Assembly (NCBI RefSeq): GCF_002980555.1
Contig: NZ_PVBT01000006.1
Span: 1-64,000, forward strand
DNA: 64,000 nucleotides
Origin: Phyllobacterium myrsinacearum
Lineage (GTDB): Bacteria > Pseudomonadota > Alphaproteobacteria > Rhizobiales > Rhizobiaceae
Direction: 5' to 3'
Shown: positions 1 through 64,000 of the stretch, one piece after another
How positions within the stretch are numbered: position 1 is the first letter of the stretch
Layout: each line of letters opens with the position of its first letter
Notes under the pieces: model-generated
Databases searched by the model: none
What the model saw: only the letters and a program-made list of their open reading frames with translations
What the model was told of the DNA's origin: nothing
Made by a program: the position numbers and the translations under genes

Positions 1-2
1 CA

Positions 3-848
3 ACAACGCCCGCACCGGCCGCACCGGCGACGGCGCTGTGGGGGCAAGGCTATGGCGCGTGGAGCCATGGTTCCAGCGATGGCAATGCATCAGCCTACAG
101 CAGAAACACCGGCGGCTTCGTCACCGGCATGGATTCTCTGATCGCCGGGACATGGCGGCTGGGCGTGCTCGCCGGTTACGGCTCGACATCGCTGCACGGC
201 GCCGCCTCGTCCACCTCCGCCGACAGCTATCAGCTCGGTGTCTATGGCGGCACCAGCATCGATGCGCTGACCTTGAGCCTTGGCACCATCCTGGCGCATC
301 ACGCCATCGATACGCACCGCTCGGTGACTTTCGGTTCGTTGGCGGAGACGGAAAGTGCCGGTTATGCCGCCAACACGGTGCAGCTGTTCGGTGAAGCCGC
401 CTACCGCATCGATACGCCCTATGCCGCCGTCGAACCCTTTGCCGCAGCCGCCTATACCCATCTGAAGACCGATGGTTTTAGCGAGACCGGCGGCATCGCT
501 GCCCTGTCGGCGCCAGCGGCAACGACAGATCTGACCACGACGACGCTGGGGCTGCGCGCCTCGCGCGCCTTCACGCTTGGCAATGCCACCACCGTCACCG
601 CGCGTGGCATGGCGGGCTGGCGCCATGCCTATGGCGATGTGGCGCCGCAGGCGCAGCTTGCCTTTGCCAGCGGCGGCGAAAGCTTTGCCGTCAGCGGCCA
701 GCCGATTGCCGCCGACACCGCGCTCATCGAAGCCGGGCTCGCCTTCGATGTCGGCAAAGCCACCACCATCGGCCTCACCTATACCGGCCAATTCTCCAGT
801 CAGGCTAACGACAATGCGGTCAAGGCCAATCTGGCGGTAAGGTTCTAG
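3..848 (+). CDS. Autotransporter beta-domain protein, 3' part only
   Basis: Only the last 281 codons lie in the window; the open frame continues past the left edge, so no start can be given. The translated part begins with a short Ala/Pro/Thr linker, then a typical type V autotransporter barrel: LWGQGYGAW near the start of the domain, alternating strands rich in Gly, Ala, Tyr and Thr, and a C-terminus ending in phenylalanine (NLAVRF), the usual outer-membrane assembly signal. The barrel would anchor an upstream passenger at the cell surface. What the passenger does (adhesin, enzyme or other) cannot be seen here. The DUF982 gene follows 3 bases after the stop. Confidence 0.85.
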   Translation, partial: TTPAPAAPATALWGQGYGAWSHGSSDGNASAYSRNTGGFVTGMDSLIAGTWRLGVLAGYGSTSLHGAASSTSADSYQLGVYGGTSIDALTLSLGTILAHHAIDTHRSVTFGSLAETESAGYAANTVQLFGEAAYRIDTPYAAVEPFAAAAYTHLKTDGFSETGGIAALSAPAATTDLTTTTLGLRASRAFTLGNATTVTARGMAGWRHAYGDVAPQAQLAFASGGESFAVSGQPIAADTALIEAGLAFDVGKATTIGLTYTGQFSSQANDNAVKANLAVRF

Positions 849-851
849 GAG

Positions 852-1139
852 ATGAACACGGCTGCCGCGATGAGAAAGCTGTCTTTCCCATACGTTACGA
901 TCGAGACTGGCAGAACCGGAACTCTTCGCAACATCACTTGCGTGGAGGAGGCGTTTGAATGGCTTACGCTTTATTGGCCCAAACAGTATAGGGGAGCACG
1001 ATGGTCCATGGCTCACCAAGCTTGTATAGACGCCACAAACAGAAAGGCGAGTGTTACGAGTGTTCAAAAGGCATTTATCGAAGCCGCCAAAGAGGCCGGA
1101 ATTTATTTCAATCAGCAGAAATTTCCAGTTAGGACATAA
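852..1139 (+). CDS. DUF982 domain protein
   Basis: A 95-residue soluble protein. The pattern of an aromatic/hydrophobic N-terminal strand, a middle EAFEWL...WP segment, and a C-terminal AFIEAAKEAGI helix matches the small DUF982 proteins that occur in many paralogous copies in rhizobia and relatives. Their function is unknown. The start sits 3 bases behind the autotransporter stop, and the AGGAG that overlaps that stop is a good ribosome site, so the two are probably co-transcribed. Nothing suggests a membrane segment or signal peptide. Confidence 0.75.
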   Translation: MNTAAAMRKLSFPYVTIETGRTGTLRNITCVEEAFEWLTLYWPKQYRGARWSMAHQACIDATNRKASVTSVQKAFIEAAKEAGIYFNQQKFPVRT

Positions 1140-1247
1140 AAAGTGAGCGTGCGTACTACACCATTCCGACTTAGGTATTGTGCAATAGGTTTCACTTCTC
1201 GGCACGACCAGACCTCAAGCGAATGACCAGATAATAACACCTCCACC

Positions 1248-1276
1248 CTTGACTTTTCGGCGGGTGTTGGTACATG
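1248..1276 (+). promoter_or_regulatory. Candidate housekeeping promoter of rpmG
   Basis: CTTGAC at 1248-1253, a 17-base spacer and TACATG at 1271-1276 fit the rhizobial sigma-70 pattern (CTTGAC-N17-CTATAT), weaker in the -10. It lies about 80 bases before the rpmG start. Inferred by eye only. Confidence 0.45.
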
Positions 1277-1354
1277 TCCGCCTGAATTTCCGCTTATAGC
1301 CACGTTGTTGGACTGAACGGCGGTCCTCTTCTAATAAAGACAGGTAAACTGAAA

Positions 1355-1522
1355 ATGGCTAAGGCTGCAAATATCAAGATCAAGCTTCTGTCGACCGCTG
1401 ACACCGGTTTCTTCTACGTCACGAGCAAGAACAGCCGTACGAAGACAGAGAAGTTCTCTTTCCGCAAGTACGACCCGGTCGTACGCAAGCACGTTGAATT
1501 CAAGGAAACCAAGATCAAGTAA
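1355..1522 (+). CDS. rpmG: 50S ribosomal protein L33
   Basis: 55 residues beginning [20 protein letters not shown] and ending FKETKIK, the usual length and sequence of bacterial L33. It binds 23S rRNA near the E site of the large subunit. The zinc-binding CXXC pairs of the C+ type are absent (YVTSKNSR where the first pair would be), so this is the zinc-independent form. It is monocistronic, with its own candidate promoter and a strong hairpin terminator 22 bases after the stop. The terminator is shared with pleD, which converges from the other side. Confidence 0.97.
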
Positions 1523-1544
1523 TCCTGGATTTTCCCGCATGTTC

Positions 1545-1571
1545 AAAATGCCGCCTTCGGGCGGCATTTTT
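1545..1571 (+). terminator. Bidirectional rho-independent terminator, rpmG/pleD
   Basis: Stem ATGCCGCC, loop TTCG, stem GGCGGCAT, flanked by AAAA on the left and TTTTT on the right. It can end rpmG on the plus strand and the divK-pleD transcript on the minus strand. Confidence 0.9.
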
Positions 1572-1600
1572 GTTTGTGGCGATCCGATTCGGGGGCGGCC

Positions 1601-2980
1601 TCACGCCGCCTCGGAGACAACCTTGTTGCGCCCCGATGCCTTGGCGCCATACAGCGCCTCATCGGCACGCTTGAGCATGTTCTGCACGCTGTCATCCTTC
1701 GACTGCACGCTGGCAATGCCGATGCTGATGGTCACCGGCACGCTGGTGACGCCGTCGTCGACGAAAAACGGCGTCGAGGCCACTTCACGCCGGATGCGCT
1801 CGGCAACGATGGCCGCCATGGTCAGGTCCGTATCGGGCATGACGATGAAGAACTCCTCCCCGCCATAGCGGCTGGCAAGGTCGCTGCCGCGCACGTTGCG
1901 GCGCAGGCGCCGGGCGAATTCCCGCAGCACCTCATCCCCGCCATCATGGCCATAGGTGTCGTTGATCAGCTTGAACCGGTCGATGTCCGTCATCAGGATC
2001 GACAGCGGACGGCGGCGGTCGACGGCACGCTTGAACAGGGTGGCCAGATGCGTTTCCAGATACAGCCGGTTGTGCAGGCCCGTCAGACTGTCGGTGACCG
2101 CCATCTCATAGGTCTTGACGACGCTGGCGCGCAGCCCGTCATGATAGGCCTTGCGGCGCAGCTGCGTGCGCAGGCGCGCCAGCAACTCGTTGGAATTGAG
2201 CGGCCGCACCACATAATCGTTGACGCCCAGTTCCAGCGCGCGGCGGATTTTCGGCTCCTCGCCCTGGTCCGCCACGATGATGATCGGCATCGACCGCGTG
2301 TTGTCGAGCGAGCGCAACTGCGCGCAAATGCGCAGCGGATCGTAATCGGCAAAGCTCGATGCGATGATCAGGCAGTCGTGATTGCCCTGAATGGCGTCGA
2401 AAAAGCCCGTCTGCGGATCGGTCTGTACATCGACGGTGCATTCTTCGGCCAGGATGGTTCTGATTCGCTCGACGCTGCCGGGCCGCTCATCGATGAGCAG
2501 CACCTTGGCATCCCGGGCTATGGCCTCGGTGCCGCTGGGAAAGCGCAGGATGGATTCCAGGCCGACATCGCGGGTCGTTGCCACCCGCAGCCGCAATTCG
2601 TCGGTGAGGTTCTTCAGGCGGACAAGGCTTTTCACCCGGGCGAGCAGTTGCAGGTCATTGACCGGCTTGGTGAGAAAATCATCGGCGCCGAAGTTCAATC
2701 CGGTGATCCGGTCCATGTCCTGGTCGAGCGCAGTCACCAGAATGACCGGAATATGCGCCGTGGCGGGTTGCGATTTCAGCCGGCGGCAGACCTCGAACCC
2801 GTCCATACCCGGCATCATGACATCGAGAAGGATGACATCGACGCTGTTGTTTTCGCAGAATTCCAGCGCTTCATAGCCGTTCGATGCCGTCACGACTTCA
2901 TAATATTCCGCGCTCAAGCGCGCTTCCAGAAGCTTCACGTTGGCAGGAACATCATCCACGACAAGTATGCGGGCCGTCAT
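1601..2980 (-). CDS. pleD: PleD response regulator, diguanylate cyclase
   Basis: 459 residues in the order REC-REC-GGDEF. REC1 (about 1-120) has the acidic pair D9/D10, phospho-acceptor D53 in LLDVMMPGMD, and Lys in LTKP. REC2 (about 150-270) lacks a canonical acceptor motif and should act as a dimerisation adaptor, as in Caulobacter PleD. The C-terminal domain has the active-site motif RYGGEEF (about residue 370), with an inhibitory-site RGSD just before it, so both c-di-GMP synthesis and product inhibition look intact. It lies 28 bases after divK in one operon. In relatives PleD and DivK are both controlled by the PleC/DivJ kinases during polar development and the cell cycle. Confidence 0.96.
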   Translation of the reverse strand: MTARILVVDDVPANVKLLEARLSAEYYEVVTASNGYEALEFCENNSVDVILLDVMMPGMDGFEVCRRLKSQPATAHIPVILVTALDQDMDRITGLNFGADDFLTKPVNDLQLLARVKSLVRLKNLTDELRLRVATTRDVGLESILRFPSGTEAIARDAKVLLIDERPGSVERIRTILAEECTVDVQTDPQTGFFDAIQGNHDCLIIASSFADYDPLRICAQLRSLDNTRSMPIIIVADQGEEPKIRRALELGVNDYVVRPLNSNELLARLRTQLRRKAYHDGLRASVVKTYEMAVTDSLTGLHNRLYLETHLATLFKRAVDRRRPLSILMTDIDRFKLINDTYGHDGGDEVLREFARRLRRNVRGSDLASRYGGEEFFIVMPDTDLTMAAIVAERIRREVASTPFFVDDGVTSVPVTISIGIASVQSKDDSVQNMLKRADEALYGAKASGRNKVVSEAA

Positions 2981-3008
2981 AGTTCACTTCTCCGGGAAAA
3001 CAGGCGGC

Positions 3009-3380
3009 TCACGCGTCACCAAGGTAGGATTTGATGGTTTCGATGAATTTCGGCACGGAAATCGGCTTGGATATATAGGCCTCGCAGCCGCCCTGGCGAA
3101 TGCGTTCCTCATCGCCCTTCATCGCGAAGGCGGTGACGGCGATGATGGGGATCACATGCAGATCATCATCCGCCTTCAGCCATTTGGTCACTTCGAGCCC
3201 CGAAACCTCCGGCAGCTGGATGTCCATGAGGATCAGGTCGGGGCGATGCTCGCGCGCCAGATCGAGTGCCTCGAGACCGTTGCGCGTGCGGATGGTTTCA
3301 TAGCCGCTGGCTTCGATAAGGTCGCGGAAGAGCTTCATGTTGAGCTCGTTGTCCTCGACGATCATGACTTTCTTCACCAT
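3009..3380 (-). CDS. divK: DivK single-domain response regulator
   Basis: A 123-residue lone receiver domain: [18 protein letters not shown] at the N-terminus, phospho-acceptor D53 in [13 protein letters not shown], and the conserved lysine in YISKPIS. This start was preferred over an upstream in-frame one because it gives the known DivK length. DivK is an essential cell-cycle regulator in alphaproteobacteria; phosphorylated DivK controls the DivL-CckA-CtrA pathway. It is first in the divK-pleD operon. The roughly 300 bases upstream must hold its promoter and that of the divergent DUF3572 gene. Confidence 0.96.
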
Positions 3381-3681
3381 TGGCAATGTCCCGTTGATCA
3401 TGCGTGGTGCGGGTTTGCCGCCTTGACAAGGCTCCCACCGCAGCATCATTGAATGGATGCATGTGATAGCGTGTTTTGATTGATGAAAAGGTAACTCTTC
3501 AGGTCAGTCAAAAAATGCTGCAGATCATGTTTAACCAAGGCTTTATTGAACATCTTCTTTTGTAGAGATTCAATTGGTCATTGGCACTCCGGGTTGCAAT
3601 GGGCTTCCTGCGCGCCGCCAAACGGAAATATTGTTTTCAAGGGTGTTCGGATGAACACACATTTCGGGACCGACAGGCAGA

Positions 3682-3972
3682 ATGAAACAGCAGATGAACC
3701 TTGAGGGTGCGCAGGATCTGGCGATCAATGCCCTGGTCTTCCTGGCGCAGGACAGCGAATTGCTGCCGCGCTTTCTTGCGCTTACCGGCATCACGGCGGA
3801 TCAAATCCGCCAGGCGGCACAGGAGCCGGGTTTTCTGGCGGGCGTCCTGCAGTTCTACCTGGCGCATGAGCCGACGCTGATGCGTTATTGCGCGGCGACC
3901 GAGACGGACCCTGCCCTGTTCCAGCAGGCGCTGCATCTGCTGCCGGGCGGCCGGCAGGAGGATGTGTATTAA
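3682..3972 (+). CDS. DUF3572 family protein
   Basis: A 96-residue, all-helical, acidic protein with [19 protein letters not shown] and the segment [13 protein letters not shown], which match the DUF3572 family of rhizobia, a small family of unknown function. It often lies between divK and dinB in this order, as here. No signal peptide, membrane segment or metal motif is seen. The LexA box at 4021 lies after its stop and so would control only dinB, leaving this gene outside the SOS unit. Confidence 0.75.
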
Positions 3973-4020
3973 GACCGCAAACGGCTTGCAAGCGGCCTGT
4001 CTCTTCAGTAAGTTCGGCAT

Positions 4021-4035
4021 GTTCTATTTATGTTC
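4021..4035 (+). promoter_or_regulatory. LexA (SOS) box of dinB
   Basis: GTTCTATTTATGTTC, an exact GTTC-N7-GTTC direct repeat, the LexA operator form of alphaproteobacteria. It ends 8 bases before the dinB ATG, so a bound repressor would also cover the start region. A second box with almost the same spacer lies at 10923-10937. Confidence 0.85.
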
Positions 4036-4043
4036 CGAGCATC

Positions 4044-5360
4044 ATGGCGCCCCTCAACGATCCTGAATTTGGATTCTGCCGCGACTGTCTGACAGCGCAG
4101 GCCTCCGCCGGGCGCCGCTGCCAGCAATGCGGCAGCCCGCGCCTGCTGCGCCACCCGGAACTCTACAGGCTCTCCATCGCGCATGTGGACTGCGACGCAT
4201 TCTACGCCTCGGTGGAAAAGCGCGACAATCCGGAGCTGCGCAACAAACCCGTCATCATCGGCGGCGGCAAGCGCGGTGTCGTCTCTACCGCCTGTTATGT
4301 CGCGCGCATTCATGGTGTGAAATCCGCCATGCCGATGTTCAAGGCGCTGGAAGCCTGCCCGCATGCGGTGGTCATCAGCCCGAACATGGAAAAATATGTG
4401 CGCGTGGGGCGCGAAATCCGCCAGATGATGCGCGATCTGACGCCGCAGGTCGAACCGCTGTCGATCGACGAGGCCTTTCTCGACCTGTCGGGCACGCAGC
4501 GCCTGCACCACGACCCGCCGGTGCGGGTCATGGCGCAGTTTTCCAACCGCGTGGAAAAGGAAATGGGCCTGTCCGTCTCGGTCGGCCTTTCCTATTGCAA
4601 GTTCCTGGCAAAAATCGCCTCGGATTTCGACAAGCCGCGCGGCTTTTCCGTCATCGGCGAAGCGGAAACGCCGCGTTTCCTCAGCGACAAGCCGGTGACG
4701 ATGATCTGGGGCGTCGGCAAGGTGTTCGCCGCCACGCTGGAACGGGACGGTATCCGCACCATCGGCCAGTTGCAGACCATGGAACTCGGCGCGCTGATGG
4801 CCGCCTATGGCACGATGGGCCAGCGTCTTTACCAGCTGTCGCGCGGTATCGACACGCGGCGGGTGGAGCCCGACGGCGAATCCAAGAGCGTATCGGCCGA
4901 AACGACGTTCAATGAGGACATCGGCACGCTGGAAGAGCTGGTTCCGATCCTGCGCTCGCTCTCGGAAAAAGTCTCGCGCCGCCTGAAGGCCGCCGACATT
5001 GCCGGCCGGACTGTGGTCCTCAAGCTCAAATCCCGTGATTTCAAACTCAAAACCCGCAACCGGCAATTGGCCGATCCGACCCAGCTTGCCGACCGGATTT
5101 TCCGCACAGGGCTGGCACTTTTGGAAAAGGAGATTGATGGCACGCGGTTCCGGCTCATCGGCATCGGCGTGAGCGACCTCAGTGATGACGGCCGCGCCGA
5201 TCCGCTCGATCTCGTCGACGTGCAGGCGACCAAGCGGGCCGTGGCGGAGACTGCCATCGACAAGCTGCGCGGAAAATTCGGTAACAACGCCGTTGAGACC
5301 GGCTACACCTTCGGCAAGATCAGGCAAAGGACACGGCCTGTCCCGGACGAGATTGATTGA
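4044..5360 (+). CDS. dinB: DNA polymerase IV (translesion Y-family)
   Basis: 438 residues. The catalytic acids are all present: D49 in [13 protein letters not shown], and D141/E142 in LSIDEAF. The order is palm/fingers, thumb ([12 protein letters not shown], a helix-hairpin-helix) and little finger. The N-terminus carries a zinc-ribbon-like extension, C12-x2-C15 ... C26-x2-C29, absent from E. coli DinB. This ATG was chosen because a longer frame to 3888 would run through the DUF3572 gene and the LexA box. It copies damaged DNA during the SOS response. There is no visible C-terminal clamp-binding peptide of the usual QLxLF form. Confidence 0.95.
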
Positions 5361-5488
5361 TTTGATTCAGGGATTTACGGGAAATTTCGGAGAAAATGAA
5401 TCCGGATTGTTTTGGATTGCAATGACGATGGTGCAGGATGCCTTTTGCAGCAAAGCGAAGGAGATGGCCAGACCACCGTCCGAAGGCG

Positions 5489-6370
5489 CTATTTCAGCGG
5501 CAGAAACAGGTCCGCGGCCGCCTCATGCTCCGGCACCTGCGGGAATAAGCTCAGACGCTGGCAGTACATCGGGAAGTCACGCGCCTCCTCGCCGCTGGCC
5601 GGAAGCCAGTCGCGATACAGATAGAGCGCAGCGGGCTCCAGATTGTCGGTGTTGCCGACGACGCGCAGCACCGCACAGCGCCCGCCAGGAATCTCCCCGG
5701 CTTTGACCTGCTCGCCTTTCACCTCGACCGGCTGGTCGGTGCCGACACAAAGGTCCATGCTGTAATCGGCGGGCGACGCGGGGTGGCGCTCGGAATGCCA
5801 GACCGTGAAGGTTGGGTGTGTCCTGGGGTGCAGGCCGGCAGCCTTGCGCCAAGCAATGAACCGCTTGATGGTGGCACCGATCATCGCGGGGTCACCCCGG
5901 TGTTCCATGAACGCTATCCGCGTCGGGACTACATCGCGAATCGTCACGTCATTCGTGGTAAAATTCTTCTGCATGCGCTTGCTCCTTGCGTTGTCAAAAG
6001 GCCCGAAGGCCGCAAGCCACGGCTCCCAGTCGGGAGATTTCCGGAACGACGAAGGCGATTGCCCGAACCGCTGCCGGAAGGCACGGGCGAAGGCATCGGG
6101 CGCATCGTAACCAGCATCCATCGCTATATCCGTGACGCTTTGGGTATCCGTGTAGGCCAGCCGGTACGAAGCGCGCTTCATACGGGCAAGCTGCACATAG
6201 CGATGCACCGACAACCCGAAGGTGGACATGAACTGCCGGTGGAAATGGTATTTCGAGAACGCCGCGACACCGCTCAGCACGTCCAGGCCCAGATCATCGT
6301 CAAGATGCTGTTCGATGTGATCCAGCACCCGCTGCATCCGGGCATGGTAGTTTTCAAGGGCCGCCTTCAT
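5489..6370 (-). CDS. AraC-type regulator with GyrI-like effector domain
   Basis: 293 residues. The N-terminal third has the double helix-turn-helix of the AraC family (LGLDVLSGVAAFSKYHFHRQF, then VTDIAMDAGYDAPDAFARAF and FGQSPSSFR). After a linker, the C-terminal 150 residues form a GyrI/SbmC-like ligand domain (MEHRGDPAMIGATIKRFIAW ... DLCVGTDQPV ... GGRCAVLRVVG). The start at 6370 has GGAGGAACAGGCG before it and removes a non-conserved leader. Such regulators often sense small hydrophobic drugs, but no ligand or target can be inferred. It is a single gene between dinB and dnaE. Confidence 0.85.
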   Translation of the reverse strand: MKAALENYHARMQRVLDHIEQHLDDDLGLDVLSGVAAFSKYHFHRQFMSTFGLSVHRYVQLARMKRASYRLAYTDTQSVTDIAMDAGYDAPDAFARAFRQRFGQSPSSFRKSPDWEPWLAAFGPFDNARSKRMQKNFTTNDVTIRDVVPTRIAFMEHRGDPAMIGATIKRFIAWRKAAGLHPRTHPTFTVWHSERHPASPADYSMDLCVGTDQPVEVKGEQVKAGEIPGGRCAVLRVVGNTDNLEPAALYLYRDWLPASGEEARDFPMYCQRLSLFPQVPEHEAAADLFLPLK

Positions 6371-6501
6371 CGCCTGTTCCTCCGTGGCGTCACCAGCTAG
6401 CCCCTTGCGGATATACAGCGCTCGACCGATCTTGCGGTTTGGGAGGGATCGAACAATAGAGTGCAACCCGCCTCAGCGCGGTTGTGGCTGCGCGTCTGCG
6501 C

Positions 6502-9500
6502 TTAAACCATCTCCACGTCGACCACGCCGGGAATCGCCTTCATCGCGCTGGCGACCTGCGGGCCGACGCGATAGCGGTGTGGCAATTCGATCTCCACTTC
6601 ACTGGCGCCGTTCTCCTTGATCAGGATGAGGGAGACAATCTGGCCGTCATTCTGCGGGGCGAGATAGGGCGTGATGGCGCTCAGCGGTTCGCTGGAGCGC
6701 ATATAGAGCCGCAACGCCTTCTGCATGCGCGTCGCTTCATCCTCAAGCGATTGCGCCGTCTGGATGCGCAGGCTGATGCCCTCTGGCCGATCTTCGGCGC
6801 CGACCGTCACCACAACGGAGCGTCCCGGCTCCAAGAGATCGCGGTACTGCGCCAGCGCCTCGGAGAAAAGCACCGCCTCAAACTGGCCCGATGCATCGGA
6901 AAACTGGATGATGCCCATCTTGTTGCCGGTCTTGGTCTTGCGTTCCTGCTTGGCGGTGATGGTTCCGGCGAGCCGTCCGGCATTGGCGCCGCGTTTGACC
7001 GCGGCGGAAAATTCGGCCCAGCTCTGCACCCGCATCTTTTCCAGGATCGGCCGGTATTCGTCGAGCGGGTGGGCGGAGAGGTAGAAACCGGCGGCTTCAA
7101 ACTCGCGCCGCAGTTTTTCCGCCGACAGCCATGGCGCCGCATTGGGCAGCTGCAGCCCCTGCGATCCGCCCGCGGCCATGCCGCCAAAAATATCCGCCTG
7201 CCCGCTGACGCTGTCTTCCTGGGTGCGCTGCGCATGGCCGATGATGCGGTCGAGACCGGCAATGAGCGCCGGGCGTTCGCGCCCGAAGCAATCGAATGCG
7301 CCAGCGTTGATCAGGCTTTCAAACACGCGCCGGTTGACAACGCGCGGGTCGATGCGCTCGCAGAAATCCTCAAGGCTGGCATAGGGCGTGTCGCCGCGCT
7401 TCTCGACGATATGGTCGACCGCCGCCTCGCCCACGCCCTTGATGGCAGCGAGCGAATAGAAAATACGGTTATCGCCGACTTCAAACAGGCGGAACGACGT
7501 GTTGACCGAAGGGGTGACCACCTCGATGCCCAGCCGCAGCGCCTCACGGCGGAAATCGTTGAGCTTGTCGGTATTGGCCATATCGTAGGCCATCGACGAG
7601 GCCAGGAACTCGACGGGATAGTGCGCCTTCATATAGGCCGTCTGGAACGACACGATGGCATAGGCAGCGGCGTGCGACTTGTTGAAGCCGTAATCGGCGA
7701 ATTTTGCCAAGAGGTCGAAAATGAAATTCGCCTGCGGCTTGGTCACACCGCGTTCCACCGCGCCGTCGACAAAGCGCTCGCGCTGCTTGTCCATTTCGGC
7801 GCGGATCTTCTTGCCCATGGCGCGGCGCAGAAGATCGGCTTCACCCAGCGTATAGCCGGACATTTCCTGCGCGATCTGCATCACCTGTTCCTGGTAGATG
7901 ATGACGCCCTGGGTTTCCTTGACGAGATGGTCGATCTTGGGATGGATCGACGCCATCTCCTCGTCGCCATTCTTGCGCGCATTGTAGGTCGGGATGTTTT
8001 CCATCGGCCCCGGACGGTACAGCGCCACAAGCGCGATAATATCCTCGATCCGGTCGGGCTTCATGCCGATCAGCGCCTTGCGCATGCCGGTGCTTTCCAC
8101 CTGGAACACGCCGACCGTCTCGCCGCGCGACAGCATTTCATAGCTGAGCTTGTCATCCAGCGGCAGATTGGACAAATCCACGGAAATGCCGCGCCGCTTG
8201 ACCAGATTGACGGCGGTCTGCAGCACCGTCAGGGTTTTCAGGCCGAGAAAGTCGAATTTGACCAGCCCCGCCTCTTCCACCATCTTCATGTTGAACTGCG
8301 TGACCGGCATGTCGGAACGCGGATCGCGATACATCGGCACGAGTTCGGACAGCGGACGGTCGCCGATGACGATACCGGCGGCGTGGGTCGAGGCGTGGCG
8401 GTAAAGCCCTTCCAGCTTCAGCGCAATGTCCAGCAGGCGCTCGACAACCGGTTCCTTGTCGCGCTCTTCGCGCAGGCGCGGCTCGTCCTCGATGGCCTTT
8501 GCCAGCGTCACCGGATTGGCCGGGTTGGCCGGAACCATCTTGGTCAGGCGGTCTACCTGACCATAGGGCATTTCGAGCACGCGGCCGACGTCGCGCAGCA
8601 CGGCGCGCGCCTGCAGCGTTCCGAAGGTGATGATCTGCGCCACCTGATCGCGGCCATATTTGGCCTGAACATAGCGGATGACCTCGTCGCGCCGTTCCTG
8701 GCAGAAATCGATGTCAAAGTCGGGCATCGAAACGCGGTCGGGATTGAGGAAGCGTTCGAACAGCAGGGAGAAGCGCAGCGGATCGACGTCGGTGATCGTC
8801 AGCGCATAGGCAACGAGCGAACCCGCACCGGAACCACGACCGGGACCGACAGGAATATCATGGGCTTTCGCCCATTTGATGAAGTCGGACACGATGAGGA
8901 AGTAACCCGGATATTTCATCCGGGTGATGATGGAAATCTCGTACTCCAGCCGCTCGGCATATTCCTGCTGCGTGTGGCCATCGGCCAGACCCAGCGTTTC
9001 GATGCGGCTTGCCAGCCCTTCGCGTGCCTGCCGCGCCAGTTCGTCGGCTTCCGCCTGCAGCGCCGCTTCGGGATCGTCGCTCTCCCCGGTGAAGCGCGGC
9101 AGGATCGGCGCGCGATTCTTCGGATAGTAGGAGCAGCGCAGCGCGATCTCGACGGTGTTTTCCAGAGCCTCGGGCAGATCGGCGAACAGCGCCACCATCT
9201 CGTCCTCGGTCTTGAGATAATGGTCGGGTGTCAGGCGGCGGCGGTCATCGATGGACAACAGTGAACCCGCCGCAATGGCCAGCAGCGCATCGTGCGCCTC
9301 ATAATCCGCGCTCTTGGAAAAGAACACGTCATTGGTGGCAACCAGAGGCAGTTCCAGCTCATAGGCAAGCGCGATATGGGTCGCTTCCAGGGTGCGGTCA
9401 TAGCCGCGATGGCGCTGCAGCTCGACATAGAGCCGGTCGCCATAGAGCGAGCGCAGATGAATGAGACGCTGACGGGCGCGGTCGATGCGGTCATCCTTGA

Positions 9501-10065
9501 TCGCCTTGGCGATCGGCCCTTCCGGGCCGCCGGAAAGAACGATGATCCCCTCGGTCAGCCCCGGCAGCCAGGAAGCGGCGACGTGGACGGGATCGCCGGC
9601 GGGCGTTTCCAGATAGGCGCGGCTGACAAGCCGGACAAGATTGGCATAGCCCGTTTCCGTCGCCGCCAGCAGCACGAGCGGCGCAAGACCGAGAGCTTCG
9701 CGCCGGTTGGCGCTGCGGCTTTCCTCGGCCTGATCGTGAAAGGCAATATCGAGCTGACAGCCGATGATCGGCTGCAAGCCGGATTTCGATCCCTTCTGGG
9801 CAAATTCAAGCGCCCCGAACAGATTGTTGGTGTCGGTAATGGCGATGGCCGGGCTTTTGTTCGCAACGGCGAGATCGATGACCTTGGCAACCTGCAGCGC
9901 GCCTTCGAGCAGGGAATAGGCGGAATGCACCCGCAGATGGACGAAACGAAGCGCCTGCTTTTCCGCATTGCCCGCGCCTGGGTTACCCTGTCCGTCTGCC
10001 ACTGTATCCATCTCCAGAAATTTTGAACGGAGAACGTGATTCACCGTTGGCGTATTCTCGAACAA
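6502..10065 (-). CDS. dnaE: DNA polymerase III alpha subunit
   Basis: About 1187 residues, the replicative DnaE1 type. Domain order: PHP (HLRVHSAYSLLEGAL near residue 45), palm with the catalytic acids in PDFDIDF and later KFDFLGLKTL, fingers/beta-binding region with a helix-hairpin-helix (IKGVGEAAVDHIV), and an OB fold near residue 1000 (GTITAKQERKTKTGNKMGI). A start at 10011 (MDTVADGQGN) is also possible and would remove 18 residues that are not clearly conserved; an AGGTGG lies about 13 bases before the longer start. DNA synthesis at the fork is its role, with the beta clamp. It is transcribed alone. Confidence 0.96.
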   Translation of the reverse strand: MFENTPTVNHVLRSKFLEMDTVADGQGNPGAGNAEKQALRFVHLRVHSAYSLLEGALQVAKVIDLAVANKSPAIAITDTNNLFGALEFAQKGSKSGLQPIIGCQLDIAFHDQAEESRSANRREALGLAPLVLLAATETGYANLVRLVSRAYLETPAGDPVHVAASWLPGLTEGIIVLSGGPEGPIAKAIKDDRIDRARQRLIHLRSLYGDRLYVELQRHRGYDRTLEATHIALAYELELPLVATNDVFFSKSADYEAHDALLAIAAGSLLSIDDRRRLTPDHYLKTEDEMVALFADLPEALENTVEIALRCSYYPKNRAPILPRFTGESDDPEAALQAEADELARQAREGLASRIETLGLADGHTQQEYAERLEYEISIITRMKYPGYFLIVSDFIKWAKAHDIPVGPGRGSGAGSLVAYALTITDVDPLRFSLLFERFLNPDRVSMPDFDIDFCQERRDEVIRYVQAKYGRDQVAQIITFGTLQARAVLRDVGRVLEMPYGQVDRLTKMVPANPANPVTLAKAIEDEPRLREERDKEPVVERLLDIALKLEGLYRHASTHAAGIVIGDRPLSELVPMYRDPRSDMPVTQFNMKMVEEAGLVKFDFLGLKTLTVLQTAVNLVKRRGISVDLSNLPLDDKLSYEMLSRGETVGVFQVESTGMRKALIGMKPDRIEDIIALVALYRPGPMENIPTYNARKNGDEEMASIHPKIDHLVKETQGVIIYQEQVMQIAQEMSGYTLGEADLLRRAMGKKIRAEMDKQRERFVDGAVERGVTKPQANFIFDLLAKFADYGFNKSHAAAYAIVSFQTAYMKAHYPVEFLASSMAYDMANTDKLNDFRREALRLGIEVVTPSVNTSFRLFEVGDNRIFYSLAAIKGVGEAAVDHIVEKRGDTPYASLEDFCERIDPRVVNRRVFESLINAGAFDCFGRERPALIAGLDRIIGHAQRTQEDSVSGQADIFGGMAAGGSQGLQLPNAAPWLSAEKLRREFEAAGFYLSAHPLDEYRPILEKMRVQSWAEFSAAVKRGANAGRLAGTITAKQERKTKTGNKMGIIQFSDASGQFEAVLFSEALAQYRDLLEPGRSVVVTVGAEDRPEGISLRIQTAQSLEDEATRMQKALRLYMRSSEPLSAITPYLAPQNDGQIVSLILIKENGASEVEIELPHRYRVGPQVASAMKAIPGVVDVEMV

Positions 10066-10149
10066 TGGTCAGGGGGTGTCCACCTATACTTTGGCCGCCG
10101 GATCGTGCGACTGTGAACAACCTGTGATGCGCTATCGAAAGGCCCGCGA

Positions 10150-10731
10150 ATGAGCAATGCATATCCCGAAATCTATCTGGTGCGGCACGGTCAGACGGAG
10201 TGGAGCCTGTCCGGCCAGCACACCGGCCGGACCGACATACCGCTGACGGCCGCGGGCGAAGCGGCGGCCCGCACCCTCGCCGGCCGCCTGCATGGCCTTG
10301 TCTTTTCCGCCGTCTGGTCGAGCCCGTCCCAGCGCGCGTCGAAAACCTGCGTCCTCGCCGGATTTGGCGACACCCGTGTGATCAAGGACGACCTGGCGGA
10401 ATGGGATTATGGCACCTATGAGGGCATCACCACCAAGGCGATCCTGGCGGAGCGCCCCGGCTGGCAGCTTTTTCGCGACGGCTGCCCCGGCGGCGAATCC
10501 ACTGGTGATGTCGGTGCGCGTGCCGACCGGATCATCCATGCCATACGCGACGCGAATGACCGGGTGCTCATTTTTTCAAGTTCGCATTTCCTGCGGGTGC
10601 TGACGGCCCGCTGGCTTGGCTTGCCGCCCGAAGGCGGTGCGCTTTTCGTTCTGGATACCGCCAGCATCAGTGTGCTCGGCTATGAGCACGACCTGACGGA
10701 ACCGGTTGTTCGCAGGTGGAACCAGACATGA
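10150..10731 (+). CDS. Histidine phosphatase family protein
   Basis: 193 residues with the branch-1 signature VRHGQTEW (catalytic His and Arg), a second arginine in SSPSQRA, the acid in AEWDYGTYEG, and the second histidine in FSSSHFLRV. This is a complete phosphoglycerate-mutase-like fold, probably a phosphatase rather than a cofactor-dependent mutase because it is short (mutases are about 230-250 residues). The substrate is unknown. It is divergent from dnaE and converges on the small gene at 10797-10883. Confidence 0.85.
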   Translation: MSNAYPEIYLVRHGQTEWSLSGQHTGRTDIPLTAAGEAAARTLAGRLHGLVFSAVWSSPSQRASKTCVLAGFGDTRVIKDDLAEWDYGTYEGITTKAILAERPGWQLFRDGCPGGESTGDVGARADRIIHAIRDANDRVLIFSSSHFLRVLTARWLGLPPEGGALFVLDTASISVLGYEHDLTEPVVRRWNQT

Positions 10732-10796
10732 CGATGGGCGACGCCCGCGGGCCAGGAACCAGGCGAAACCTAGTCATCCCGGCCCCGCCGGTTCTT

Positions 10797-10883
10797 TCAG
10801 ATAACGCTGACCCACATGGCGAATGTTGCAATAAACAGACTGACTGTAACGAATGACATGACGTCCTGGAAAAGTTCGCTCAT
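10797..10883 (-). CDS. Small SOS-controlled membrane peptide, SidA-like candidate
   Basis: A 28-codon frame. Residues 1-7 are MSELFQD; residues 8-28 form one hydrophobic stretch (VMSFVTVSLFI, then ATFAMWVSVI) long enough to cross the membrane once. A good ribosome site, GAAGAAGGG, ends about 9 bases before the ATG, and a LexA box lies 40 bases upstream on the same strand. The size, single helix and LexA control are those of Caulobacter SidA, a 29-residue SOS-induced peptide that blocks division through FtsW/FtsN; E. coli TisB (29 residues, SOS toxin) is the other precedent. Similarity at residue level is not claimed. That it is translated is inferred from the ribosome site and the promoter layout. 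Confidence 0.7.
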   Translation of the reverse strand: MSELFQDVMSFVTVSLFIATFAMWVSVI

Positions 10884-10910
10884 CGGTAAAACCCTTCTTC
10901 GTTTGCTCTA

Positions 10911-10946
10911 TGTATATGTTTTGTTCTATTTTTGTTCCAAAGTCAA
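10911..10946 (-). promoter_or_regulatory. LexA box and promoter of the small membrane peptide gene
   Basis: On the minus strand GAACAAAAATAGAAC (10937-10923) is an exact GAAC-N7-GAAC LexA operator. It sits between TTGGAA (10940-10935) and TATACA (10916-10911), a plausible -35/-10 pair with an 18-base spacer, so LexA would block RNA polymerase directly. The alternative -35 TTGACT at 10946-10941 gives too long a spacer. Confidence 0.8.
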
Positions 10947-11031
10947 GCGCACCAAAACCACCATTGGCGCTATGGTTGTCGATTTCTTAACAGAGGGTAA
11001 AACGCACGCCGCCCCGCGGGCACCGACAAAC

Positions 11032-11065
11032 GCAAACGGGCACGGATTTCTCCGCGCCCGTTTGC
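11032..11065 (-). terminator. Stem-loop after lolD, likely terminator
   Basis: Perfect 10-base inverted repeat GCAAACGGGC / GCCCGTTTGC with a 14-base loop, starting 19 bases after the lolD stop. The downstream T tract on the minus strand is poor (GTTTGTC), so it may act as a weak terminator or 3' stabiliser. Confidence 0.5.
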
Positions 11066-11084
11066 TATGTATGGCGTGAACGGA

Positions 11085-11771
11085 TCAGGAGACCGTGGTG
11101 ATCTTGCCGTCCTTCAGGGTGACCCGGCGATCCATGCGACGGGCAAGTTCGTGATTGTGCGTGGCGATCATTGCCGACAGGCCGGACTGGCGCACCAGGG
11201 CCTCCAGTGCCTCGAACACATAGGATGACGTCACCGGATCGAGATTGCCGGTGGGCTCATCGGCAAGCAGCACGAGCGGCGCATTGGCCACGGCACGGGC
11301 GATGGCGACGCGCTGCTGTTCGCCGCCGGACAGTTCCGACGGACGGTGCGAGGCGCGCGCGCCCACCTTCATATAGTCGAGCAGCTGCTGGGCGCGTTCC
11401 GACGCGACGCGCGGTTTCATGCCACGGATCATCTGCGGCATCATCACGTTTTCGAGTGCGGAGAATTCCGGCAGGAGATGATGGAACTGATAGACGAAAC
11501 CGATGTCGTTGCGGCGGATCGCCGTGCGCTCTTCATCGGACAGCGAGCCGCAGGCGCGCCCGTCCAGAATCACATCGCCATTGTCGGGCCGCTCCAAAAG
11601 GCCAGCCGTGTGCAGAAGCGTCGACTTGCCGGCACCCGACGGCGCGACAAGCGCAACCATCTCGCCCCGGCCGAGGGAGAAATTGGCATCGTCCAGGATA
11701 ACCAGCTCCCGGTCGATCTCATTGTACCGGCGGCCGACACTGGTCAGCTGAAGAATGGGCCCGGCTGACAT
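11085..11771 (-). CDS. lolD: Lipoprotein-releasing ABC transporter ATPase
   Basis: 228 residues with Walker [10 protein letters not shown], signature LSGGEQQR, Walker [12 protein letters not shown] and the H-loop ATHNHELA. The [10 protein letters not shown] segment after the Q-loop is typical of LolD. It powers removal of outer-membrane lipoproteins from the inner membrane to LolA. The start overlaps the stop of the permease gene by one base (TAATG on the minus strand), so translation is coupled. It is the last gene of proS-lolC-lolD. Confidence 0.95.
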
Positions 11772-13060
11772 TATTCGTACCTCAAGGCTTCAACGGGATC
11801 GAGCTTGGCCGCGCGCCATGCGGGGAAAAGCGTCGCCAGAAACGACAGGAAGAGCGCCATCAGGATGACCGAAAAGGTTTCATTGAAATCCATCTTGGCG
11901 GGCAAGGTGCTCAGGAAATAAAGCTCCGGATTGAACAGAGTTGTTCCAGACAACCAGGAGAAGAATTGCCGGATGCGTTCGACGTTCAGGCAGACGAGGA
12001 CGCCGAGAGCCACACCGGCGATGGTGCCGCTGACCCCGATGGCGGCACCCGTCATCAGGAAGATGCGCAGCACCGAGTTACGCGTCGCCCCCATGGTGCG
12101 CAGGATGGCGATATCGCGGCCCTTGTCCTTGACCAGCATGATCAGGCCGGAAATGATGTTCAGCGCCGCCACGAGCACGATCAGCGTCAGGATCATGAAC
12201 ATGACGTTGCGCTCCACCTGCAGGGCGGAGAAGAAGGTCACGTTGCGCTGGCGCCAGTCGGTGAGCATCAGCGGCCGCTGCGCCGCATCCTCGATCGGCT
12301 TTTTCAGCGCGTCGACATTGTCGGGATTGTTGGCGAAAATCTCGATGGACTGGACCTTGCCTTCCTGGTTGAAATAGAGCTGGGCTTCATCCAGCGGCAT
12401 CAGCGCGATCGAGGCGTCATATTCGGACATGCCGATCTGGAAAATGGCGACGACCGGATAGGATTTCACCCGCGGTGAAACCCCGAGCGGCGTCACATCG
12501 CCATCCAGCGACATCAATGTCAGCTTGTCGCCGATGCCAAGGCCCAGATTTTCCGCCATGCGGGTGCCAATAGCCACGCCGCCCGCCTTGTCGAAATTGG
12601 CGAAGGTGCCCTGCTTGACGTTCTTGGCGACGAGCTGGAGCTTTTTGATGTCCTCTTCGCGCAGACCCCGCACGAGCGTGCCGGTGCCCTGCCCGACATT
12701 GCCCTGGCCCAGCACCTGCCCCTCCACCACGGGAATGGCGAAGGAAACACCGGGAACCGCATCGATCCGCTTGATCACATTGTCATAATCATCCAGCGGC
12801 CGGTCCATCGGCTGCATGATGACATGACCGTTGATGCCGAGAATGCGCGTCAGCAATTCGCTGCGGAAACCGTTCATGACGGCCATGACGATAATGAGCG
12901 TCGCCACGCCGAGCATGATGCCGGTGAAGGAGAAACCGGCAATCACCGAAATAAACGTTTCCTTGCGCCGGGCGCGCAGATAGCGCCATGCGATCATCCG
13001 CTCATAGGAAGAGAACGGTTTTGGACCCTGTTGTACAGCAGTGACGGCCGATTCGGTCAT
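11771..13060 (-). CDS. lolC: Lipoprotein-releasing system permease LolC/LolE
   Basis: 429 residues with an N-terminal membrane helix (about 40-60), a large periplasmic domain, and three C-terminal helices (about 290-310, 335-365, 390-415), the FtsX/LolCE layout. The [16 protein letters not shown] segment is the coupling helix that contacts LolD. Alphaproteobacteria often carry one LolC/E-type permease that works as a homodimer (sometimes named LolF); only one is present here. The start overlaps the end of proS by four bases (ATGA). Confidence 0.93.
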
Positions 13061-14406
13061 AGAGTTCCAGCCTGAAAGTCAGCGGGGCCTGCAAGCTTGT
13101 TGATTGCAGCTTCGATGCTCAGGGTTTCCCGTTCACCCGTCGCGCGATCCTTGATCTCGACTTCACCGGCGGCAACGCCGCGCGGCCCGATGATGACCTG
13201 CGTCGGCAGGCCGATCAGGTCCATCTTGGCGAATTTCGCACCGGGACGATCGTCCGTATCATCCAGCAGCGGTTCAAGCCCGGCATTGGTCAGGGCCTCG
13301 TAGACCTTGGCGGATGCCGCATCGCAGGCCTCGTCGCCCGGCTTCATATTGACGATACCAGCACCGAACGGCGCAACGGCCCTCGGCCAGATGATGCCGT
13401 TCTCGTCATGCGACGCCTCGATGATCGCAGCGATGACGCGGGACGGCCCGATGCCGTAGGAACCCATCGAAACCATATGTTCCTTGCCGTCGGGACCGGT
13501 GACCTTGGCGCCCATGGGTTCGGAATATTTGGTGCCGAAATGGAAGATGTGGCCAACTTCGATGCCGCGTGCGGCAAGCTGTTCGGACGCGCCGACCTTG
13601 TCCCACGCCGCCTCGTCGTGCATTTCATCCGTCGCCGCATAGGGCGTCGTCCACTGGCTCACGATATCGGCGACCTGCGCATTGTCATCGAAATTGGTGT
13701 CTGCCCCCGGAACCGGCAGGTCGAGATAGGCGCGGTCGCAATAGACCTGACTCTCGCCGGTTTCGGCCAGAATGATGAATTCGTGGCTGAGATCGCCGCC
13801 GATGGGGCCGGTATCGGCACGCATGGGAATGACCTTGATTCCGAGGCGCGAGAAAGTGCGCAGATAAGCCACGAACATGCGGTTGTAGGCGGCCTTGGCG
13901 CCTTCGAAATCGATGTCGAAGCTGTAGGCGTCCTTCATCAGGAATTCACGCGAGCGCATGACGCCGAAACGCGGGCGGCGCTCGTCGCGGAACTTCCACT
14001 GAATATGATAAAGATTGAGCGGCAAGTCCTTGTAAGACTTCACATAAGCCCGGAAAATCTCGGTGATCATTTCCTCATTGGTCGGGCCGAACAGCATCTC
14101 GCGGTCGCCGCGATCCTTGATGCGCAGCATCTCGTCGCCATAGGCGTCATAACGGCCGCTTTCGCGCCACAGATCGGCGGACTGGATCGTCGGCATCAGC
14201 AGCTCGATGGCACCGGACCGGTTCTGTTCCTCGCGGATGATGTTGGACACCTTGTTGAGGATGCGCAGCCCTGCCGGCAGCCAGGCATAGATGCCGGCCG
14301 ATTCCTGACGGATCAGGCCGGCACGCAGCATCAGCCGGTGCGAGACGATTTCCGCCTCTTTGGGATTTTCTTTCAGGATAGGCAGGAAATAACGGGAAAG
14401 CCGCAT
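13057..14406 (-). CDS. proS: Proline-tRNA ligase
   Basis: 449 residues, the short alphaproteobacterial ProS without the insertion (editing) domain found in E. coli ProS. The class II motifs are visible: motif 1 region [15 protein letters not shown], motif 2 [21 protein letters not shown], motif 3 [13 protein letters not shown]. The anticodon-binding domain is the last 110 residues. The start at 14406 ([10 protein letters not shown]) was preferred to one four codons upstream. It heads the proS-lolC-lolD operon. Confidence 0.96.
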
Positions 14407-14698
14407 TGAGATCACCAAATTGAAACACAGCCTGAATGCTTGAAGAATCAGGCAAAACCAAGTGCAAAGTTAGCGTATTGCCCAAAAATCGTTGCCGATT
14501 TCCGGAAAGAATCATACGCCGCCAAATGTGTTGCCGCATCCCGCCCAAAATCCGGATAATCCGCGACGCAGCACTGTTTCTTAGCGGCTTAACAGCGGGT
14601 TGGAAACCCGCCAACGGCAAATGAGACGCTACAGATTTGTGACAGTTTTGTTACGCTGCCGGATTTGTAAGCAAAAAATGACTGTATCGAATATTTTT

Positions 14699-14727
14699 CG
14701 TGACATTTCGAAGGCAGTCCGCTATTT
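14699..14727 (+). promoter_or_regulatory. Candidate promoter of the sRNA at 14734
   Basis: CGTGAC at 14699-14704, an exact 17-base spacer, and CTATTT at 14722-14727 differ from the rhizobial consensus CTTGAC-N17-CTATAT at two positions (one per hexamer). The same consensus drives many rhizobial trans-acting sRNAs. Confidence 0.55.
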
Positions 14728-14733
14728 TTTTAA

Positions 14734-14886
14734 TCATAATGAGAAAGTAAGAATAATTCTGCTTTCCAGCGCGGTCAAAGTCTTGGGAGGATGTGACCTT
14801 TGGCGCGGTAATACGCAGCCACCATGCAAATGGAATAGGGTCAGACGCGATCTAACAATGCAAGGCGAAAGCCTTGCATTTTTTTT
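14734..14886 (+). ncRNA. Candidate trans-acting small RNA, about 150 nt
   Basis: Bounded by the promoter at 14699-14727 and a strong terminator at 14857-14886, with no convincing reading frame inside. A hairpin can form from GTCAAAG and CTTTGGC around a loop that contains TTGGGAGGATG; a smaller one, CCA-TGCAAA-TGG, follows. The overall plan (promoter, exposed purine-rich loop, Hfq-type U-rich terminator) is that of the alphaproteobacterial sRNA families such as suhB/mmgR or the alpha-r families. The family cannot be assigned by eye, and the exact 5' end is inferred from the -10. Confidence 0.6.
14857..14886 (+). terminator. Rho-independent terminator of the sRNA
   Basis: Ten-base stem AATGCAAGGC, loop GAAA, GCCTTGCATT, followed by a run of T (eight in a row counting the stem end). 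No coding gene lies within 400 bases upstream on this strand, so it ends a non-coding transcript. Confidence 0.9.
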
Positions 14887-15251
14887 GCCTTGATACGGAA
14901 ATACAAAGACTTATCAAGAGAATTTAAAGTAGATTTCACCGGCGGCAATGTTCCGGCCGCATTACTTTAGTTCTATTTTGCTACTACTTGAGCAACACGA
15001 AGATGCATTCCCAAACAGGCAATCGCCCCGGATGTGACCAGTCCGCTCGCGTCCCCTTGGCCCAGCAGATCAGGATTGCATGCCGGAGCTAGCGGCGATT
15101 CGCATGAATTCATTTCATCGTCCCGAGCGCGGTCTTAGACTAAGGTCGCAATGTTCAGCTCATCTTTACCTGCTAGATTGGCGGTGCAGGATCAATGTGC
15201 CAAGCGTGGGGATTGGCACATCTGCGACGTTGCAATGTTCGGGGACGAACC

Positions 15252-16253
15252 ATGAGAATTCACACGCGCGGCACGGCTGAACCCGGCAAGCGCAGCATTT
15301 GCATCAGCACGATTACGCGCAATCGTCCATTCATGCTGCAGAACCTGTTGCACTCCTATGCCGCCATGGATGTTCCCCATGGGGCGGATTTGCATTTTCT
15401 TATTGTCGAAAACAATGAGATGGCCACGCTGCACGATGTCATCGCGCAATTCCGGGCGCTCGTACCGCAATGGACGGTCCAGTACGAGGTGGAACCGCGC
15501 CTCGGCATTGCCCGCGCCCGCAACCATGCGCTGGCATGCGCCCTGGCCGGCAATCACGATCTCATGACATTTGCCGATGATGATGAACGGGTGGAACCCG
15601 ACTGGCTGATTGAACTTCTGGCCGAACTGGATGCCTCGACCCTCGATATCATCGGCTCTCCCGTGCGCGCCGCACCGATTTCCGCCGATGCGCCGTTTTC
15701 CGCGCAGCTCGTCTGGGCCGGCCTCAACCGGCGGAACATGGAAAGCGAACGCAAAGCCCGGCTGCGCTATGAGCGCAACGAAGCGCACAAGATCCTGCTG
15801 GCAACCGGCAGCTGGATGGGCAGGCTGAGCTTCTTCGACCGGACAGGCCTGCGTTTTGACGATTCGCTTGATCTGGCCGGCGGCGAAGACTGGCGTCTGT
15901 ACCGGGAAGCCAGGAAACTCGGCGCCAGGACCGGCTGGACGCCGCATGCCATTGCCTATGAAACCGTGCCGATGGACCGGCTGACCCTCGGCTATCACTT
16001 TCGCCGCGACCGCGACAGCAGTTCCATTGAAACCTGCACGAGGCTTGCCCAGCAGCGCGCGCGGACCTTGCTGCGCATTCCCGGTTCGCTGGCCATCCGG
16101 GTGTTCAAACTGTGCAGCTATACCCTCGCCGCACCGTTCACGCGCGGGGAAGCACTGGTGCGGCTGGCGGCGTGCATGGGCAGTATTTGGGGAATCTGTC
16201 AGGGCTGCCTTGGCAAGAGATCATCGCACTACCGGCGCACAAGCGGTTTTTAA
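15252..16253 (+). CDS. Family 2 glycosyltransferase
   Basis: 333 residues with a GT-A fold: ICISTITRNRPFMLQNLL at the N-terminus, the donor/metal-binding acids in FADDDERVEPDW, and the acceptor-side segment LAGGEDWRLYREA (ED motif). It resembles ExoM-type enzymes that add a sugar to a lipid-linked oligosaccharide, but donor and acceptor are unknown. No clear membrane anchor is seen beyond a weakly hydrophobic C-terminal third. The start has GGGGA before it; a longer frame to 15195 has no support. It stands alone, between the sRNA and the end of the nuo/birA block, away from the polysaccharide cluster at the right end. Confidence 0.85.
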   Translation: MRIHTRGTAEPGKRSICISTITRNRPFMLQNLLHSYAAMDVPHGADLHFLIVENNEMATLHDVIAQFRALVPQWTVQYEVEPRLGIARARNHALACALAGNHDLMTFADDDERVEPDWLIELLAELDASTLDIIGSPVRAAPISADAPFSAQLVWAGLNRRNMESERKARLRYERNEAHKILLATGSWMGRLSFFDRTGLRFDDSLDLAGGEDWRLYREARKLGARTGWTPHAIAYETVPMDRLTLGYHFRRDRDSSSIETCTRLAQQRARTLLRIPGSLAIRVFKLCSYTLAAPFTRGEALVRLAACMGSIWGICQGCLGKRSSHYRRTSGF

Positions 16254-16310
16254 CGGCTGCACGCTTGTGATGCGTGGTTCGCCGTGCGGATACGGGATCT
16301 GACCCCGGTC

Positions 16311-16580
16311 CTAATGCAGCTGCGGGAAGAAAACCGGAATGCTCTCGACGCCGAAACCAAGCTTTTGGTTGACGATGTAGAAGAGGATGAAAACCACGGC
16401 TGAAATCGCGGTGGTGATCAGGAACACCCGTCCCATGCGGTGCTTGTGCGGTGCGCTGGCTGTGGTGCCCAGCGTGACATCATTCTCGTCGGCCTGGGTG
16501 CGCAGGCCAAACGGCAGCACGGTGAACAGCGTCAACCACCAGAAGATGAAATAAACCGCCATTCCAGTTGCGATGGGCAT
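16311..16580 (-). CDS. DUF1467 family membrane protein
   Basis: 89 residues with two membrane helices (about 6-26 and 51-73) and a conserved WWLTLFTVLPFG / GLRTQ segment, the DUF1467 pattern of alphaproteobacteria. Function unknown. It starts one base after the mce stop and ends the nuo-birA-rnj-mce series; in related genomes it is commonly next to mce and proS. Confidence 0.85.
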   Translation of the reverse strand: MPIATGMAVYFIFWWLTLFTVLPFGLRTQADENDVTLGTTASAPHKHRMGRVFLITTAISAVVFILFYIVNQKLGFGVESIPVFFPQLH

Positions 16581-16581
16581 G

Positions 16582-16986
16582 TCAGACTTGCTCCAGTTCG
16601 ATCAGCGTCCCGTTGAAATCCTTCGGGTGAAGGAACAGCACCGGTTTGCCGTGGGCGCCGATTTTGGGTTCGCCATCACCCAGAATACGCGCACCCTGCA
16701 GTTGTAGCTGATTTCGCGCCGCCAGAATATCGGTCACTTCGTAGCAGAGGTGGTGCATGCCGCCGGACGGGTTCTTTGCCAGAAAGGCAGCGATGGGCGA
16801 CTGCGCATTCAGGGGTTCGAGAAGTTCGATCTTGGTGTTGCCGACATCGATGAAAACCACGGTCACACCATGCTCCGGCAGGACTTGCGGCTCGGTGAGT
16901 GTCGCACCAAGCGTATCGCGATAGACTGCCGATGCCGCAGCAAGATCGGGAACGGCAATGGCGACATGGTTCAAACGGCCGAGCAT
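16582..16986 (-). CDS. mce: Methylmalonyl-CoA epimerase
   Basis: 134 residues, a VOC-superfamily protein of two babbb repeats. The metal ligands expected in the family are in place: His in LNHVAIAV, His in GMHHLCYEV and Glu in GTLIELEQV. It interconverts (2R)- and (2S)-methylmalonyl-CoA in the propionyl-CoA to succinyl-CoA route. The start at 16986 was chosen because the upstream residues overlap the end of rnj. It is 8 bases behind rnj. Confidence 0.92.
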   Translation of the reverse strand: MLGRLNHVAIAVPDLAAASAVYRDTLGATLTEPQVLPEHGVTVVFIDVGNTKIELLEPLNAQSPIAAFLAKNPSGGMHHLCYEVTDILAARNQLQLQGARILGDGEPKIGAHGKPVLFLHPKDFNGTLIELEQV

Positions 16987-16994
16987 TCTTGACC

Positions 16995-18668
16995 TCACGT
17001 GCGGGTTACGAACACGGTGACGATCGGCTTCTTGCCCCACGCCTCGTTGGCAGCGGCACGGACGGCGCGGCGCACCGCCTCGCGGACCATCGCCAAATCC
17101 TTGCGCTTTTCACGCGGGATACTCTGCACGGCGCCAACGGCCGCATCGTAGAGCAGATCTTCCAGCAGTTCGCCTTCCCGATCGTTCTCGGGCAGGCCGA
17201 CCGGCACGACTTCCGGATCCTCGATGATGTTGTACTTCGCATCCAGCAGCATCGATACCGCGACATGGCCGACATAAGACAGCTTGCGCCGGTCAACGAT
17301 GCCGACCTCTTCCTCGTCGCCGATGAGCTTGCCGTCCTTCATCACGCGGCCAAACGGCGCCTGATCGATGATCTCCGCCCTGCCCGGTGCCAGACGCAGA
17401 ATGTCGCCATTGCGCACCTGCGGCACCTCGGGAATGCCGGCCATGGCCGCCAGCGAGCCCTGTGCCACGAGATGCGCGGCTTCGCCATGCACAGGCACGA
17501 GAATGCGCGGGCGCACCCATTCATACATGCGCTTCAGCTCGTTGCGGCGCGGATGGCCCGAGACGTGCACCAGCTGGTCATCGTCGGAGATGATATGGAT
17601 GCCCTGCTCGATCAAAAGGTTTTTTGTCTCGATGATCGGCTTTTCATTGCCGGGAATGGTGCGCGAGGAATAGATGACCGTATCACCGGCCGACAGCGCC
17701 ACATTGCGCATCTCGTCACGGGCGAGCTTGGCCAGCGCCGCGCGGGATTCGCCCTGGCTGCCGGTCAAAATGATGACGATGTTCTCGCGCGGGATGAAAC
17801 CGTAATCCTCTTCGGAGAGGAATTCCGGAATGCCGTCGAGATAACCCAGCTCGCTCGCCACATCGATCATGCGCTTCATCGAGCGGCCGAGCACCAGCAC
17901 CTGGCGTCCGGCATCGCGGGCGGCGATGGCAATGGAGCGGATACGCCCGACATTGGACGAAAAGGTGGTGATGGCAACGCGGCCGCGGGCATTTTCGATG
18001 ATGTCGCGCAGGCTGTCGCCGACCTCACGCTCGGAGGGTGATTCCCCCTCCCGCAAGGCATTGGTGGAGTCGCACATCATCGCCAGGACGCCTTCGTCGC
18101 CGAGCGCGCGGAACCCAGCCTCGTCGATCAGCGGTCCCAGTGACGGCTCCGGGTCCATCTTCCAGTCGCCGGTGTGAACAACGATGCCCAGTGGCGTCCG
18201 GATTGCCAGCGAGACCGGTTCCGGGATGGAGTGCGTCACGGCAAGCGCTTCGAACTCGAAAGGGCCGACATTGAACCTTTCGCCGGCACGGTAAATGGTG
18301 ACGGGAATATCCGGCGCGCCCGGCTCCGACTGGCGCTTGGCCTCCAGCAGGCCGGCGGTGAACGGCGTCGCATAGACCGGCACGTTCAACAGCGGCCAGA
18401 GGTCGAGCAAGGCGCCGTAATGGTCCTCATGGGCATGCGTGATCACAATGCCCTTGAGATTATGCCGCTCGGCCTGCAGAAAACGAATATCGGGAAGAAC
18501 GAGATCAGCGCCTGGAAGATCCGGTCCGGCGAAGGTGACGCCCATGTCGACGACCACCCATTCGCGCTTGTGTGCGGGGCCATAGCCATACATGGCCAGA
18601 TTCATCCCGATTTCACCAACGCCGCCCAAAGGCAGGAACACGAGCTCTGCCTGATCGGAATTTGCCAT
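16995..18668 (-). CDS. rnj: Ribonuclease J
   Basis: 557 residues of the metallo-beta-lactamase/beta-CASP family. The zinc motif HAHEDH is at residues 78-83, with further ligands in VHTGDWKMD and SGHPRRNELKRM. RNase J has 5'-exonuclease and endonuclease activity and in alphaproteobacteria matures 23S rRNA and degrades mRNA. It sits between birA and mce in the same direction, with short gaps (19 and 8 bases). Confidence 0.95.
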   Translation of the reverse strand: MANSDQAELVFLPLGGVGEIGMNLAMYGYGPAHKREWVVVDMGVTFAGPDLPGADLVLPDIRFLQAERHNLKGIVITHAHEDHYGALLDLWPLLNVPVYATPFTAGLLEAKRQSEPGAPDIPVTIYRAGERFNVGPFEFEALAVTHSIPEPVSLAIRTPLGIVVHTGDWKMDPEPSLGPLIDEAGFRALGDEGVLAMMCDSTNALREGESPSEREVGDSLRDIIENARGRVAITTFSSNVGRIRSIAIAARDAGRQVLVLGRSMKRMIDVASELGYLDGIPEFLSEEDYGFIPRENIVIILTGSQGESRAALAKLARDEMRNVALSAGDTVIYSSRTIPGNEKPIIETKNLLIEQGIHIISDDDQLVHVSGHPRRNELKRMYEWVRPRILVPVHGEAAHLVAQGSLAAMAGIPEVPQVRNGDILRLAPGRAEIIDQAPFGRVMKDGKLIGDEEEVGIVDRRKLSYVGHVAVSMLLDAKYNIIEDPEVVPVGLPENDREGELLEDLLYDAAVGAVQSIPREKRKDLAMVREAVRRAVRAAANEAWGKKPIVTVFVTRT

Positions 18669-18687
18669 TTATACTCCTTACAACCGG

Positions 18688-19518
18688 CTATCCGGCACTT
18701 GCCGATGCAACTGCTCCGAAATGAACATCGCCGGCAGCAATCTTCACCCGTTCCCCATCATTATCGCGTATGACGAAACGGCAGTCTTCGTCAATTGTTT
18801 CGAATATACCACGCAGCACCGAGCCGTCGACCCGCACGGCAACTTCACTGCCAATTCCTGCCGCCCGCTTGAGCCAGCGCTTGCGAATCTCGGCAAGCCC
18901 GCGCCCCTCGTCCCAGATGCGGCTGTTTTCCTGCCAGGCATCGGACAGCGCCAGAAACAGCGTTTCCGCATCGCAGGCCGCACCGAGCTGCTTCAGCGAC
19001 GTCGCGGGATAGGGCACGTCCTCGGGGTAAGCAACCACATTGACGCCAATGCCGACGACAACGGCAAACCGCCCGTCCGGCAGATGCGTCGATTCCAGGA
19101 GAATGCCGGCAAGCTTGGCCTTGTTGGCCAGAAGATCATTCGGCCATTTGAGTTCCACCCGCAAATCCGACACGCTGGAACCGATACCATCGACACCAAG
19201 CGAAACCGCGCCTTGCGGGCAGACGGCGTCAAGCGCATCCGCCAGGGAAAGCCCGGCGACAAAGCCGAGGGTGGCCGCGGTCTTCAACTCGAAAGTACCG
19301 GTGAGCAGCAGGGACGCCGCCAGATTGCCATGGGATGTGGCCCAGGCGCGGCCGCGGCGACCGCGCCCGCTTTCCTGTTTCTTGGAGACGACCCACAGCC
19401 GTCCGGGATCGCCGGCCTGCGCACGCTCCAGCGCGACCGCATTGGTCGAGCCGACCGTATCGAAGGCCTCCATCCGGAAGCCGTTTTGCTGAGCCAGCGG
19501 CGAGAGCGAGAATCCCAT
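18688..19518 (-). CDS. birA: Biotin-[acetyl-CoA-carboxylase] ligase
   Basis: 276 residues with the biotinyl-AMP loop ESGRGRRGRAW and the catalytic KWPNDLL. It lacks the N-terminal helix-turn-helix of E. coli BirA, so it is a monofunctional ligase (class I) and not a biotin-operon repressor. It attaches biotin to the carboxyl carrier protein and to propionyl/pyruvate carboxylases, which fits the nearby methylmalonyl-CoA epimerase. It starts 18 bases after nuoN. Confidence 0.94.
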   Translation of the reverse strand: MGFSLSPLAQQNGFRMEAFDTVGSTNAVALERAQAGDPGRLWVVSKKQESGRGRRGRAWATSHGNLAASLLLTGTFELKTAATLGFVAGLSLADALDAVCPQGAVSLGVDGIGSSVSDLRVELKWPNDLLANKAKLAGILLESTHLPDGRFAVVVGIGVNVVAYPEDVPYPATSLKQLGAACDAETLFLALSDAWQENSRIWDEGRGLAEIRKRWLKRAAGIGSEVAVRVDGSVLRGIFETIDEDCRFVIRDNDGERVKIAAGDVHFGAVASASAG

Positions 19519-19536
19519 TGATCAGGGTTCCCGGCC

Positions 19537-20973
19537 TCAGAAGAACGTTTTCGCGGCAGCTTCCGCATAGGTGCTGACCGGTCCGCCGATCAGTACGTAC
19601 AGCAGCGTCAGCAGGCCCGAAACACCGAGGACCAGGCGCAGTTCACCGGCAACCGGCACGAACCCGCCAGCCGGTTCATCGAACCACATGATCTTGATGA
19701 TGCGCAGGTAGTAGAATGCACCAACGACCGACGCGACAATACCGATGATGGCCAGCGCGTAGAGATTGGCCTGCATCGCGGCAAGGAAGGTGTACCACTT
19801 GCCCCAGAACCCGGCGAGTGGCGGAATACCGGCCAGCGAGAACATCAGGATGGTGAAGATCGTCGCCATGACCGGATTGGTGCGGGACAGGCCAGCCAGA
19901 TCCTCGATCAGTTCGACATTGCCGTGCTTGCGGCGCATGGCCAGGATGAAGGCAAACACGCCGAGCGTCGTGATCAAATAGATCAGCATATAGATCGCCA
20001 CGCCGCGCACACCGACCTGCGTGCCGGCGGCAAGGCCGACAAGCGCATAGCCCATGTGGCTGATGGACGAATAGGCCATCAGGCGCTTGATGTTGCGCTG
20101 GCCGATGGCAGCGAATGCCCCCAGAACCATCGACGCAATGGCGATGAAGACGATGATCTGCTGCCAGTCATGGGTGATTGGCTGGAATGTCTCGACGGCA
20201 ACGCGCGTCAACAGCGCCATGGCGGCCATCTTCGGCGCGCTGGCGAAGAAGGCGGTGACCGGTGTCGGCGCGCCTTCATAGACATCCGGCGTCCACATGT
20301 GGAACGGCACGGCGGAAATCTTGAAGGCAAGACCGGCAAAGATGAACACGAGGCCGAACACCACGCCAAGCTGGCGCTCGCCGCCTGCCAGCGCCTGGGC
20401 GATGCCCGCAAAGCCGGTGTGGCCGGTAAAGCCGTAGACGAGCGAAATGCCGTAAAGCAGCATGCCCGACGACAGCGCGCCGAGAACGAAGTATTTCAGG
20501 CCAGCTTCCGTCGAGCGGGCGCTGTCGCGGTTGATTGCAGCGATGACATACAGCGCCAGAGACTGCAGTTCGAGACCGAGATAGAGCGACAGGGTGTCAT
20601 TGGCCGAAATCATCAGGAGCATGCCGAGGGTCGACAGCAGGATGAGGATCGGGAACTCGAACTTGTCGAATTTCTCCGCCTTGGCGAAGCCGACCGACAT
20701 GACGAGCGCAATGATCGAACCGACCAGCGTCAGCACTTTCATGAAGCGCGCGAACGGATCCGAAACGAAGGCACGGCCGAAGGCGTGACCATCGTGCGGG
20801 AAGAGAACGAGGATTGCCAATGCTGCAAGCAGCACGGCAACCGCCAGTCCGTTGACCAGGGAATTCGCCCGTTCACCGGAGAAGGCCCCGATCATCAGTA
20901 GAGCCAATGCGCCCACTGCGATGAGCAGTTCGGGAGCCATAAGCGTCAGGTTGGCAATCATGTCGGTCTGCAT
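19537..20973 (-). CDS. nuoN: NADH-quinone oxidoreductase subunit N
   Basis: 478 residues, about 14 membrane helices. The antiporter-like core carries the key lysines and glutamate: the [20 protein letters not shown] helix with its glutamate, and the later [19 protein letters not shown] segment. One of three proton-pumping subunits in the membrane arm of complex I. Last nuo gene, 19 bases after nuoM. A start four codons downstream (MIANLTLM) is possible. Confidence 0.96.
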
Positions 20974-20992
20974 CGGCCTTGGCCTCTTCCTG

Positions 20993-22498
20993 CTATTTCA
21001 GCGCCAGTGTGGCGGCTGCGGACAGCGCGTTATTGTATTGATTGATAAGGGCGTGCACCGAGCTTGCCGTCGCATCGAAGACAGGCATCGGATAAACACC
21101 GTAGAAGATGGTGAGGATCACCAGCGGATAGACCACCAGCTTTTCACGCGGCGACATATCCAGAAGCGACTTCAGGCTTTCCTTGTCCAGCGACCCGAAC
21201 ACGACGCGGCGATAGAGCCACAGCGCGTAGGCGGCCGAGAAAATCACGCCTGATGTTGCAAACAGCGCAACCCAGGTGTTGACGCGGAAGACGCCGAGCA
21301 GGGTGAGGAATTCACCGATGAAGCCCGAGGTGCCCGGCAGGCCGACATTGGCCATAGTCAGGACCAGGAAAACCACCGCATATTTCGGCATGTTGTTAAC
21401 GAGGCCGCCATAGGCAGAGATATCGCGGGTGTGGGTACGGTCATAGACAACACCCACGCACAGGAACAGTGCGGCCGAAACCAGACCGTGCGACAGCATC
21501 TGGAACAATGCGCCCTGGATGCCCTGCTCGTTCGCGGCAAAAATACCCATGGTCACATAGCCCATGTGCGCGACCGAGGAATAGGCGATCAGCTTCTTGA
21601 TGTCTTCCTGCATCAGCGCCACCAGCGAGGTGTAGACGATGGCGACAACCGAAAGCGTGTAGATCAAGGGAGCAAAATCAGCCGATGCAACCGGGAACAT
21701 CGGCAGGGAGAAGCGCAGGAAGCCGTAGCCGCCGAGCTTCAACAGGATGCCGGCCAGAATGGCTGATGCAGCCGTCGGTGCTTCCACGTGCGCATCCGGC
21801 AGCCAGGTGTGCACCGGCCACATCGGCATCTTCACGGCGAAGGATGCGAAGAAGGCCAGCCACAGCCATGTCTGCATGGAGGCCGGGAACGGATAGGCGA
21901 GCAGCGTCGGGATATCGGTCGTACCAGCCTGCCAGTACATGGCCATGATGGCCAGCAGCATCAGCACGGAGCCGAGCAGCGTGTAGAGGAAGAACTTGAA
22001 GCTGGCATAGACGCGGCGCTTGCCGCCCCACACGCCGATGATGATGAACATGGGCACCAGCACGGCTTCGAAGAAGACGTAGAACAGCACGATATCCAGC
22101 GCGCAGAACACACCGATCATCAGTGTTTCCAGCACGAGGAAGGCAATCATGTATTCCTTGACCCGGTTCTGGATCGCTTCCCAGCTGGCCAGGATGCACA
22201 GCGGCATCAGGAATGTCGTCAGGATGACGAACAGCATCGAAATGCCGTCCACGCCCATGTGGTAGGAAATCCCGGAGTCGAGCCAGGCCATCTTTTCCAC
22301 GAACTGGAAGCCGGCATGGCCCTTGTCGAAATAATACCAGATCGGCAGGGAAAGCAGGAATGTGATGACCGTCGTCCACAGTGCCACGTTGCGGATATTG
22401 CGCCGCGCGGATTCACTGTCATCCCGGATCAGAAGGATCAGGAATGCACCGACCAATGGCAGGAAGGTAACAGTCGATAGAATTGGCCAGTCGGTCAT
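20993..22498 (-). CDS. nuoM: NADH-quinone oxidoreductase subunit M
   Basis: 501 residues, about 14 helices, with the conserved glutamate in [12 protein letters not shown] and the broken-helix segment [16 protein letters not shown], then [13 protein letters not shown]. Proton-pumping membrane-arm subunit. The start at 22498 overlaps the last base of nuoL (TGATG), which supports it over an in-frame upstream start inside nuoL. Confidence 0.96.
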
Positions 22499-24486
22499 CA
22501 GAAGTTGCTCCCGAGCATCATCCACGTGACGAGTGCGGCGACCCCAATGAGCATCGCGAACGCATAATGATAGAGGTAACCGGTCTGCAGGCGCACCACG
22601 CGGTTGGTGACATCCACGACGCGGGCCGAGATGCCATCCGGACCATGGCCGTCAATCAGCCAGCCATCGCCCTTCTTCCACAGGAACTTGCCAAGGGCTT
22701 TGGCCGGACGCACGAACAGGAAGTCGTAGAGTTCGTCAAAATACCACTTGTTGAGCAGGAACTGGTACAGGCCGCGATGCTGCTCGGCCAGCCGGACGGG
22801 TGTCTGCGGCGAGCGGATGTAGAAGTACCAGGACAGGATGAACCCGGCCAGCATCGCAAGGAACGGCGAGGCAGCAACCAGAGCGGGCACGTGGTGGTGC
22901 AGCTCCAGAATCTCGTTTTCCTTGCCCGTGAACAGTGCACCCTTCCAGAACTCGGCATATTCGTGACCGAAGAAGTATTCGCGGAATATCACACCGGCAA
23001 ACAGCGCGCCGATGGCAAGGATGAACAGCGGCACCAGCATGACATAAGGCGATTCATGCACGTGATGCATGACGTCGTGCGAGGCACGCGGCTTGCCATG
23101 GAACGTCATGAAAATCAGGCGCCATGAATAGAAGCTGGTGAACAGCGCTGCAATCACCAGGAGGATGAAGGCATAGCCTGCCGCCGGGCTGGTCGACGCA
23201 TAGGCCGATTCGATGATCGCATCCTTGGAGAAGAAGCCGGCGGTACCGATCGCGGTGCCGGGGATGCCGAGACCGGTCAGGGCAACCGTGCCGATGATCA
23301 TCATCCAGTACGTCTGCGGGATAAGCTTGCGCAGGCCGCCCATGTGACGCATGTCCTGCTCGTCGGAAACCGCGTGAATGACGGAACCGGCGCCAAGGAA
23401 CAGCAGGGCCTTGAAGAAGGCGTGCGTGAACAGGTGGAAAATGGCGGCGCCATAGGCACCCAGACCAAGCGCCACGAACATGTAGCCGAGCTGCGAGCAG
23501 GTCGAATAGGCGATGACGCGCTTGATGTCGTTCTGCACCAGGCCGACCGTGGCGGCAAAGAAGGCAGTCGTCGCGCCGACAAGCGTGACAACGATCAGCG
23601 CCGTGTGCGACAGTTCGAAGATCGGCGACAGGCGCGCAACCATGAACACGCCTGCGGTCACCATCGTTGCCGCATGGATCAGCGCGGACACCGGTGTCGG
23701 GCCCTCCATGGCGTCAGGCAGCCAGGTGTGCAGCAGGAACTGCGCGGATTTACCCATCGCGCCCATGAACAGCAGCAGGCAGGCAACCGTGATCGCTTCC
23801 TGCTTGCCCAGGGCATAGCCGAGGAAATTCAGGACAACCTTGCCGTCCCCTGCGCCTTCCGCCGGAAGATACTGGGCGGCGGACTGGAATAGCGTGTCGA
23901 ACTGAACCGTATCGAACAGCACGAACAGCGCGAAAATACCGAGAAGGAAGCCGAAATCGCCGACGCGGTTGACGATGAAAGCTTTCATCGCCGCGGCATT
24001 GGCCGAAGGCTTCTTGAACCAGAAACCGATGAGCAGGTAGGACGCAAGACCCACGCCTTCCCAGCCGAAGAACATCTGAACCAGATTGTCGCCGGTCACC
24101 AGCATCAGCATGGCGAAGGTGAAAAGCGAGAGATAGGCGAAGAAGCGCGGCCGATGCGGATCGTGATGCATATAGCCGATCGAATAGGTATGGACGAGCG
24201 CCGACACCGTGTTGACGACGATCAGCATGACAGCGGTCAGCGTATCGATGCGCAGGGCCCAGTCGAAGCTCAGCGAACCAGACTCGACCCAGTGCATGAC
24301 CGGAACCTTGAACGCCTCGCCATGGCCGAGCGCCACGGTCGTGAATGCGATCCATGAGAGAACCGCAACCACGATCATCAGACCGGTGGTGACATACTCG
24401 CTCGCCTTCGCGCCGATGGACGAGCCGAACAGACCCGCGATCAGAAAGCCGAGCAGCGGAAGGAAGACAATCGCCAGATACAGCAT
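22498..24486 (-). CDS. nuoL: NADH-quinone oxidoreductase subunit L
   Basis: 662 residues, about 16 helices, including the long C-terminal lateral helix characteristic of NuoL. Conserved segments: [54 protein letters not shown]. It is the distal proton-pumping subunit. It starts 7 bases after nuoK. Confidence 0.96.
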
Positions 24487-24493
24487 GCCCCCG

Positions 24494-24802
24494 TCAACCT
24501 TTCATCATGTTGACGTCTTCTACGGCAATCGACCCACGATTGCGGTAGAACACGACGAGAATAGCCAGACCGATGGCAGCCTCAGCGGCCGCTACGGTCA
24601 GGACAAACAATGCAAAAACCTGTCCAACCAGATCACCCAGCGCGGCGGAGAACGCCACGAAATTCAGGTTGACGGCGAGCAGGATCAATTCGACCGACAT
24701 CAGGATGACGATCACGTTCTTACGATTGAGGAAGATACCGAAGATCCCCATCGTGAACAGGAGCGCCGAAACTGTCAGATAATGTGCAATACCGATGACC
24801 AT
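24494..24802 (-). CDS. nuoK: NADH-quinone oxidoreductase subunit K
   Basis: 102 residues with three membrane helices. The two functional glutamates are visible in [17 protein letters not shown] and [12 protein letters not shown] second ATG directly upstream (24805) could also be used. It lies 12 bases after nuoJ. Confidence 0.95.
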
Positions 24803-24814
24803 CATGCGCTCCTG

Positions 24815-25435
24815 TCAAATACCCTTGCCCGTTTCGACCTGCTTGACCTCGATGGCCGTTTCAGGCGTGCGTCCGACCTGCTGGGAGATGTTCTGGCGCT
24901 TGATGCCTTCCTTGTGGCGAAGCGTCAGCACAATCGCGCCGATCATGGCGACCAGAAGCACGAGACCGGCAATCTGGAAGTAATAGATGTAATCCGTGTA
25001 GAGGATGTCGCCGAGCGCCGCCGTATTGGTGCGCGTGGCGATATCGGGTGTCGGCTGAACAACCACGCGGCCGATACTTGGCGTGAAGACCGAACCGCCG
25101 AGAACGACAATCAGCTCCACAGCCAGGATCATGCCGACAAGCGCGCCGACGGGCGCATATTGCAGCGCGCCGCGCTTCATTTCGGCAAAATCCACATCCA
25201 GCATCATCACGACGAAGAGGAAGAGGACGGCCACCGCGCCGACATAGACCACAAGAAGGATCATCGCCAGGAATTCAGCACCCGTCAGCAGGAAGAGCCC
25301 CGCCGCGTTGAAGAAGGCGAGGATCAGAAACAGCACGGAGTGCACGGGATTACGCGCCGCAATCACCATGAACGCACTGGCGACGGTGATGAAGGCGAAG
25401 AGATAAAAAAACGCCGCCGCAATACCTGTCAGCAT
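24815..25435 (-). CDS. nuoJ: NADH-quinone oxidoreductase subunit J
   Basis: 206 residues, five membrane helices in the first two thirds, with the conserved VVYVGAVAVLFLFVVMMLD helix (pi-bulge region in TM3). The start at 25435 is preceded by GGGGGAA and gives the family length; a 37-codon longer frame has no hydrophobic start. A gap of 168 bases separates it from nuoI, the widest within the operon, with no hairpin or gene seen in it. Confidence 0.95.
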   Translation of the reverse strand: MLTGIAAAFFYLFAFITVASAFMVIAARNPVHSVLFLILAFFNAAGLFLLTGAEFLAMILLVVYVGAVAVLFLFVVMMLDVDFAEMKRGALQYAPVGALVGMILAVELIVVLGGSVFTPSIGRVVVQPTPDIATRTNTAALGDILYTDYIYYFQIAGLVLLVAMIGAIVLTLRHKEGIKRQNISQQVGRTPETAIEVKQVETGKGI

Positions 25436-25603
25436 GGGTTCCCCCGATTTCCATTCCGGCAGACTGTTCTGCCATTTTAAAAGCGATTCACGGAGTTTCC
25501 GCGTATTCGCAGCCTCATAACGCATGTTCCCGGCGGGTAGAAGCACCCTGCCCTAAGACACATGCGCGCACTCGGACGGGACGACGCCCCATCCACTCAA
25601 TTG

Positions 25604-26095
25604 TTACCGGTACGGCGCATCCATTGCGATGTTCCGTGCCAGCTCGCGTTCCCAGCGGTCGCCATTGGCGAGCAGCCGGTCCTTGTCATAATAAAGCTCT
25701 TCACGGGTTTCCGTAGCGAACTCGAAATTCGGGCCTTCGACAATGGCATCCACCGGGCAGGCTTCCTGGCAGAAGCCGCAATAGATGCACTTCACCATGT
25801 CAATGTCATAACGCACCGTGCGGCGCGTTCCGTCATTGCGGCGCGGACCGGCTTCGATGGTGATGGCCTGTGCCGGGCAGATCGCTTCGCAGAGCTTGCA
25901 GGCAATGCAGCGTTCTTCGCCGTTGGGATAGCGGCGCAGCGCATGTTCTCCGCGAAAGCGCGGGCTGAGCGGTCCCTTTTCAAAGGGATAGTTCAACGTC
26001 GCCTTCGGCGCGAAGAACTGGCGCATCGACAGGAAGAAGGCGCCGACGAACTCCGCCAGCAGGAGCGATTTAGCAGCTTGTGCGAGTTGTGCCAT
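25604..26095 (-). CDS. nuoI: NADH-quinone oxidoreductase subunit I
   Basis: 163 residues with two 4Fe-4S motifs, [12 protein letters not shown] and [12 protein letters not shown], which hold clusters N6a and N6b in the peripheral arm. The N-terminus has an amphipathic membrane-contact helix ([13 protein letters not shown]). It starts 11 bases after nuoH. Confidence 0.97.
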
Positions 26096-26106
26096 GCTGA
26101 TTCTCC

Positions 26107-27153
26107 TTACGGTGTCAGGCCGGTGATTTTAAGAAACGCCGCGGTGGCGATGACCATGAAGAGCGAGATCGGCAGGAACACCTTCCAGCCCAGACGCATC
26201 AACTGGTCATAGCGGTAGCGCGGAACGAATGCCTTCACCATGGCGAACATGAAGAAGACGAAGAAAAGCTTGAGCATGAACCAGACGATGCCGGGTACCC
26301 AGTTGAGGAACCAGACGTCAACCGGTGGCAGCCAGCCGCCGAGGAACAGGATCGTGGTCAATGCGCACATCAGGGTGATGGCGACATATTCACCGAGGAA
26401 GAACAGCAGGAACGCGGTCGACGAATACTCGATCATGTGACCGGCAACGAGTTCCGATTCCGCTTCGACCAGATCGAAAGGCGGGCGGTTGGTCTCGGCC
26501 AGCGCCGAGATGAAGAAAATGACGAACATCGGGAACAGGCCGAGCCAATGCCAGTCAAGGAATGTATTGGGCAGGCCGACCATGGTGCCGAGACCGGTCT
26601 TCTGCGACAGAACGATATCCGTGAGGTTCAGCGAACCGACAGTGAGCAGAACGGTGACGATGACGAAACCGATGGAGACTTCATAGGACACCATCTGCGC
26701 AGCGGAGCGAAGCGCGCCGAGGAACGGGTACTTCGAGTTCGATGCCCAGCCGGCCATGATGACGCCGTAGACTTCGAGCGAGGAAATGGCGAGCACATAG
26801 AGAATGCCGACATTGACATTGGCAATCGCCCAGCCCTCATTGACCGGAATGACCGCCCAGGCCGCCATGGCCAGTACCGAGGATACCAGCGGTGCCAGGA
26901 GGAAAATGCCCTTGTTGGCGCCGGACGGAATGATCGGTTCCTTGACCACGAACTTCAAAAGGTCGGCAAAGGACTGCAGCAGGCCGAACGGTCCAACGAC
27001 ATTCGGGCCGCGCCGCAACTGAACTGCCGCCCAGATCTTGCGATCCGCGTAAAGCAGGTAGGCGATGATCAGCAGCATCACCACGAGCATCAGCACTGAT
27101 TTTCCGAGGATAATCAGCAGCGGCAGGATGTAGGTTGCGAAAATATCTTCCAT
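26107..27153 (-). CDS. nuoH: NADH-quinone oxidoreductase subunit H
   Basis: 348 residues, eight membrane helices. The quinone-site loop [20 protein letters not shown] is intact, as is the [14 protein letters not shown] segment near the N-terminus. It links the hydrophilic and membrane arms and forms the entrance of the quinone chamber. The start at 27153 follows the short nuoG-nuoH gap; an upstream in-frame start lies within nuoG. Confidence 0.97.
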
Positions 27154-27170
27154 ATCAGTCTCTTCCCCGC

Positions 27171-29252
27171 CTACTCGGCCGCCTGCTTGAAGCCGCCCTT
27201 GGCCAGCGCGGAACATTCAGCCATGACAGCTGAGGCGCGGGCGATCGGGTTGGTCAAGTAGAAGTCTTGGACCGGCGATGCGAAGGCCGTCTTGTCGACG
27301 GTGCCCGACGCATTGGCCAGCTTCTTGATGTCGGCAGCGTCACCGGCCTGAATGGCGTCGACGACAGCCAGGTGCGGGTATTCTGCATAAAGGTGTGCGC
27401 GCAGGGCGGCAAGCGAGTCGAATGGCAGCTTTTTGCCGAGCACATCGGACAGCGCGCGCAGGATCGCCCAGTCTTCCTTGGCATTACCAGGCGCAAACGC
27501 GGCGCGGTTGGTCATCTGCACACGGCCTTCGGTGTTGACGAAGGTGCCGGACTTTTCCGTATAGGTCGCGCCCGGCAGGATCACGTCGGCATTGTGCGCG
27601 CCCTGATCGCCATGGGTGCCGATATAAACGGTGAAGGCACCGCCCTTGCCGGCCCAGTTCAATTCGTCAGCGCCGAGCAGGAACAGAACGTCGAGTGCAT
27701 CCTGCATCTGCGCAACTGTCTTGCCGCCCTCGCCCGGCACGAAACCGATATCGAGCGCGCCAACCCGGCTGGCAGCGGTATGAATGACGCCGAAACCGTT
27801 CCAGTCATCGGCAAGTGCGCCGGTATCCGCTGCAATCTTGGCAGCAAGGCCGAGAACCGCATTGCCATCGGCACGGCTGAGAGCGCCCTGCCCGATGATG
27901 ATGATCGGCTTCTTGGCCTTCTTCAGCACGCCGTGGAATTTCAGCGAACCATTGGCGAGTTCCGCCAATGTGTCGGCACCGGCGCCGAGATATTCGTAGT
28001 TGAAGCGCAGGTCGGCCTGTTCGCCGATCAGCGCAATCGGAATGCCGGCAGCGCGCCAGCGCTTGCGCAGGCGGGCATTGAGCAGCGATGCTTCAAAGCG
28101 CGGATTGGAACCGATGATGAGCACGGCGTCAGCGTCTTCGATACCGTCAATGCTTGGATTGAAGATATAGGAGGCGCGGCCATTGGCCGTGTTCAGCACT
28201 GTTCCATCCTGGCGTCCGTCGATGTTGGCGGAGCCGAGCGATGTGACAAGCTGCTTGAGCGCATACATTTCCTCGACGCTGGCGAGATCGCCGGCAATCG
28301 CGCCGATCCTGTCGCCGGTCGTCTTGGCAACGGCAGCCTTGATCGCCTCGAACGCTTCCGGCCAGCTTGCCGGAACCAGACGGCCATCGCGGCGCACATA
28401 GGGGCGGTCAAGGCGCTGAGTGCGCAGGCCATCCCAGATGAAGCGGGTCTTGTCGGAAATCCATTCCTCGTTCACCGCCTCGTTGACGCGCGGAAGCACG
28501 CGCATCACTTCGCGGCCGCGGGTATCGACGCGGATAGACGAGCCGACCGCATCCATCACGTCGATGGATTCGGTCTTGGTCAATTCCCACGGACGGGCCT
28601 GGAAGGCATAGGGCTTCGATGTCAGCGCACCGACCGGGCAAAGATCGATCACGTTGCCCTGCAGCTCCGATGTCATCGCCTGCTCGAGATAGGTGGTGAT
28701 TTCGGCATCTTCGCCGCGGCCGATCAGGCCAAGCTCGGAAATGCCAGCCACTTCGGTGGTGAAGCGGACGCAGCGCGTGCAGTGAATGCAGCGCGTCATG
28801 ACCGTCTTGACGAGCGGTCCGATATATTTGTCTTCAACGGCACGCTTGTTTTCCTTGTAGCGCGAGGAATCCACGCCAAAGACCATCGCCTGATCCTGCA
28901 GATCGCACTCGCCGCCCTGATCGCAGATCGGGCAATCCAGGGGATGGTTGATCAGCAGGAATTCCATCACGCCTTCGCGGGCCTTCTTGACCATCGGCGT
29001 GTTGGTGAAAATCTCCGGTGTTTCGCCGTTCGGGCCCGGACGCAGGTCGCGCACGCCCATGGCGCAGGATGCGGCAGGCTTGGGCGGTCCGCCCTTCACT
29101 TCAATCAAGCACATGCGGCAATTGCCGGCGATCGACAAACGCTCATGGAAACAGAACCGCGGCACCTCGGCACCCGCCGTTTCCGCAGCCTGCAGAAGCG
29201 TGTAGTGATCCGGTACTTCGATTTCCCTACCGTCGACTTTGATCTTTGCCAT
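27171..29252 (-). CDS. nuoG: NADH-quinone oxidoreductase subunit G
   Basis: 693 residues. The N-terminal 2Fe-2S domain has [15 protein letters not shown], the next region [19 protein letters not shown] and the third CIHCTRC, so N1b, N4 and N5 sites are present. The C-terminal two thirds is a molybdopterin-oxidoreductase-like fold without cofactor, as in all NuoG. The start at 29252 ([13 protein letters not shown]) is preferred to one eight codons upstream. Confidence 0.97.
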
Positions 29253-29355
29253 CGTCTGTCCAACCTCGCGGAACATTCCGCATTTTCATTTGGCATTCCC
29301 GCGATACCGCTGAAATACCTTCAATTGCTCCATGCCGGTCCAAGCCAGCATGGCT

Positions 29356-29937
29356 TTATTCGGGCTTCACCCCCGCCAAGGCGGCGGATTGTTTGACCCA
29401 CTCATCCCGCACGATACGCCCGCCGAATTTCAGATGATCATCGACCCAGGCAGTTTCCCGGGGTGACCATGCTGCAATCTGCGCATAGGTGTAGATGCCA
29501 AGACCGTTCAAGACCTGCTCTAGCTTCGGACCAATGCCCGAAATCCGCTTCAGGTCATCCGGCAAGCCCGGCTTTGCGATTGCCGCCGGTTTCGACGGAC
29601 CCGTTGAGACCACCGCCAGCTTGGCTTTTTTGCCAGCAACCGCCTTTGGTGCCGTTTCAGTCGCCTTCTTGCGAATGATCGTCTTCAATTCAGCAACATC
29701 CGGCGCCTGCTTTGCCGCGGGCGCCAGCGGCTTCAGCTTCGTATTGGCGTCAAGCACACCGGCAAGAGCGCCAGCCCACAGACCCCACATCTGGCTGGCG
29801 ATGCCGAGAGTCAAAACAGACGCCGCCGCCATCGCGCCCATCGGCGGTGTCAGCAGATTGGCAGCCGGAACGATCTGCTTCGGCATCACTGCCGACCAGT
29901 CCGCACCCGATCGCTTGTCTGTTTTGGTATCCGGCAT
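29356..29937 (-). CDS. Hairpin-helix protein encoded within the nuo operon
   Basis: 193 residues. Residues about 33-60 form one hydrophobic segment (MGAMAAASVLTLGIASQMWG), followed by a Lys/Ala/Pro-rich linker and a C-terminal helix-hairpin-helix-like domain of about 65 residues (LKRISGIGPKLEQVLNGLG ... WVDDHLKFGGRI). The same domain ends NuoE here (LELISGVGPKIAGILHELG ... WVDGYLNFKGRI). It lies 12 bases before... that is, downstream of nuoF and upstream of nuoG in transcript order, so it is probably made with complex I. It may be an accessory subunit or assembly factor; this is inferred from position and the shared domain, not shown. Confidence 0.7.
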   Translation of the reverse strand: MPDTKTDKRSGADWSAVMPKQIVPAANLLTPPMGAMAAASVLTLGIASQMWGLWAGALAGVLDANTKLKPLAPAAKQAPDVAELKTIIRKKATETAPKAVAGKKAKLAVVSTGPSKPAAIAKPGLPDDLKRISGIGPKLEQVLNGLGIYTYAQIAAWSPRETAWVDDHLKFGGRIVRDEWVKQSAALAGVKPE

Positions 29938-29949
29938 ATCCCCTCAACC

Positions 29950-31254
29950 CTATTCCGCTGCAACAAGCACGGGGCTTGCCGCAGAGGCATTGCGTGTAAA
30001 CTCATCGATACGGCGTTCGATTTCCGGACGGAAATGCCGGATCAGACCCTGTACTGGCCATGCCGCCGCGTCGCCGAGCGCGCAGATGGTGTGGCCTTCG
30101 ATCTGCTTGGTCACGTCGAGCAGCATGTCGATCTCGCGCTTCTGCGCATTGCCGACCGCCATGCGTTCCATGACGCGCCACATCCAGCCCGTGCCTTCGC
30201 GGCATGGCGTGCACTGGCCGCAGCTCTCATGCTTGAAGAAGTAGGACAGGCGGGCAATGGCGCGAACGATGTCGGTGGACTTGTCCATGACGATCGCAGC
30301 CGCCGTACCGAAGGACGACTTGACGTTGCGCAGCCCATCGAAATCCATCGGGCAATCGATGATATCAGCAGCCGGAACGACCGGGCAGGATGCACCGCCG
30401 GGAATAACCGCGAGGAGGTTGTCCCAGCCGCCGCGAACGCCGCCCGCGTGCTTGTCGACCAACTCGCGGAAGGTGATGCCCATGGCTTCCTCGACCGTGC
30501 ATGGACGGTTGACGTGGCCGGAGATCATGAACAGCTTGGTGCCGACATTGTTCGGACGGCCGATGCCGGAGAACCAGGCCGCGCCGCGGCGCAGGATGGT
30601 CGGGGCAACGGCAACCGATTCAACATTGTTGACGGTCGTCGGGCAGCCATAAAGACCCATATTGGCCGGGAATGGCGGCTTCAGGCGCGGCTGGCCCTTC
30701 TTGCCTTCAAGGCTCTCCAGCAAGGCGGTTTCTTCGCCGCAGATATAGGCGCCGGCGCCGTGATGGACATAGATATCGTAGTCCCAGCCGTTCTTGTTGT
30801 TCTTGCCGAGCAGCTTGGCGTCATAGCATTCGTCAATGGCGGCCTGCAGCGCTTCACGCTCGCGGATATACTCGCCGCGCACATAGATGTAGCAGGTGTT
30901 GGCGCCCATGGCGAAACCGGCGATCAGGCAGCCTTCGATCAGCGTATGCGGATCGTGGCGCATGATATCGCGGTCCTTGCAGGTGCCCGGCTCGGATTCG
31001 TCGGCATTGATGACGAGATAATGCGGGCGTCCGTCGCTTTCCTTGGGCATGAAGGACCACTTCAGACCCGTCGGGAAGCCGGCGCCGCCACGGCCGCGCA
31101 GGCCGGAGGCTTTCATCTCGTTGATGATCCAGTCACGGCCCTTGGCGATGATCCCCGCAGTGCCATCCCAGCAGCCGCGTGACATCGCACCCTTCAACGA
31201 CTTGTCGAAAAGGCCGTAAATATTGGTGAAGATGCGGTCTTTGTCAGCGAGCAT
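29950..31254 (-). CDS. nuoF: NADH-quinone oxidoreductase subunit F
   Basis: 434 residues with the FMN/NADH site ([16 protein letters not shown]), [14 protein letters not shown], and the cluster N3 motif [10 protein letters not shown] plus a distal Cys in [10 protein letters not shown]. It takes electrons from NADH to FMN. Followed by the hairpin-helix gene after 12 bases. Confidence 0.97.
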
Positions 31255-31320
31255 ATCGCACCCGTCCTACTCTCTTCGTCCATTCTCCAGCGAAAACGCA
31301 CATCGTTTCCGCCAATGATC

Positions 31321-32319
31321 TTATCTCGGCTTCTTGCCGAAAACCTTGATGTACTCGGCTTCGCCGCCCTTGGCCAAGGCCTTGGCTTGCTTGACCCAGT
31401 CGTCACGTTCGATACGGCCCTTGAAGTTGAGGTAACCGTCAACCCATTCGCGCTCGGCCTTTTTCCAGCTGGCGACCTGGGCAAATGTGTAGATGCCGAG
31501 TTCATGCAGGATACCGGCAATCTTCGGACCGACACCGGAAATCAGTTCGAGATCATCCACGGCGGCAGGCTTTTCGATCGCCGCCGGACGATTCTTGTCG
31601 TCGAGCGATACGGCCTTTGCCGGTGCCTCGTCCTGCTTTACCGCACTGGCGGCCGGAACAGCAGCGCCATCGGCAGCCTTTGCCGCGCGTTTCGGCTTGG
31701 CCGCGCCATTGCCTTCGATCAGCGTCGTTGCGCCGCCCTCGGGGGCGGAGAAATAACGGTCGATCTGCGGGCCGGGCGTGATCGTATCGCCCTTGCCGGC
31801 TTCGAAAGCATCGATGATTTCCTCGAGGCGTTCGGGTGTCAGATCCTCATAGGTATCCTTGAACACCATGATCATCGGCGCGTTGACGCAGGCGCCAAGG
31901 CATTCCACCTCTTCCCACGACAAAGTGCCGGATTCATTGGTGTGGAACGGCTCATGATGGATGCGGTGCTGGCAGACCTTCTTCAGGTCCTCCGCGCCGC
32001 GCAGCATGCACGGCGTGGTGCCGCAAACCTGGATGTGGGCACGGGTTCCGACCGGCTTCAGCTGGAACTGCGTGTAGAAGGTCGCCACTTCCAGAACGCG
32101 GATCAGCGGCATGTCGAGCATGGCTGCAACATGTTCGATGGCAGCCTTGGTGACCCAGCCATCCTGCTCCTGCGCCCGCATCAGCAGCGGAATGACCGCG
32201 GACTGTTCGCGGCCCTTGGGATATTTCTTGATGGTCTGCTTGGCCCAGGCAGTGTTTTCGCGATTGAACGCGAAGGCTGCTGGTTGGACGCTATCTTCTG
32301 CAAGACGACGGACGGACAT
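31321..32319 (-). CDS. nuoE: NADH-quinone oxidoreductase subunit E, C-terminally extended
   Basis: 332 residues, about twice the E. coli length (166). The first 175 residues are the thioredoxin-like 2Fe-2S domain with CGTTPCMLRG and ECLGACVNAP (cluster N1a). An Ala/Lys/Pro-rich linker follows, then a helix-hairpin-helix-like domain at about 255-325 that closely matches the end of the protein at 29356-29937. Extended NuoE forms are known in rhizobia. Its ATG overlaps the nuoD stop by one base. Confidence 0.95.
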   Translation of the reverse strand: MSVRRLAEDSVQPAAFAFNRENTAWAKQTIKKYPKGREQSAVIPLLMRAQEQDGWVTKAAIEHVAAMLDMPLIRVLEVATFYTQFQLKPVGTRAHIQVCGTTPCMLRGAEDLKKVCQHRIHHEPFHTNESGTLSWEEVECLGACVNAPMIMVFKDTYEDLTPERLEEIIDAFEAGKGDTITPGPQIDRYFSAPEGGATTLIEGNGAAKPKRAAKAADGAAVPAASAVKQDEAPAKAVSLDDKNRPAAIEKPAAVDDLELISGVGPKIAGILHELGIYTFAQVASWKKAEREWVDGYLNFKGRIERDDWVKQAKALAKGGEAEYIKVFGKKPR

Positions 32320-33509
32320 TAGCGATCAACCTCACCAAATACGATATCGAGCGAGCCGAGGACAGCGGAGACGTCGGCCAGCATGTGGCCACGGCACAGG
32401 AAGTCCATGGCCTGGAGATGGGCAAAGCCCGGGGCGCGCAGCTTGACGCGGTATGGCTTGTTGGAGCCATCGGACACCAGGAACACACCGAATTCGCCCT
32501 TGGGCGCTTCAACCGCGGCGTAAACCTCACCGGCGGGCACGTGATAGCCTTCGGTATACAGCTTGAAGTGATGGATCAGCGCTTCCATCGACCGCTTCAT
32601 CTCGCCGCGCTTCGGCGGAACGATCTTGGCGGACATGTTGGAGACAGGCCCCACCCGCTCCTTGCCCAGCAGCAGATCCACGCACTGGCGCATGATGCGC
32701 ACCGACTGGCGCATTTCTTCCATGCGGATGAGATAACGGTCGTAGCAGTCGCCATTCTTGCCGATCGGAACATCGAATTCCATCTCGGAATAGCATTCAT
32801 AGGGCTGTGACTTGCGTAAGTCCCAGGCAGCACCCGAGCCGCGCACCATGACGCCGGAAAAACCCCATGCCCAGGCATCCTCCAGCGTCACGACGCCGAT
32901 ATCGACGTTGCGCTGCTTGAAAATGCGGTTCGGGGTGATCAGGTCGTCAAGATTCTTGACGGTCTGCAGGAACGGATCGCACCACTTGCCGATGTCCTCG
33001 ATAAGCCTGTCGGGAAGATCCTGATGCACGCCGCCGGGACGGAAATAGGCCGCATGCATACGGGCACCGCAAGCGCGCTCATAGAACACCATCAGCTTTT
33101 CGCGCTCTTCGAAGCCCCAGAGCGGCGGCGTCAGGGCACCAACGTCCATGGCCTGCGTGGTCACGTTGAGCAGGTGCGACAGGATACGGCCAATTTCCGA
33201 GAAGAGCACGCGGATCAGCTGACCGCGCTTGGGGACCTCGATGCCGAGCAGGCGCTCGACGGCCAACGCATAGGCATGCTCCTGGTTCATCGGCGCCACA
33301 TAGTCGAGGCGGTCGAGATAGGGCACGGCCTGCAGATAGGTCTTGGCTTCCATCAGCTTCTCGGTGCCGCGATGCAGCAACCCGATATGCGGGTCAACGC
33401 GCGCGACCACCTCGCCGTCCAGTTCAAGCACAAGGCGCAAAACGCCGTGCGCCGCAGGATGTTGCGGGCCGAAGTTGATGTTAAAGTTGCGGACGCTGTG
33501 TTCAGTCAT
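32319..33509 (-). CDS. nuoD: NADH-quinone oxidoreductase subunit D
   Basis: 396 residues with [22 protein letters not shown] at the quinone site (His in QHPAAHG) and the conserved tyrosine region VPYLDRLDY. This subunit is the 49-kDa homologue that binds quinone with NuoB. Separate from NuoC here, unlike the NuoCD fusion of E. coli. It follows nuoC after 51 bases. Confidence 0.97.
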
Positions 33510-33560
33510 ATTTCGCTCCGCGAAACGTGAGTAGTGAATGGTGAGTAGTCATCACCGCCA

Positions 33561-34166
33561 TCACTGTTTTGCCTTTTCGTCGCCCGGCAGCACATAGTCC
33601 GTGCCTTCCCAGGGTGACTGGAAGTCGAAATTGCGGAATTCCTGCCGCAGTTCGACGGGCTCATAGACGACGCGCTTGACCTCATCGTCATAGCGGACTT
33701 CAACGAAGCCTGTCAGCGGGAAGTCCTTGCGCAGCGGATGGCCGTCAAAACCGTAGTCGGTCAGGATGCGGCGCAGATCCGGATGACCGGAGAACAGCAC
33801 GCCATAGAGATCGTAGGTCTCGCGCTCATACCAGTCGGCACCGGGATAAACCGGGGTAGCTGATGGCACCGGCGTATCCTCGTCCGTCGCCACCTTGACG
33901 CGGATGCGCAGGTTCTGGCGCGGGGACAGGAGGTGATAGACCACGTCAAAGCGATGCGAACGGTAGGGATAATCCACGCCGCTGATATCGATCAGCGAAA
34001 TGAACTGGCACTGCACGTCGTCACGCAGAAAGGTCAGCGTATCGATCAGCTTGCCGGCTTCGACTTCAAGATTAAGCTCGCCATAGGCCATCGTTACCGA
34101 CTGCAGGGCAAGACCCGGCTTTTCCTGCAGGTAGCTGGAGAGTTCATTCAATGCTTCTTCAAACAT
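33561..34166 (-). CDS. nuoC: NADH-quinone oxidoreductase subunit C
   Basis: 201 residues, the 30-kDa subunit, with the family signature [20 protein letters not shown] and [17 protein letters not shown]. It is a structural part of the peripheral arm. It starts 9 bases after nuoB. Confidence 0.97.
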
Positions 34167-34175
34167 CGCCCTCTC

Positions 34176-34757
34176 CTATCGCTCGATCGTGCCGGTGCGG
34201 CGGATTTTCTTCTGCAGCATCAGAACGCCGTAGAGCAGCGCTTCGGCCGTGGGCGGGCAGCCCGGCACGTAGATATCCACCGGCACGACGCGGTCGCAAC
34301 CGCGCACGACCGAATAGGAATAGTGATAATAGCCGCCGCCATTGGCGCAGGAACCCATCGAGATGACGTAGCGCGGCTCAGGCATCTGGTCATAGACCTT
34401 GCGCAGTGCCGGTGCCATCTTGTTGGTCAGCGTGCCGGCAACGATCATCACGTCGGACTGGCGCGGTGACGCGCGCGGGGCAAAGCCGAACCGCTCGCCG
34501 TCATAGCGCGGCATCGAGGTGTGCATCATTTCGACCGCGCAGCAGGCAAGGCCGAAGGTCATCCACATCAGCGAACCGGTGCGCGCCCAGGTGACCAGCG
34601 CATCGGCTGACGTGACGAGAAATCCCTTGTCGGCGAGTTCATTGTTGATCTCACCGAAGAACGCATCATCGGAACCGATCGGCTTGCCCGTGCCCGGGTC
34701 AATGATGCCTTTGGGTTTCGGTGCCACGAGGGTGGTTTGGCTAGCGGTCAATCCCAT
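34176..34757 (-). CDS. nuoB: NADH-quinone oxidoreductase subunit B
   Basis: 193 residues carrying terminal cluster N2: the tandem cysteines in GLACCAVEM, then GSCANGGG and [11 protein letters not shown]. It hands electrons to quinone. The chosen start ([17 protein letters not shown]) matches the usual N-terminus and overlaps the nuoA end by 10 bases. Confidence 0.97.
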
Positions 34758-35113
34758 TCCAGCGCTCCCTTTTTCCACTCATAGATAAAGCCGATCGTCA
34801 GAACGCCGAGGAAGATCATCATCGACCAGAAACCGAACCAGCCGATCTTGCTGAAGGCCACGGCCCACGGAAAGAGGAAGGCTACTTCTAGATCGAAGAT
34901 GATGAACAGAATCGAGACAAGATAGAAGCGGACATCAAATTTCATGCGGGCATCATCGAATGCGTTGAAGCCGCACTCATAGGCCGACAATTTTTCCGGG
35001 TCTGGCGACTTGTATGCGACCAGAAAAGGCGCAACCAACAGTGCCAAACCGATTACCAGCGCTACCCCGATGAAGATAACGATGGGCAGGTAGGAACTTA
35101 AAAGCTCGTTCAT
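34748..35113 (-). CDS. nuoA: NADH-quinone oxidoreductase subunit A
   Basis: 121 residues, three membrane helices, with the loop [21 protein letters not shown] (Cys of the switch loop) and the acidic [11 protein letters not shown] helix. First gene of the operon; the promoter must lie in the 440 bases upstream. Confidence 0.96.
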
Positions 35114-35485
35114 GATCCGACTTTTTCCGCCTTGTGAACTCAGGCTGACAAGAATGCCATGTTATGCACATGACTGCCACCAATACGCGACAGACCGCAC
35201 CAGCTTTGACACCGGTACGATGCGGCGAGGGTTAGCGCGTTAGCGCCATGCGCGCAAGTGCAACAATCGCCCCGATACCACCGGTTTTTTGTCACCATTT
35301 CGTGACGCATATCCATAAAAAGCCGCGAAATTCGCAGTTTTAAGCCAGTTTGGCCCGCAAAACACAGCTGAATCACTCTTTAGAATGATATTAATGTGCC
35401 TTGCCGGCCTGTTTGTCCGCGACGTGGTTTTCAGAACTGCGACATTCGGTCCTATAAACGATTTAGACCAAAATGCAGATATGCC
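35114..35485. other. Intergenic region upstream of nuoA, no gene
   Basis: About 370 bases that hold the nuoA leader and promoter on the minus strand. GGCGGAAAAAG before the nuoA ATG may serve as ribosome site. I found no clear -35/-10 pair, no riboswitch pattern and no credible small gene. Confidence 0.5.
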
Positions 35486-35510
35486 GCGCGCGTGGAAACG
35501 GCACGCGCGC
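35486..35510 (-). terminator. GC-rich stem-loop after the MFS gene
   Basis: Nine-base stem GCGCGCGTG / CACGCGCGC with a 7-base loop, 46 bases beyond the MFS stop. On the minus strand it is followed by GCATATCTGCATTTTGG, a poor T tract, so termination is only a guess. Confidence 0.35.
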
Positions 35511-35555
35511 CAGGGCGCGAATGCTGTCGTGCAAAGCCGGGGAAAGAGGGTTTGC

Positions 35556-36767
35556 CTAAACGCCGGCAAGAGGCTCGAGACTGAGCCTTTCCCCCTCTTC
35601 AGTTAGATATCGCTTCTTCTGCGCCCTGCGGTCGAGCAGCAGCGACCAGACCGCCACGCCCAGACCGAGCAAGGCCAGCGCCGATCCCACGAAGGGCAGG
35701 TTCTGATAGGACACGCCCCAGGTGAGCGCCGCGCCGCCAACCCAGGCGCCTGCGGCGTTGCCGGCATTGAATGCGCCCTGGTTGAGCGTGGCCGCCAGAT
35801 TGGGCGCTTCGCTCGCCGTTTCAACCACCCGCATCTGCAGCGGCGGAACAATGACGAAGGTCAGCATGCCCCACAGGAACACCACGGCGATCGCCGCCGC
35901 TGCCGTGCCGCTGACTTCCGCCAGCAGGGCATGGGTGAACACCACGGTGACCAGCGTGCCGATCACCGTGGGCATCAGCTTCCAGTCGGCAAGCCTGCCG
36001 CCGATGACGTTGCCGACGGTCATACCGGCCCCGAACAGCAAGAGGACCCAGGTCACCGCGGCGGTCGACAGGCCGGACACATCAGTGAGGATCGGCTTGA
36101 TATAGGTGAAGACGGCAAAGAGGCTGCCGGAGGCGAGCGCCGAGATCAGCATGGCAAGCCAGACCTGCAGTTTGCCGAGAACCTTGATCTCGCTGAGAAT
36201 GCCCCCGCCCTTCTCTTCCTCTTTCGCAGCGGGAACCAGCAGCGCAATGGCGATGACTGCGGCAACGCCGATAGCGACAACCGCATAGAAGGTCGAGCGC
36301 CAGCCATAGAGTTCGCCAAGCGCCGTCCCTGCGGGAACACCGAGAATGTTGGCGAGGGTCAGGCCCGCGAACATCAGCGCGATGGCGCTGGCGCGCTTGT
36401 GGCGCGGCACAAGGCTGGCGGCCACCACCGAGCCGATGCCGAAGAAGGCACCATGGCCGAAAGCCGTGACCACGCGGGCGATCATCAGCATCCAGTAATT
36501 GGGGGCGATGGCACAGAACAGATTGCCGATGACGAAGAGCATGGCCAGGCCGATGAGCACGGGCTTGCGCGGCAGAGATGCCGTGGCAATGGCGATGATG
36601 GGCGCACCGATGACGACGCCAAGCGCATAGCCGGTCACCAGCAGGCCCGCATGCGGAATGGTGACATGCAGGTCGGCCGCCACTTCCGGCAAGAGGCCCA
36701 TGATCACGAATTCGGTTGTGCCGATGCAGAAGGAGGCAATGGCAAGGGCGAGAATCGGCAAGGGCAT
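35556..36767 (-). CDS. MFS transporter, DHA1 (AraJ-like) family
   Basis: 403 residues, 12 predicted membrane helices in two bundles of six. IASFCIGTTEFVIMGLLPEVAADL in the first helix and loop is typical of the AraJ/YdhP sugar-efflux and drug-efflux group. The motif-A loop between helices 2 and 3 is reduced (ATASLPRKPVLIG). Substrate unknown. The start at 36767 puts helix 1 at the N-terminus; a longer frame adds 30 non-hydrophobic residues. It is a single gene between nuoA and the tRNA pair. Confidence 0.85.
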   Translation of the reverse strand: MPLPILALAIASFCIGTTEFVIMGLLPEVAADLHVTIPHAGLLVTGYALGVVIGAPIIAIATASLPRKPVLIGLAMLFVIGNLFCAIAPNYWMLMIARVVTAFGHGAFFGIGSVVAASLVPRHKRASAIALMFAGLTLANILGVPAGTALGELYGWRSTFYAVVAIGVAAVIAIALLVPAAKEEEKGGGILSEIKVLGKLQVWLAMLISALASGSLFAVFTYIKPILTDVSGLSTAAVTWVLLLFGAGMTVGNVIGGRLADWKLMPTVIGTLVTVVFTHALLAEVSGTAAAAIAVVFLWGMLTFVIVPPLQMRVVETASEAPNLAATLNQGAFNAGNAAGAWVGGAALTWGVSYQNLPFVGSALALLGLGVAVWSLLLDRRAQKKRYLTEEGERLSLEPLAGV

Positions 36768-37120
36768 GGGCGGCAACCGTCGGAGCTGGAGTAAGGAATC
36801 ATGCTGCCTAGTCCACAAAGGTTTCACAACTGATTTTTGTGCAACGCAGCAATGCATTTATGCGGGGCGATTCGTCTTCGTGGCGAATCGTATCCACGGG
36901 TTGAAAAACAGCGGAAAAGATTCGCCGTCCGCATACCAGCGGAAAAACAGACGGGACTGATTTTCCTAAGCCGCATCAGAAACCGGCAGGAGCCAGACGC
37001 GCGAACCGGACAGCAACAGGCGGTGAACTATGGGAACATTCGGGAGAGAAGAGATGCAAGCGTGCGGGGCACCACTTTCCACAATATCAAGCATTTACAT
37101 CAATTGCTTGAGAGGGAAAG
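36768..37120. other. Intergenic region between MFS gene and tRNA-Asp, nothing recognised
   Basis: About 350 bases without a convincing gene, hairpin terminator or promoter pair. Short frames on the plus strand overlap the tRNA and are not supported. Confidence 0.5.
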
Positions 37121-37197
37121 TGGCGCGAGTGACGGGGCTCGAACCCGCGACCTCCGGCGTGACAGGCCGGCACTCTAACCAACTGAGCTACACCCGC
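37121..37197 (-). tRNA. tRNA-Asp (GTC)
   Basis: 77 bases including an encoded CCA. Acceptor GCGGGTG pairs with CACTCGC (one G-U), D arm TAGCTCAGTTGGTTAGAG, anticodon loop CTGTCAC within CCGGC/GCCGG, T arm CGGGTTCGAGCCCCG (G-U allowed), discriminator G. The anticodon GTC reads Asp. Confidence 0.96.
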
Positions 37198-37387
37198 GCA
37201 CTTTGCAAACCAGAAATTCATCTGGTGTGAGCGGTCGTTTAAGGGGTTCGCGGGGGAGTGTCAAGCGCTAGTGGACAGGAAAAATGCGATTGTGAAAAAC
37301 TCTTCAAACAAATCATAAAAGTGTCTCATACCCTCTTGCCAATATCGCACGAAACGCCTAAACGCTCCCCACACACCCTTTGTGAGG

Positions 37388-37463
<76 letters not shown>

Positions 37464-37682
37464 TTCGCCCAGCGGAATAGTTTCTTCCCTTTCTTCAAGT
37501 CGAGATAACCGGTCAATTCACATCGCAAGCGGCATGCGCGCGATCGGAATATGGCATCCGGCAGCAGCGGATTTTTGCCGCGGCAGTGAGCACCTGCAAC
37601 ATTTTATCCTTTGCGCCCGCGATTTTCTGCGGCAACACTGTTCTCCTCCTTCCAAGAGCAAACCAAATAACGGGAACATTAC

Positions 37683-38285
37683 ATGCCAAACAACCGCGCA
37701 GCACGAATCGCAACCCTCTCCTTCGCCACGCTTTACCCTGCCCTTGCCCATGCGCATGTCGGCGTGGGTGACACCAGCGGCTTTACCCATGGCTTCGCCC
37801 ACCCCATGTCCGGCCTTGATCACGTCCTGGCGATGATTCTCGTCGGCATCTTTGCCTTCCAGCTGGGCGGACGCGCCCTGTGGCTCGTTCCGGCAGCGTT
37901 TGTCGGCATGATGGCCGCTGGCGGCGCGCTTGGCGCTGCCGGAATCAGTCTGCCCTTCATCGAACTCGCCATCGCACTCTCGGTGATTGTGCTCGGAGCA
38001 GCCGTCGCCTTCGAAATTCAGGCGCCGGTGGCCATTGCAACCGCTCTCGTCGGCCTCTTCGCCATTTTTCATGGCTACGCCCATGGCGCGGAAATGCCTG
38101 ACAGCGCCGGCGGCCTCGCTTATGCGGGCGGCTTCATGGCTGCCACCGCCCTGCTCCACGTCGCCGGTATCGGCATCGGCTTTGCCATCGGCAGAATCAG
38201 CCAGCGCGCCGGCCCCAGTGCGGTGCGAATCATTGGCGGCCTGGCGGCGCTCGCGGGCGTTGGCATCCTGACAGGCGCGCTCTGA
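37683..38285 (+). CDS. HupE/UreJ family protein (nickel/cobalt permease)
   Basis: 200 residues with a cleavable-looking signal sequence ending at AHA, then HGFAHPMSGLDHVLAM, the His/Asp motif of HupE/UreJ that binds nickel or cobalt, and six membrane helices. A second histidine-rich motif, FHGYAHGAEMP, is also present. It probably takes up Ni2+ or Co2+. No urease, hydrogenase or cobalamin gene is in the window. The ribosome site is GGGAAC. It converges on lon with a shared terminator. Confidence 0.88.
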   Translation: MPNNRAARIATLSFATLYPALAHAHVGVGDTSGFTHGFAHPMSGLDHVLAMILVGIFAFQLGGRALWLVPAAFVGMMAAGGALGAAGISLPFIELAIALSVIVLGAAVAFEIQAPVAIATALVGLFAIFHGYAHGAEMPDSAGGLAYAGGFMAATALLHVAGIGIGFAIGRISQRAGPSAVRIIGGLAALAGVGILTGAL

Positions 38286-38304
38286 ACAATTCGAATGCCG
38301 AATC

Positions 38305-38340
38305 AAAAAAGCCGGGCAATTGCTTGCCCGGCTTTTGTTT
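38305..38340 (+). terminator. Bidirectional terminator, hupE/lon
   Basis: Nine-base stem GCCGGGCAA, loop TTGC, TTGCCCGGC, with an A6 run before and TTTTGTTT after, so it works in both directions between the converging genes. Confidence 0.92.
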
Positions 38341-38357
38341 GTTTATTTCCGGTGGCT

Positions 38358-40784
38358 TCAGTGCGCGATCTGCGCCGAAGCGTCATCTTCGACCACGGCG
38401 GCGGCAGGCACATTGACCGGCTCCGTCCATTCGATCGGCTCCGGCTGACGCACGAGCGCATGCCTGATCACTTCCCCGGCACGCGATACCGGGATGATCT
38501 CAAGGCCGTTCTTCACATTGTCCGGAATCTCCGCCAGATCCTTGGCGTTTTCTTCCGGGATCAGAACCGTCTTGATGCCGCCGCGCAGGGCAGCCAGCAG
38601 CTTCTCCTTCAGGCCGCCAATCGGCAGGACCCGTCCGCGCAGCGTGATCTCGCCGGTCATGGCGATATCCTTGCGGACCGGAATACCGGTCAGGATCGAG
38701 ACAATGGCCGTCACCATCGCAATACCGGCCGACGGACCATCCTTCGGCGTCGCGCCTTCCGGCACGTGCACATGGATGTCCCTGCGGTCGAACAGCGGCG
38801 GCTCGACGCCGAAATCGATGGCTCTGGAGCGGACATAGGATGCCGCTGCGGAAATCGATTCCTTCATCACGTCGCGCAGGTTGCCCGTCACGGTCATGCG
38901 GCCCTTGCCGGGCATCATGACGCCTTCGATGGTCAGCAGTTCGCCGCCCACCTCGGTCCAGGCAAGACCCGTGACAACGCCCACCTGATCTTCACCGTCG
39001 ATCTGGCCGAAGCGGAATTTCTGCACGCCGAGATAGTCGTTGATGTTGGCCTCCGTGACCTTCACCGTCTTCTTGGTCTTCGACTTCAGAATTTCCGTCA
39101 CTGCCTTGCGGGCAAGCTTCATCAGTTCCCGTTCGAGACTGCGCACACCGGCTTCCCGCGTGTAATCGCGGACGATGGCACGAATCGCGCCTTCCGATAC
39201 GGAAAACTCCTTCGGCTGCAACGCATGATCGCGGATGGCCTTGGGCAGGAGGTGCCGCTTGGCAATCTCGACCTTCTCGTCTTCCGTGTAACCGGCAATA
39301 CGGATGATCTCCATGCGGTCCATCAACGGACCGGGGATGTTCAGCGTATTGGCCGTCGTCACGAACATCACGTTCGAGAGGTCATATTCGACCTCGAGAT
39401 AGTGATCCATGAAGGTTGAGTTCTGTTCCGGATCAAGCACCTCGAGCAGAGCCGATGACGGATCGCCGCGGAAATCCTGGCCCATCTTGTCGATTTCATC
39501 GAGCAGGAAGAGCGGATTGGACTTCTTTGCCTTCTTCATCGACTGGATGACCTTGCCGGGCATCGAACCGATATAGGTGCGGCGGTGACCGCGGATTTCA
39601 GCCTCGTCACGCACGCCGCCGAGCGACATGCGGACATATTCACGGCCGGTCGCCTTGGCGATCGAACGGGCGAGCGAGGTCTTACCGACGCCGGGAGGAC
39701 CAACGAGGCACAGGATCGGACCCTTGATCTTGGTCGACCGCGACTGCACGGCGAGATATTCCACGATCCGGTCTTTCACCTTGTCGAGGCCGTAATGCTC
39801 GGCATCCAGAATCTCGTCGGCGAGGTTCAGGTCGTTCTTCACCTTCGACTTCTTGCCCCACGGAATGGTCAGCAGCCAGTCGAGATAATTGCGCACAACC
39901 GTCGCTTCGGCGGACATCGGGCTCATCTGGCGAAGCTTCTTCAGCTCCTGATTGGCCTTTTCGCGCGCTTCCTTGGAGAATTTCGTCTTCTTGATGCGCT
40001 CTTCCAGCTCGGCTGCCTCGTCGCGGCCGTCTTCGCCGTCGCCGAGTTCCTTCTGGATCGCCTTCATCTGTTCATTGAGGTAGTACTCGCGCTGGGTCTT
40101 CTCCATCTGGCGCTTGACGCGCGAACGGATACGCTTTTCCACCTGAAGAACGGAAATTTCCGACTCCATGAACGACATGGCCTTTTCCAGCCGTGCGCGC
40201 ACGGACAGGATCGACAGCATGTCCTGCTTCTCGGGAATCTTGATCGCAAGATGCGAGGCGACCGTATCGGCCAGCTTCGAGTAGTCCTCGATCTGTCCGG
40301 CAGCGCCAACGACTTCAGGCGAAATCTTCTTGTTCAGCTTCACGTAGTTTTCAAAGTCCGACACGACGGAGCGGGCCAGGGCTTCGATTTCAACGGCGTC
40401 TTCGGCGGGTTCCGACAGCGTCGTGGCATTGGCTTCGTGGTAATCCTCGCGGTCGCTGAAACCGGTGATTTCAGCGCGAGCAATACCTTCGACCAAAACC
40501 TTGACCGTACCGTCCGGCAGTTTCAGCAACTGCAGGACATTGGCGATGGTGCCGATGTTGTAGATGGCATCCGCCTGCGGATCATCATCCGCAGCGTTCT
40601 TCTGTGTGGCAAGCAGGATTTGCTTGTCGACGCCCATCACTTCCTCAAGTGCGCGAATGGATTTTTCGCGACCGACAAAGAGCGGAACGATCATGTGTGG
40701 GAAGACAACGATATCGCGCAATGGCAAAACGGCATAAAGCCCGCTTTCTCCACCCGCCAGTGTCTTCTTGCTTGCAACCGTCAT
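38358..40784 (-). CDS. lon: ATP-dependent protease Lon
   Basis: 808 residues. N-terminal substrate domain (about 15-210), AAA+ module with Walker A GPPGVGKTS and LFLLDEIDKMG, then the protease domain with the catalytic serine in PKDGPSAG and the partner lysine about 40 residues later (GGLKEKLLAA). It degrades misfolded and regulatory proteins; in alphaproteobacteria these include CcrM and DnaA. It is the third protease gene of the clpP-clpX-lon series, but 480 bases separate it from clpX. Confidence 0.98.
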   Translation of the reverse strand: MTVASKKTLAGGESGLYAVLPLRDIVVFPHMIVPLFVGREKSIRALEEVMGVDKQILLATQKNAADDDPQADAIYNIGTIANVLQLLKLPDGTVKVLVEGIARAEITGFSDREDYHEANATTLSEPAEDAVEIEALARSVVSDFENYVKLNKKISPEVVGAAGQIEDYSKLADTVASHLAIKIPEKQDMLSILSVRARLEKAMSFMESEISVLQVEKRIRSRVKRQMEKTQREYYLNEQMKAIQKELGDGEDGRDEAAELEERIKKTKFSKEAREKANQELKKLRQMSPMSAEATVVRNYLDWLLTIPWGKKSKVKNDLNLADEILDAEHYGLDKVKDRIVEYLAVQSRSTKIKGPILCLVGPPGVGKTSLARSIAKATGREYVRMSLGGVRDEAEIRGHRRTYIGSMPGKVIQSMKKAKKSNPLFLLDEIDKMGQDFRGDPSSALLEVLDPEQNSTFMDHYLEVEYDLSNVMFVTTANTLNIPGPLMDRMEIIRIAGYTEDEKVEIAKRHLLPKAIRDHALQPKEFSVSEGAIRAIVRDYTREAGVRSLERELMKLARKAVTEILKSKTKKTVKVTEANINDYLGVQKFRFGQIDGEDQVGVVTGLAWTEVGGELLTIEGVMMPGKGRMTVTGNLRDVMKESISAAASYVRSRAIDFGVEPPLFDRRDIHVHVPEGATPKDGPSAGIAMVTAIVSILTGIPVRKDIAMTGEITLRGRVLPIGGLKEKLLAALRGGIKTVLIPEENAKDLAEIPDNVKNGLEIIPVSRAGEVIRHALVRQPEPIEWTEPVNVPAAAVVEDDASAQIAH

Positions 40785-41207
40785 TTCATGTCCTTTCTCA
40801 GGCCAATCGGCCTAGATCGCCACATCCGGGTACCCTTTGGTTGCCTGATCTTTCCAAAAGTCGGGATCACTTTTGGGGATCATGCGAAGAGCGGCATACG
40901 ACCGGCTGTGCAGCTTAACCTTTACTTGGAGTGGCGGGGCTCTGGTTTCAAGCGCCCCGGTTTCAAGCTCGGTCACAGAATCGTAATCTATCCTGCTCCT
41001 ACCAAACTCCAAGCGCAATCTTTTGCGATGCAGCACACCTCTGAAGAGGATGATTTTCGTGGAAATCATCTGTCGACGGGGGCGATACTGCCCGGCCTAC
41101 ACTGTCTTACCGACGCTGCTCTGCAAAAATTGTGCGCCCCTTGTGGTTAATCAACCGTAAATATTGTTTCGTGGCGCAATTAAGACCCGCAACAAACGCC
41201 AAGGTCA
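40785..41207. other. Lon-clpX intergenic region with a 10-base direct repeat
   Basis: About 420 bases with the lon leader and promoter. On the minus strand GCTTGAAACC occurs twice, at 40968-40959 and 40953-40944, 15 bases apart. CTTGAA is the -35 of heat-shock promoters, but no fitting -10 was found. An 85-residue frame at 40812-41069 on the minus strand has no family features and no ribosome site, and is not called. Confidence 0.5.
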
Positions 41208-41237
41208 AAATGCAAAAGGCTCCGCTGATGCGGAGCC
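41208..41237 (-). terminator. Terminator after clpX
   Basis: On the minus strand GGCTCCGC-ATCA-GCGGAGCC followed by TTTTGCATTTT, starting 29 bases beyond the clpX stop. Confidence 0.85.
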
Positions 41238-41265
41238 CCTGCTTCCCAGGCATTGGTTCGGCGCC

Positions 41266-42540
41266 TTAGGCCGAAACATTGCCCTTTTCTTCCTTGCGCT
41301 CGGCATAGATGTAGAGCGGGCGCGAATTGCCCTCAACCACATCGCCGGAGATGACAACTTCCTGCACGCCATCGAGCGTCGGCAGCTCATACATCGTGTC
41401 AAGCAGGATCTTTTCCATGATCGAACGCAGGCCGCGTGCGCCGGTCTTGCGGGCAATGGCCTTGAGGGCGATTGCCTTCAGCGCGTCCTCATGGAACGTC
41501 AGCTCGACGTTTTCCATGTCGAACAGGCGCTGGTACTGCTTGACCAGGGCGTTCTTCGGTTCCGACAGAATCTGCACCAGGGCAGCTTCGTCGAGATCCT
41601 CGAGCGTGGCGATGACAGGCAGACGGCCGACAAATTCGGGGATGAGACCGAATTTCAACAGATCTTCCGGTTCAAGCTCGCGGAAGATCGCGCCGACGCG
41701 GCGATCATCCGGCGCCTTCACCGCAGCGCTGAAGCCGATGGACGTCTTCTCGCCGCGTGCCGAGATGATCTTGTCGAGACCGGCAAAGGCACCGCCGCAG
41801 ATGAACAGGATGTTGGTCGTGTCCACCTGCAGGAATTCCTGCTGAGGATGCTTGCGTCCGCCCTGCGGCGGAACGGAAGCGACCGTGCCTTCCATGATCT
41901 TCAGCAGCGCCTGCTGCACGCCCTCACCCGACACGTCGCGTGTGATCGACGGATTGTCGGACTTGCGGCTGATCTTGTCGACTTCGTCGATATAGACGAT
42001 GCCGCGCTGGGCCCGCTCGACATTGTAGTCGGCCGACTGCAGCAGCTTGAGAATGATGTTCTCGACATCCTCGCCGACATAACCGGCTTCCGTCAGCGTC
42101 GTCGCGTCTGCCATTGTAAACGGCACGTCGATGATGCGGGCGAGCGATTGCGCCAGATAGGTTTTGCCGCAACCGGTTGGGCCAACGAGAAGGATGTTGG
42201 ACTTCGCCAGTTCGACTTCATTGTTTTTCGATGCGTGGGCCAACCGCTTATAGTGGTTGTGCACCGCGACAGAGAGAACACGCTTGGCATGGTTCTGGCC
42301 GATGACGTAATCATCGAGCACCGCCATGATTTCCTGCGGCGTCGGAACGCCTTCGCGGGATTTCACCATCGAGGATTTGTTTTCCTCGCGGATGATGTCC
42401 ATGCACAGCTCAACGCATTCATCGCAGATGAAAACAGTCGGGCCCGCAATCAACTTGCGAACTTCGTGCTGGCTCTTCCCGCAAAACGAGCAATAAAGCG
42501 TATTCTTTGAATCACCGCCGCCGTTGCTGACTTTGCTCAT
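41266..42540 (-). CDS. clpX: ClpX ATPase subunit of ClpXP
   Basis: 424 residues. N-terminal zinc domain with CSFCGKSQ and [10 protein letters not shown], Walker A GPTGCGKT, Walker [10 protein letters not shown], the pore loop GYVGED, and the IGF-type ClpP loop (TSIGFSAA). It unfolds tagged or adaptor-bound substrates for ClpP, including CtrA in relatives, which links to divK/pleD at the left end. GAAAGGA precedes the start. It lies 231 bases after clpP, so it may have its own promoter. Confidence 0.98.
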
Positions 42541-42771
42541 TGCAGTTTCCTTTCAGTATCGGCGCCCTGTTTGGCCGGGAACCGTTCACCCCCTTTGGGA
42601 CTCTGCCCTGCGGGGAATGATTCGAATAGTAATTCGAAGAATAGGCTTCCTCTACTCACCAATCACTTAACGTAGCGTCTGTTGGCCTGCATGCAAGCCG
42701 GATGTGTGGCAAAAAGTCCGCATCCGGGTCAAAAAAAGTTCATTCCCGACCCGGTGCGGCCATTTAGCCGG

Positions 42772-43401
42772 TTACTTTGTATCCCCTTCGATGATCGCAC
42801 GGGATTCGAGCACCTTGTCGATAAGACCGAACTCGAGTGATTCCTGTGCCGTCATGAAGTGATCGCGGTCGAGAGTCTTCTCGATTGTCTCGTAGTCGCG
42901 GCCCGTGTGTTTGACATAGATCTCGTTGAGGCGGCGCTTCATCTTGATGATGTCCTGGGCATGGCGCTCGATGTCCGATGCCTGCCCCTGGAAACCGCCT
43001 GACGGCTGGTGCAGCATGATGCGGGCGTTGGGCAGCACGAAGCGCATGTCCTTTTCACCGGCTGTCAGAAGCAGCGAACCCATCGAGGCGGCCTGACCGA
43101 AGCACAGGGTCGAAACGGCCGGGCGGATGAACTGCATGGTGTCGTAGATCGCCATGCCCGACGTGACCACGCCGCCGGGTGAATTGATGTAGAGGTTGAT
43201 CTCTTTCTTCGGATTTTCCGATTCAAGGAACAGAAGCTGGGCGCAGATCAGCGTCGCCATGCCGTCCTCGATGGGTCCGGTAATGAAAATGATGCGTTCT
43301 TTCAGCAGGCGCGAGAAAATATCATAGGCCCGCTCGCCCCGGTTGGTCTGCTCGACGACCATGGGTACGAGGTTCATTGCTGTTTCGATTGGATCTCTCA
43401 T
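42772..43401 (-). CDS. clpP: ClpP protease subunit
   Basis: 209 residues with the catalytic Ser106 in GQAASMGS and His131 in MLHQPSGG. The N-terminal propeptide-like stretch before [14 protein letters not shown] is the normal length. It forms the tetradecameric barrel used with ClpX and ClpA. A heat-shock type promoter candidate lies about 70-100 bases upstream. Confidence 0.98.
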
Positions 43402-43468
43402 CGGTGGGCCTCAGCGTTTTTGGAGAACAAGGGGAGCAAAAGCCCCCAGATTCGTGGATTACACATTC

Positions 43469-43501
43469 GATACATAGGGCGTTGCCACCCTGTTCCGCAA
43501 G
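43469..43501 (-). promoter_or_regulatory. Candidate RpoH (sigma-32) promoter of clpP
   Basis: On the minus strand CTTG (43501-43498), a 19-base spacer and CCTATGTATC (43478-43469) agree with the alphaproteobacterial heat-shock pattern CTTG-N17/18-CYTATNTNNG except for a slightly long spacer and the last base. The leader to the clpP ATG would be about 60 bases. Confidence 0.4.
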
Positions 43502-43547
43502 ATGTTCTGCCGCCATCCCGTAAGGAGCGCAAGCGCAGGACCGCTTT

Positions 43548-44651
43548 TTACGCGGCTTCCGCCCGCAACCAGCGCTGCAGCAGCGGCACATCGCCGGTTC
43601 CCAGCGTTTGCGCAACCCGCCGCCCGACAGCTGTACCGAATTTGTATCCGTGTCCGGAACAGGCCGAGACGACGAGGCATTTGTCCCGCTCCACGGCGAA
43701 AAACCGCTCATCGTCCGTGAAGGTGTAGGCGCATGTCACGACGCTGCTCACCCGGTATTCGCCGATCCGCTGCAGCGGCGGGGCGAAGAGGTCGCGGATC
43801 GCCTCGCCCTCGCCCGCCTCGGCGACACGGGCAGCGTCGGCATCGGCCGATTTGCGCTTGTGCAGGCCCGAACCGAATTTCAGGCCGCCGCCGCCGCTGG
43901 CCGGAATGATATAACCGTCGGTACGCCCACCCACGTCGAGCACGACGGGAGAATGCTCCCAGGCTGCCCGCAAATCCGCAGGCGGTTCGAGATAGACCAC
44001 GGCCGTCCGGTAGATGGTAAGGGACGAGACGAGATCGGGGAACAGTTTTGTCACCCAGGCCCCTGCCGTCACCACCACCTTGTCGGCTGTGATCACCGTG
44101 CCGTCCGCAAGGGTCACCGCACCCGCGGCGCTGTCGACGGCGGTCACCCTGGTGTTTTCCAGAAGCGTGGCGCCATGCGCACGCAGCCAGCGCGCCATGT
44201 CCCCGGCGATCCTGCGGCAATGCAGCGCTCCGCCTTCCGGCGAGAAGAACGCATAGCGGAACGTGCCCGCTTCCAGATAACCACAGCGCCTTATGGCTTC
44301 GGCCGGCTCATAAAGCTCAAGGGGATAACCGCCCCGCTCGAGCCCCTTGCGGTATTCCTCGGCGTCATCGCCCGCTTCGCGCGATATGCAGATGAAGCCG
44401 CGCGGATCGAGATGGCTCGCGCCGATGTCCTGCCACAGCTCATCCCACGCCGCATAGGCCTCCGAAATGGCATCGGCATACCCGCCGGCGGCACCATAGG
44501 CGCGGCGGATGATGCGGTGATGGTCACCGGAGGCTGCCAGCGGGTTTGGTATCGGCCCCTGCTCGATCAGCGTCACCGTATGACCGGCCTTGGTCAGCGA
44601 CCAGGCGCTGGACAGTCCGGCAATTCCTGCTCCGACGATGGTGATTTTCAT
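43548..44651 (-). CDS. FAD-dependent amine oxidase, SolA/sarcosine-oxidase type
   Basis: 367 residues. The FAD-binding dinucleotide fold is VGAGIAGLSSAWSL at the N-terminus. TCAYTFTDDERF near residue 310 corresponds to the motif that holds the covalently flavinylated cysteine of monomeric sarcosine oxidase and N-methyltryptophan oxidase, and CSGHGYKFG near the end is the second FAD/active-site loop. It should oxidise a secondary amino acid (N-methyl compound or similar) to release hydrogen peroxide; the exact substrate is not clear. It diverges from the barstar gene 40 bases away. Confidence 0.85.
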   Translation of the reverse strand: MKITIVGAGIAGLSSAWSLTKAGHTVTLIEQGPIPNPLAASGDHHRIIRRAYGAAGGYADAISEAYAAWDELWQDIGASHLDPRGFICISREAGDDAEEYRKGLERGGYPLELYEPAEAIRRCGYLEAGTFRYAFFSPEGGALHCRRIAGDMARWLRAHGATLLENTRVTAVDSAAGAVTLADGTVITADKVVVTAGAWVTKLFPDLVSSLTIYRTAVVYLEPPADLRAAWEHSPVVLDVGGRTDGYIIPASGGGGLKFGSGLHKRKSADADAARVAEAGEGEAIRDLFAPPLQRIGEYRVSSVVTCAYTFTDDERFFAVERDKCLVVSACSGHGYKFGTAVGRRVAQTLGTGDVPLLQRWLRAEAA

Positions 44652-44691
44652 GATGGGGTCCTGCTATGACTGCTGAAGGAGGGAGATTCGC

Positions 44692-45027
44692 ATGCAATAT
44701 GAAACCATTCGCATCGATTGCTCAAACATTTTCGACGCGCAGAGCTTTCACCGCGTGTTTGCCGCCGCGTTTGGCTTCCCCTCCTTCTACGGCGCCAACA
44801 TGGACGCCTGGATCGATTGCATGACATCGCTTGATGCACCCGATGACGGCATGACGTCCGTCACCGTTGGCAAAGGCGGCATCGTGGTGCTGCAGCTCGA
44901 TGCTGCCGCACAGATGCGCACGCGCTGCCGCCGTGTCTATGACGACCTTCTCGACTGCGCTGGTTTCGTCAACTGGCGCCGCATGCAAAGCGGTGATCCG
45001 CCCATTCTCTGTCTCTCCTTCGCTTGA
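44692..45027 (+). CDS. Barstar-family ribonuclease inhibitor, orphan
   Basis: 111 residues. IRIDCSNIFDAQSFHRVFAAA, then FGFPSFYGANMDAWIDCM (residues 27-44), is the barstar signature; the acidic helix face for barnase binding is around D38-D42. Length exceeds B. amyloliquefaciens barstar (89) by about 20 residues at the C-terminus. Barstars neutralise secreted or contact-delivered ribonucleases. No barnase-like toxin gene is next to it, so it may be an immunity gene for a toxin made elsewhere. It has GGAGGGAG before the start. Confidence 0.85.
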   Translation: MQYETIRIDCSNIFDAQSFHRVFAAAFGFPSFYGANMDAWIDCMTSLDAPDDGMTSVTVGKGGIVVLQLDAAAQMRTRCRRVYDDLLDCAGFVNWRRMQSGDPPILCLSFA

Positions 45028-45045
45028 CCCACGGTATATCTGATC

Positions 45046-46296
45046 ATGACACCTGCCACACCAGCCTCATTCCAGTTCACGCCTGCCACCCGCCATCTGC
45101 GGCTCGATCCGCACGATCAGGTCTTTGTGCAGAATCCCTATGGCGCCTATGCCGCGCTGCATGCGCAGACATCGGCGTTCTTCTGGGAGGAATACGGGTT
45201 CTGGTGTTTCATCGGCTATGACAGCGTCAACAAATTATTGCGCGACCGCCGCTTCGGCAGGGAAAACCGCCATGGCATCGCCGATTCTCAGGGCAATACC
45301 GGTGATCGTGCACACCTCAAAGACTTCGACCACGTCGAAAAATTCTCGATGCTGGAGCTGGAACCGCCCACCCACACCCGGCTGCGCACGCTGGTGAACC
45401 GCGCTTTCGTCTCCCGGCAGGTGGAAAGGCTGCGCCCGCGCATCGAGACGCTGGCGCACGCGCTGATCGACCGCTTCGAAGCAAAGGGCAAAGCCGATCT
45501 CATCGCCGATTTCGCCACACCCATTCCGGTCACCGTGATTGCTGAAATGCTGGGGGTGCCGACGGAAGCGGCGCCGCGGCTTCTCGACTGGTCGCACCGC
45601 ATGGTTGCGATGTACATGCATGGCCGCAACCGCCGGTCGGAAGACAGCGCCAATGCCGCCGCCGCCGAATTCTCCGGCTTCCTCAGGGACTATGCCGGAC
45701 GGCGGCGCAGCGAACCGGCCGACGATCTTCTCAGCCTGCTGCTGGCGGCCGAGGCGGATGGTGCGAAACTCTCCGAGGATGAGCTGATCACCACCGCAAT
45801 CCTGCTGCTCAATGCCGGGCACGAAGCCACGGTGCACCAGACCGGCAATGCGGTCAAAACCATTGTGGAAAGCGGCCGCAGCGCCGCCGCACTGTTTCAC
45901 GATGCCGATTCGACGGCGCGAACGGTCGAGGAATGCCTGCGCTTCGACGCGCCGCTGCATATGTTCACGCGCTACGCCTATGAGGAGATCGACCTTGGCG
46001 ATGGCATTGCGGTGAAGCCCGGCGACCAGATCGGCCTGATGCTGGGCGCAGGCAACCGCGACCCCAACGCTTTCGCCGAGGCCGGTGCCTTTCTGCCGGA
46101 GCGGTCAGACCAGAAAAACCTGTCCTTTGGCGCGGGTATCCATTTCTGCATTGGCGCGCCGCTGGCGCGGCTGGAACTGCAGGTCTCGCTCAAAGTGCTG
46201 TTCGACCGGCTTCCCGGGCTGCACTTCAAGCAAGCGCCGCGCTTCAAGGATACCTATCATTTCCATGGGCTGGAGCGGCTGGACGCGGAGTGGTAA
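45046..46296 (+). CDS. Cytochrome P450
   Basis: 416 residues, class I bacterial size. Heme-binding loop LSFGAGIHFCIGAPLARLE with the axial Cys, EXXR in VEECLRFDAPLH, and the I-helix LLNAGHEATVHQ, in which the usual AGxxT reads AGHEAT. No membrane anchor, so soluble, and it needs a ferredoxin/reductase pair that is not in the window. Substrate unknown. It starts 18 bases after the barstar gene, and converges on the cupin gene with only 13 bases between. Confidence 0.92.
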   Translation: MTPATPASFQFTPATRHLRLDPHDQVFVQNPYGAYAALHAQTSAFFWEEYGFWCFIGYDSVNKLLRDRRFGRENRHGIADSQGNTGDRAHLKDFDHVEKFSMLELEPPTHTRLRTLVNRAFVSRQVERLRPRIETLAHALIDRFEAKGKADLIADFATPIPVTVIAEMLGVPTEAAPRLLDWSHRMVAMYMHGRNRRSEDSANAAAAEFSGFLRDYAGRRRSEPADDLLSLLLAAEADGAKLSEDELITTAILLLNAGHEATVHQTGNAVKTIVESGRSAAALFHDADSTARTVEECLRFDAPLHMFTRYAYEEIDLGDGIAVKPGDQIGLMLGAGNRDPNAFAEAGAFLPERSDQKNLSFGAGIHFCIGAPLARLELQVSLKVLFDRLPGLHFKQAPRFKDTYHFHGLERLDAEW

Positions 46297-46309
46297 GCAA
46301 GAATGGGCG

Positions 46310-46660
46310 CTACAACCGGATCACATATTCCTTGCGCGTGGTTTCGATGACTTCCCAGGTGCCGCGAAAGCCGGGGCGCAGCACAAAACTGTCTCCCGCC
46401 TGCAAATGCTGCTCCCCGCCGCCCTCTTCCGTGACGACCGAACGGCCGGAGAGGATGTGGCAGAACTCCCACTCGTCATAGACGATGCGCCATTTGCCCG
46501 GCGTTGCTTCCCAGATTCCAGCGTAGAGGCCGCCATCGGCCTCGTCGCAGTTCCAGGTGCGGAACTGCGGATCGCCCGCAATCACCCGGTCTGCCGCCGG
46601 GGCGCCGTGTTCGGGATCGATGCTGCCGAAATCGATGGTGACAAAATGCGATGATGTCAT
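46310..46660 (-). CDS. Cupin-domain protein (DUF861-like)
   Basis: 116 residues, one cupin barrel. GLYAGIWEATPGKWRIVYDE, then WEFCHILSGRSVVTEEGG and GDSFVLRPGFRGTWEV, match the DUF861 (ureidoglycolate-hydrolase-like/glyoxalase-like) cupins. The metal ligands are partly conserved (His in FCHIL, Glu near). Function unknown. It follows metY after 4 bases, so probably one operon. Confidence 0.8.
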   Translation of the reverse strand: MTSSHFVTIDFGSIDPEHGAPAADRVIAGDPQFRTWNCDEADGGLYAGIWEATPGKWRIVYDEWEFCHILSGRSVVTEEGGGEQHLQAGDSFVLRPGFRGTWEVIETTRKEYVIRL

Positions 46661-46664
46661 GGGC

Positions 46665-47951
46665 TTATCCCGCCTTCGTCAGTGCCTGGTCGAGATCGGA
46701 AATCAGATCCTCGACGGTCTCGATGCCGATAGACAGCCGCACGACATCCGGCCCCGCACCCGCGGCGATCTTCTGTGCATCGCTCAATTGCCGGTGCGTG
46801 GTCGATGCGGGATGAATGATCAGGGATTTGGTATCGCCGATATTGGCCAGATGCGAAAACAGCTGCAGGTGCTCGACCAGCTTGACCCCGGCTTCATAGC
46901 CGCCCTTCAGCCCGAAGGTGAAAACCGCACCGGCGCCGCGCGGCGCATATTTCTGCTGCAGGGCATGATAGGGATCATCAGGCAGACCGGCATAGCTGAC
47001 CCAGGCCACCTTTGCATGGCCGGAAAGCCATTGCGCCACTTTCAGCGCATTGTCCGCGTGGCGCTGCATGCGCAGCGGCAAGGTTTCGATGCCGGTCAGG
47101 ATCTGGAACGCGTTGAACGGCGACAGCGCCGGCCCGAGATCGCGCAACCCAAGCACACGGCAGGCGATGGCAAAGGCAAAATTGCCGAAGGTTTCGTGCA
47201 GCACGATGCCGTTATATTCGCTGCGCGGCTCGGACAGCAGCGGATAATTGCCCGACTTCGACCAGTCGAACGTGCCGCAATCGACAATCACCCCGCCCAT
47301 GGAATTGCCATGGCCGCCGAGGAATTTGGTCATGGAATGGACGATGATATCGGCGCCGTGCTCGATGGGGCGGATGAGATAGGGGGACGCCAGCGTGTTG
47401 TCGACGATCAGCGGCAGGCCATGCTTGTGGGCGATGGCAGCGATGGCCTCGATATCGGTGACAATACCGCCGGGATTGGCAAAGCTTTCGATGAAGATGG
47501 CGCGCGTCCGGTCATCAATCTGCGCTTCGAACGAGGCGAGATCGTCGGGCTCCGCCCAGCGCACATGCCAATCGAAGGACTTGAACGACTGGCCGAACTG
47601 ATTGATAGAGCCGCCATAGAGTTTTTTGGAGGCGATGAAATTGTCGCCGGGCTGCATCAATGTGTGAAAGACCAGCAGCTGCGCCGCATGGCCCGACGCA
47701 ACCGCCAGCGCGGCAGTCCCGCCTTCCAGTGCAGCCATGCGCTCTTCGAGCACCGCATTGGTCGGATTGGTGATGCGGGTATAGATATTGCCGAACGCCT
47801 TCAGGCCGAACAGTGACGCGGCATGGTCGGCATCGTCGAAAACAAAGGCTGTCGTCTGGTAGATCGGCGTGGCGCGCGCGCCGGTTGCCGGATCAGGCTG
47901 GGCGCCCGCATGCACGGCAAGAGTCTCAATTCCGGGTGCGCGGTGCGCCAT
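46665..47951 (-). CDS. metY: O-acetylhomoserine sulfhydrylase, MetY type
   Basis: 428 residues of the Cys/Met-metabolism PLP family. The PLP lysine is in HSMTKFLGGHG, and the YTRITNPTN and GTAALAVASGHAAQ segments bind cofactor phosphate. The length and the absence of cystathionine-synthase features favour O-acetylhomoserine aminocarboxypropyltransferase: sulfide or methanethiol plus O-acetylhomoserine to homocysteine or methionine. It sits in the ech-homologue/CoA-binding/metY/cupin unit on the minus strand. No SAM riboswitch is seen in the 63 bases upstream. Confidence 0.93.
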   Translation of the reverse strand: MAHRAPGIETLAVHAGAQPDPATGARATPIYQTTAFVFDDADHAASLFGLKAFGNIYTRITNPTNAVLEERMAALEGGTAALAVASGHAAQLLVFHTLMQPGDNFIASKKLYGGSINQFGQSFKSFDWHVRWAEPDDLASFEAQIDDRTRAIFIESFANPGGIVTDIEAIAAIAHKHGLPLIVDNTLASPYLIRPIEHGADIIVHSMTKFLGGHGNSMGGVIVDCGTFDWSKSGNYPLLSEPRSEYNGIVLHETFGNFAFAIACRVLGLRDLGPALSPFNAFQILTGIETLPLRMQRHADNALKVAQWLSGHAKVAWVSYAGLPDDPYHALQQKYAPRGAGAVFTFGLKGGYEAGVKLVEHLQLFSHLANIGDTKSLIIHPASTTHRQLSDAQKIAAGAGPDVVRLSIGIETVEDLISDLDQALTKAG

Positions 47952-48014
47952 GGTTCATCTCCCTGTCATTCCTGATTTTTCCATACGCTATGGGATTGCG
48001 GCTTTGCCGCCAAC

Positions 48015-48539
48015 CTATTTTGGCGATCTGAGGCCAAAACTCTGGAAGCCCTGCCGCATCTGCGGTTTTTTCGCCGACAGGATGCGCGAATTGACGCCGC
48101 TCCAGCCGATCTCGCCGCACAGCCGCGCATATTCGATCTTGGGGCAGCGATTCATCACCACCTGGATACCAGCCGCTTCCGCCTTGCGCGCCGCTTCGTC
48201 GTGGCGGACGGTCAGCTGCGTCCAGATGACCTTCGGCAATGGCTTCAGCGCCAGCACTTCATCGACAATCGCCGGCACGGCCTCGGAGGCGCGGAATACG
48301 TCGACCATGTCGATGGCTTCGGGGATATCGGCGAGGCGCGCAAAAACCTTCTGGCCGAGAATGTCCTTGCCAGCCTGTCCGGGATTGACCGGTATGACCC
48401 GGTAGCCCTTGTCGATCAGGTATTTCATGACAAAGAAGCTTGGCCGCACCTCATTGGCTGATGCGCCCACCATGGCAATCGTTTTGACGGATGAAAGAAT
48501 GCCGCTGATATAGTCGTCCGGGTAATGATCGTGATCCAT
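48015..48539 (-). CDS. CoA-binding protein, YccU family
   Basis: 174 residues with a Rossmann CoA-binding fold: KTIAMVGASANEVRPSFFVM, YRVIPVNPGQAGKDILGQKV, and IQVVMNRCPKIEY with the conserved Cys. Related to the first domain of succinyl-CoA synthetase alpha, but with no catalytic His, so a binding protein of unknown role. Start at 48539 (MDHDHYPDDY), 4 bases after the ech homologue. Same operon as metY. Confidence 0.88.
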   Translation of the reverse strand: MDHDHYPDDYISGILSSVKTIAMVGASANEVRPSFFVMKYLIDKGYRVIPVNPGQAGKDILGQKVFARLADIPEAIDMVDVFRASEAVPAIVDEVLALKPLPKVIWTQLTVRHDEAARKAEAAGIQVVMNRCPKIEYARLCGEIGWSGVNSRILSAKKPQMRQGFQSFGLRSPK

Positions 48540-48543
48540 GCGC

Positions 48544-49359
48544 TTATTCGCCCGTCCATTCCGGCTTGCGCTTTTCGATGAAGGCGTTGATGCCTTCCTC
48601 CGCATCACGCGCCAGCATGTTTTCTACCATCACCTGCGCCGTGTAGGCATAGGCCTCGGAAAGTCCCATTTCGGCCTGCCGGTAAAAGGCTTCCTTGCCG
48701 GTCTTGACGGTTAAAGTCGATTTCTCCGCAATGGCTTGGGCGTATTTCCTGACAATCGGATTCAGGTACTCCTCCGGCACCACGCGGTTGACCAGGCCGA
48801 ACTCCCGTGCCGTTGAGGCATCGATGGTCTCGCCGGTCAGGAGCATTTCCATGGCCTGTTTGCGCGAGACGTTGCGCGACAGGGCCACCATGGGCGTGGA
48901 GCAGAAAAGACCGATATTGACGCCCGGCGTGCAGAATGTCGCCTTGTCGGAGCAGATCGCCAGATCACAGGAGGCGACAAGCTGGCATCCCGCCGCTGTG
49001 GCAAGGCCGCCAACCGCGGCAATCACCGGTCTTGGATGATGCACGATAGCCTGCATCAGCTCGGCGCAGAGCTGCATCGTCTCTTCGAAAAATGCCCGGC
49101 CGCGGTCGGCGTCCTGCCGGTGCGCCGTCAGTTCCTTCAGATCATGGCCCGCCGAAAACAGCTTTTGCGCCGAATCGATGATGATCACCCGCACAGCCTT
49201 ATCGTCCCGCGCCGCCTGCAAATGATCGAGCAGCAGACGCATCATGGCGAGCGAAAGCGCATTGGCAGGCGGATTCTGCAATGTCAGGCGCAGAACGCCC
49301 GAGGCAAGCTCATGCCCGACGATTGGTTCATCCTTGCGGATAATGTGAACTTCTCCCAT
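48544..49359 (-). CDS. Enoyl-CoA hydratase/isomerase family protein
   Basis: 271 residues, crotonase fold. The oxyanion-hole loops are FSAGHDLKEL and VGGLATAAGCQLVASCDLA. The second catalytic Glu of canonical enoyl-CoA hydratase (in GCELAM-type motif) is replaced by Gln in GCQL, and the region CTPGVNIGLFCST is typical of ECHDC3-like proteins. True hydratase activity is therefore doubtful. The start at 49359 has GAGGAG 6 bases before it. Confidence 0.85.
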   Translation of the reverse strand: MGEVHIIRKDEPIVGHELASGVLRLTLQNPPANALSLAMMRLLLDHLQAARDDKAVRVIIIDSAQKLFSAGHDLKELTAHRQDADRGRAFFEETMQLCAELMQAIVHHPRPVIAAVGGLATAAGCQLVASCDLAICSDKATFCTPGVNIGLFCSTPMVALSRNVSRKQAMEMLLTGETIDASTAREFGLVNRVVPEEYLNPIVRKYAQAIAEKSTLTVKTGKEAFYRQAEMGLSEAYAYTAQVMVENMLARDAEEGINAFIEKRKPEWTGE

Positions 49360-49393
49360 GTCGCTCCTCGTTGCCATGCCCGTACAACCGCGG

Positions 49394-49933
49394 TCAGAGG
49401 CTGGTCCATTGTTTATAGAGTGGTTTGATCGAACTCATATGCTTTTTAACAATAGCCAGATTCTCTTCCGACGGGCGCGCTTTCTCGACCGTTGCCAATC
49501 CGCTTTTCAGTCCGTCAATCATTTCCGCCTTCTGCTTGTCAGACAGGTTGGGCATGGACGGGATGGAGGCGATGGCCTTTTCCACCTCCTCGCGCGGATC
49601 GGGATTGGTCACCCAATGATAAGTTACCATGATGGTTCTTGTGGTTTCGCCCCAGTCATTGAAATCCTTGAAACCATATTCCGCCGCCTTCTTGTCCAGC
49701 CGCGCCGTTGCTTCGGGTGAAAGGACGGCGTTGCCCGCCGCTTCTTCCTTCATCTGCGCGCCAACGGGCGCAAAGCTGTAGAGAAAGCGCTTGATGATGT
49801 CCTGGGTCAGCGTCACCGGCCGGACCGGCAGGCTGAAGGGTTCGATCTGCGGCGCGGTCTGCGCAAGGGACGGCGTCACGGGCGTTACCGCCAGAACGGC
49901 AATGAAAAACAGCGCGGATCGGAGCAGCGTCAT
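49394..49933 (-). CDS. DUF2059 domain exported protein
   Basis: 179 residues with a signal peptide (MTLLRSALFFIAVLAV ... SLAQ, cleavage near 25). The mature part is helical and carries a DUF2059-like pattern (LSPEATARLDKKAAEYGFKD). Function unknown, presumably periplasmic. The start at 49933 puts the signal peptide at the N-terminus. The two palindromic repeats start 33 bases upstream of its ATG. Confidence 0.7.
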   Translation of the reverse strand: MTLLRSALFFIAVLAVTPVTPSLAQTAPQIEPFSLPVRPVTLTQDIIKRFLYSFAPVGAQMKEEAAGNAVLSPEATARLDKKAAEYGFKDFNDWGETTRTIMVTYHWVTNPDPREEVEKAIASIPSMPNLSDKQKAEMIDGLKSGLATVEKARPSEENLAIVKKHMSSIKPLYKQWTSL

Positions 49934-49965
49934 GACTGGCTTCCTTGCAAAGAAAACACGGATGG

Positions 49966-50042
49966 CTAGTGGTCCGATTCTGACATTTGCATTCCTTCGA
50001 TACAAGCCATTCAGGCAAATGTCAGAATCAAAGGACCACTAG
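49966..50042. repeat. Palindromic repeat element, copy 1
   Basis: 77 bases. Left arm CTAGTGGTCC-GATTCTGACATTTGC, right arm its reverse complement with a 3-base AAA inserted (GATTC side). The arms begin and end with CTAG. It belongs to the same family as the element at 50056 but differs from it at several arm positions. Confidence 0.85.
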
Positions 50043-50055
50043 AAAGTCTATGATT

Positions 50056-50134
50056 CTAGTGGAACTTTGAATTTGACATTCGCATGTTCCGCGTGATGTC
50101 AAATGGGATGCGAATGTCAAATTCGTTCCACTAG
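50056..50134. repeat. Palindromic repeat element, copy 2, opposite orientation
   Basis: 79 bases. Left arm CTAGTGGAAC-TTT-GAATTTGACATTCGCAT, right arm its complement without the TTT. The asymmetry (one arm with 3 extra bases) lies on the left here and on the right in copy 1, so the two elements face each other across a 13-base gap, like the paired units of REP/BIME repeats. Confidence 0.85.
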
Positions 50135-50188
50135 GAATACCAGCGATCAACGCCAGAGAACAGATGGAGTGTACCGGTGGGGACTGCA

Positions 50189-50605
50189 ATGGATGTAACA
50201 GCGTTAACGGCCTTTCTGGAGCGCGAATTTCCGCAGGTGAACGCGGACGGGGTGGCCTTTACCGTTACCGGTGCAGGGCCGGGTTATGCCACGATGCGGC
50301 TTGATCCGGCGGACCGGCATCTGCGCCCCGGCGGCACGGTATCGGGACCGACCCTGTTTGCCCTTGCCGATATTGCAGCCTATGTGGCGATCCTCGCACA
50401 GATCGGCCCCATCGCCCTTGCGGTGACAACCAATCTCAACATCAACTTCCTGCGCAAGCCGCAACTCGGGCCCATCGATGCCACGGCAAAGGTGCTCAAG
50501 CTGGGCAAACGGCTCGCGGTGATGGATATCGCGCTCACCAATGGCGAAGACAACGAACTGGTGGCCCATGCCACCGCGACCTATTCGATTCCGCCGCGCA
50601 GCTAG
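50189..50605 (+). CDS. PaaI-type acyl-CoA thioesterase, hotdog fold
   Basis: 138 residues. LRPGGTVSGPTLFALADIAAYVA carries the active-site Asp in the central helix, with AVTTNLNINFLRKP as the partner strand. It should hydrolyse acyl- or aryl-CoA esters. The start at 50189 has GGTGGGG 6 bases upstream; a GTG four codons earlier (50177) is possible. It is the gene before rplM-rpsI, as in many rhizobia. Confidence 0.88.
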   Translation: MDVTALTAFLEREFPQVNADGVAFTVTGAGPGYATMRLDPADRHLRPGGTVSGPTLFALADIAAYVAILAQIGPIALAVTTNLNINFLRKPQLGPIDATAKVLKLGKRLAVMDIALTNGEDNELVAHATATYSIPPRS

Positions 50606-50733
50606 GGCTGCAAGCGGGCTTAAAATCCCGCAAAGCGCTGCAAATCCGGGCAAGAAGTATGTGGTAATATAATACCTTTTTCTTAAGTCATTGTTTTATA
50701 AAGAATATTTGTCAAAACTGCCAAAAACATCTG

Positions 50734-50762
50734 CTTGACGTGATCCCGTTGGGCCGGTATTG
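50734..50762 (+). promoter_or_regulatory. Candidate promoter of rplM-rpsI
   Basis: CTTGAC at 50734-50739, a 17-base spacer and GTATTG at 50757-50762. The -35 is perfect for the rhizobial consensus, the -10 weak. It leaves a leader of about 120 bases to the rplM ATG. Confidence 0.45.
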
Positions 50763-50887
50763 AACCCCTCGACTGCGGTAGGTTCTTCCTGCCGCATTTA
50801 ACTGTTGTGCGGATGTTCGTCATTCACACAACGCAAGCAACAAGAAAAGCCTTCCTATGTGAAGGATGATCTCAAGGACGAACACAA

Positions 50888-51352
50888 ATGGCTACCTTCA
50901 CCCAGAAGCCGGCAGATGTGACGAAAAAGTGGATCCTGATTGACGCCGAAGGTCTCGTCGTCGGCCGTCTCGCCACCATCGTTGCCAACATCCTGCGCGG
51001 CAAGCACAAAGCAACCTTCACTCCTCACGTTGACGATGGCGACAATGTCATCATCATCAATGCCGAAAAGGTTGCCTTCACCGGTAAGAAGTTTACCGAC
51101 AAGGTTTACTACTGGCACACCGGCCATCCCGGCGGCATCAAGGAACGCACTGCCCGTCAGCTGCTCGAAGGCCGTTTCCCGGAACGCGTCGTCGAAAAGG
51201 CTGTTGAGCGCATGGTTCCCCGTGGTCCGCTCGGCCGTCGCCAGATGAAGAATCTGCGCGTTTACGCAGGTTCCAATCACCCCCATGAAGCGCAGGCACC
51301 CGTCGTTCTCGACGTTGGCGCGCTGAATTCCAAGAACAAAAGGAGCGCATAA
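50888..51352 (+). CDS. rplM: 50S ribosomal protein L13
   Basis: 154 residues with [19 protein letters not shown]-like start (here [18 protein letters not shown]) and the central [18 protein letters not shown] plus [18 protein letters not shown], the L13 signature. Binds 23S rRNA early in 50S assembly. AAGGAC precedes the ATG. rpsI follows after 2 bases. Confidence 0.98.
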
Positions 51353-51354
51353 GA

Positions 51355-51831
51355 ATGGCTGAGCTCAATTCGCTCGCAGATCTCGGTACTGCCGCCGCAT
51401 CGACGCAGGCAGCTGCACCGGTTCATGTCCAGAAGCTCGACGCCAATGGCCGTGCCTATGCAACAGGCAAGCGTAAGGATGCGGTCGCCCGCGTCTGGAT
51501 CAAGCCAGGTTCCGGCAAGATCGTCATCAACGACAAGGAATACGGCAAGTATTTTGCCCGTCCGGTTCTGCAGATGATCCTGCAGCAGCCAATCGTTGCT
51601 GCCAACCGCGCCGGCCAGTACGACATCATCGCGACCGTTGCCGGTGGCGGTCTGTCTGGTCAGGCCGGTGCCGTTCGTCACGGCATTTCCAAGGCCCTCA
51701 CCTACTTCGAACCTGCCCTGCGCGGTGTTCTGAAGAAGGGTGGTTTCCTCACACGCGATAGCCGCGTCGTTGAACGCAAGAAGTACGGCAAGGCGAAGGC
51801 CCGTCGTTCCTTCCAGTTCTCGAAGCGCTAA
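51355..51831 (+). CDS. rpsI: 30S ribosomal protein S9
   Basis: 158 residues, with an alphaproteobacterial N-terminal extension before [15 protein letters not shown]. The C-terminal tail [11 protein letters not shown], which reaches the P-site tRNA, is intact. Cotranscribed with rplM and followed by a strong terminator. Confidence 0.98.
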
Positions 51832-51857
51832 TCCAGCGTTTCCATTGGACAGAACAG

Positions 51858-51885
51858 AAAGCGGGCCTTCGGGTCCGCTTTTTTG
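51858..51885 (+). terminator. Terminator of rplM-rpsI
   Basis: AAGCGGGCC, loop TTCG, GGTCCGCTT (one G-U), then TTTTTTG. It separates rpsI from speB. Confidence 0.9.
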
Positions 51886-51958
51886 TTGCGCATAAACAGG
51901 TTTGCGGTAGCTTCGCCACCCAGCAGACGACGCAGACACTCCCGGAGTTAGAAATCCA

Positions 51959-52909
51959 ATGCCATCGAAGACCATCGATCACGCCTTTACCGCACGGTCC
52001 CTGACCAGCGCTGCGACCGATCCCACGCATGCGGGAGCGCTGTCCTTCATGCGCCGGCGCTATACGAAGAATCTGAACGGTGCTGATGTGGTCGTCTGGG
52101 GTATTCCCTTCGACGCGGCGGTTTCCAACCGGCCGGGTGCGCGGTTCGGTCCGCAGGCCATCCGGCGGGCATCGGCGATTTTCGACAATGACCCGCAATA
52201 TCCCTTCCAGCGCGATCTGTTCGAAGACCTCGCCGTCATCGATTACGGCGATTGCCTGCTCGACTACGGCAATCATCAGAAAACCCCGGCGACAATTGAG
52301 CGCGAAGCGGCCAAGATCGTCAAATCGGGTGCGTTCCTGCTCTCCATGGGCGGCGATCACTTCGTCACCTGGCCCATCCTGAAAGCACATGCCGCCAAGC
52401 ACGGACCGGTGGCGCTGGTGCAGTTCGACGCACATCAGGACACCTGGTACGATGACGGCAAGCGCATCGACCACGGCTCCTTTGTCGGCCGGGCGGCGCG
52501 CGACGGCGTCATCGATCCCGCCCATTCCATTCAGGTCGGCATCCGCACCCACGCGCCGGATGATTGCGGCCTGCAGATCGTCTATGGCTACGACGTCGAG
52601 GAAATGTCGGCTGCCGAGATTGCCAAAGCCATCATCAAGCGCACGGCGGGCAAGCCCGTCTATCTCACCTTCGACATCGACTGCCTCGACCCGGCCTTTG
52701 CCCCCGGAACCGGTACGCCCGTTGCCGGCGGCCCGTCCTCGGCGAAAATCCTTTCTGTCCTGCGCCATCTGACGGAACTCAATATCGTCGGCGCCGATGT
52801 GGTGGAGGTCGCCCCCGCCTATGATCATGCGGATGTGACGGCCATCGCCGGTGCCACAATAGCGATGTACTATCTTGGTATTCTCGCGGAGAAAAAAGCC
52901 AAGCGATGA
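51959..52909 (+). CDS. speB: Agmatinase/ureohydrolase family enzyme
   Basis: 316 residues with the binuclear-manganese ligands of the arginase fold: GGDHF, DAHQDT and FDIDCLDPAFAPG. The sequence and length suit agmatinase (agmatine to putrescine and urea), though guanidinobutyrase-type activity cannot be ruled out by sequence. It lies between rpsI and argC, a conserved order in rhizobia. Confidence 0.9.
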   Translation: MPSKTIDHAFTARSLTSAATDPTHAGALSFMRRRYTKNLNGADVVVWGIPFDAAVSNRPGARFGPQAIRRASAIFDNDPQYPFQRDLFEDLAVIDYGDCLLDYGNHQKTPATIEREAAKIVKSGAFLLSMGGDHFVTWPILKAHAAKHGPVALVQFDAHQDTWYDDGKRIDHGSFVGRAARDGVIDPAHSIQVGIRTHAPDDCGLQIVYGYDVEEMSAAEIAKAIIKRTAGKPVYLTFDIDCLDPAFAPGTGTPVAGGPSSAKILSVLRHLTELNIVGADVVEVAPAYDHADVTAIAGATIAMYYLGILAEKKAKR

Positions 52910-52993
52910 AGCTGATCTTTTGATTCAGGGTTCCTATATCGAATCCGGTTTTCTCGCTAACTCTCTGAATATCAAGCGCCAAAGGCATCTCAC

Positions 52994-53929
52994 ATGAAAC
53001 CGAAAATCTTTATCGACGGCGAACACGGCACCACAGGACTGCAAATCCGGACACGGCTGGCCGGCCGTCATGATCTCGACGTCCTCTCCATTCCCGAAGC
53101 CGAGCGGCGCAACAAGGACATGCGCGCCGACTTTCTGAAGAGCGCTGATGTGGCAATCCTGTGCCTGCCCGACGATGCGTCGAAGGAGGCCGTTGCCATT
53201 CTCGACGGCCATAATTCCACGCGGATCATCGATACATCGACGGCGCACCGGATTCATCCGGACTGGGCCTATGGCTTTGCTGAACTTGACCGGGCCCAGC
53301 GGCAGAAAATCGCCGATGCCCGGCTGGTTGCCAATCCCGGCTGCTATCCGACCGGCGCGATCTCGCTGGTCCGGCCGCTGCGCGATGCGGGCATTCTTCC
53401 CGGCGACTATCCGATCACCGTCAATGCGGTTTCCGGTTATACCGGCGGCGGCAAGCAGATGATCGCCCAGATGGAAGACCCGGCCAATCCCGAGCATATC
53501 AGCGCCAATAACTTTCTTTACGGCTTGCCGCTCAAACACAAGCACGTGCCGGAACTGCAGACGCACGGTCATCTCGACCGGCGTCCGATTTTCAGCCCCA
53601 GCGTTGGCCGCTTTGCGCAGGGGATGATCGTGCAGGTTCCTGTATTCACCGCTGATCTCAACGGCAATGCCTCGCTTGAATCCATCCATGCCGCCCTGAC
53701 AGCCCATTATGAAGGCCAGGACATCGTGCAGGTGGTGCCGCTGGCGCAGAGCGCATCGCTGGCAAGGATCGATGCGGAGGAACTGCGTGACACCGACATC
53801 ATGAAGCTGTTCGTGCTCGGCACCGAAGGCCAGGGTGAGGTCAACCTCGTGGCGCTTCTTGACAATCTCGGCAAGGGCGCATCCGGCGCGGCTGTGCAGA
53901 ATCTGGACCTTATGCTGAACAATGGCTGA
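52994..53929 (+). CDS. argC: N-acetyl-gamma-glutamyl-phosphate reductase, type 2
   Basis: 311 residues, the short AGPR form, with NADP-binding near [17 protein letters not shown], the catalytic Cys in NPGCYPTGA, and the active-site His in HVPELQTH. Third step of arginine biosynthesis. It overlaps the next gene by 8 bases (ATGGCTGA), so translation is coupled to the APH-like kinase. Confidence 0.95.
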
Positions 53930-54776
53930 TAGCATATACGAGACGTTCCCTGCCGAATGGCAGATATCCTCTCCGGAACTGTTCGTTGAAACCCATACCA
54001 GCCGCATCATCATGGTGCGGCTGGCTGACGGCACGCCCGCCGTGGTGAAGGCACTCAACGAAACCGGCATGCAGGAAGAGTTGCGCGGCGCGCACTATCT
54101 CGACTGGCACGATGGCCATGGCTCCATCCGCCTGCTGGCCGAAAAAGGCAATCTTCTGCTGCTCGAATATGCCGGCAGCCGCACCCTGTTGGATCATCTC
54201 AATGCGCACGGCGACGATGCGGCGACGGCCATTTCCGTCGATGTCCTGCTGAAACTTCTGGGCAACAACGGCAAGGGCAAATCCTTCGCGCCGGACCTGC
54301 GGCCATTGCGCGAACAATATGCCAGCCTGTTCAAGAAAGCAGAAATCGACCGGAAACAGGGTGATGCCAGCATTTTTGTTGAAGCGGCGGGGATTGCCGA
54401 CAGGCTGCTCGGCAATCCGGCGGATGTTCAGCCCCTGCACGGCGATGTTCATCACGAAAACATTCTTCTGGGCGCGCGCGGCTGGCTGGTCATCGATCCC
54501 AAGGGGCTTCTCGGCGATCCGATGTACGATGCCGCCAACATGTTCTACAACCCTGTGGAGCGGCAGGACCTGCGCGCCAGCGACCAGCGTGTTGCCACCA
54601 TGGCCCTCACCTTCTCCCGCGCGTTCAACCGCGATATCAGAACCATCCTCGGCTATGCCATGTCCCACGCGGCCCTGTCGGCCTCGTGGCACACGGAAGA
54701 TGAGAATTTCGAGGAAGCCGGGCGAAGCCTGGACGTGGCGCGGGCAGCGCAACGGGTGATGGCCTCACTGGGTTGA
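53922..54776 (+). CDS. Aminoglycoside phosphotransferase-like kinase, APH(6)/StrB type
   Basis: 284 residues, a protein-kinase-like small-molecule kinase. Brenner loop [12 protein letters not shown] and the metal-binding [14 protein letters not shown] identify the family; [10 protein letters not shown] holds the ATP-binding lysine. The closest known group is APH(6)/StrB, but a chromosomal copy overlapping argC suggests a physiological substrate rather than a transferred resistance gene. Substrate not known. The C-terminus overlaps the converging MFS gene by 12 bases. Confidence 0.85.
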
Positions 54777-55979
54777 GCGCCTGATCAGGCTGGCAACCGC
54801 AAGGAATGTCAGGACGCCGAGAATGCCGGCTATGGCGGCAACCGACAAGGCCAGCGCCGGTCCGAGCTTTTCCATGATGAAAGCGAAAATGAACGGTGCA
54901 GATGATGACACGATCAGTCGCGCCGAGGTGATCTTGCCCAGAATTTCGCCATAGCCCTGATGCCCGAACAGCGCCAGCGGCAGGGTCCCCTGCACAATGC
55001 TGTTGAGCCCCGATCCCATGCCGAACAGCATGGCAAACACCACGGCGCCCGCCACAAGCGGGATGGGCAGCGGCGCAATCAGCATCAGGAACGACAGGGG
55101 GATCAAGGCCGTCGACAGCACGGCGATCGACATCGCCGACAGCTTGGTGCCGAAAACCATGTTTACCAGACGCGCTGCGAACTGCGATGGCCCGAAGATG
55201 GCGCCGACGAGTACGGCGGAGGTTCCCACGCCGACGGCGGCCAGCACCGGCACGAGGTGGACGAGCATGGCCGACAATGAAAAGCTTGCCAGCGAGAACC
55301 CGGCCATGATCAGCAGCAGCGCCGAACGCCTGTTCTCGGCGGGCAGTTGGCCGCCGACGCCCCTGGCGGGTTCATCGGCGCGCTCCTCATGCAGCTTTGG
55401 CGAGCGCCGCGTCATCTGTGATAACCAGAAATGGATGGGAAAGCAGATGAAGACCTGCAATCCCGCGTAGAACAGATAAATCTCCCGCCAGGTAAACACC
55501 GTCAGCAGACGTGTTGCCAGTGGCCAGAACAGGGTCGAGGAAAACCCGGCTATCAGCGTCAGATAGGTGATCCGGCGCGGCGCCGTCTGCGGATCGATCT
55601 GCACAAGCACCGCGAAGGCTGTGTTGTAGAGGATGAACGGCGTTGCCATCCCTGTTGTCACGAGCGCCGGAGCGAACCAGATCCAGCTTTGCGACAGGAC
55701 GCAGAGGATGAGTGACAGCGCTGCGGCGAGCGAGCCGAATGTCATCACCCGCCCTGCTCCGAAGCGGTCTGCCCAGCGGCCGGACCATGGCGAGATGATG
55801 CCGCCGATCAGAAGCGTGCCGGAGAAGGCCGCAAACAGCCATTGCCGCGACTGGCCGAACTCCTGCGCCATGGCCGGTTCGAGGATGCTGAAACTGTAAT
55901 AAAGCGTGCCGTAACTGACGATCTGCGTGACACCCAGACCTGTAACGGCGGCCAGTGAGCGTCTTGCGCTAAGAATCAT
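54765..55979 (-). CDS. MFS transporter
   Basis: 404 residues, 12 membrane helices, with a cytoplasmic loop between helices 6 and 7 (about 190-215). The motif-A loop reads SGRWADRFGAGRVM, in good form. Resembles oxalate/formate-antiporter-like and other monocarboxylate MFS exporters, but the substrate is not clear. It shares 12 bases with the converging kinase gene. Confidence 0.85.
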   Translation of the reverse strand: MILSARRSLAAVTGLGVTQIVSYGTLYYSFSILEPAMAQEFGQSRQWLFAAFSGTLLIGGIISPWSGRWADRFGAGRVMTFGSLAAALSLILCVLSQSWIWFAPALVTTGMATPFILYNTAFAVLVQIDPQTAPRRITYLTLIAGFSSTLFWPLATRLLTVFTWREIYLFYAGLQVFICFPIHFWLSQMTRRSPKLHEERADEPARGVGGQLPAENRRSALLLIMAGFSLASFSLSAMLVHLVPVLAAVGVGTSAVLVGAIFGPSQFAARLVNMVFGTKLSAMSIAVLSTALIPLSFLMLIAPLPIPLVAGAVVFAMLFGMGSGLNSIVQGTLPLALFGHQGYGEILGKITSARLIVSSSAPFIFAFIMEKLGPALALSVAAIAGILGVLTFLAVASLIRRSTQ

Positions 55980-56072
55980 GATGGTTGCTTTCGATACGGC
56001 GGGAATGCCGCGCTGTCCGTAGCCAGCGAAGCTCTCGAATCACTACACCGAGTCTTTGCGCAAAGACAGCCG

Positions 56073-57173
56073 CTACGAGCGTGCGGTGGTGATTTCCGTT
56101 GGCAAGGGATAGGCGCCCTTGGTGGCACGCCAATGGGCAACCGCAAATCCAAGGATGACGATGGCAAATCCCTGATGCAAAAGGCCCAGGCCCATCGGCA
56201 CCTGCATCAGCAGCGTGGTGATGCCGATGGCTGCCTGCAGGAGGACAAGGACCACCAGGAATATCGCGCGCCGCGCATGGGTTGTACCCGGCAGGCGCCG
56301 CACCGTCGATACTGCCTGCCACAGCGCCGCAAGCAGCACGAAATAGGCAAAGCAGCGGTGAACGAACTGCACGGTTTTCGGGTTCTCGAAGAAATTGTGC
56401 CAGATCGGCTGGATCGGAAACATGTCGCCGGGAATGACGGCGCCATCCATCAGCGGCCACGTATTATAGGAAAGACCGGCATCGAGGCCCGCGACCAATG
56501 CGCCGAGGTAAATCTGGATGAAGACAAACAGCACGAACCAGCCCGCGAGCCGTTGAATGCCGCTTCCGGCAGGGCGTTCGGAATAGACGGCAAGGCCGCG
56601 CGCCACATACATCACGGCGGCAAAAATGATGCAGGCCAGTGTCAGGTGCGTCGCCAGCCGGTACTGGCTGACATCGACGCGGCCGCTGAGACCCGATGCA
56701 ACCATCCACCAGCCCACGGCGCCCTGCAGGCCGCCAAGCGCCAGGATGCCGATCATGCGCGGCTTCAGCAGCCGTTCAAGCCGTCCGGTCAGCCAGAAGA
56801 AGGCAAGCGGGATGGCGACGAGGAAACCGACGCCCCGCGCCAGGAACCGGTGCGACCACTCCCACCAGAAAATGCGCTGGAATTCGCCAAGGCTCATGCC
56901 CTTGTTGAGCTGCTCATACTGGGGAATAAGCTTGTATTTCTCGAATTCTTCCAGCCATTGCGCGTGGTTCAAGGGCGGAATGATGCCGTGGATCGGCTTC
57001 CATTCGGTGATTGAAAGGCCCGAACCGGTCATGCGCGTCGCACCGCCCACAAGAACAATCGTGGCAAGCACAAGCAGCACCAGATAGAGCCACACGCGGA
57101 TCAGCCTGCGGTTGCGCGCTTCGCGATCTCCGGCGGAGGACACAGCGCCTTCGGATAGGGTGTGGGCGGCCAT
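56073..57173 (-). CDS. ctaA: Heme A synthase
   Basis: 366 residues, eight membrane helices, of the COX15 type. [19 protein letters not shown] in the first helix and loop, then [14 protein letters not shown] with the heme-ligand His; further His residues occur in ATHLTLA and VHRCFAYF, and the last helices have LLHQGFAI. It converts heme O to heme A for aa3 oxidases. No cox genes are in the window. DUF2842 is divergent next to it. Confidence 0.95.
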
Positions 57174-57363
57174 TCAAAACACTCCTGTAACTGGCCGGAT
57201 AGGTGCAGCATATGCGCCGGGATGACAAGCCGGGTTTACGCGACAAGCCGTCGCGTTTTTGCCGCAAGGGGGGCTTTTTTGCTTTTCGCCTGCGGCTTAA
57301 CCGGTTAGATGAAACCCTTGCGCACGTGTTGCAGATGAAAAAGACCAGAACTGGAATGGATTC

Positions 57364-57579
57364 ATGCCCGTAAGGCTCAAGAAACTCATCGGAACCATCC
57401 TGCTGGTTACCCTGGTATGCGTCTACGCCATTGTCGCCACGATCTTCGCCGTGGCACTGCTTGCCAATGCCAGCCCGTGGATCCACCTGATCTATTTTCT
57501 TGGCACCGGCCTGCTCTGGGTCATTCCGGCCATGTTCATCATCAGCTGGATGGAAAAGGCACCAAAGAAAAAGGCCTAA
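57364..57579 (+). CDS. DUF2842 family membrane protein
   Basis: 71 residues with two membrane helices (about 9-31 and 43-61) and a short lysine-rich tail. LKKLIGTILLVTLVCVYAIV and the WVIPAMFIISWM segment match DUF2842, a small alphaproteobacterial family often adjacent to ctaA. Function unknown. It ends 1 base before the converging deacetylase gene. Confidence 0.85.
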   Translation: MPVRLKKLIGTILLVTLVCVYAIVATIFAVALLANASPWIHLIYFLGTGLLWVIPAMFIISWMEKAPKKKA

Positions 57580-57580
57580 C

Positions 57581-58633
57581 TCAGGCCTGAATGACGCGCC
57601 GTCCGGCATTGGCGATCGGCGTTGTCACACCGCTCATCATCGTCTTCGCATAGACAAGCTTCTGAAAACGGCCATTGATCGAAATGCGCGGCAAGGCATG
57701 CAGCGTATCGCGGTGCTCGGCATGGATGGTGCCGTGGCGCGTGGTGACCGCCGACAGAAACCCTTCCGACGCCGCAATGTCGGCTTCCCGCCGTCCGGCA
57801 GCCTTGGCCGAGCCGTAGGGATAGGCAAAATGCTGCGGCCGCCGCCCGAGCTGATCCTCGATCATCCCCGCTGACAGATGCATTTCCTGCGCGACCATGC
57901 CCGCCGTCAGCTTTTTCAGATTGTAGTGATGCACCGTATGGCCGCCGATGGTGCACAGCGGATCGCGGTTCATCTGGCGGATTTCGTTCCAGCTCATCAC
58001 GTCGCGGTCGGGCGCGACGCTGCACACCATATCCTGCGCCGCGCACATCTCGCGCAGCACAGGCATCTGTTCCAGTTCGGTCAGCGTATATGAGAAATAC
58101 CGCATAATGGCATGAAATGCCGATCTTTTCTGGGAAAGCGTGCCGCATCGCCATTCCGGTCCGTCGGGGATGCGGATGAAATCCGCCTTGGCTACAAGGC
58201 TTTCAACGACTTCCCACCACAGCACCGCCGCCCCTTCGATGAAACCCGGCGCGACATACACGACGAAGGGCACCGCATGCTTCTGGAAGACAGGATAGGC
58301 ATGGCGGAAATTATCGTCATAACCATCGTCAAGTGTCACCGCGACGAAGCGCCGGCCGGGGCGTTTGCCGCTCTTCACCCGTTCGACCACCTCGTCCATG
58401 GAGATGAAGTCGGTTCCCTCGGATTTGAGTGAAACGATGATCTGTTCAAGGAACGCCGGGGTGATGGACAGGGAGCGCGTCACGCCAAGCGGGCTGACGC
58501 AGTCCGGACGGACGCGATGCAGCATGATGATCGAGCCCAGCCCGCCAAAATGCTCGCGCGCCGTCGACGCAAAACCGGTGTGCCACGCCAGTCGCATCAC
58601 GGCCTTTCGTATCAAGTCGGCCGCGTGGACCAT
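57581..58633 (-). CDS. Polysaccharide deacetylase, NodB-fold
   Basis: 350 residues. NodB-type motif 1 in VAVTLDDGYDDNFRHAY (metal Asp), motif 2 in IGGHTVHHYNL, and motif 3 region FAYPYGSA. No signal peptide (starts MVHAADLIRKAVMRLA), so probably cytoplasmic or peripheral, acting on a nucleotide- or lipid-linked sugar rather than on an exported polymer. It is at the left border of the polysaccharide genes and divergent from the CelD-like gene. Confidence 0.88.
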   Translation of the reverse strand: MVHAADLIRKAVMRLAWHTGFASTAREHFGGLGSIIMLHRVRPDCVSPLGVTRSLSITPAFLEQIIVSLKSEGTDFISMDEVVERVKSGKRPGRRFVAVTLDDGYDDNFRHAYPVFQKHAVPFVVYVAPGFIEGAAVLWWEVVESLVAKADFIRIPDGPEWRCGTLSQKRSAFHAIMRYFSYTLTELEQMPVLREMCAAQDMVCSVAPDRDVMSWNEIRQMNRDPLCTIGGHTVHHYNLKKLTAGMVAQEMHLSAGMIEDQLGRRPQHFAYPYGSAKAAGRREADIAASEGFLSAVTTRHGTIHAEHRDTLHALPRISINGRFQKLVYAKTMMSGVTTPIANAGRRVIQA

Positions 58634-58765
58634 TCCTTCACCAATTCGCGCTAATAGGCATGTTGAAACGGGATCGTGACCGTCATTTCATGCAGATTAA
58701 GTGTTTATATATCGTTGATCAACGGCATGGTATTTGACGCAATACCGCTTTCACTGGAACCCGCC

Positions 58766-59896
58766 ATGCCTTTATCCCATCTCGATCCAAGAATCATTGC
58801 GGCGCCCGGTGAAATCGCAACAATCTGGCAGTCCCTGCCCCAGAACCATGTCTGCGGCCCGGCACAGTCCGAAGATTGGGTTTCCCTCTGGCAGTCGACT
58901 GTCAATCCGGATTGCCTGCTCGCCTGCCTCTATGCTGGAGAAATGCCGGTCTTTGTTCTGCCGCTGGAGATCAGCCGGTCCGGCCCCTTCAGGATCGCCG
59001 CCTACCCCGGCGGGCCGCATGCCAACTGCAACTTCCCGGTTGTTTCCCCCGCGCATCCCGTCAGCCCCGGCGAGCTGAACCGGCTCTTCGCGGCCCTGCA
59101 CCAGGTGCGGCCGGACATCGACCTCGTCATGCTGGAACGGCAGCTTCCGCTGCTTGACGGTTGCACCAACCCACTGCTGCACCTGCCGAACCGGGAAAAC
59201 GCCAATATCAGCCTGGCGATCACGCTGGACCACAGTTTTCAGACGGTTCTCGAACGCCACAACGCCAAGCGCAAGAAGAAAAAGCACCGCAACAGCATCG
59301 GCAAGTTTGCAGAGGCTGGCGGTTATCGCATTGTCACGGCAACGGTACCCAGCGAGACCGATGCCATGCTTGAGAACTACCTTGCGAACAAGGCGGAAAA
59401 ATTTGCCAGATCCGGGATCAGGAACACGTTTGAGCCTGAGGAAATTCAGCGTTTCTTCCGGCAATTGTTTGCCCGGCATGCGGCGAAGGAACAGCCGCTG
59501 TTCCAGCTCAAAGCCGTGGAGGTCGCCGGGCGCTTTCGGGCAGTCCTCGGTAAATCCCGGGCGAGAACGCAGACCTTCATCGACTTCATCGGCATTGCCG
59601 AGGATGACATGAGCAATGCCAGTCCGGGTGAGTTCTTGTTTTTCGAAGACATTCAGGACAGCTGTAACACCGATCTTGCCTTCTACAGTTTCGGGGTCGG
59701 CGACGAACCGTACAAGCGGAACTGGTGCGATGTCGAAACGCGGCTCTATGACACGCAGCACAGCCTGACGGCCAAGGGCTACGCCTGTGCCGCCTACCGC
59801 ACCGCCCGCGGCACTCTCGTGCGTACCGTCAAGAGGAATGACCGCCTGTGGGCCACGGTGAAAAAACTGCGGTCCCGGCTTTTCGGCCGCGCCTGA
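58766..59896 (+). CDS. GNAT-like acyltransferase, CelD/BcsL family
   Basis: 376 residues from this start. The C-terminal two thirds form the Acetyltransf_6-type GNAT domain with a basic helix SFQTVLERHNAKRKKKKHRN and the later SPGEFLFFEDIQDSC / YKRNWCD segments typical of CelD-like proteins in cellulose and exopolysaccharide loci. Probably adds an acyl group to a polysaccharide precursor. A start at 58727 is also open, with weak ribosome sites for both. It converges on the Wzz-like gene with 6 bases between. Confidence 0.8.
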   Translation: MPLSHLDPRIIAAPGEIATIWQSLPQNHVCGPAQSEDWVSLWQSTVNPDCLLACLYAGEMPVFVLPLEISRSGPFRIAAYPGGPHANCNFPVVSPAHPVSPGELNRLFAALHQVRPDIDLVMLERQLPLLDGCTNPLLHLPNRENANISLAITLDHSFQTVLERHNAKRKKKKHRNSIGKFAEAGGYRIVTATVPSETDAMLENYLANKAEKFARSGIRNTFEPEEIQRFFRQLFARHAAKEQPLFQLKAVEVAGRFRAVLGKSRARTQTFIDFIGIAEDDMSNASPGEFLFFEDIQDSCNTDLAFYSFGVGDEPYKRNWCDVETRLYDTQHSLTAKGYACAAYRTARGTLVRTVKRNDRLWATVKKLRSRLFGRA

Positions 59897-59902
59897 ACGG
59901 CG

Positions 59903-62125
59903 TCAGTGCTGGTGGCTCATGGCTCCGGCGCGCACGATCAGCCCATCATCCAGCTCAAGCGAACCATCCTCAAACGGCGTGAGAAGCTCGGGCTTGATGA
60001 ACTCACCATCAAACAGCGCCATGGATATGGCCTTGACGTCGCGGTCTTCAGGATCGACCAGGCTCAGCACAAGTTCCGAACCATCGTCGACAATGTGCTT
60101 CAGCTCGGCTGCCGTGGCCGGCCCGCTGTCGATCACCACCAGATCATAGGCCGACTGCAAGGCATTGAGGATCATCGGCAGGCGCCCGATGGATTGCATG
60201 GCCTTGACGGGGTCATGGGTGCCGAGGGGGATGAGTTCGGCCTGCGAATAATGGTCGGCATGAATGACTTCGCTGAACGACCGCTCATTGGCCAGAAGAT
60301 CGGTCATTCCGGCAAGGTTCTGGCCATCCAGCATGGAACGGCCGATTTCACCCGATCCGGTCATATCGATCAGAACAATCCGCACGCCACGGTCGGCAAG
60401 TTCCCGCACCAGCAATATGGTCAGCGCAGAGGCCTCATCCCCTTCCGGCGACACGACGACCGCGCGCGCGGCACCGCTTGCCATCAGGCGGTCGGCAACA
60501 CCTGCAATACCGGAATGGTCGGTATGATGATCGGGACTTTGCGCGGACGGCACTGCCCGAACCGGCGCAGCAACCGGCAATGGCGTAAATACCGGTGCAG
60601 CAACCGGCAATGGCTCGGCATGCACGGGCTTGCTGCTGTCAACCGGCGGCACAAGCGCTGGCGCCACTTTCGGGAGAGCAACCACTTTGGGTTCCGCCGC
60701 ACCGCCATCTGGAATGGCCGTGTGTGCAGGACGTAAGGCCCGGCCGCTGAACAAAGCGCTGAGCAGCGTGCCGATGCTGAGGATCAGCAGCGAGGCGACA
60801 AAGGCCGCGCCGGTCATCGGGAGAACCTTGGGGAAATAGGGCTCAACCGGCTTATCGGCGCGGGAGAAGATGCGGACATCGGCGGGCAGATAGCCGCGAT
60901 CCGTGCGCGAGGACGCCTCGCGGTAGCGGGTCAGGTATGATTCGAGCAGCTGGCGCTGTGCCGCAGCCTCGCGCTCCAATGCCCGCAATTCCACTTCCTC
61001 TTCACCGGCCTTGGATGATTGCGCCTTCAAGCCGTTGAGGGTCCGCGTCAGTTCAGACTCGCGCAGGCGGGCCGTTTCCGCTTCGTTTTCAAGGCTGCCA
61101 AGCACTTTGCGGGCTTCCAGCCGGATCTGCTGATCGAGATCGGCCAGCTGCGACCGCAAAGCCTTGATGCGCGGATGACCGCTCAGCAGGGATGCAGACA
61201 GATCGGCAATATCATTGTTGAGCTGAACCTGGCGTTCACGCAGCCGCTGGATCAGCGGCGACGCCATCACATCGGGCAGCGTTTCAACCGGTGCGCCCTT
61301 GGCAAGAGCCGTGCGCACGCTGGCGGCCTTGGCCTCGCTGGCAGCCTTGTTGGCACGCACGCGCGACAATTCCGACGACAGTTCAGACAGCTGCTGCGTT
61401 GCCAGCACCGCATTGTTCTGGCCAATCAGCAGGTCCGACGAGCTGCGATAGGCGGCAACCTTGGCTTCGGCATCCTTCACCCGCTTGCTCAGATCGGCAA
61501 TTTCGGGCTCGAGCCAGCCGGTGGCATCGGCATTGGACTGGGATTTCGACGCCTGCTGCGTTGCCACATATTCATCGGCGATGGCATTGGGCACGGCAGC
61601 GGACAGCGCGGGGTCCTTGGAGGAAAACTGGATGACGATGACACGCGAATTCTGAACGCTGTAAACCACCAGGCGATCACGCACGGCCTGCAGGATGTAA
61701 TCGTCGCGCGCCGTGGTATCGGGATCGGCAGCCAGGCCAAGCTTTGCCAGGATGCGAATCAGCACCGAGGGATCGGCACCGGCCGCCAGTTCGGCATTGC
61801 TGCCCAGATCGAGCTTGGTGATCACCCGCTTCAACAGGTCGGAAGAACCGATAAGCTCCACCTGGCTCTTGATTCCCTCCTGGTCGAGAATCGGCCGATC
61901 GTCGCCCTGCTCGCCGCTGGGTCGGGTAAACACGGATTCGCGCGTCTCGATGAGAATGCGCGTTTCCGCCCGGTATTTGGGCGAAATAAGCGAAAGAACC
62001 AGGAATGCCGCCAGCGTCAGAAGGATGGCACCCAGCAGCACGCGCGCCCTGTTGCGCCACAAACTGGCAAACAGTGCACCAACGTCAATATCCACGTCAC
62101 TATCGACAGAGCCAGCCCGAGGCAT
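59903..62125 (-). CDS. Wzz/BY-kinase-like polysaccharide chain-length protein, kinase site degenerate
   Basis: 740 residues. Wzz part with a first membrane helix (about 28-48), a long periplasmic coiled coil (about 190-420) and a second helix near 430-460; then a Pro/Ala linker with LPVAAPV repeats, and a P-loop-type domain (about 560-735). In that domain, Walker A reads SPEGDEASAL, with no GKS/GKT lysine, and the A' acid region is VLIDMTGSGE; Walker B VVIDSGPA is kept. There is no C-terminal tyrosine cluster (it ends AGAMSHQH). So it has ExoP-like architecture but probably no kinase activity. Start at 62125 (MPRAGSVDSD). Confidence 0.85.
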   Translation of the reverse strand: MPRAGSVDSDVDIDVGALFASLWRNRARVLLGAILLTLAAFLVLSLISPKYRAETRILIETRESVFTRPSGEQGDDRPILDQEGIKSQVELIGSSDLLKRVITKLDLGSNAELAAGADPSVLIRILAKLGLAADPDTTARDDYILQAVRDRLVVYSVQNSRVIVIQFSSKDPALSAAVPNAIADEYVATQQASKSQSNADATGWLEPEIADLSKRVKDAEAKVAAYRSSSDLLIGQNNAVLATQQLSELSSELSRVRANKAASEAKAASVRTALAKGAPVETLPDVMASPLIQRLRERQVQLNNDIADLSASLLSGHPRIKALRSQLADLDQQIRLEARKVLGSLENEAETARLRESELTRTLNGLKAQSSKAGEEEVELRALEREAAAQRQLLESYLTRYREASSRTDRGYLPADVRIFSRADKPVEPYFPKVLPMTGAAFVASLLILSIGTLLSALFSGRALRPAHTAIPDGGAAEPKVVALPKVAPALVPPVDSSKPVHAEPLPVAAPVFTPLPVAAPVRAVPSAQSPDHHTDHSGIAGVADRLMASGAARAVVVSPEGDEASALTILLVRELADRGVRIVLIDMTGSGEIGRSMLDGQNLAGMTDLLANERSFSEVIHADHYSQAELIPLGTHDPVKAMQSIGRLPMILNALQSAYDLVVIDSGPATAAELKHIVDDGSELVLSLVDPEDRDVKAISMALFDGEFIKPELLTPFEDGSLELDDGLIVRAGAMSHQH

Positions 62126-62313
62126 TCCCCACTCCACTTTGAATGCCGCAATGGTAAAGACCTATGGTAACCAGCGGGTTAAAATATCCGGCACACTCAA
62201 GAAGACAGCACAACAAAAGTGCATGCGCAGTTTACCAGCCATTAACCCTAATGAACTGATAATCCCGCTCAGAGTCGAGCGAATTCGTCGCCATTGTTGC
62301 AAGGGTTTTTACG

Positions 62314-62880
62314 GTGTTCAGCAAGCAAATCTTTCTGGTCGCGATCAGCGTTGTGTCGATGACACTTGGCGGCTGCGCCAGTTATCGCCCTGCCCCTGCG
62401 GCATTCCATGCAGCCATCAACAAACCCTATCTGCTCGATGCGGGCGACCGGGTGCGCCTGACTGTCTTCGAACAGGAAGGCTTGACCAACACCTACAGCG
62501 TCGACCAGGCCGGTTATATCTCGGTACCGCTGATCGGCAGCGTGCCTGCCCGCGGCAAGACAATCCAGCAGATCGAGGCCGCCGTGGCAGCCAAGCTGCG
62601 CAAGGGCTATTTGCGCGATCCGGACGTCGCCGTCGAAGTCGACCGGTACCGGCCGGTCTTCGTCATGGGCGAAGTGGGTGCCGCCGGGCAGTACTCCTAT
62701 GTTCCCGGCATGACCGCCCAGAAGGCGATAGCCGCAGCTGGCGGTTTCAGCCCCCGTGCCAATCAGGGGGACGTGGATATCACCCGCCAGCTCAATGGCG
62801 AGATCCTCACCGGCCGCGTGACGATTTCCGATCCTGTCCTGCCCGGCGATACCGTCTATGTGCGCGAGCGCTTCTTCTGA
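62314..62880 (+). CDS. Polysaccharide export lipoprotein, Wza/ExoF-like
   Basis: 188 residues from a GTG start (AAGGG before it). Signal peptide ending in the lipobox LGGC (Cys about 21), so an outer-membrane-directed lipoprotein. The Poly_export domain (YLLDAGDRVRLTVFEQEGL ... GYISVPLIGSVPARGKT) is followed by one SLBB-like domain (VFVMGEVGAAGQYSYVPGM). It is shorter than E. coli Wza, which fits rhizobial exporters. Divergent from the Wzz-like gene, so the two share a promoter region of about 190 bases. Confidence 0.9.
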   Translation: MFSKQIFLVAISVVSMTLGGCASYRPAPAAFHAAINKPYLLDAGDRVRLTVFEQEGLTNTYSVDQAGYISVPLIGSVPARGKTIQQIEAAVAAKLRKGYLRDPDVAVEVDRYRPVFVMGEVGAAGQYSYVPGMTAQKAIAAAGGFSPRANQGDVDITRQLNGEILTGRVTISDPVLPGDTVYVRERFF

Positions 62881-62889
62881 TCGCGGGAA

Positions 62890-64000
62890 ATGAGCGACAG
62901 GCGATCCCTTCGTATTGTTCACTGCTTTCGCGCACCTGTCGGGGGAATATTCCGGCACGTGCGCGATCTCGTTGATGCCCAGGTCAAGGCCGGCCATCAG
63001 GTCGGCGTTGTCTGCGACGCCTCGACCGGCGGCGACTTCGAAGAAACCTTGCTGGCGAGTATGCGGGACAAGCTGGCCCTGGGGCTGAAACGCATTGCCA
63101 TGCAGCGGCAGATCGGTCCGGGCGACCTGATTGCGGCCGTGCGCACCCGCAGCACATTCAAAGCCATGCAGCCGGACATCCTGCATGGTCACGGCGCCAA
63201 GGGCGGCATCTACGCCAGACTATCCGGCTCGCTGCTGCGCCTTTCGGGCAAGCGCGTTGCGCGGTTTTACTCCCCGCATGGCGGCAGCCTGCACTATGCC
63301 CCCTCCGCAATGGCGGGCCGCGTGATCTTTCGCATCGAGCGGTTCATGGAGGGGATGACCGACCGGATCATCTTTGTCTCGGCGTTCGAGCGTGACACCT
63401 ACATCAGCAAGGTCGGTGCGCCGCGCTGCACATCCGCACTGATCTACAATGGTCTGGCGGATGGCGAGTTCGAACCCGTGCAGCCGGACACGAATACAGC
63501 CGATTTCCTGTTCATCGGCGAACTGCGCACCCTGAAAGGGCCGGACCTTTTCATCGACGCCCTGGCGGGCGCGGGCAGAATGGGCGGACCGCCGCCGACC
63601 GCCGTCATGGTCGGTGACGGCGGTGAGCGCGATCAGCTTGTCCGGCAGGCCGAAGCGGCGGGAATCGGCGCCCAGATCAGGTTCCTGCCGCCCATGCAGG
63701 CACGCGCGGCATTTCGTCTTGCCCGGACGGTGGTCATCCCGTCCCGCGCCGAGGCGCTGCCCTATATTGTCCTGGAAGCACTGGCTGCCGGGCGGCCCGT
63801 CATCGTCAGCCGTGTCGGCGGCATTCCGGAGATCGTGGGCGATCACTCCGCGGCCCTTGTGCAGCCGGATGCGCAGGCCCTTGCCCGCAAGATGGCGGCT
63901 GTCCTCGGCGATCCCGCCGCCCATGCAGCGGCCCTTCCCAACCCCGGCCAGATCAGACAAAGATTCAGCATCGGCGGCATGGCAACACGGCTTGAAAACG
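62890..64000 (+). CDS. Family 4 glycosyltransferase, 3' end missing
   Basis: At least 370 codons, cut by the window edge with no stop. N-terminal Rossmann part IVHCFRAPVGGIFRHVRDLV with a conserved Gly-rich turn, acceptor side FYSPHGGSLHYAP, and the GT-B donor motif PSRAEALPYIVLEALAAG (EX7E). It retains the overall plan of GT4 enzymes; donor unknown. Starts 9 bases after the Wza-like gene, so one operon. Confidence 0.9.
   Translation, partial: MSDRRSLRIVHCFRAPVGGIFRHVRDLVDAQVKAGHQVGVVCDASTGGDFEETLLASMRDKLALGLKRIAMQRQIGPGDLIAAVRTRSTFKAMQPDILHGHGAKGGIYARLSGSLLRLSGKRVARFYSPHGGSLHYAPSAMAGRVIFRIERFMEGMTDRIIFVSAFERDTYISKVGAPRCTSALIYNGLADGEFEPVQPDTNTADFLFIGELRTLKGPDLFIDALAGAGRMGGPPPTAVMVGDGGERDQLVRQAEAAGIGAQIRFLPPMQARAAFRLARTVVIPSRAEALPYIVLEALAAGRPVIVSRVGGIPEIVGDHSAALVQPDAQALARKMAAVLGDPAAHAAALPNPGQIRQRFSIGGMATRLEN

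Follow-up and report, generated by a model that had tools for sequence, protein, structure and literature searches.

A 28-codon gene behind a LexA box in Phyllobacterium myrsinacearum and its very probable relationship to the SOS division inhibitor SidA

The peptide gene, its neighbors, and its control region

The window analyzed here is a 64,000-nucleotide stretch of the Phyllobacterium myrsinacearum genome. On its minus strand, a 28-codon open reading frame (ORF) with an ATG start and a TGA stop runs from 10883 to 10797 (10797..10883, stop included) and encodes the peptide MSELFQDVMSFVTVSLFIATFAMWVSVI. The peptide consists of one hydrophobic helix after an acidic N-terminus and is predicted to cross the membrane once. 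Its best 19-residue segment has a hydropathy of 2.04, a hydrophobic moment of 0.38, and no charged residues. A ribosome-binding site, GAAGAAGGG (10892..10900, minus strand), lies 8 nt before the ATG. The frame, the single helix, the acidic N-terminus, and the upstream ribosome site are as the first-pass annotation of this DNA had described them. The peptide is unmatched in NCBIfam (0 families at E up to 10), Pfam, and PHROGs. An 87-residue antisense ORF (10816-11079, plus strand) overlaps both the peptide gene and its control site. We regard it as a shadow of the conservation on the sense strand because its ATG is kept in only 6 of 21 genus genomes, the window's included, and its frame varies from 17 to at least 106 residues across those 21.

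Upstream of the peptide gene and its control site are lolD, encoding an ABC ATPase (11085..11771, minus strand), and a gene that we read as a lolC/E-type permease (11771..13060, minus strand). Downstream is dnaE (6502..10065, minus strand; these are the limits of the open frame, and the true start is probably further in). Between the peptide gene and dnaE, a histidine phosphatase gene is located on the opposite strand (10150..10731, plus strand); it is found in 6 of the 21 genus loci, the window's included (matches in L004-L008 and L012). The first-pass annotation had named dnaE, the histidine phosphatase, and lolD correctly.

An exact GAAC-N7-GAAC LexA box, GAACAAAAATAGAAC, is present at 10923..10937 (minus strand) upstream of the frame. 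The box had been proposed to sit between -35 and -10 elements. The -35 side of this proposal holds, as a TTGAC lies at 10942..10946 (minus strand) and CTTGAC is invariant in the 21 genus genomes. The -10 side is uncertain: the only TATACA (10911..10916, minus strand), a possible element, is about 24 nt from the -35, and no promoter with a spacer of 16-18 nt came out of a sigma-70 scan. The bare GAAC-N7-GAAC pattern means little by itself, since it occurs twice in the window versus 1.66 times expected and 187 times in the whole genome versus 109 for the reversed pattern, and its statistics were rejected as evidence. The strict, AT-spaced form GAACAWWWWWRGAAC has only five sites in the 5.4-Mb genome and none for the reversed control. 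The sites are at recA, at dinB, at a second Y-family polymerase gene, between ssb and uvrA, and at this peptide; the other four are all at DNA-damage genes (recA, Y-family polymerase, and ssb/uvrA confirmed with Pfam). What decides that the gene is real is its conservation, rather than the count of bare boxes.

Three further observations concern LexA boxes. The dinB box is located at 4021-4035 of the window, immediately upstream of dinB and beside pleD and divK (the latter named by reading). A box identical to the peptide's is found at the second Y-family polymerase gene, beside a recJ-like frame (L034; G000 contig C1, 936782-936796). Before the peptide gene, several relatives (L022, L038, L043, L163, and L166-L168) have two exact boxes or, in L168, one exact box with near-boxes after it.

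Conservation in the genus and distribution of relatives

The peptide was found in all 20 other genus genomes searched, with 89-100% identity, and each has a GAAC-N7-GAAC box spaced comparably from the frame. A frame lost in relatives that retain the box had been named beforehand as the outcome that would count against the gene; across the genus, frame and box are kept together in 21 of 21 genomes, the window's among them. Among 20 variable codons 14 vary only synonymously, and 19 of 25 variable sites are at third positions. The mean dN/dS over 208 pairs is 0.023 (dN 0.016, dS 0.71). The peptide frame is under strong purifying selection. The helical periodicity of conservation within the peptide is not significant (p 0.18), so that no binding face is demonstrated on the helix. 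The exact box and short ORF occur at the peptide locus of Phyllobacterium sp. 628 (NZ_CP050301.1).

For more distant relatives, protein searches were carried out without use of the box. A single-peptide search of 60 genomes (E up to 1) matched 7 of 15 genomes from other genera of the family, leaving 8 of the 15 without a match; among 24 genomes from the order's other families it matched 2. Nine of these loci were fetched (L022-L030), and in seven the matching short ORF stands behind an exact box. L027 has no box, and in L023 the box is about 390 nt upstream with another ORF between. The peptide gene adjoins lolD in L024, L025, L026, L028, and L030, and dnaE in L029. A 13-row profile (A1), which left out the boxless L027 and kept L023 with its distant box, matched 137 genomes in a sample of 297 from the order (E up to 0.5), and many of its weaker matches are plainly due to chance. 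Among 29 new loci from this sample (L038-L066; L040 is from the same genome as L028), 23 have a box and matching ORF, giving 30 of 38 distant loci in total. In 27 of these 30, lolC, lolD, or dnaE lies within 1.5 kb, the exceptions being L022, L043, and L044. L051, with a 36-bit ORF behind two boxes of one mismatch each, was taken as a member and left out of the boxed count. Five loci that lack an exact box (L047, L052, and L064-L066) were treated as chance; in the two rechecked, L047 and L064, the best ORFs score 0.5 and 1.1 bits.

With L077, L087, and L270 counted as well, 12 families of the order are represented among the boxed members. The peptides range from about 26 to 43 residues in length and show the pattern [RQ]D-x2-[AS]-[FL]-x5-F-x6-W. 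Three small genomes of the window's family (G025, G026, and G374; 1.1-2.0 Mb) gave no match. Exact boxes with short ORFs were also seen in 7 of the first 22 of 80 named loci anchored on LolD, namely those of Phyllobacterium sp. 628, Rhizobium sp. S152, Tardiphaga, Bradyrhizobium mercantei, and an alphaproteobacterial, a Caulobacterales, and a Phenylobacterium assembly. In Rhizobium wenxiniae the peptide is present and the boxes are imperfect, and the Sphingomonas and Novosphingobium loci among these 22 have no exact box with a short ORF.

To look beyond the order, we sampled 192 genomes of the class, found dnaE in 169, and took the 1.8 kb upstream from 80 of these (less for L106). Fifteen of the 80 have an exact box near dnaE with a short ORF after it. 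Two of these belong to the window's order, and the remaining 13 are spread over nine families beyond it. L116 and L125 also have boxes, but far from dnaE, and were not counted. A second, 24-row profile was built from Hyphomicrobiales peptides of boxed or syntenic loci, with a few trimmed to inner start codons and near-duplicates dropped. Scored with this Hyphomicrobiales-only, box-blind profile, eight loci reach at least 7.8 bits, and all eight have the exact box; the best opposite-strand ORF scores 3.4. These eight represent one family of the order and four outside, and the other seven boxed loci are candidates by place, box, and length only. Since 65 of the 80 dnaE loci showed no exact box with a short ORF, the gene is far from universal. 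Based on these comparisons, putative SidA-like genes in at least 12 Hyphomicrobiales families are new here, and we add, more tentatively, candidates in nine families outside the order, besides the Caulobacterales, as well as a single copy in a prophage.

Extra copies were encountered as well. In one genome (L023/L271; G028 contig C37), a second SidA-like peptide, MRDLVQDTCSFVAMGLFLISAAFWIGAL, scores 35.4 bits with a profile that does not contain it. A GAAC-N7-GAAC box precedes it by about 390 nt, and the surrounding region is prophage-like, containing a phage integrase, a CII-like activator, and a DUF5131 gene; a chromosomal copy with a box is present elsewhere in this genome (L263). In another genome, G422, a longer SidA-like peptide (40 residues, 22.4 bits) occurs twice near contig ends, without a LexA box (L264 and L265; contigs C29 and C41); two more equal matches are on contigs C46 and C47, and a boxed copy is in L266. 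Searches of phage records gave no further phage-borne copy, and plasmids gave no match to a SidA-like peptide. No relatives of the repressor neighboring the prophage copy were found in viral contigs, and 80 viral loci carrying the DUF5131 gene that neighbors the prophage copy contain no SidA-like ORF above 7.9 bits.

Relationship to Caulobacter SidA

The link to SidA was drawn through the Caulobacter crescentus locus. The protein in PDB entry 9g85, which we take to be C. crescentus PleD, matches two genomes at 100% and 99% identity over the stretch used, and both have a box and a 29-codon ORF upstream of dnaE. In L168, a nucleoside hydrolase gene (Pfam E 2e-79) is found beyond the 29-codon ORF, followed by lolD. 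The NCBIfam model NF033228 identifies the C. crescentus ORF as SidA (E 2.2e-20, 72 bits versus a cut-off of 35). Published papers give sidA as CCNA_02004 (PMC11034885), CCNA_02005 as a nucleoside hydrolase (PMC3667746), and dnaE as CC1926 (table in PMC1839093). The number pairs for lexA (CC1902 and CCNA_01979; PMC1839093, PMC11535069) and recN (CC1983 and CCNA_02062; PMC1839093, PMC12700426) in these papers place dnaE at CCNA_02003 to 02005 and therefore beside sidA. The gene order at the C. crescentus locus agrees with these published locus numbers. The window gene has the same type of location, upstream of dnaE and near lolD, with the phosphatase gene between peptide and dnaE. The first-pass annotation had stated that the surroundings give no other explanation for the box; on the contrary, dnaE and lolD are themselves the clue, as the C. 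crescentus SidA locus has them likewise.

To compare the sequences, the 24-row profile was used on 24 Caulobacterales loci, none of which contributed to either profile. The ORF at the sidA position ranks first among all ORFs of 20-60 residues in 23 of the 24, and 17 have an exact box. No candidate is present in L172, and the margin in L162 is 0.1 bit. The winning ORFs of L150 (6.2 bits) and L162 (3.5 bits) fall below the viral background, the best of 17,678 ORF variants in the 80 viral loci scoring 7.9 bits. C. crescentus SidA itself scores 12.2 bits, which is weak in absolute terms and was reached by 3 of 2000 shuffles preserving the separate compositions of the N-terminus and the membrane segment. 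In the reverse direction, NF033228 does not match the window peptide at E up to 10 (cut-off 35 bits). It should be noted that this model is narrow: none of 289 class genomes passes its cut-off. In two of them that belong to the Caulobacter family, G524 and G111, it gives the ORF at the sidA position 21.4 and 18.1 bits, and the cut-off looks too strict even within that family. A Phenylobacterium peptide passes with 58 bits, and seven of 14 named control genomes give a signal, Caulobacter vibrioides among them, with one of the 14 over the cut-off. As NCBIfam, Pfam, and PHROGs miss the peptide and the model finds 0 of 289, our assignment rests on locus, control, and weak similarity rather than on NF033228.

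SidA is a very short protein with one transmembrane helix, and by prediction the window peptide is as well (28 residues, hydropathy 2.04). The peptide resembles C. crescentus SidA (CCNA_02004, NF033228) in length (28 versus 29 residues), in its single helix, in its GAAC-N7-GAAC box, and in its place upstream of dnaE in the lolD neighborhood. An ungapped alignment by eye shows similar residues at R/Q6, D/E7, A/S10, L/F11, V12, S/T13, V14, and F17. Only 4 of 28 residues are identical in that alignment, however, and the N-terminus is acidic in the window peptide and basic in SidA, while the conserved Trp is at position 24 rather than 19. The window peptide also differs in lacking a match to NF033228, and for it a SidA-like function would be by analogy. 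The loci differ in that a nucleoside hydrolase gene separates lolD and sidA in C. crescentus, whereas in the window a histidine phosphatase gene separates the peptide gene from dnaE. The shared location, the box, the NF033228 call in C. crescentus, and the first rank of the profile in 23 of 24 loci lead us to conclude that the window peptide is, with high probability, a diverged orthologue of SidA that escapes the NCBI model. Of the two roles put forward in the first-pass annotation, a SidA-like division inhibitor or a TisB-like toxin, the former thus gains support from the common neighborhood, the same kind of control, and the detectable similarity of the sequences. The gene, its control site, the selection on it, a locus common to SidA, and a weak but above-chance similarity are established.

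Proposed function and competing explanations

According to PMC4211646, SidA is a 29-residue protein of the inner membrane and acts as the primary SOS division inhibitor in Caulobacter. It interacts with FtsW and FtsN, is suppressed by mutations in FtsW or FtsI, and is thought to hold the FtsW/I/N complex inactive. A 2026 paper predicts that SidA binds TM7 of FtsW, in models not of high confidence (PMC13396833). The simplest account, by analogy, is that the window gene does the same, and we consider it likely that the ORF is a genuine gene, repressed by LexA, that encodes a diverged SidA orthologue, an SOS peptide inhibiting the septal-synthesis complex. Upon DNA damage, RecA would trigger self-cleavage of LexA and the peptide would be made. 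The peptide would then enter the inner membrane as a single helix and, as proposed for Caulobacter SidA, keep the FtsW/FtsI/FtsN septal-synthesis complex inactive, and the block would end when repair is complete and LexA is back. LexA binding, SOS induction, membrane insertion, target, and division arrest are what we infer in this scheme, by which the peptide probably stops division in these bacteria during DNA repair.

FtsW and FtsN are general divisome proteins. This argues against a reading in which an SOS membrane peptide of SidA ancestry has acquired another target in the Hyphomicrobiales, such as the polar-growth machinery or an envelope protein, and nothing positive was found for another target. 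The growth of Rhizobiales from the pole, as stated in PMC8546619, and the divergence in N-terminal charge and Trp position speak for this reading, which we regard as improbable.

The other role put forward in the first-pass annotation was that of a TisB-like SOS toxin, which would assemble in the membrane, lower the proton motive force, promote persisters, and be held in check by an antisense RNA. TisB, the E. coli type I toxin, shares with the window peptide its size, SOS control, and membrane character, so that the size, single helix, and LexA box would suit it. TisB-type toxins have an amphipathic transmembrane helix with charged residues and an adjacent antisense RNA of the istR type. The helix of the window peptide is uncharged, unlike that of TisB, and a scan of 9900-12000 against Rfam, which covers the RNAs described there, returned isrN alone with 22.1 bits versus a gathering score of 44, so that no antitoxin RNA was recognized. 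NCBIfam gave no family at E up to 10. The location is mostly conserved and common to SidA, and the frame is under purifying selection with the low dN/dS given above. The toxin half of the first-pass proposal is left without support, and a TisB-like pore toxin is unlikely, more so than a SidA descendant with a new target.

Least probable of all, to the point of being very doubtful, is that the ORF is a leader peptide or marks a LexA-controlled promoter for dnaE and is relevant for polymerase expression alone: it is close upstream of dnaE in Caulobacter and other relatives, on the same strand in many, but an opposite-strand gene intervenes here and at five further loci of the genus, selection acts on the amino-acid sequence, and one copy is away from dnaE in a prophage-like region. 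Both the TisB and the leader-peptide readings explain less than the SidA-like reading.

Division inhibitors of other bacteria offer a functional parallel. YneA, SosA, and ChiZ (of Bacillus, Staphylococcus, and Mycobacterium) are longer than the window peptide, and no common origin with it is indicated. As described in PMC13396833, they are DNA-damage-induced membrane proteins that block late division, to which a SidA-like window peptide would be comparable; YneA and ChiZ differ from it in having LysM domains.

Within the literature searched, no SOS division inhibitor was found for the Hyphomicrobiales. Neither was a statement of SidA outside Caulobacter and its relatives found in the partial texts searched, which did not include the original 2011 SidA paper (Modell et al.). 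A broader view, to which we give about even chances, is that SidA dates far back in the Alphaproteobacteria as an SOS checkpoint peptide and is no speciality of Caulobacter. In this view its gene sits between lolD and dnaE in many families and was overlooked because gene callers miss genes this short and the NCBI model reaches only close relatives of Caulobacter. Temperate phages would have acquired copies, perhaps to hold host division during prophage induction. If the SidA-like reading is true, rhizobia and their kin would have a testable candidate for an SOS division inhibitor, the SidA checkpoint would be widespread, and dozens of diverged sequences would be available from which the FtsW-contacting residues might be deduced.
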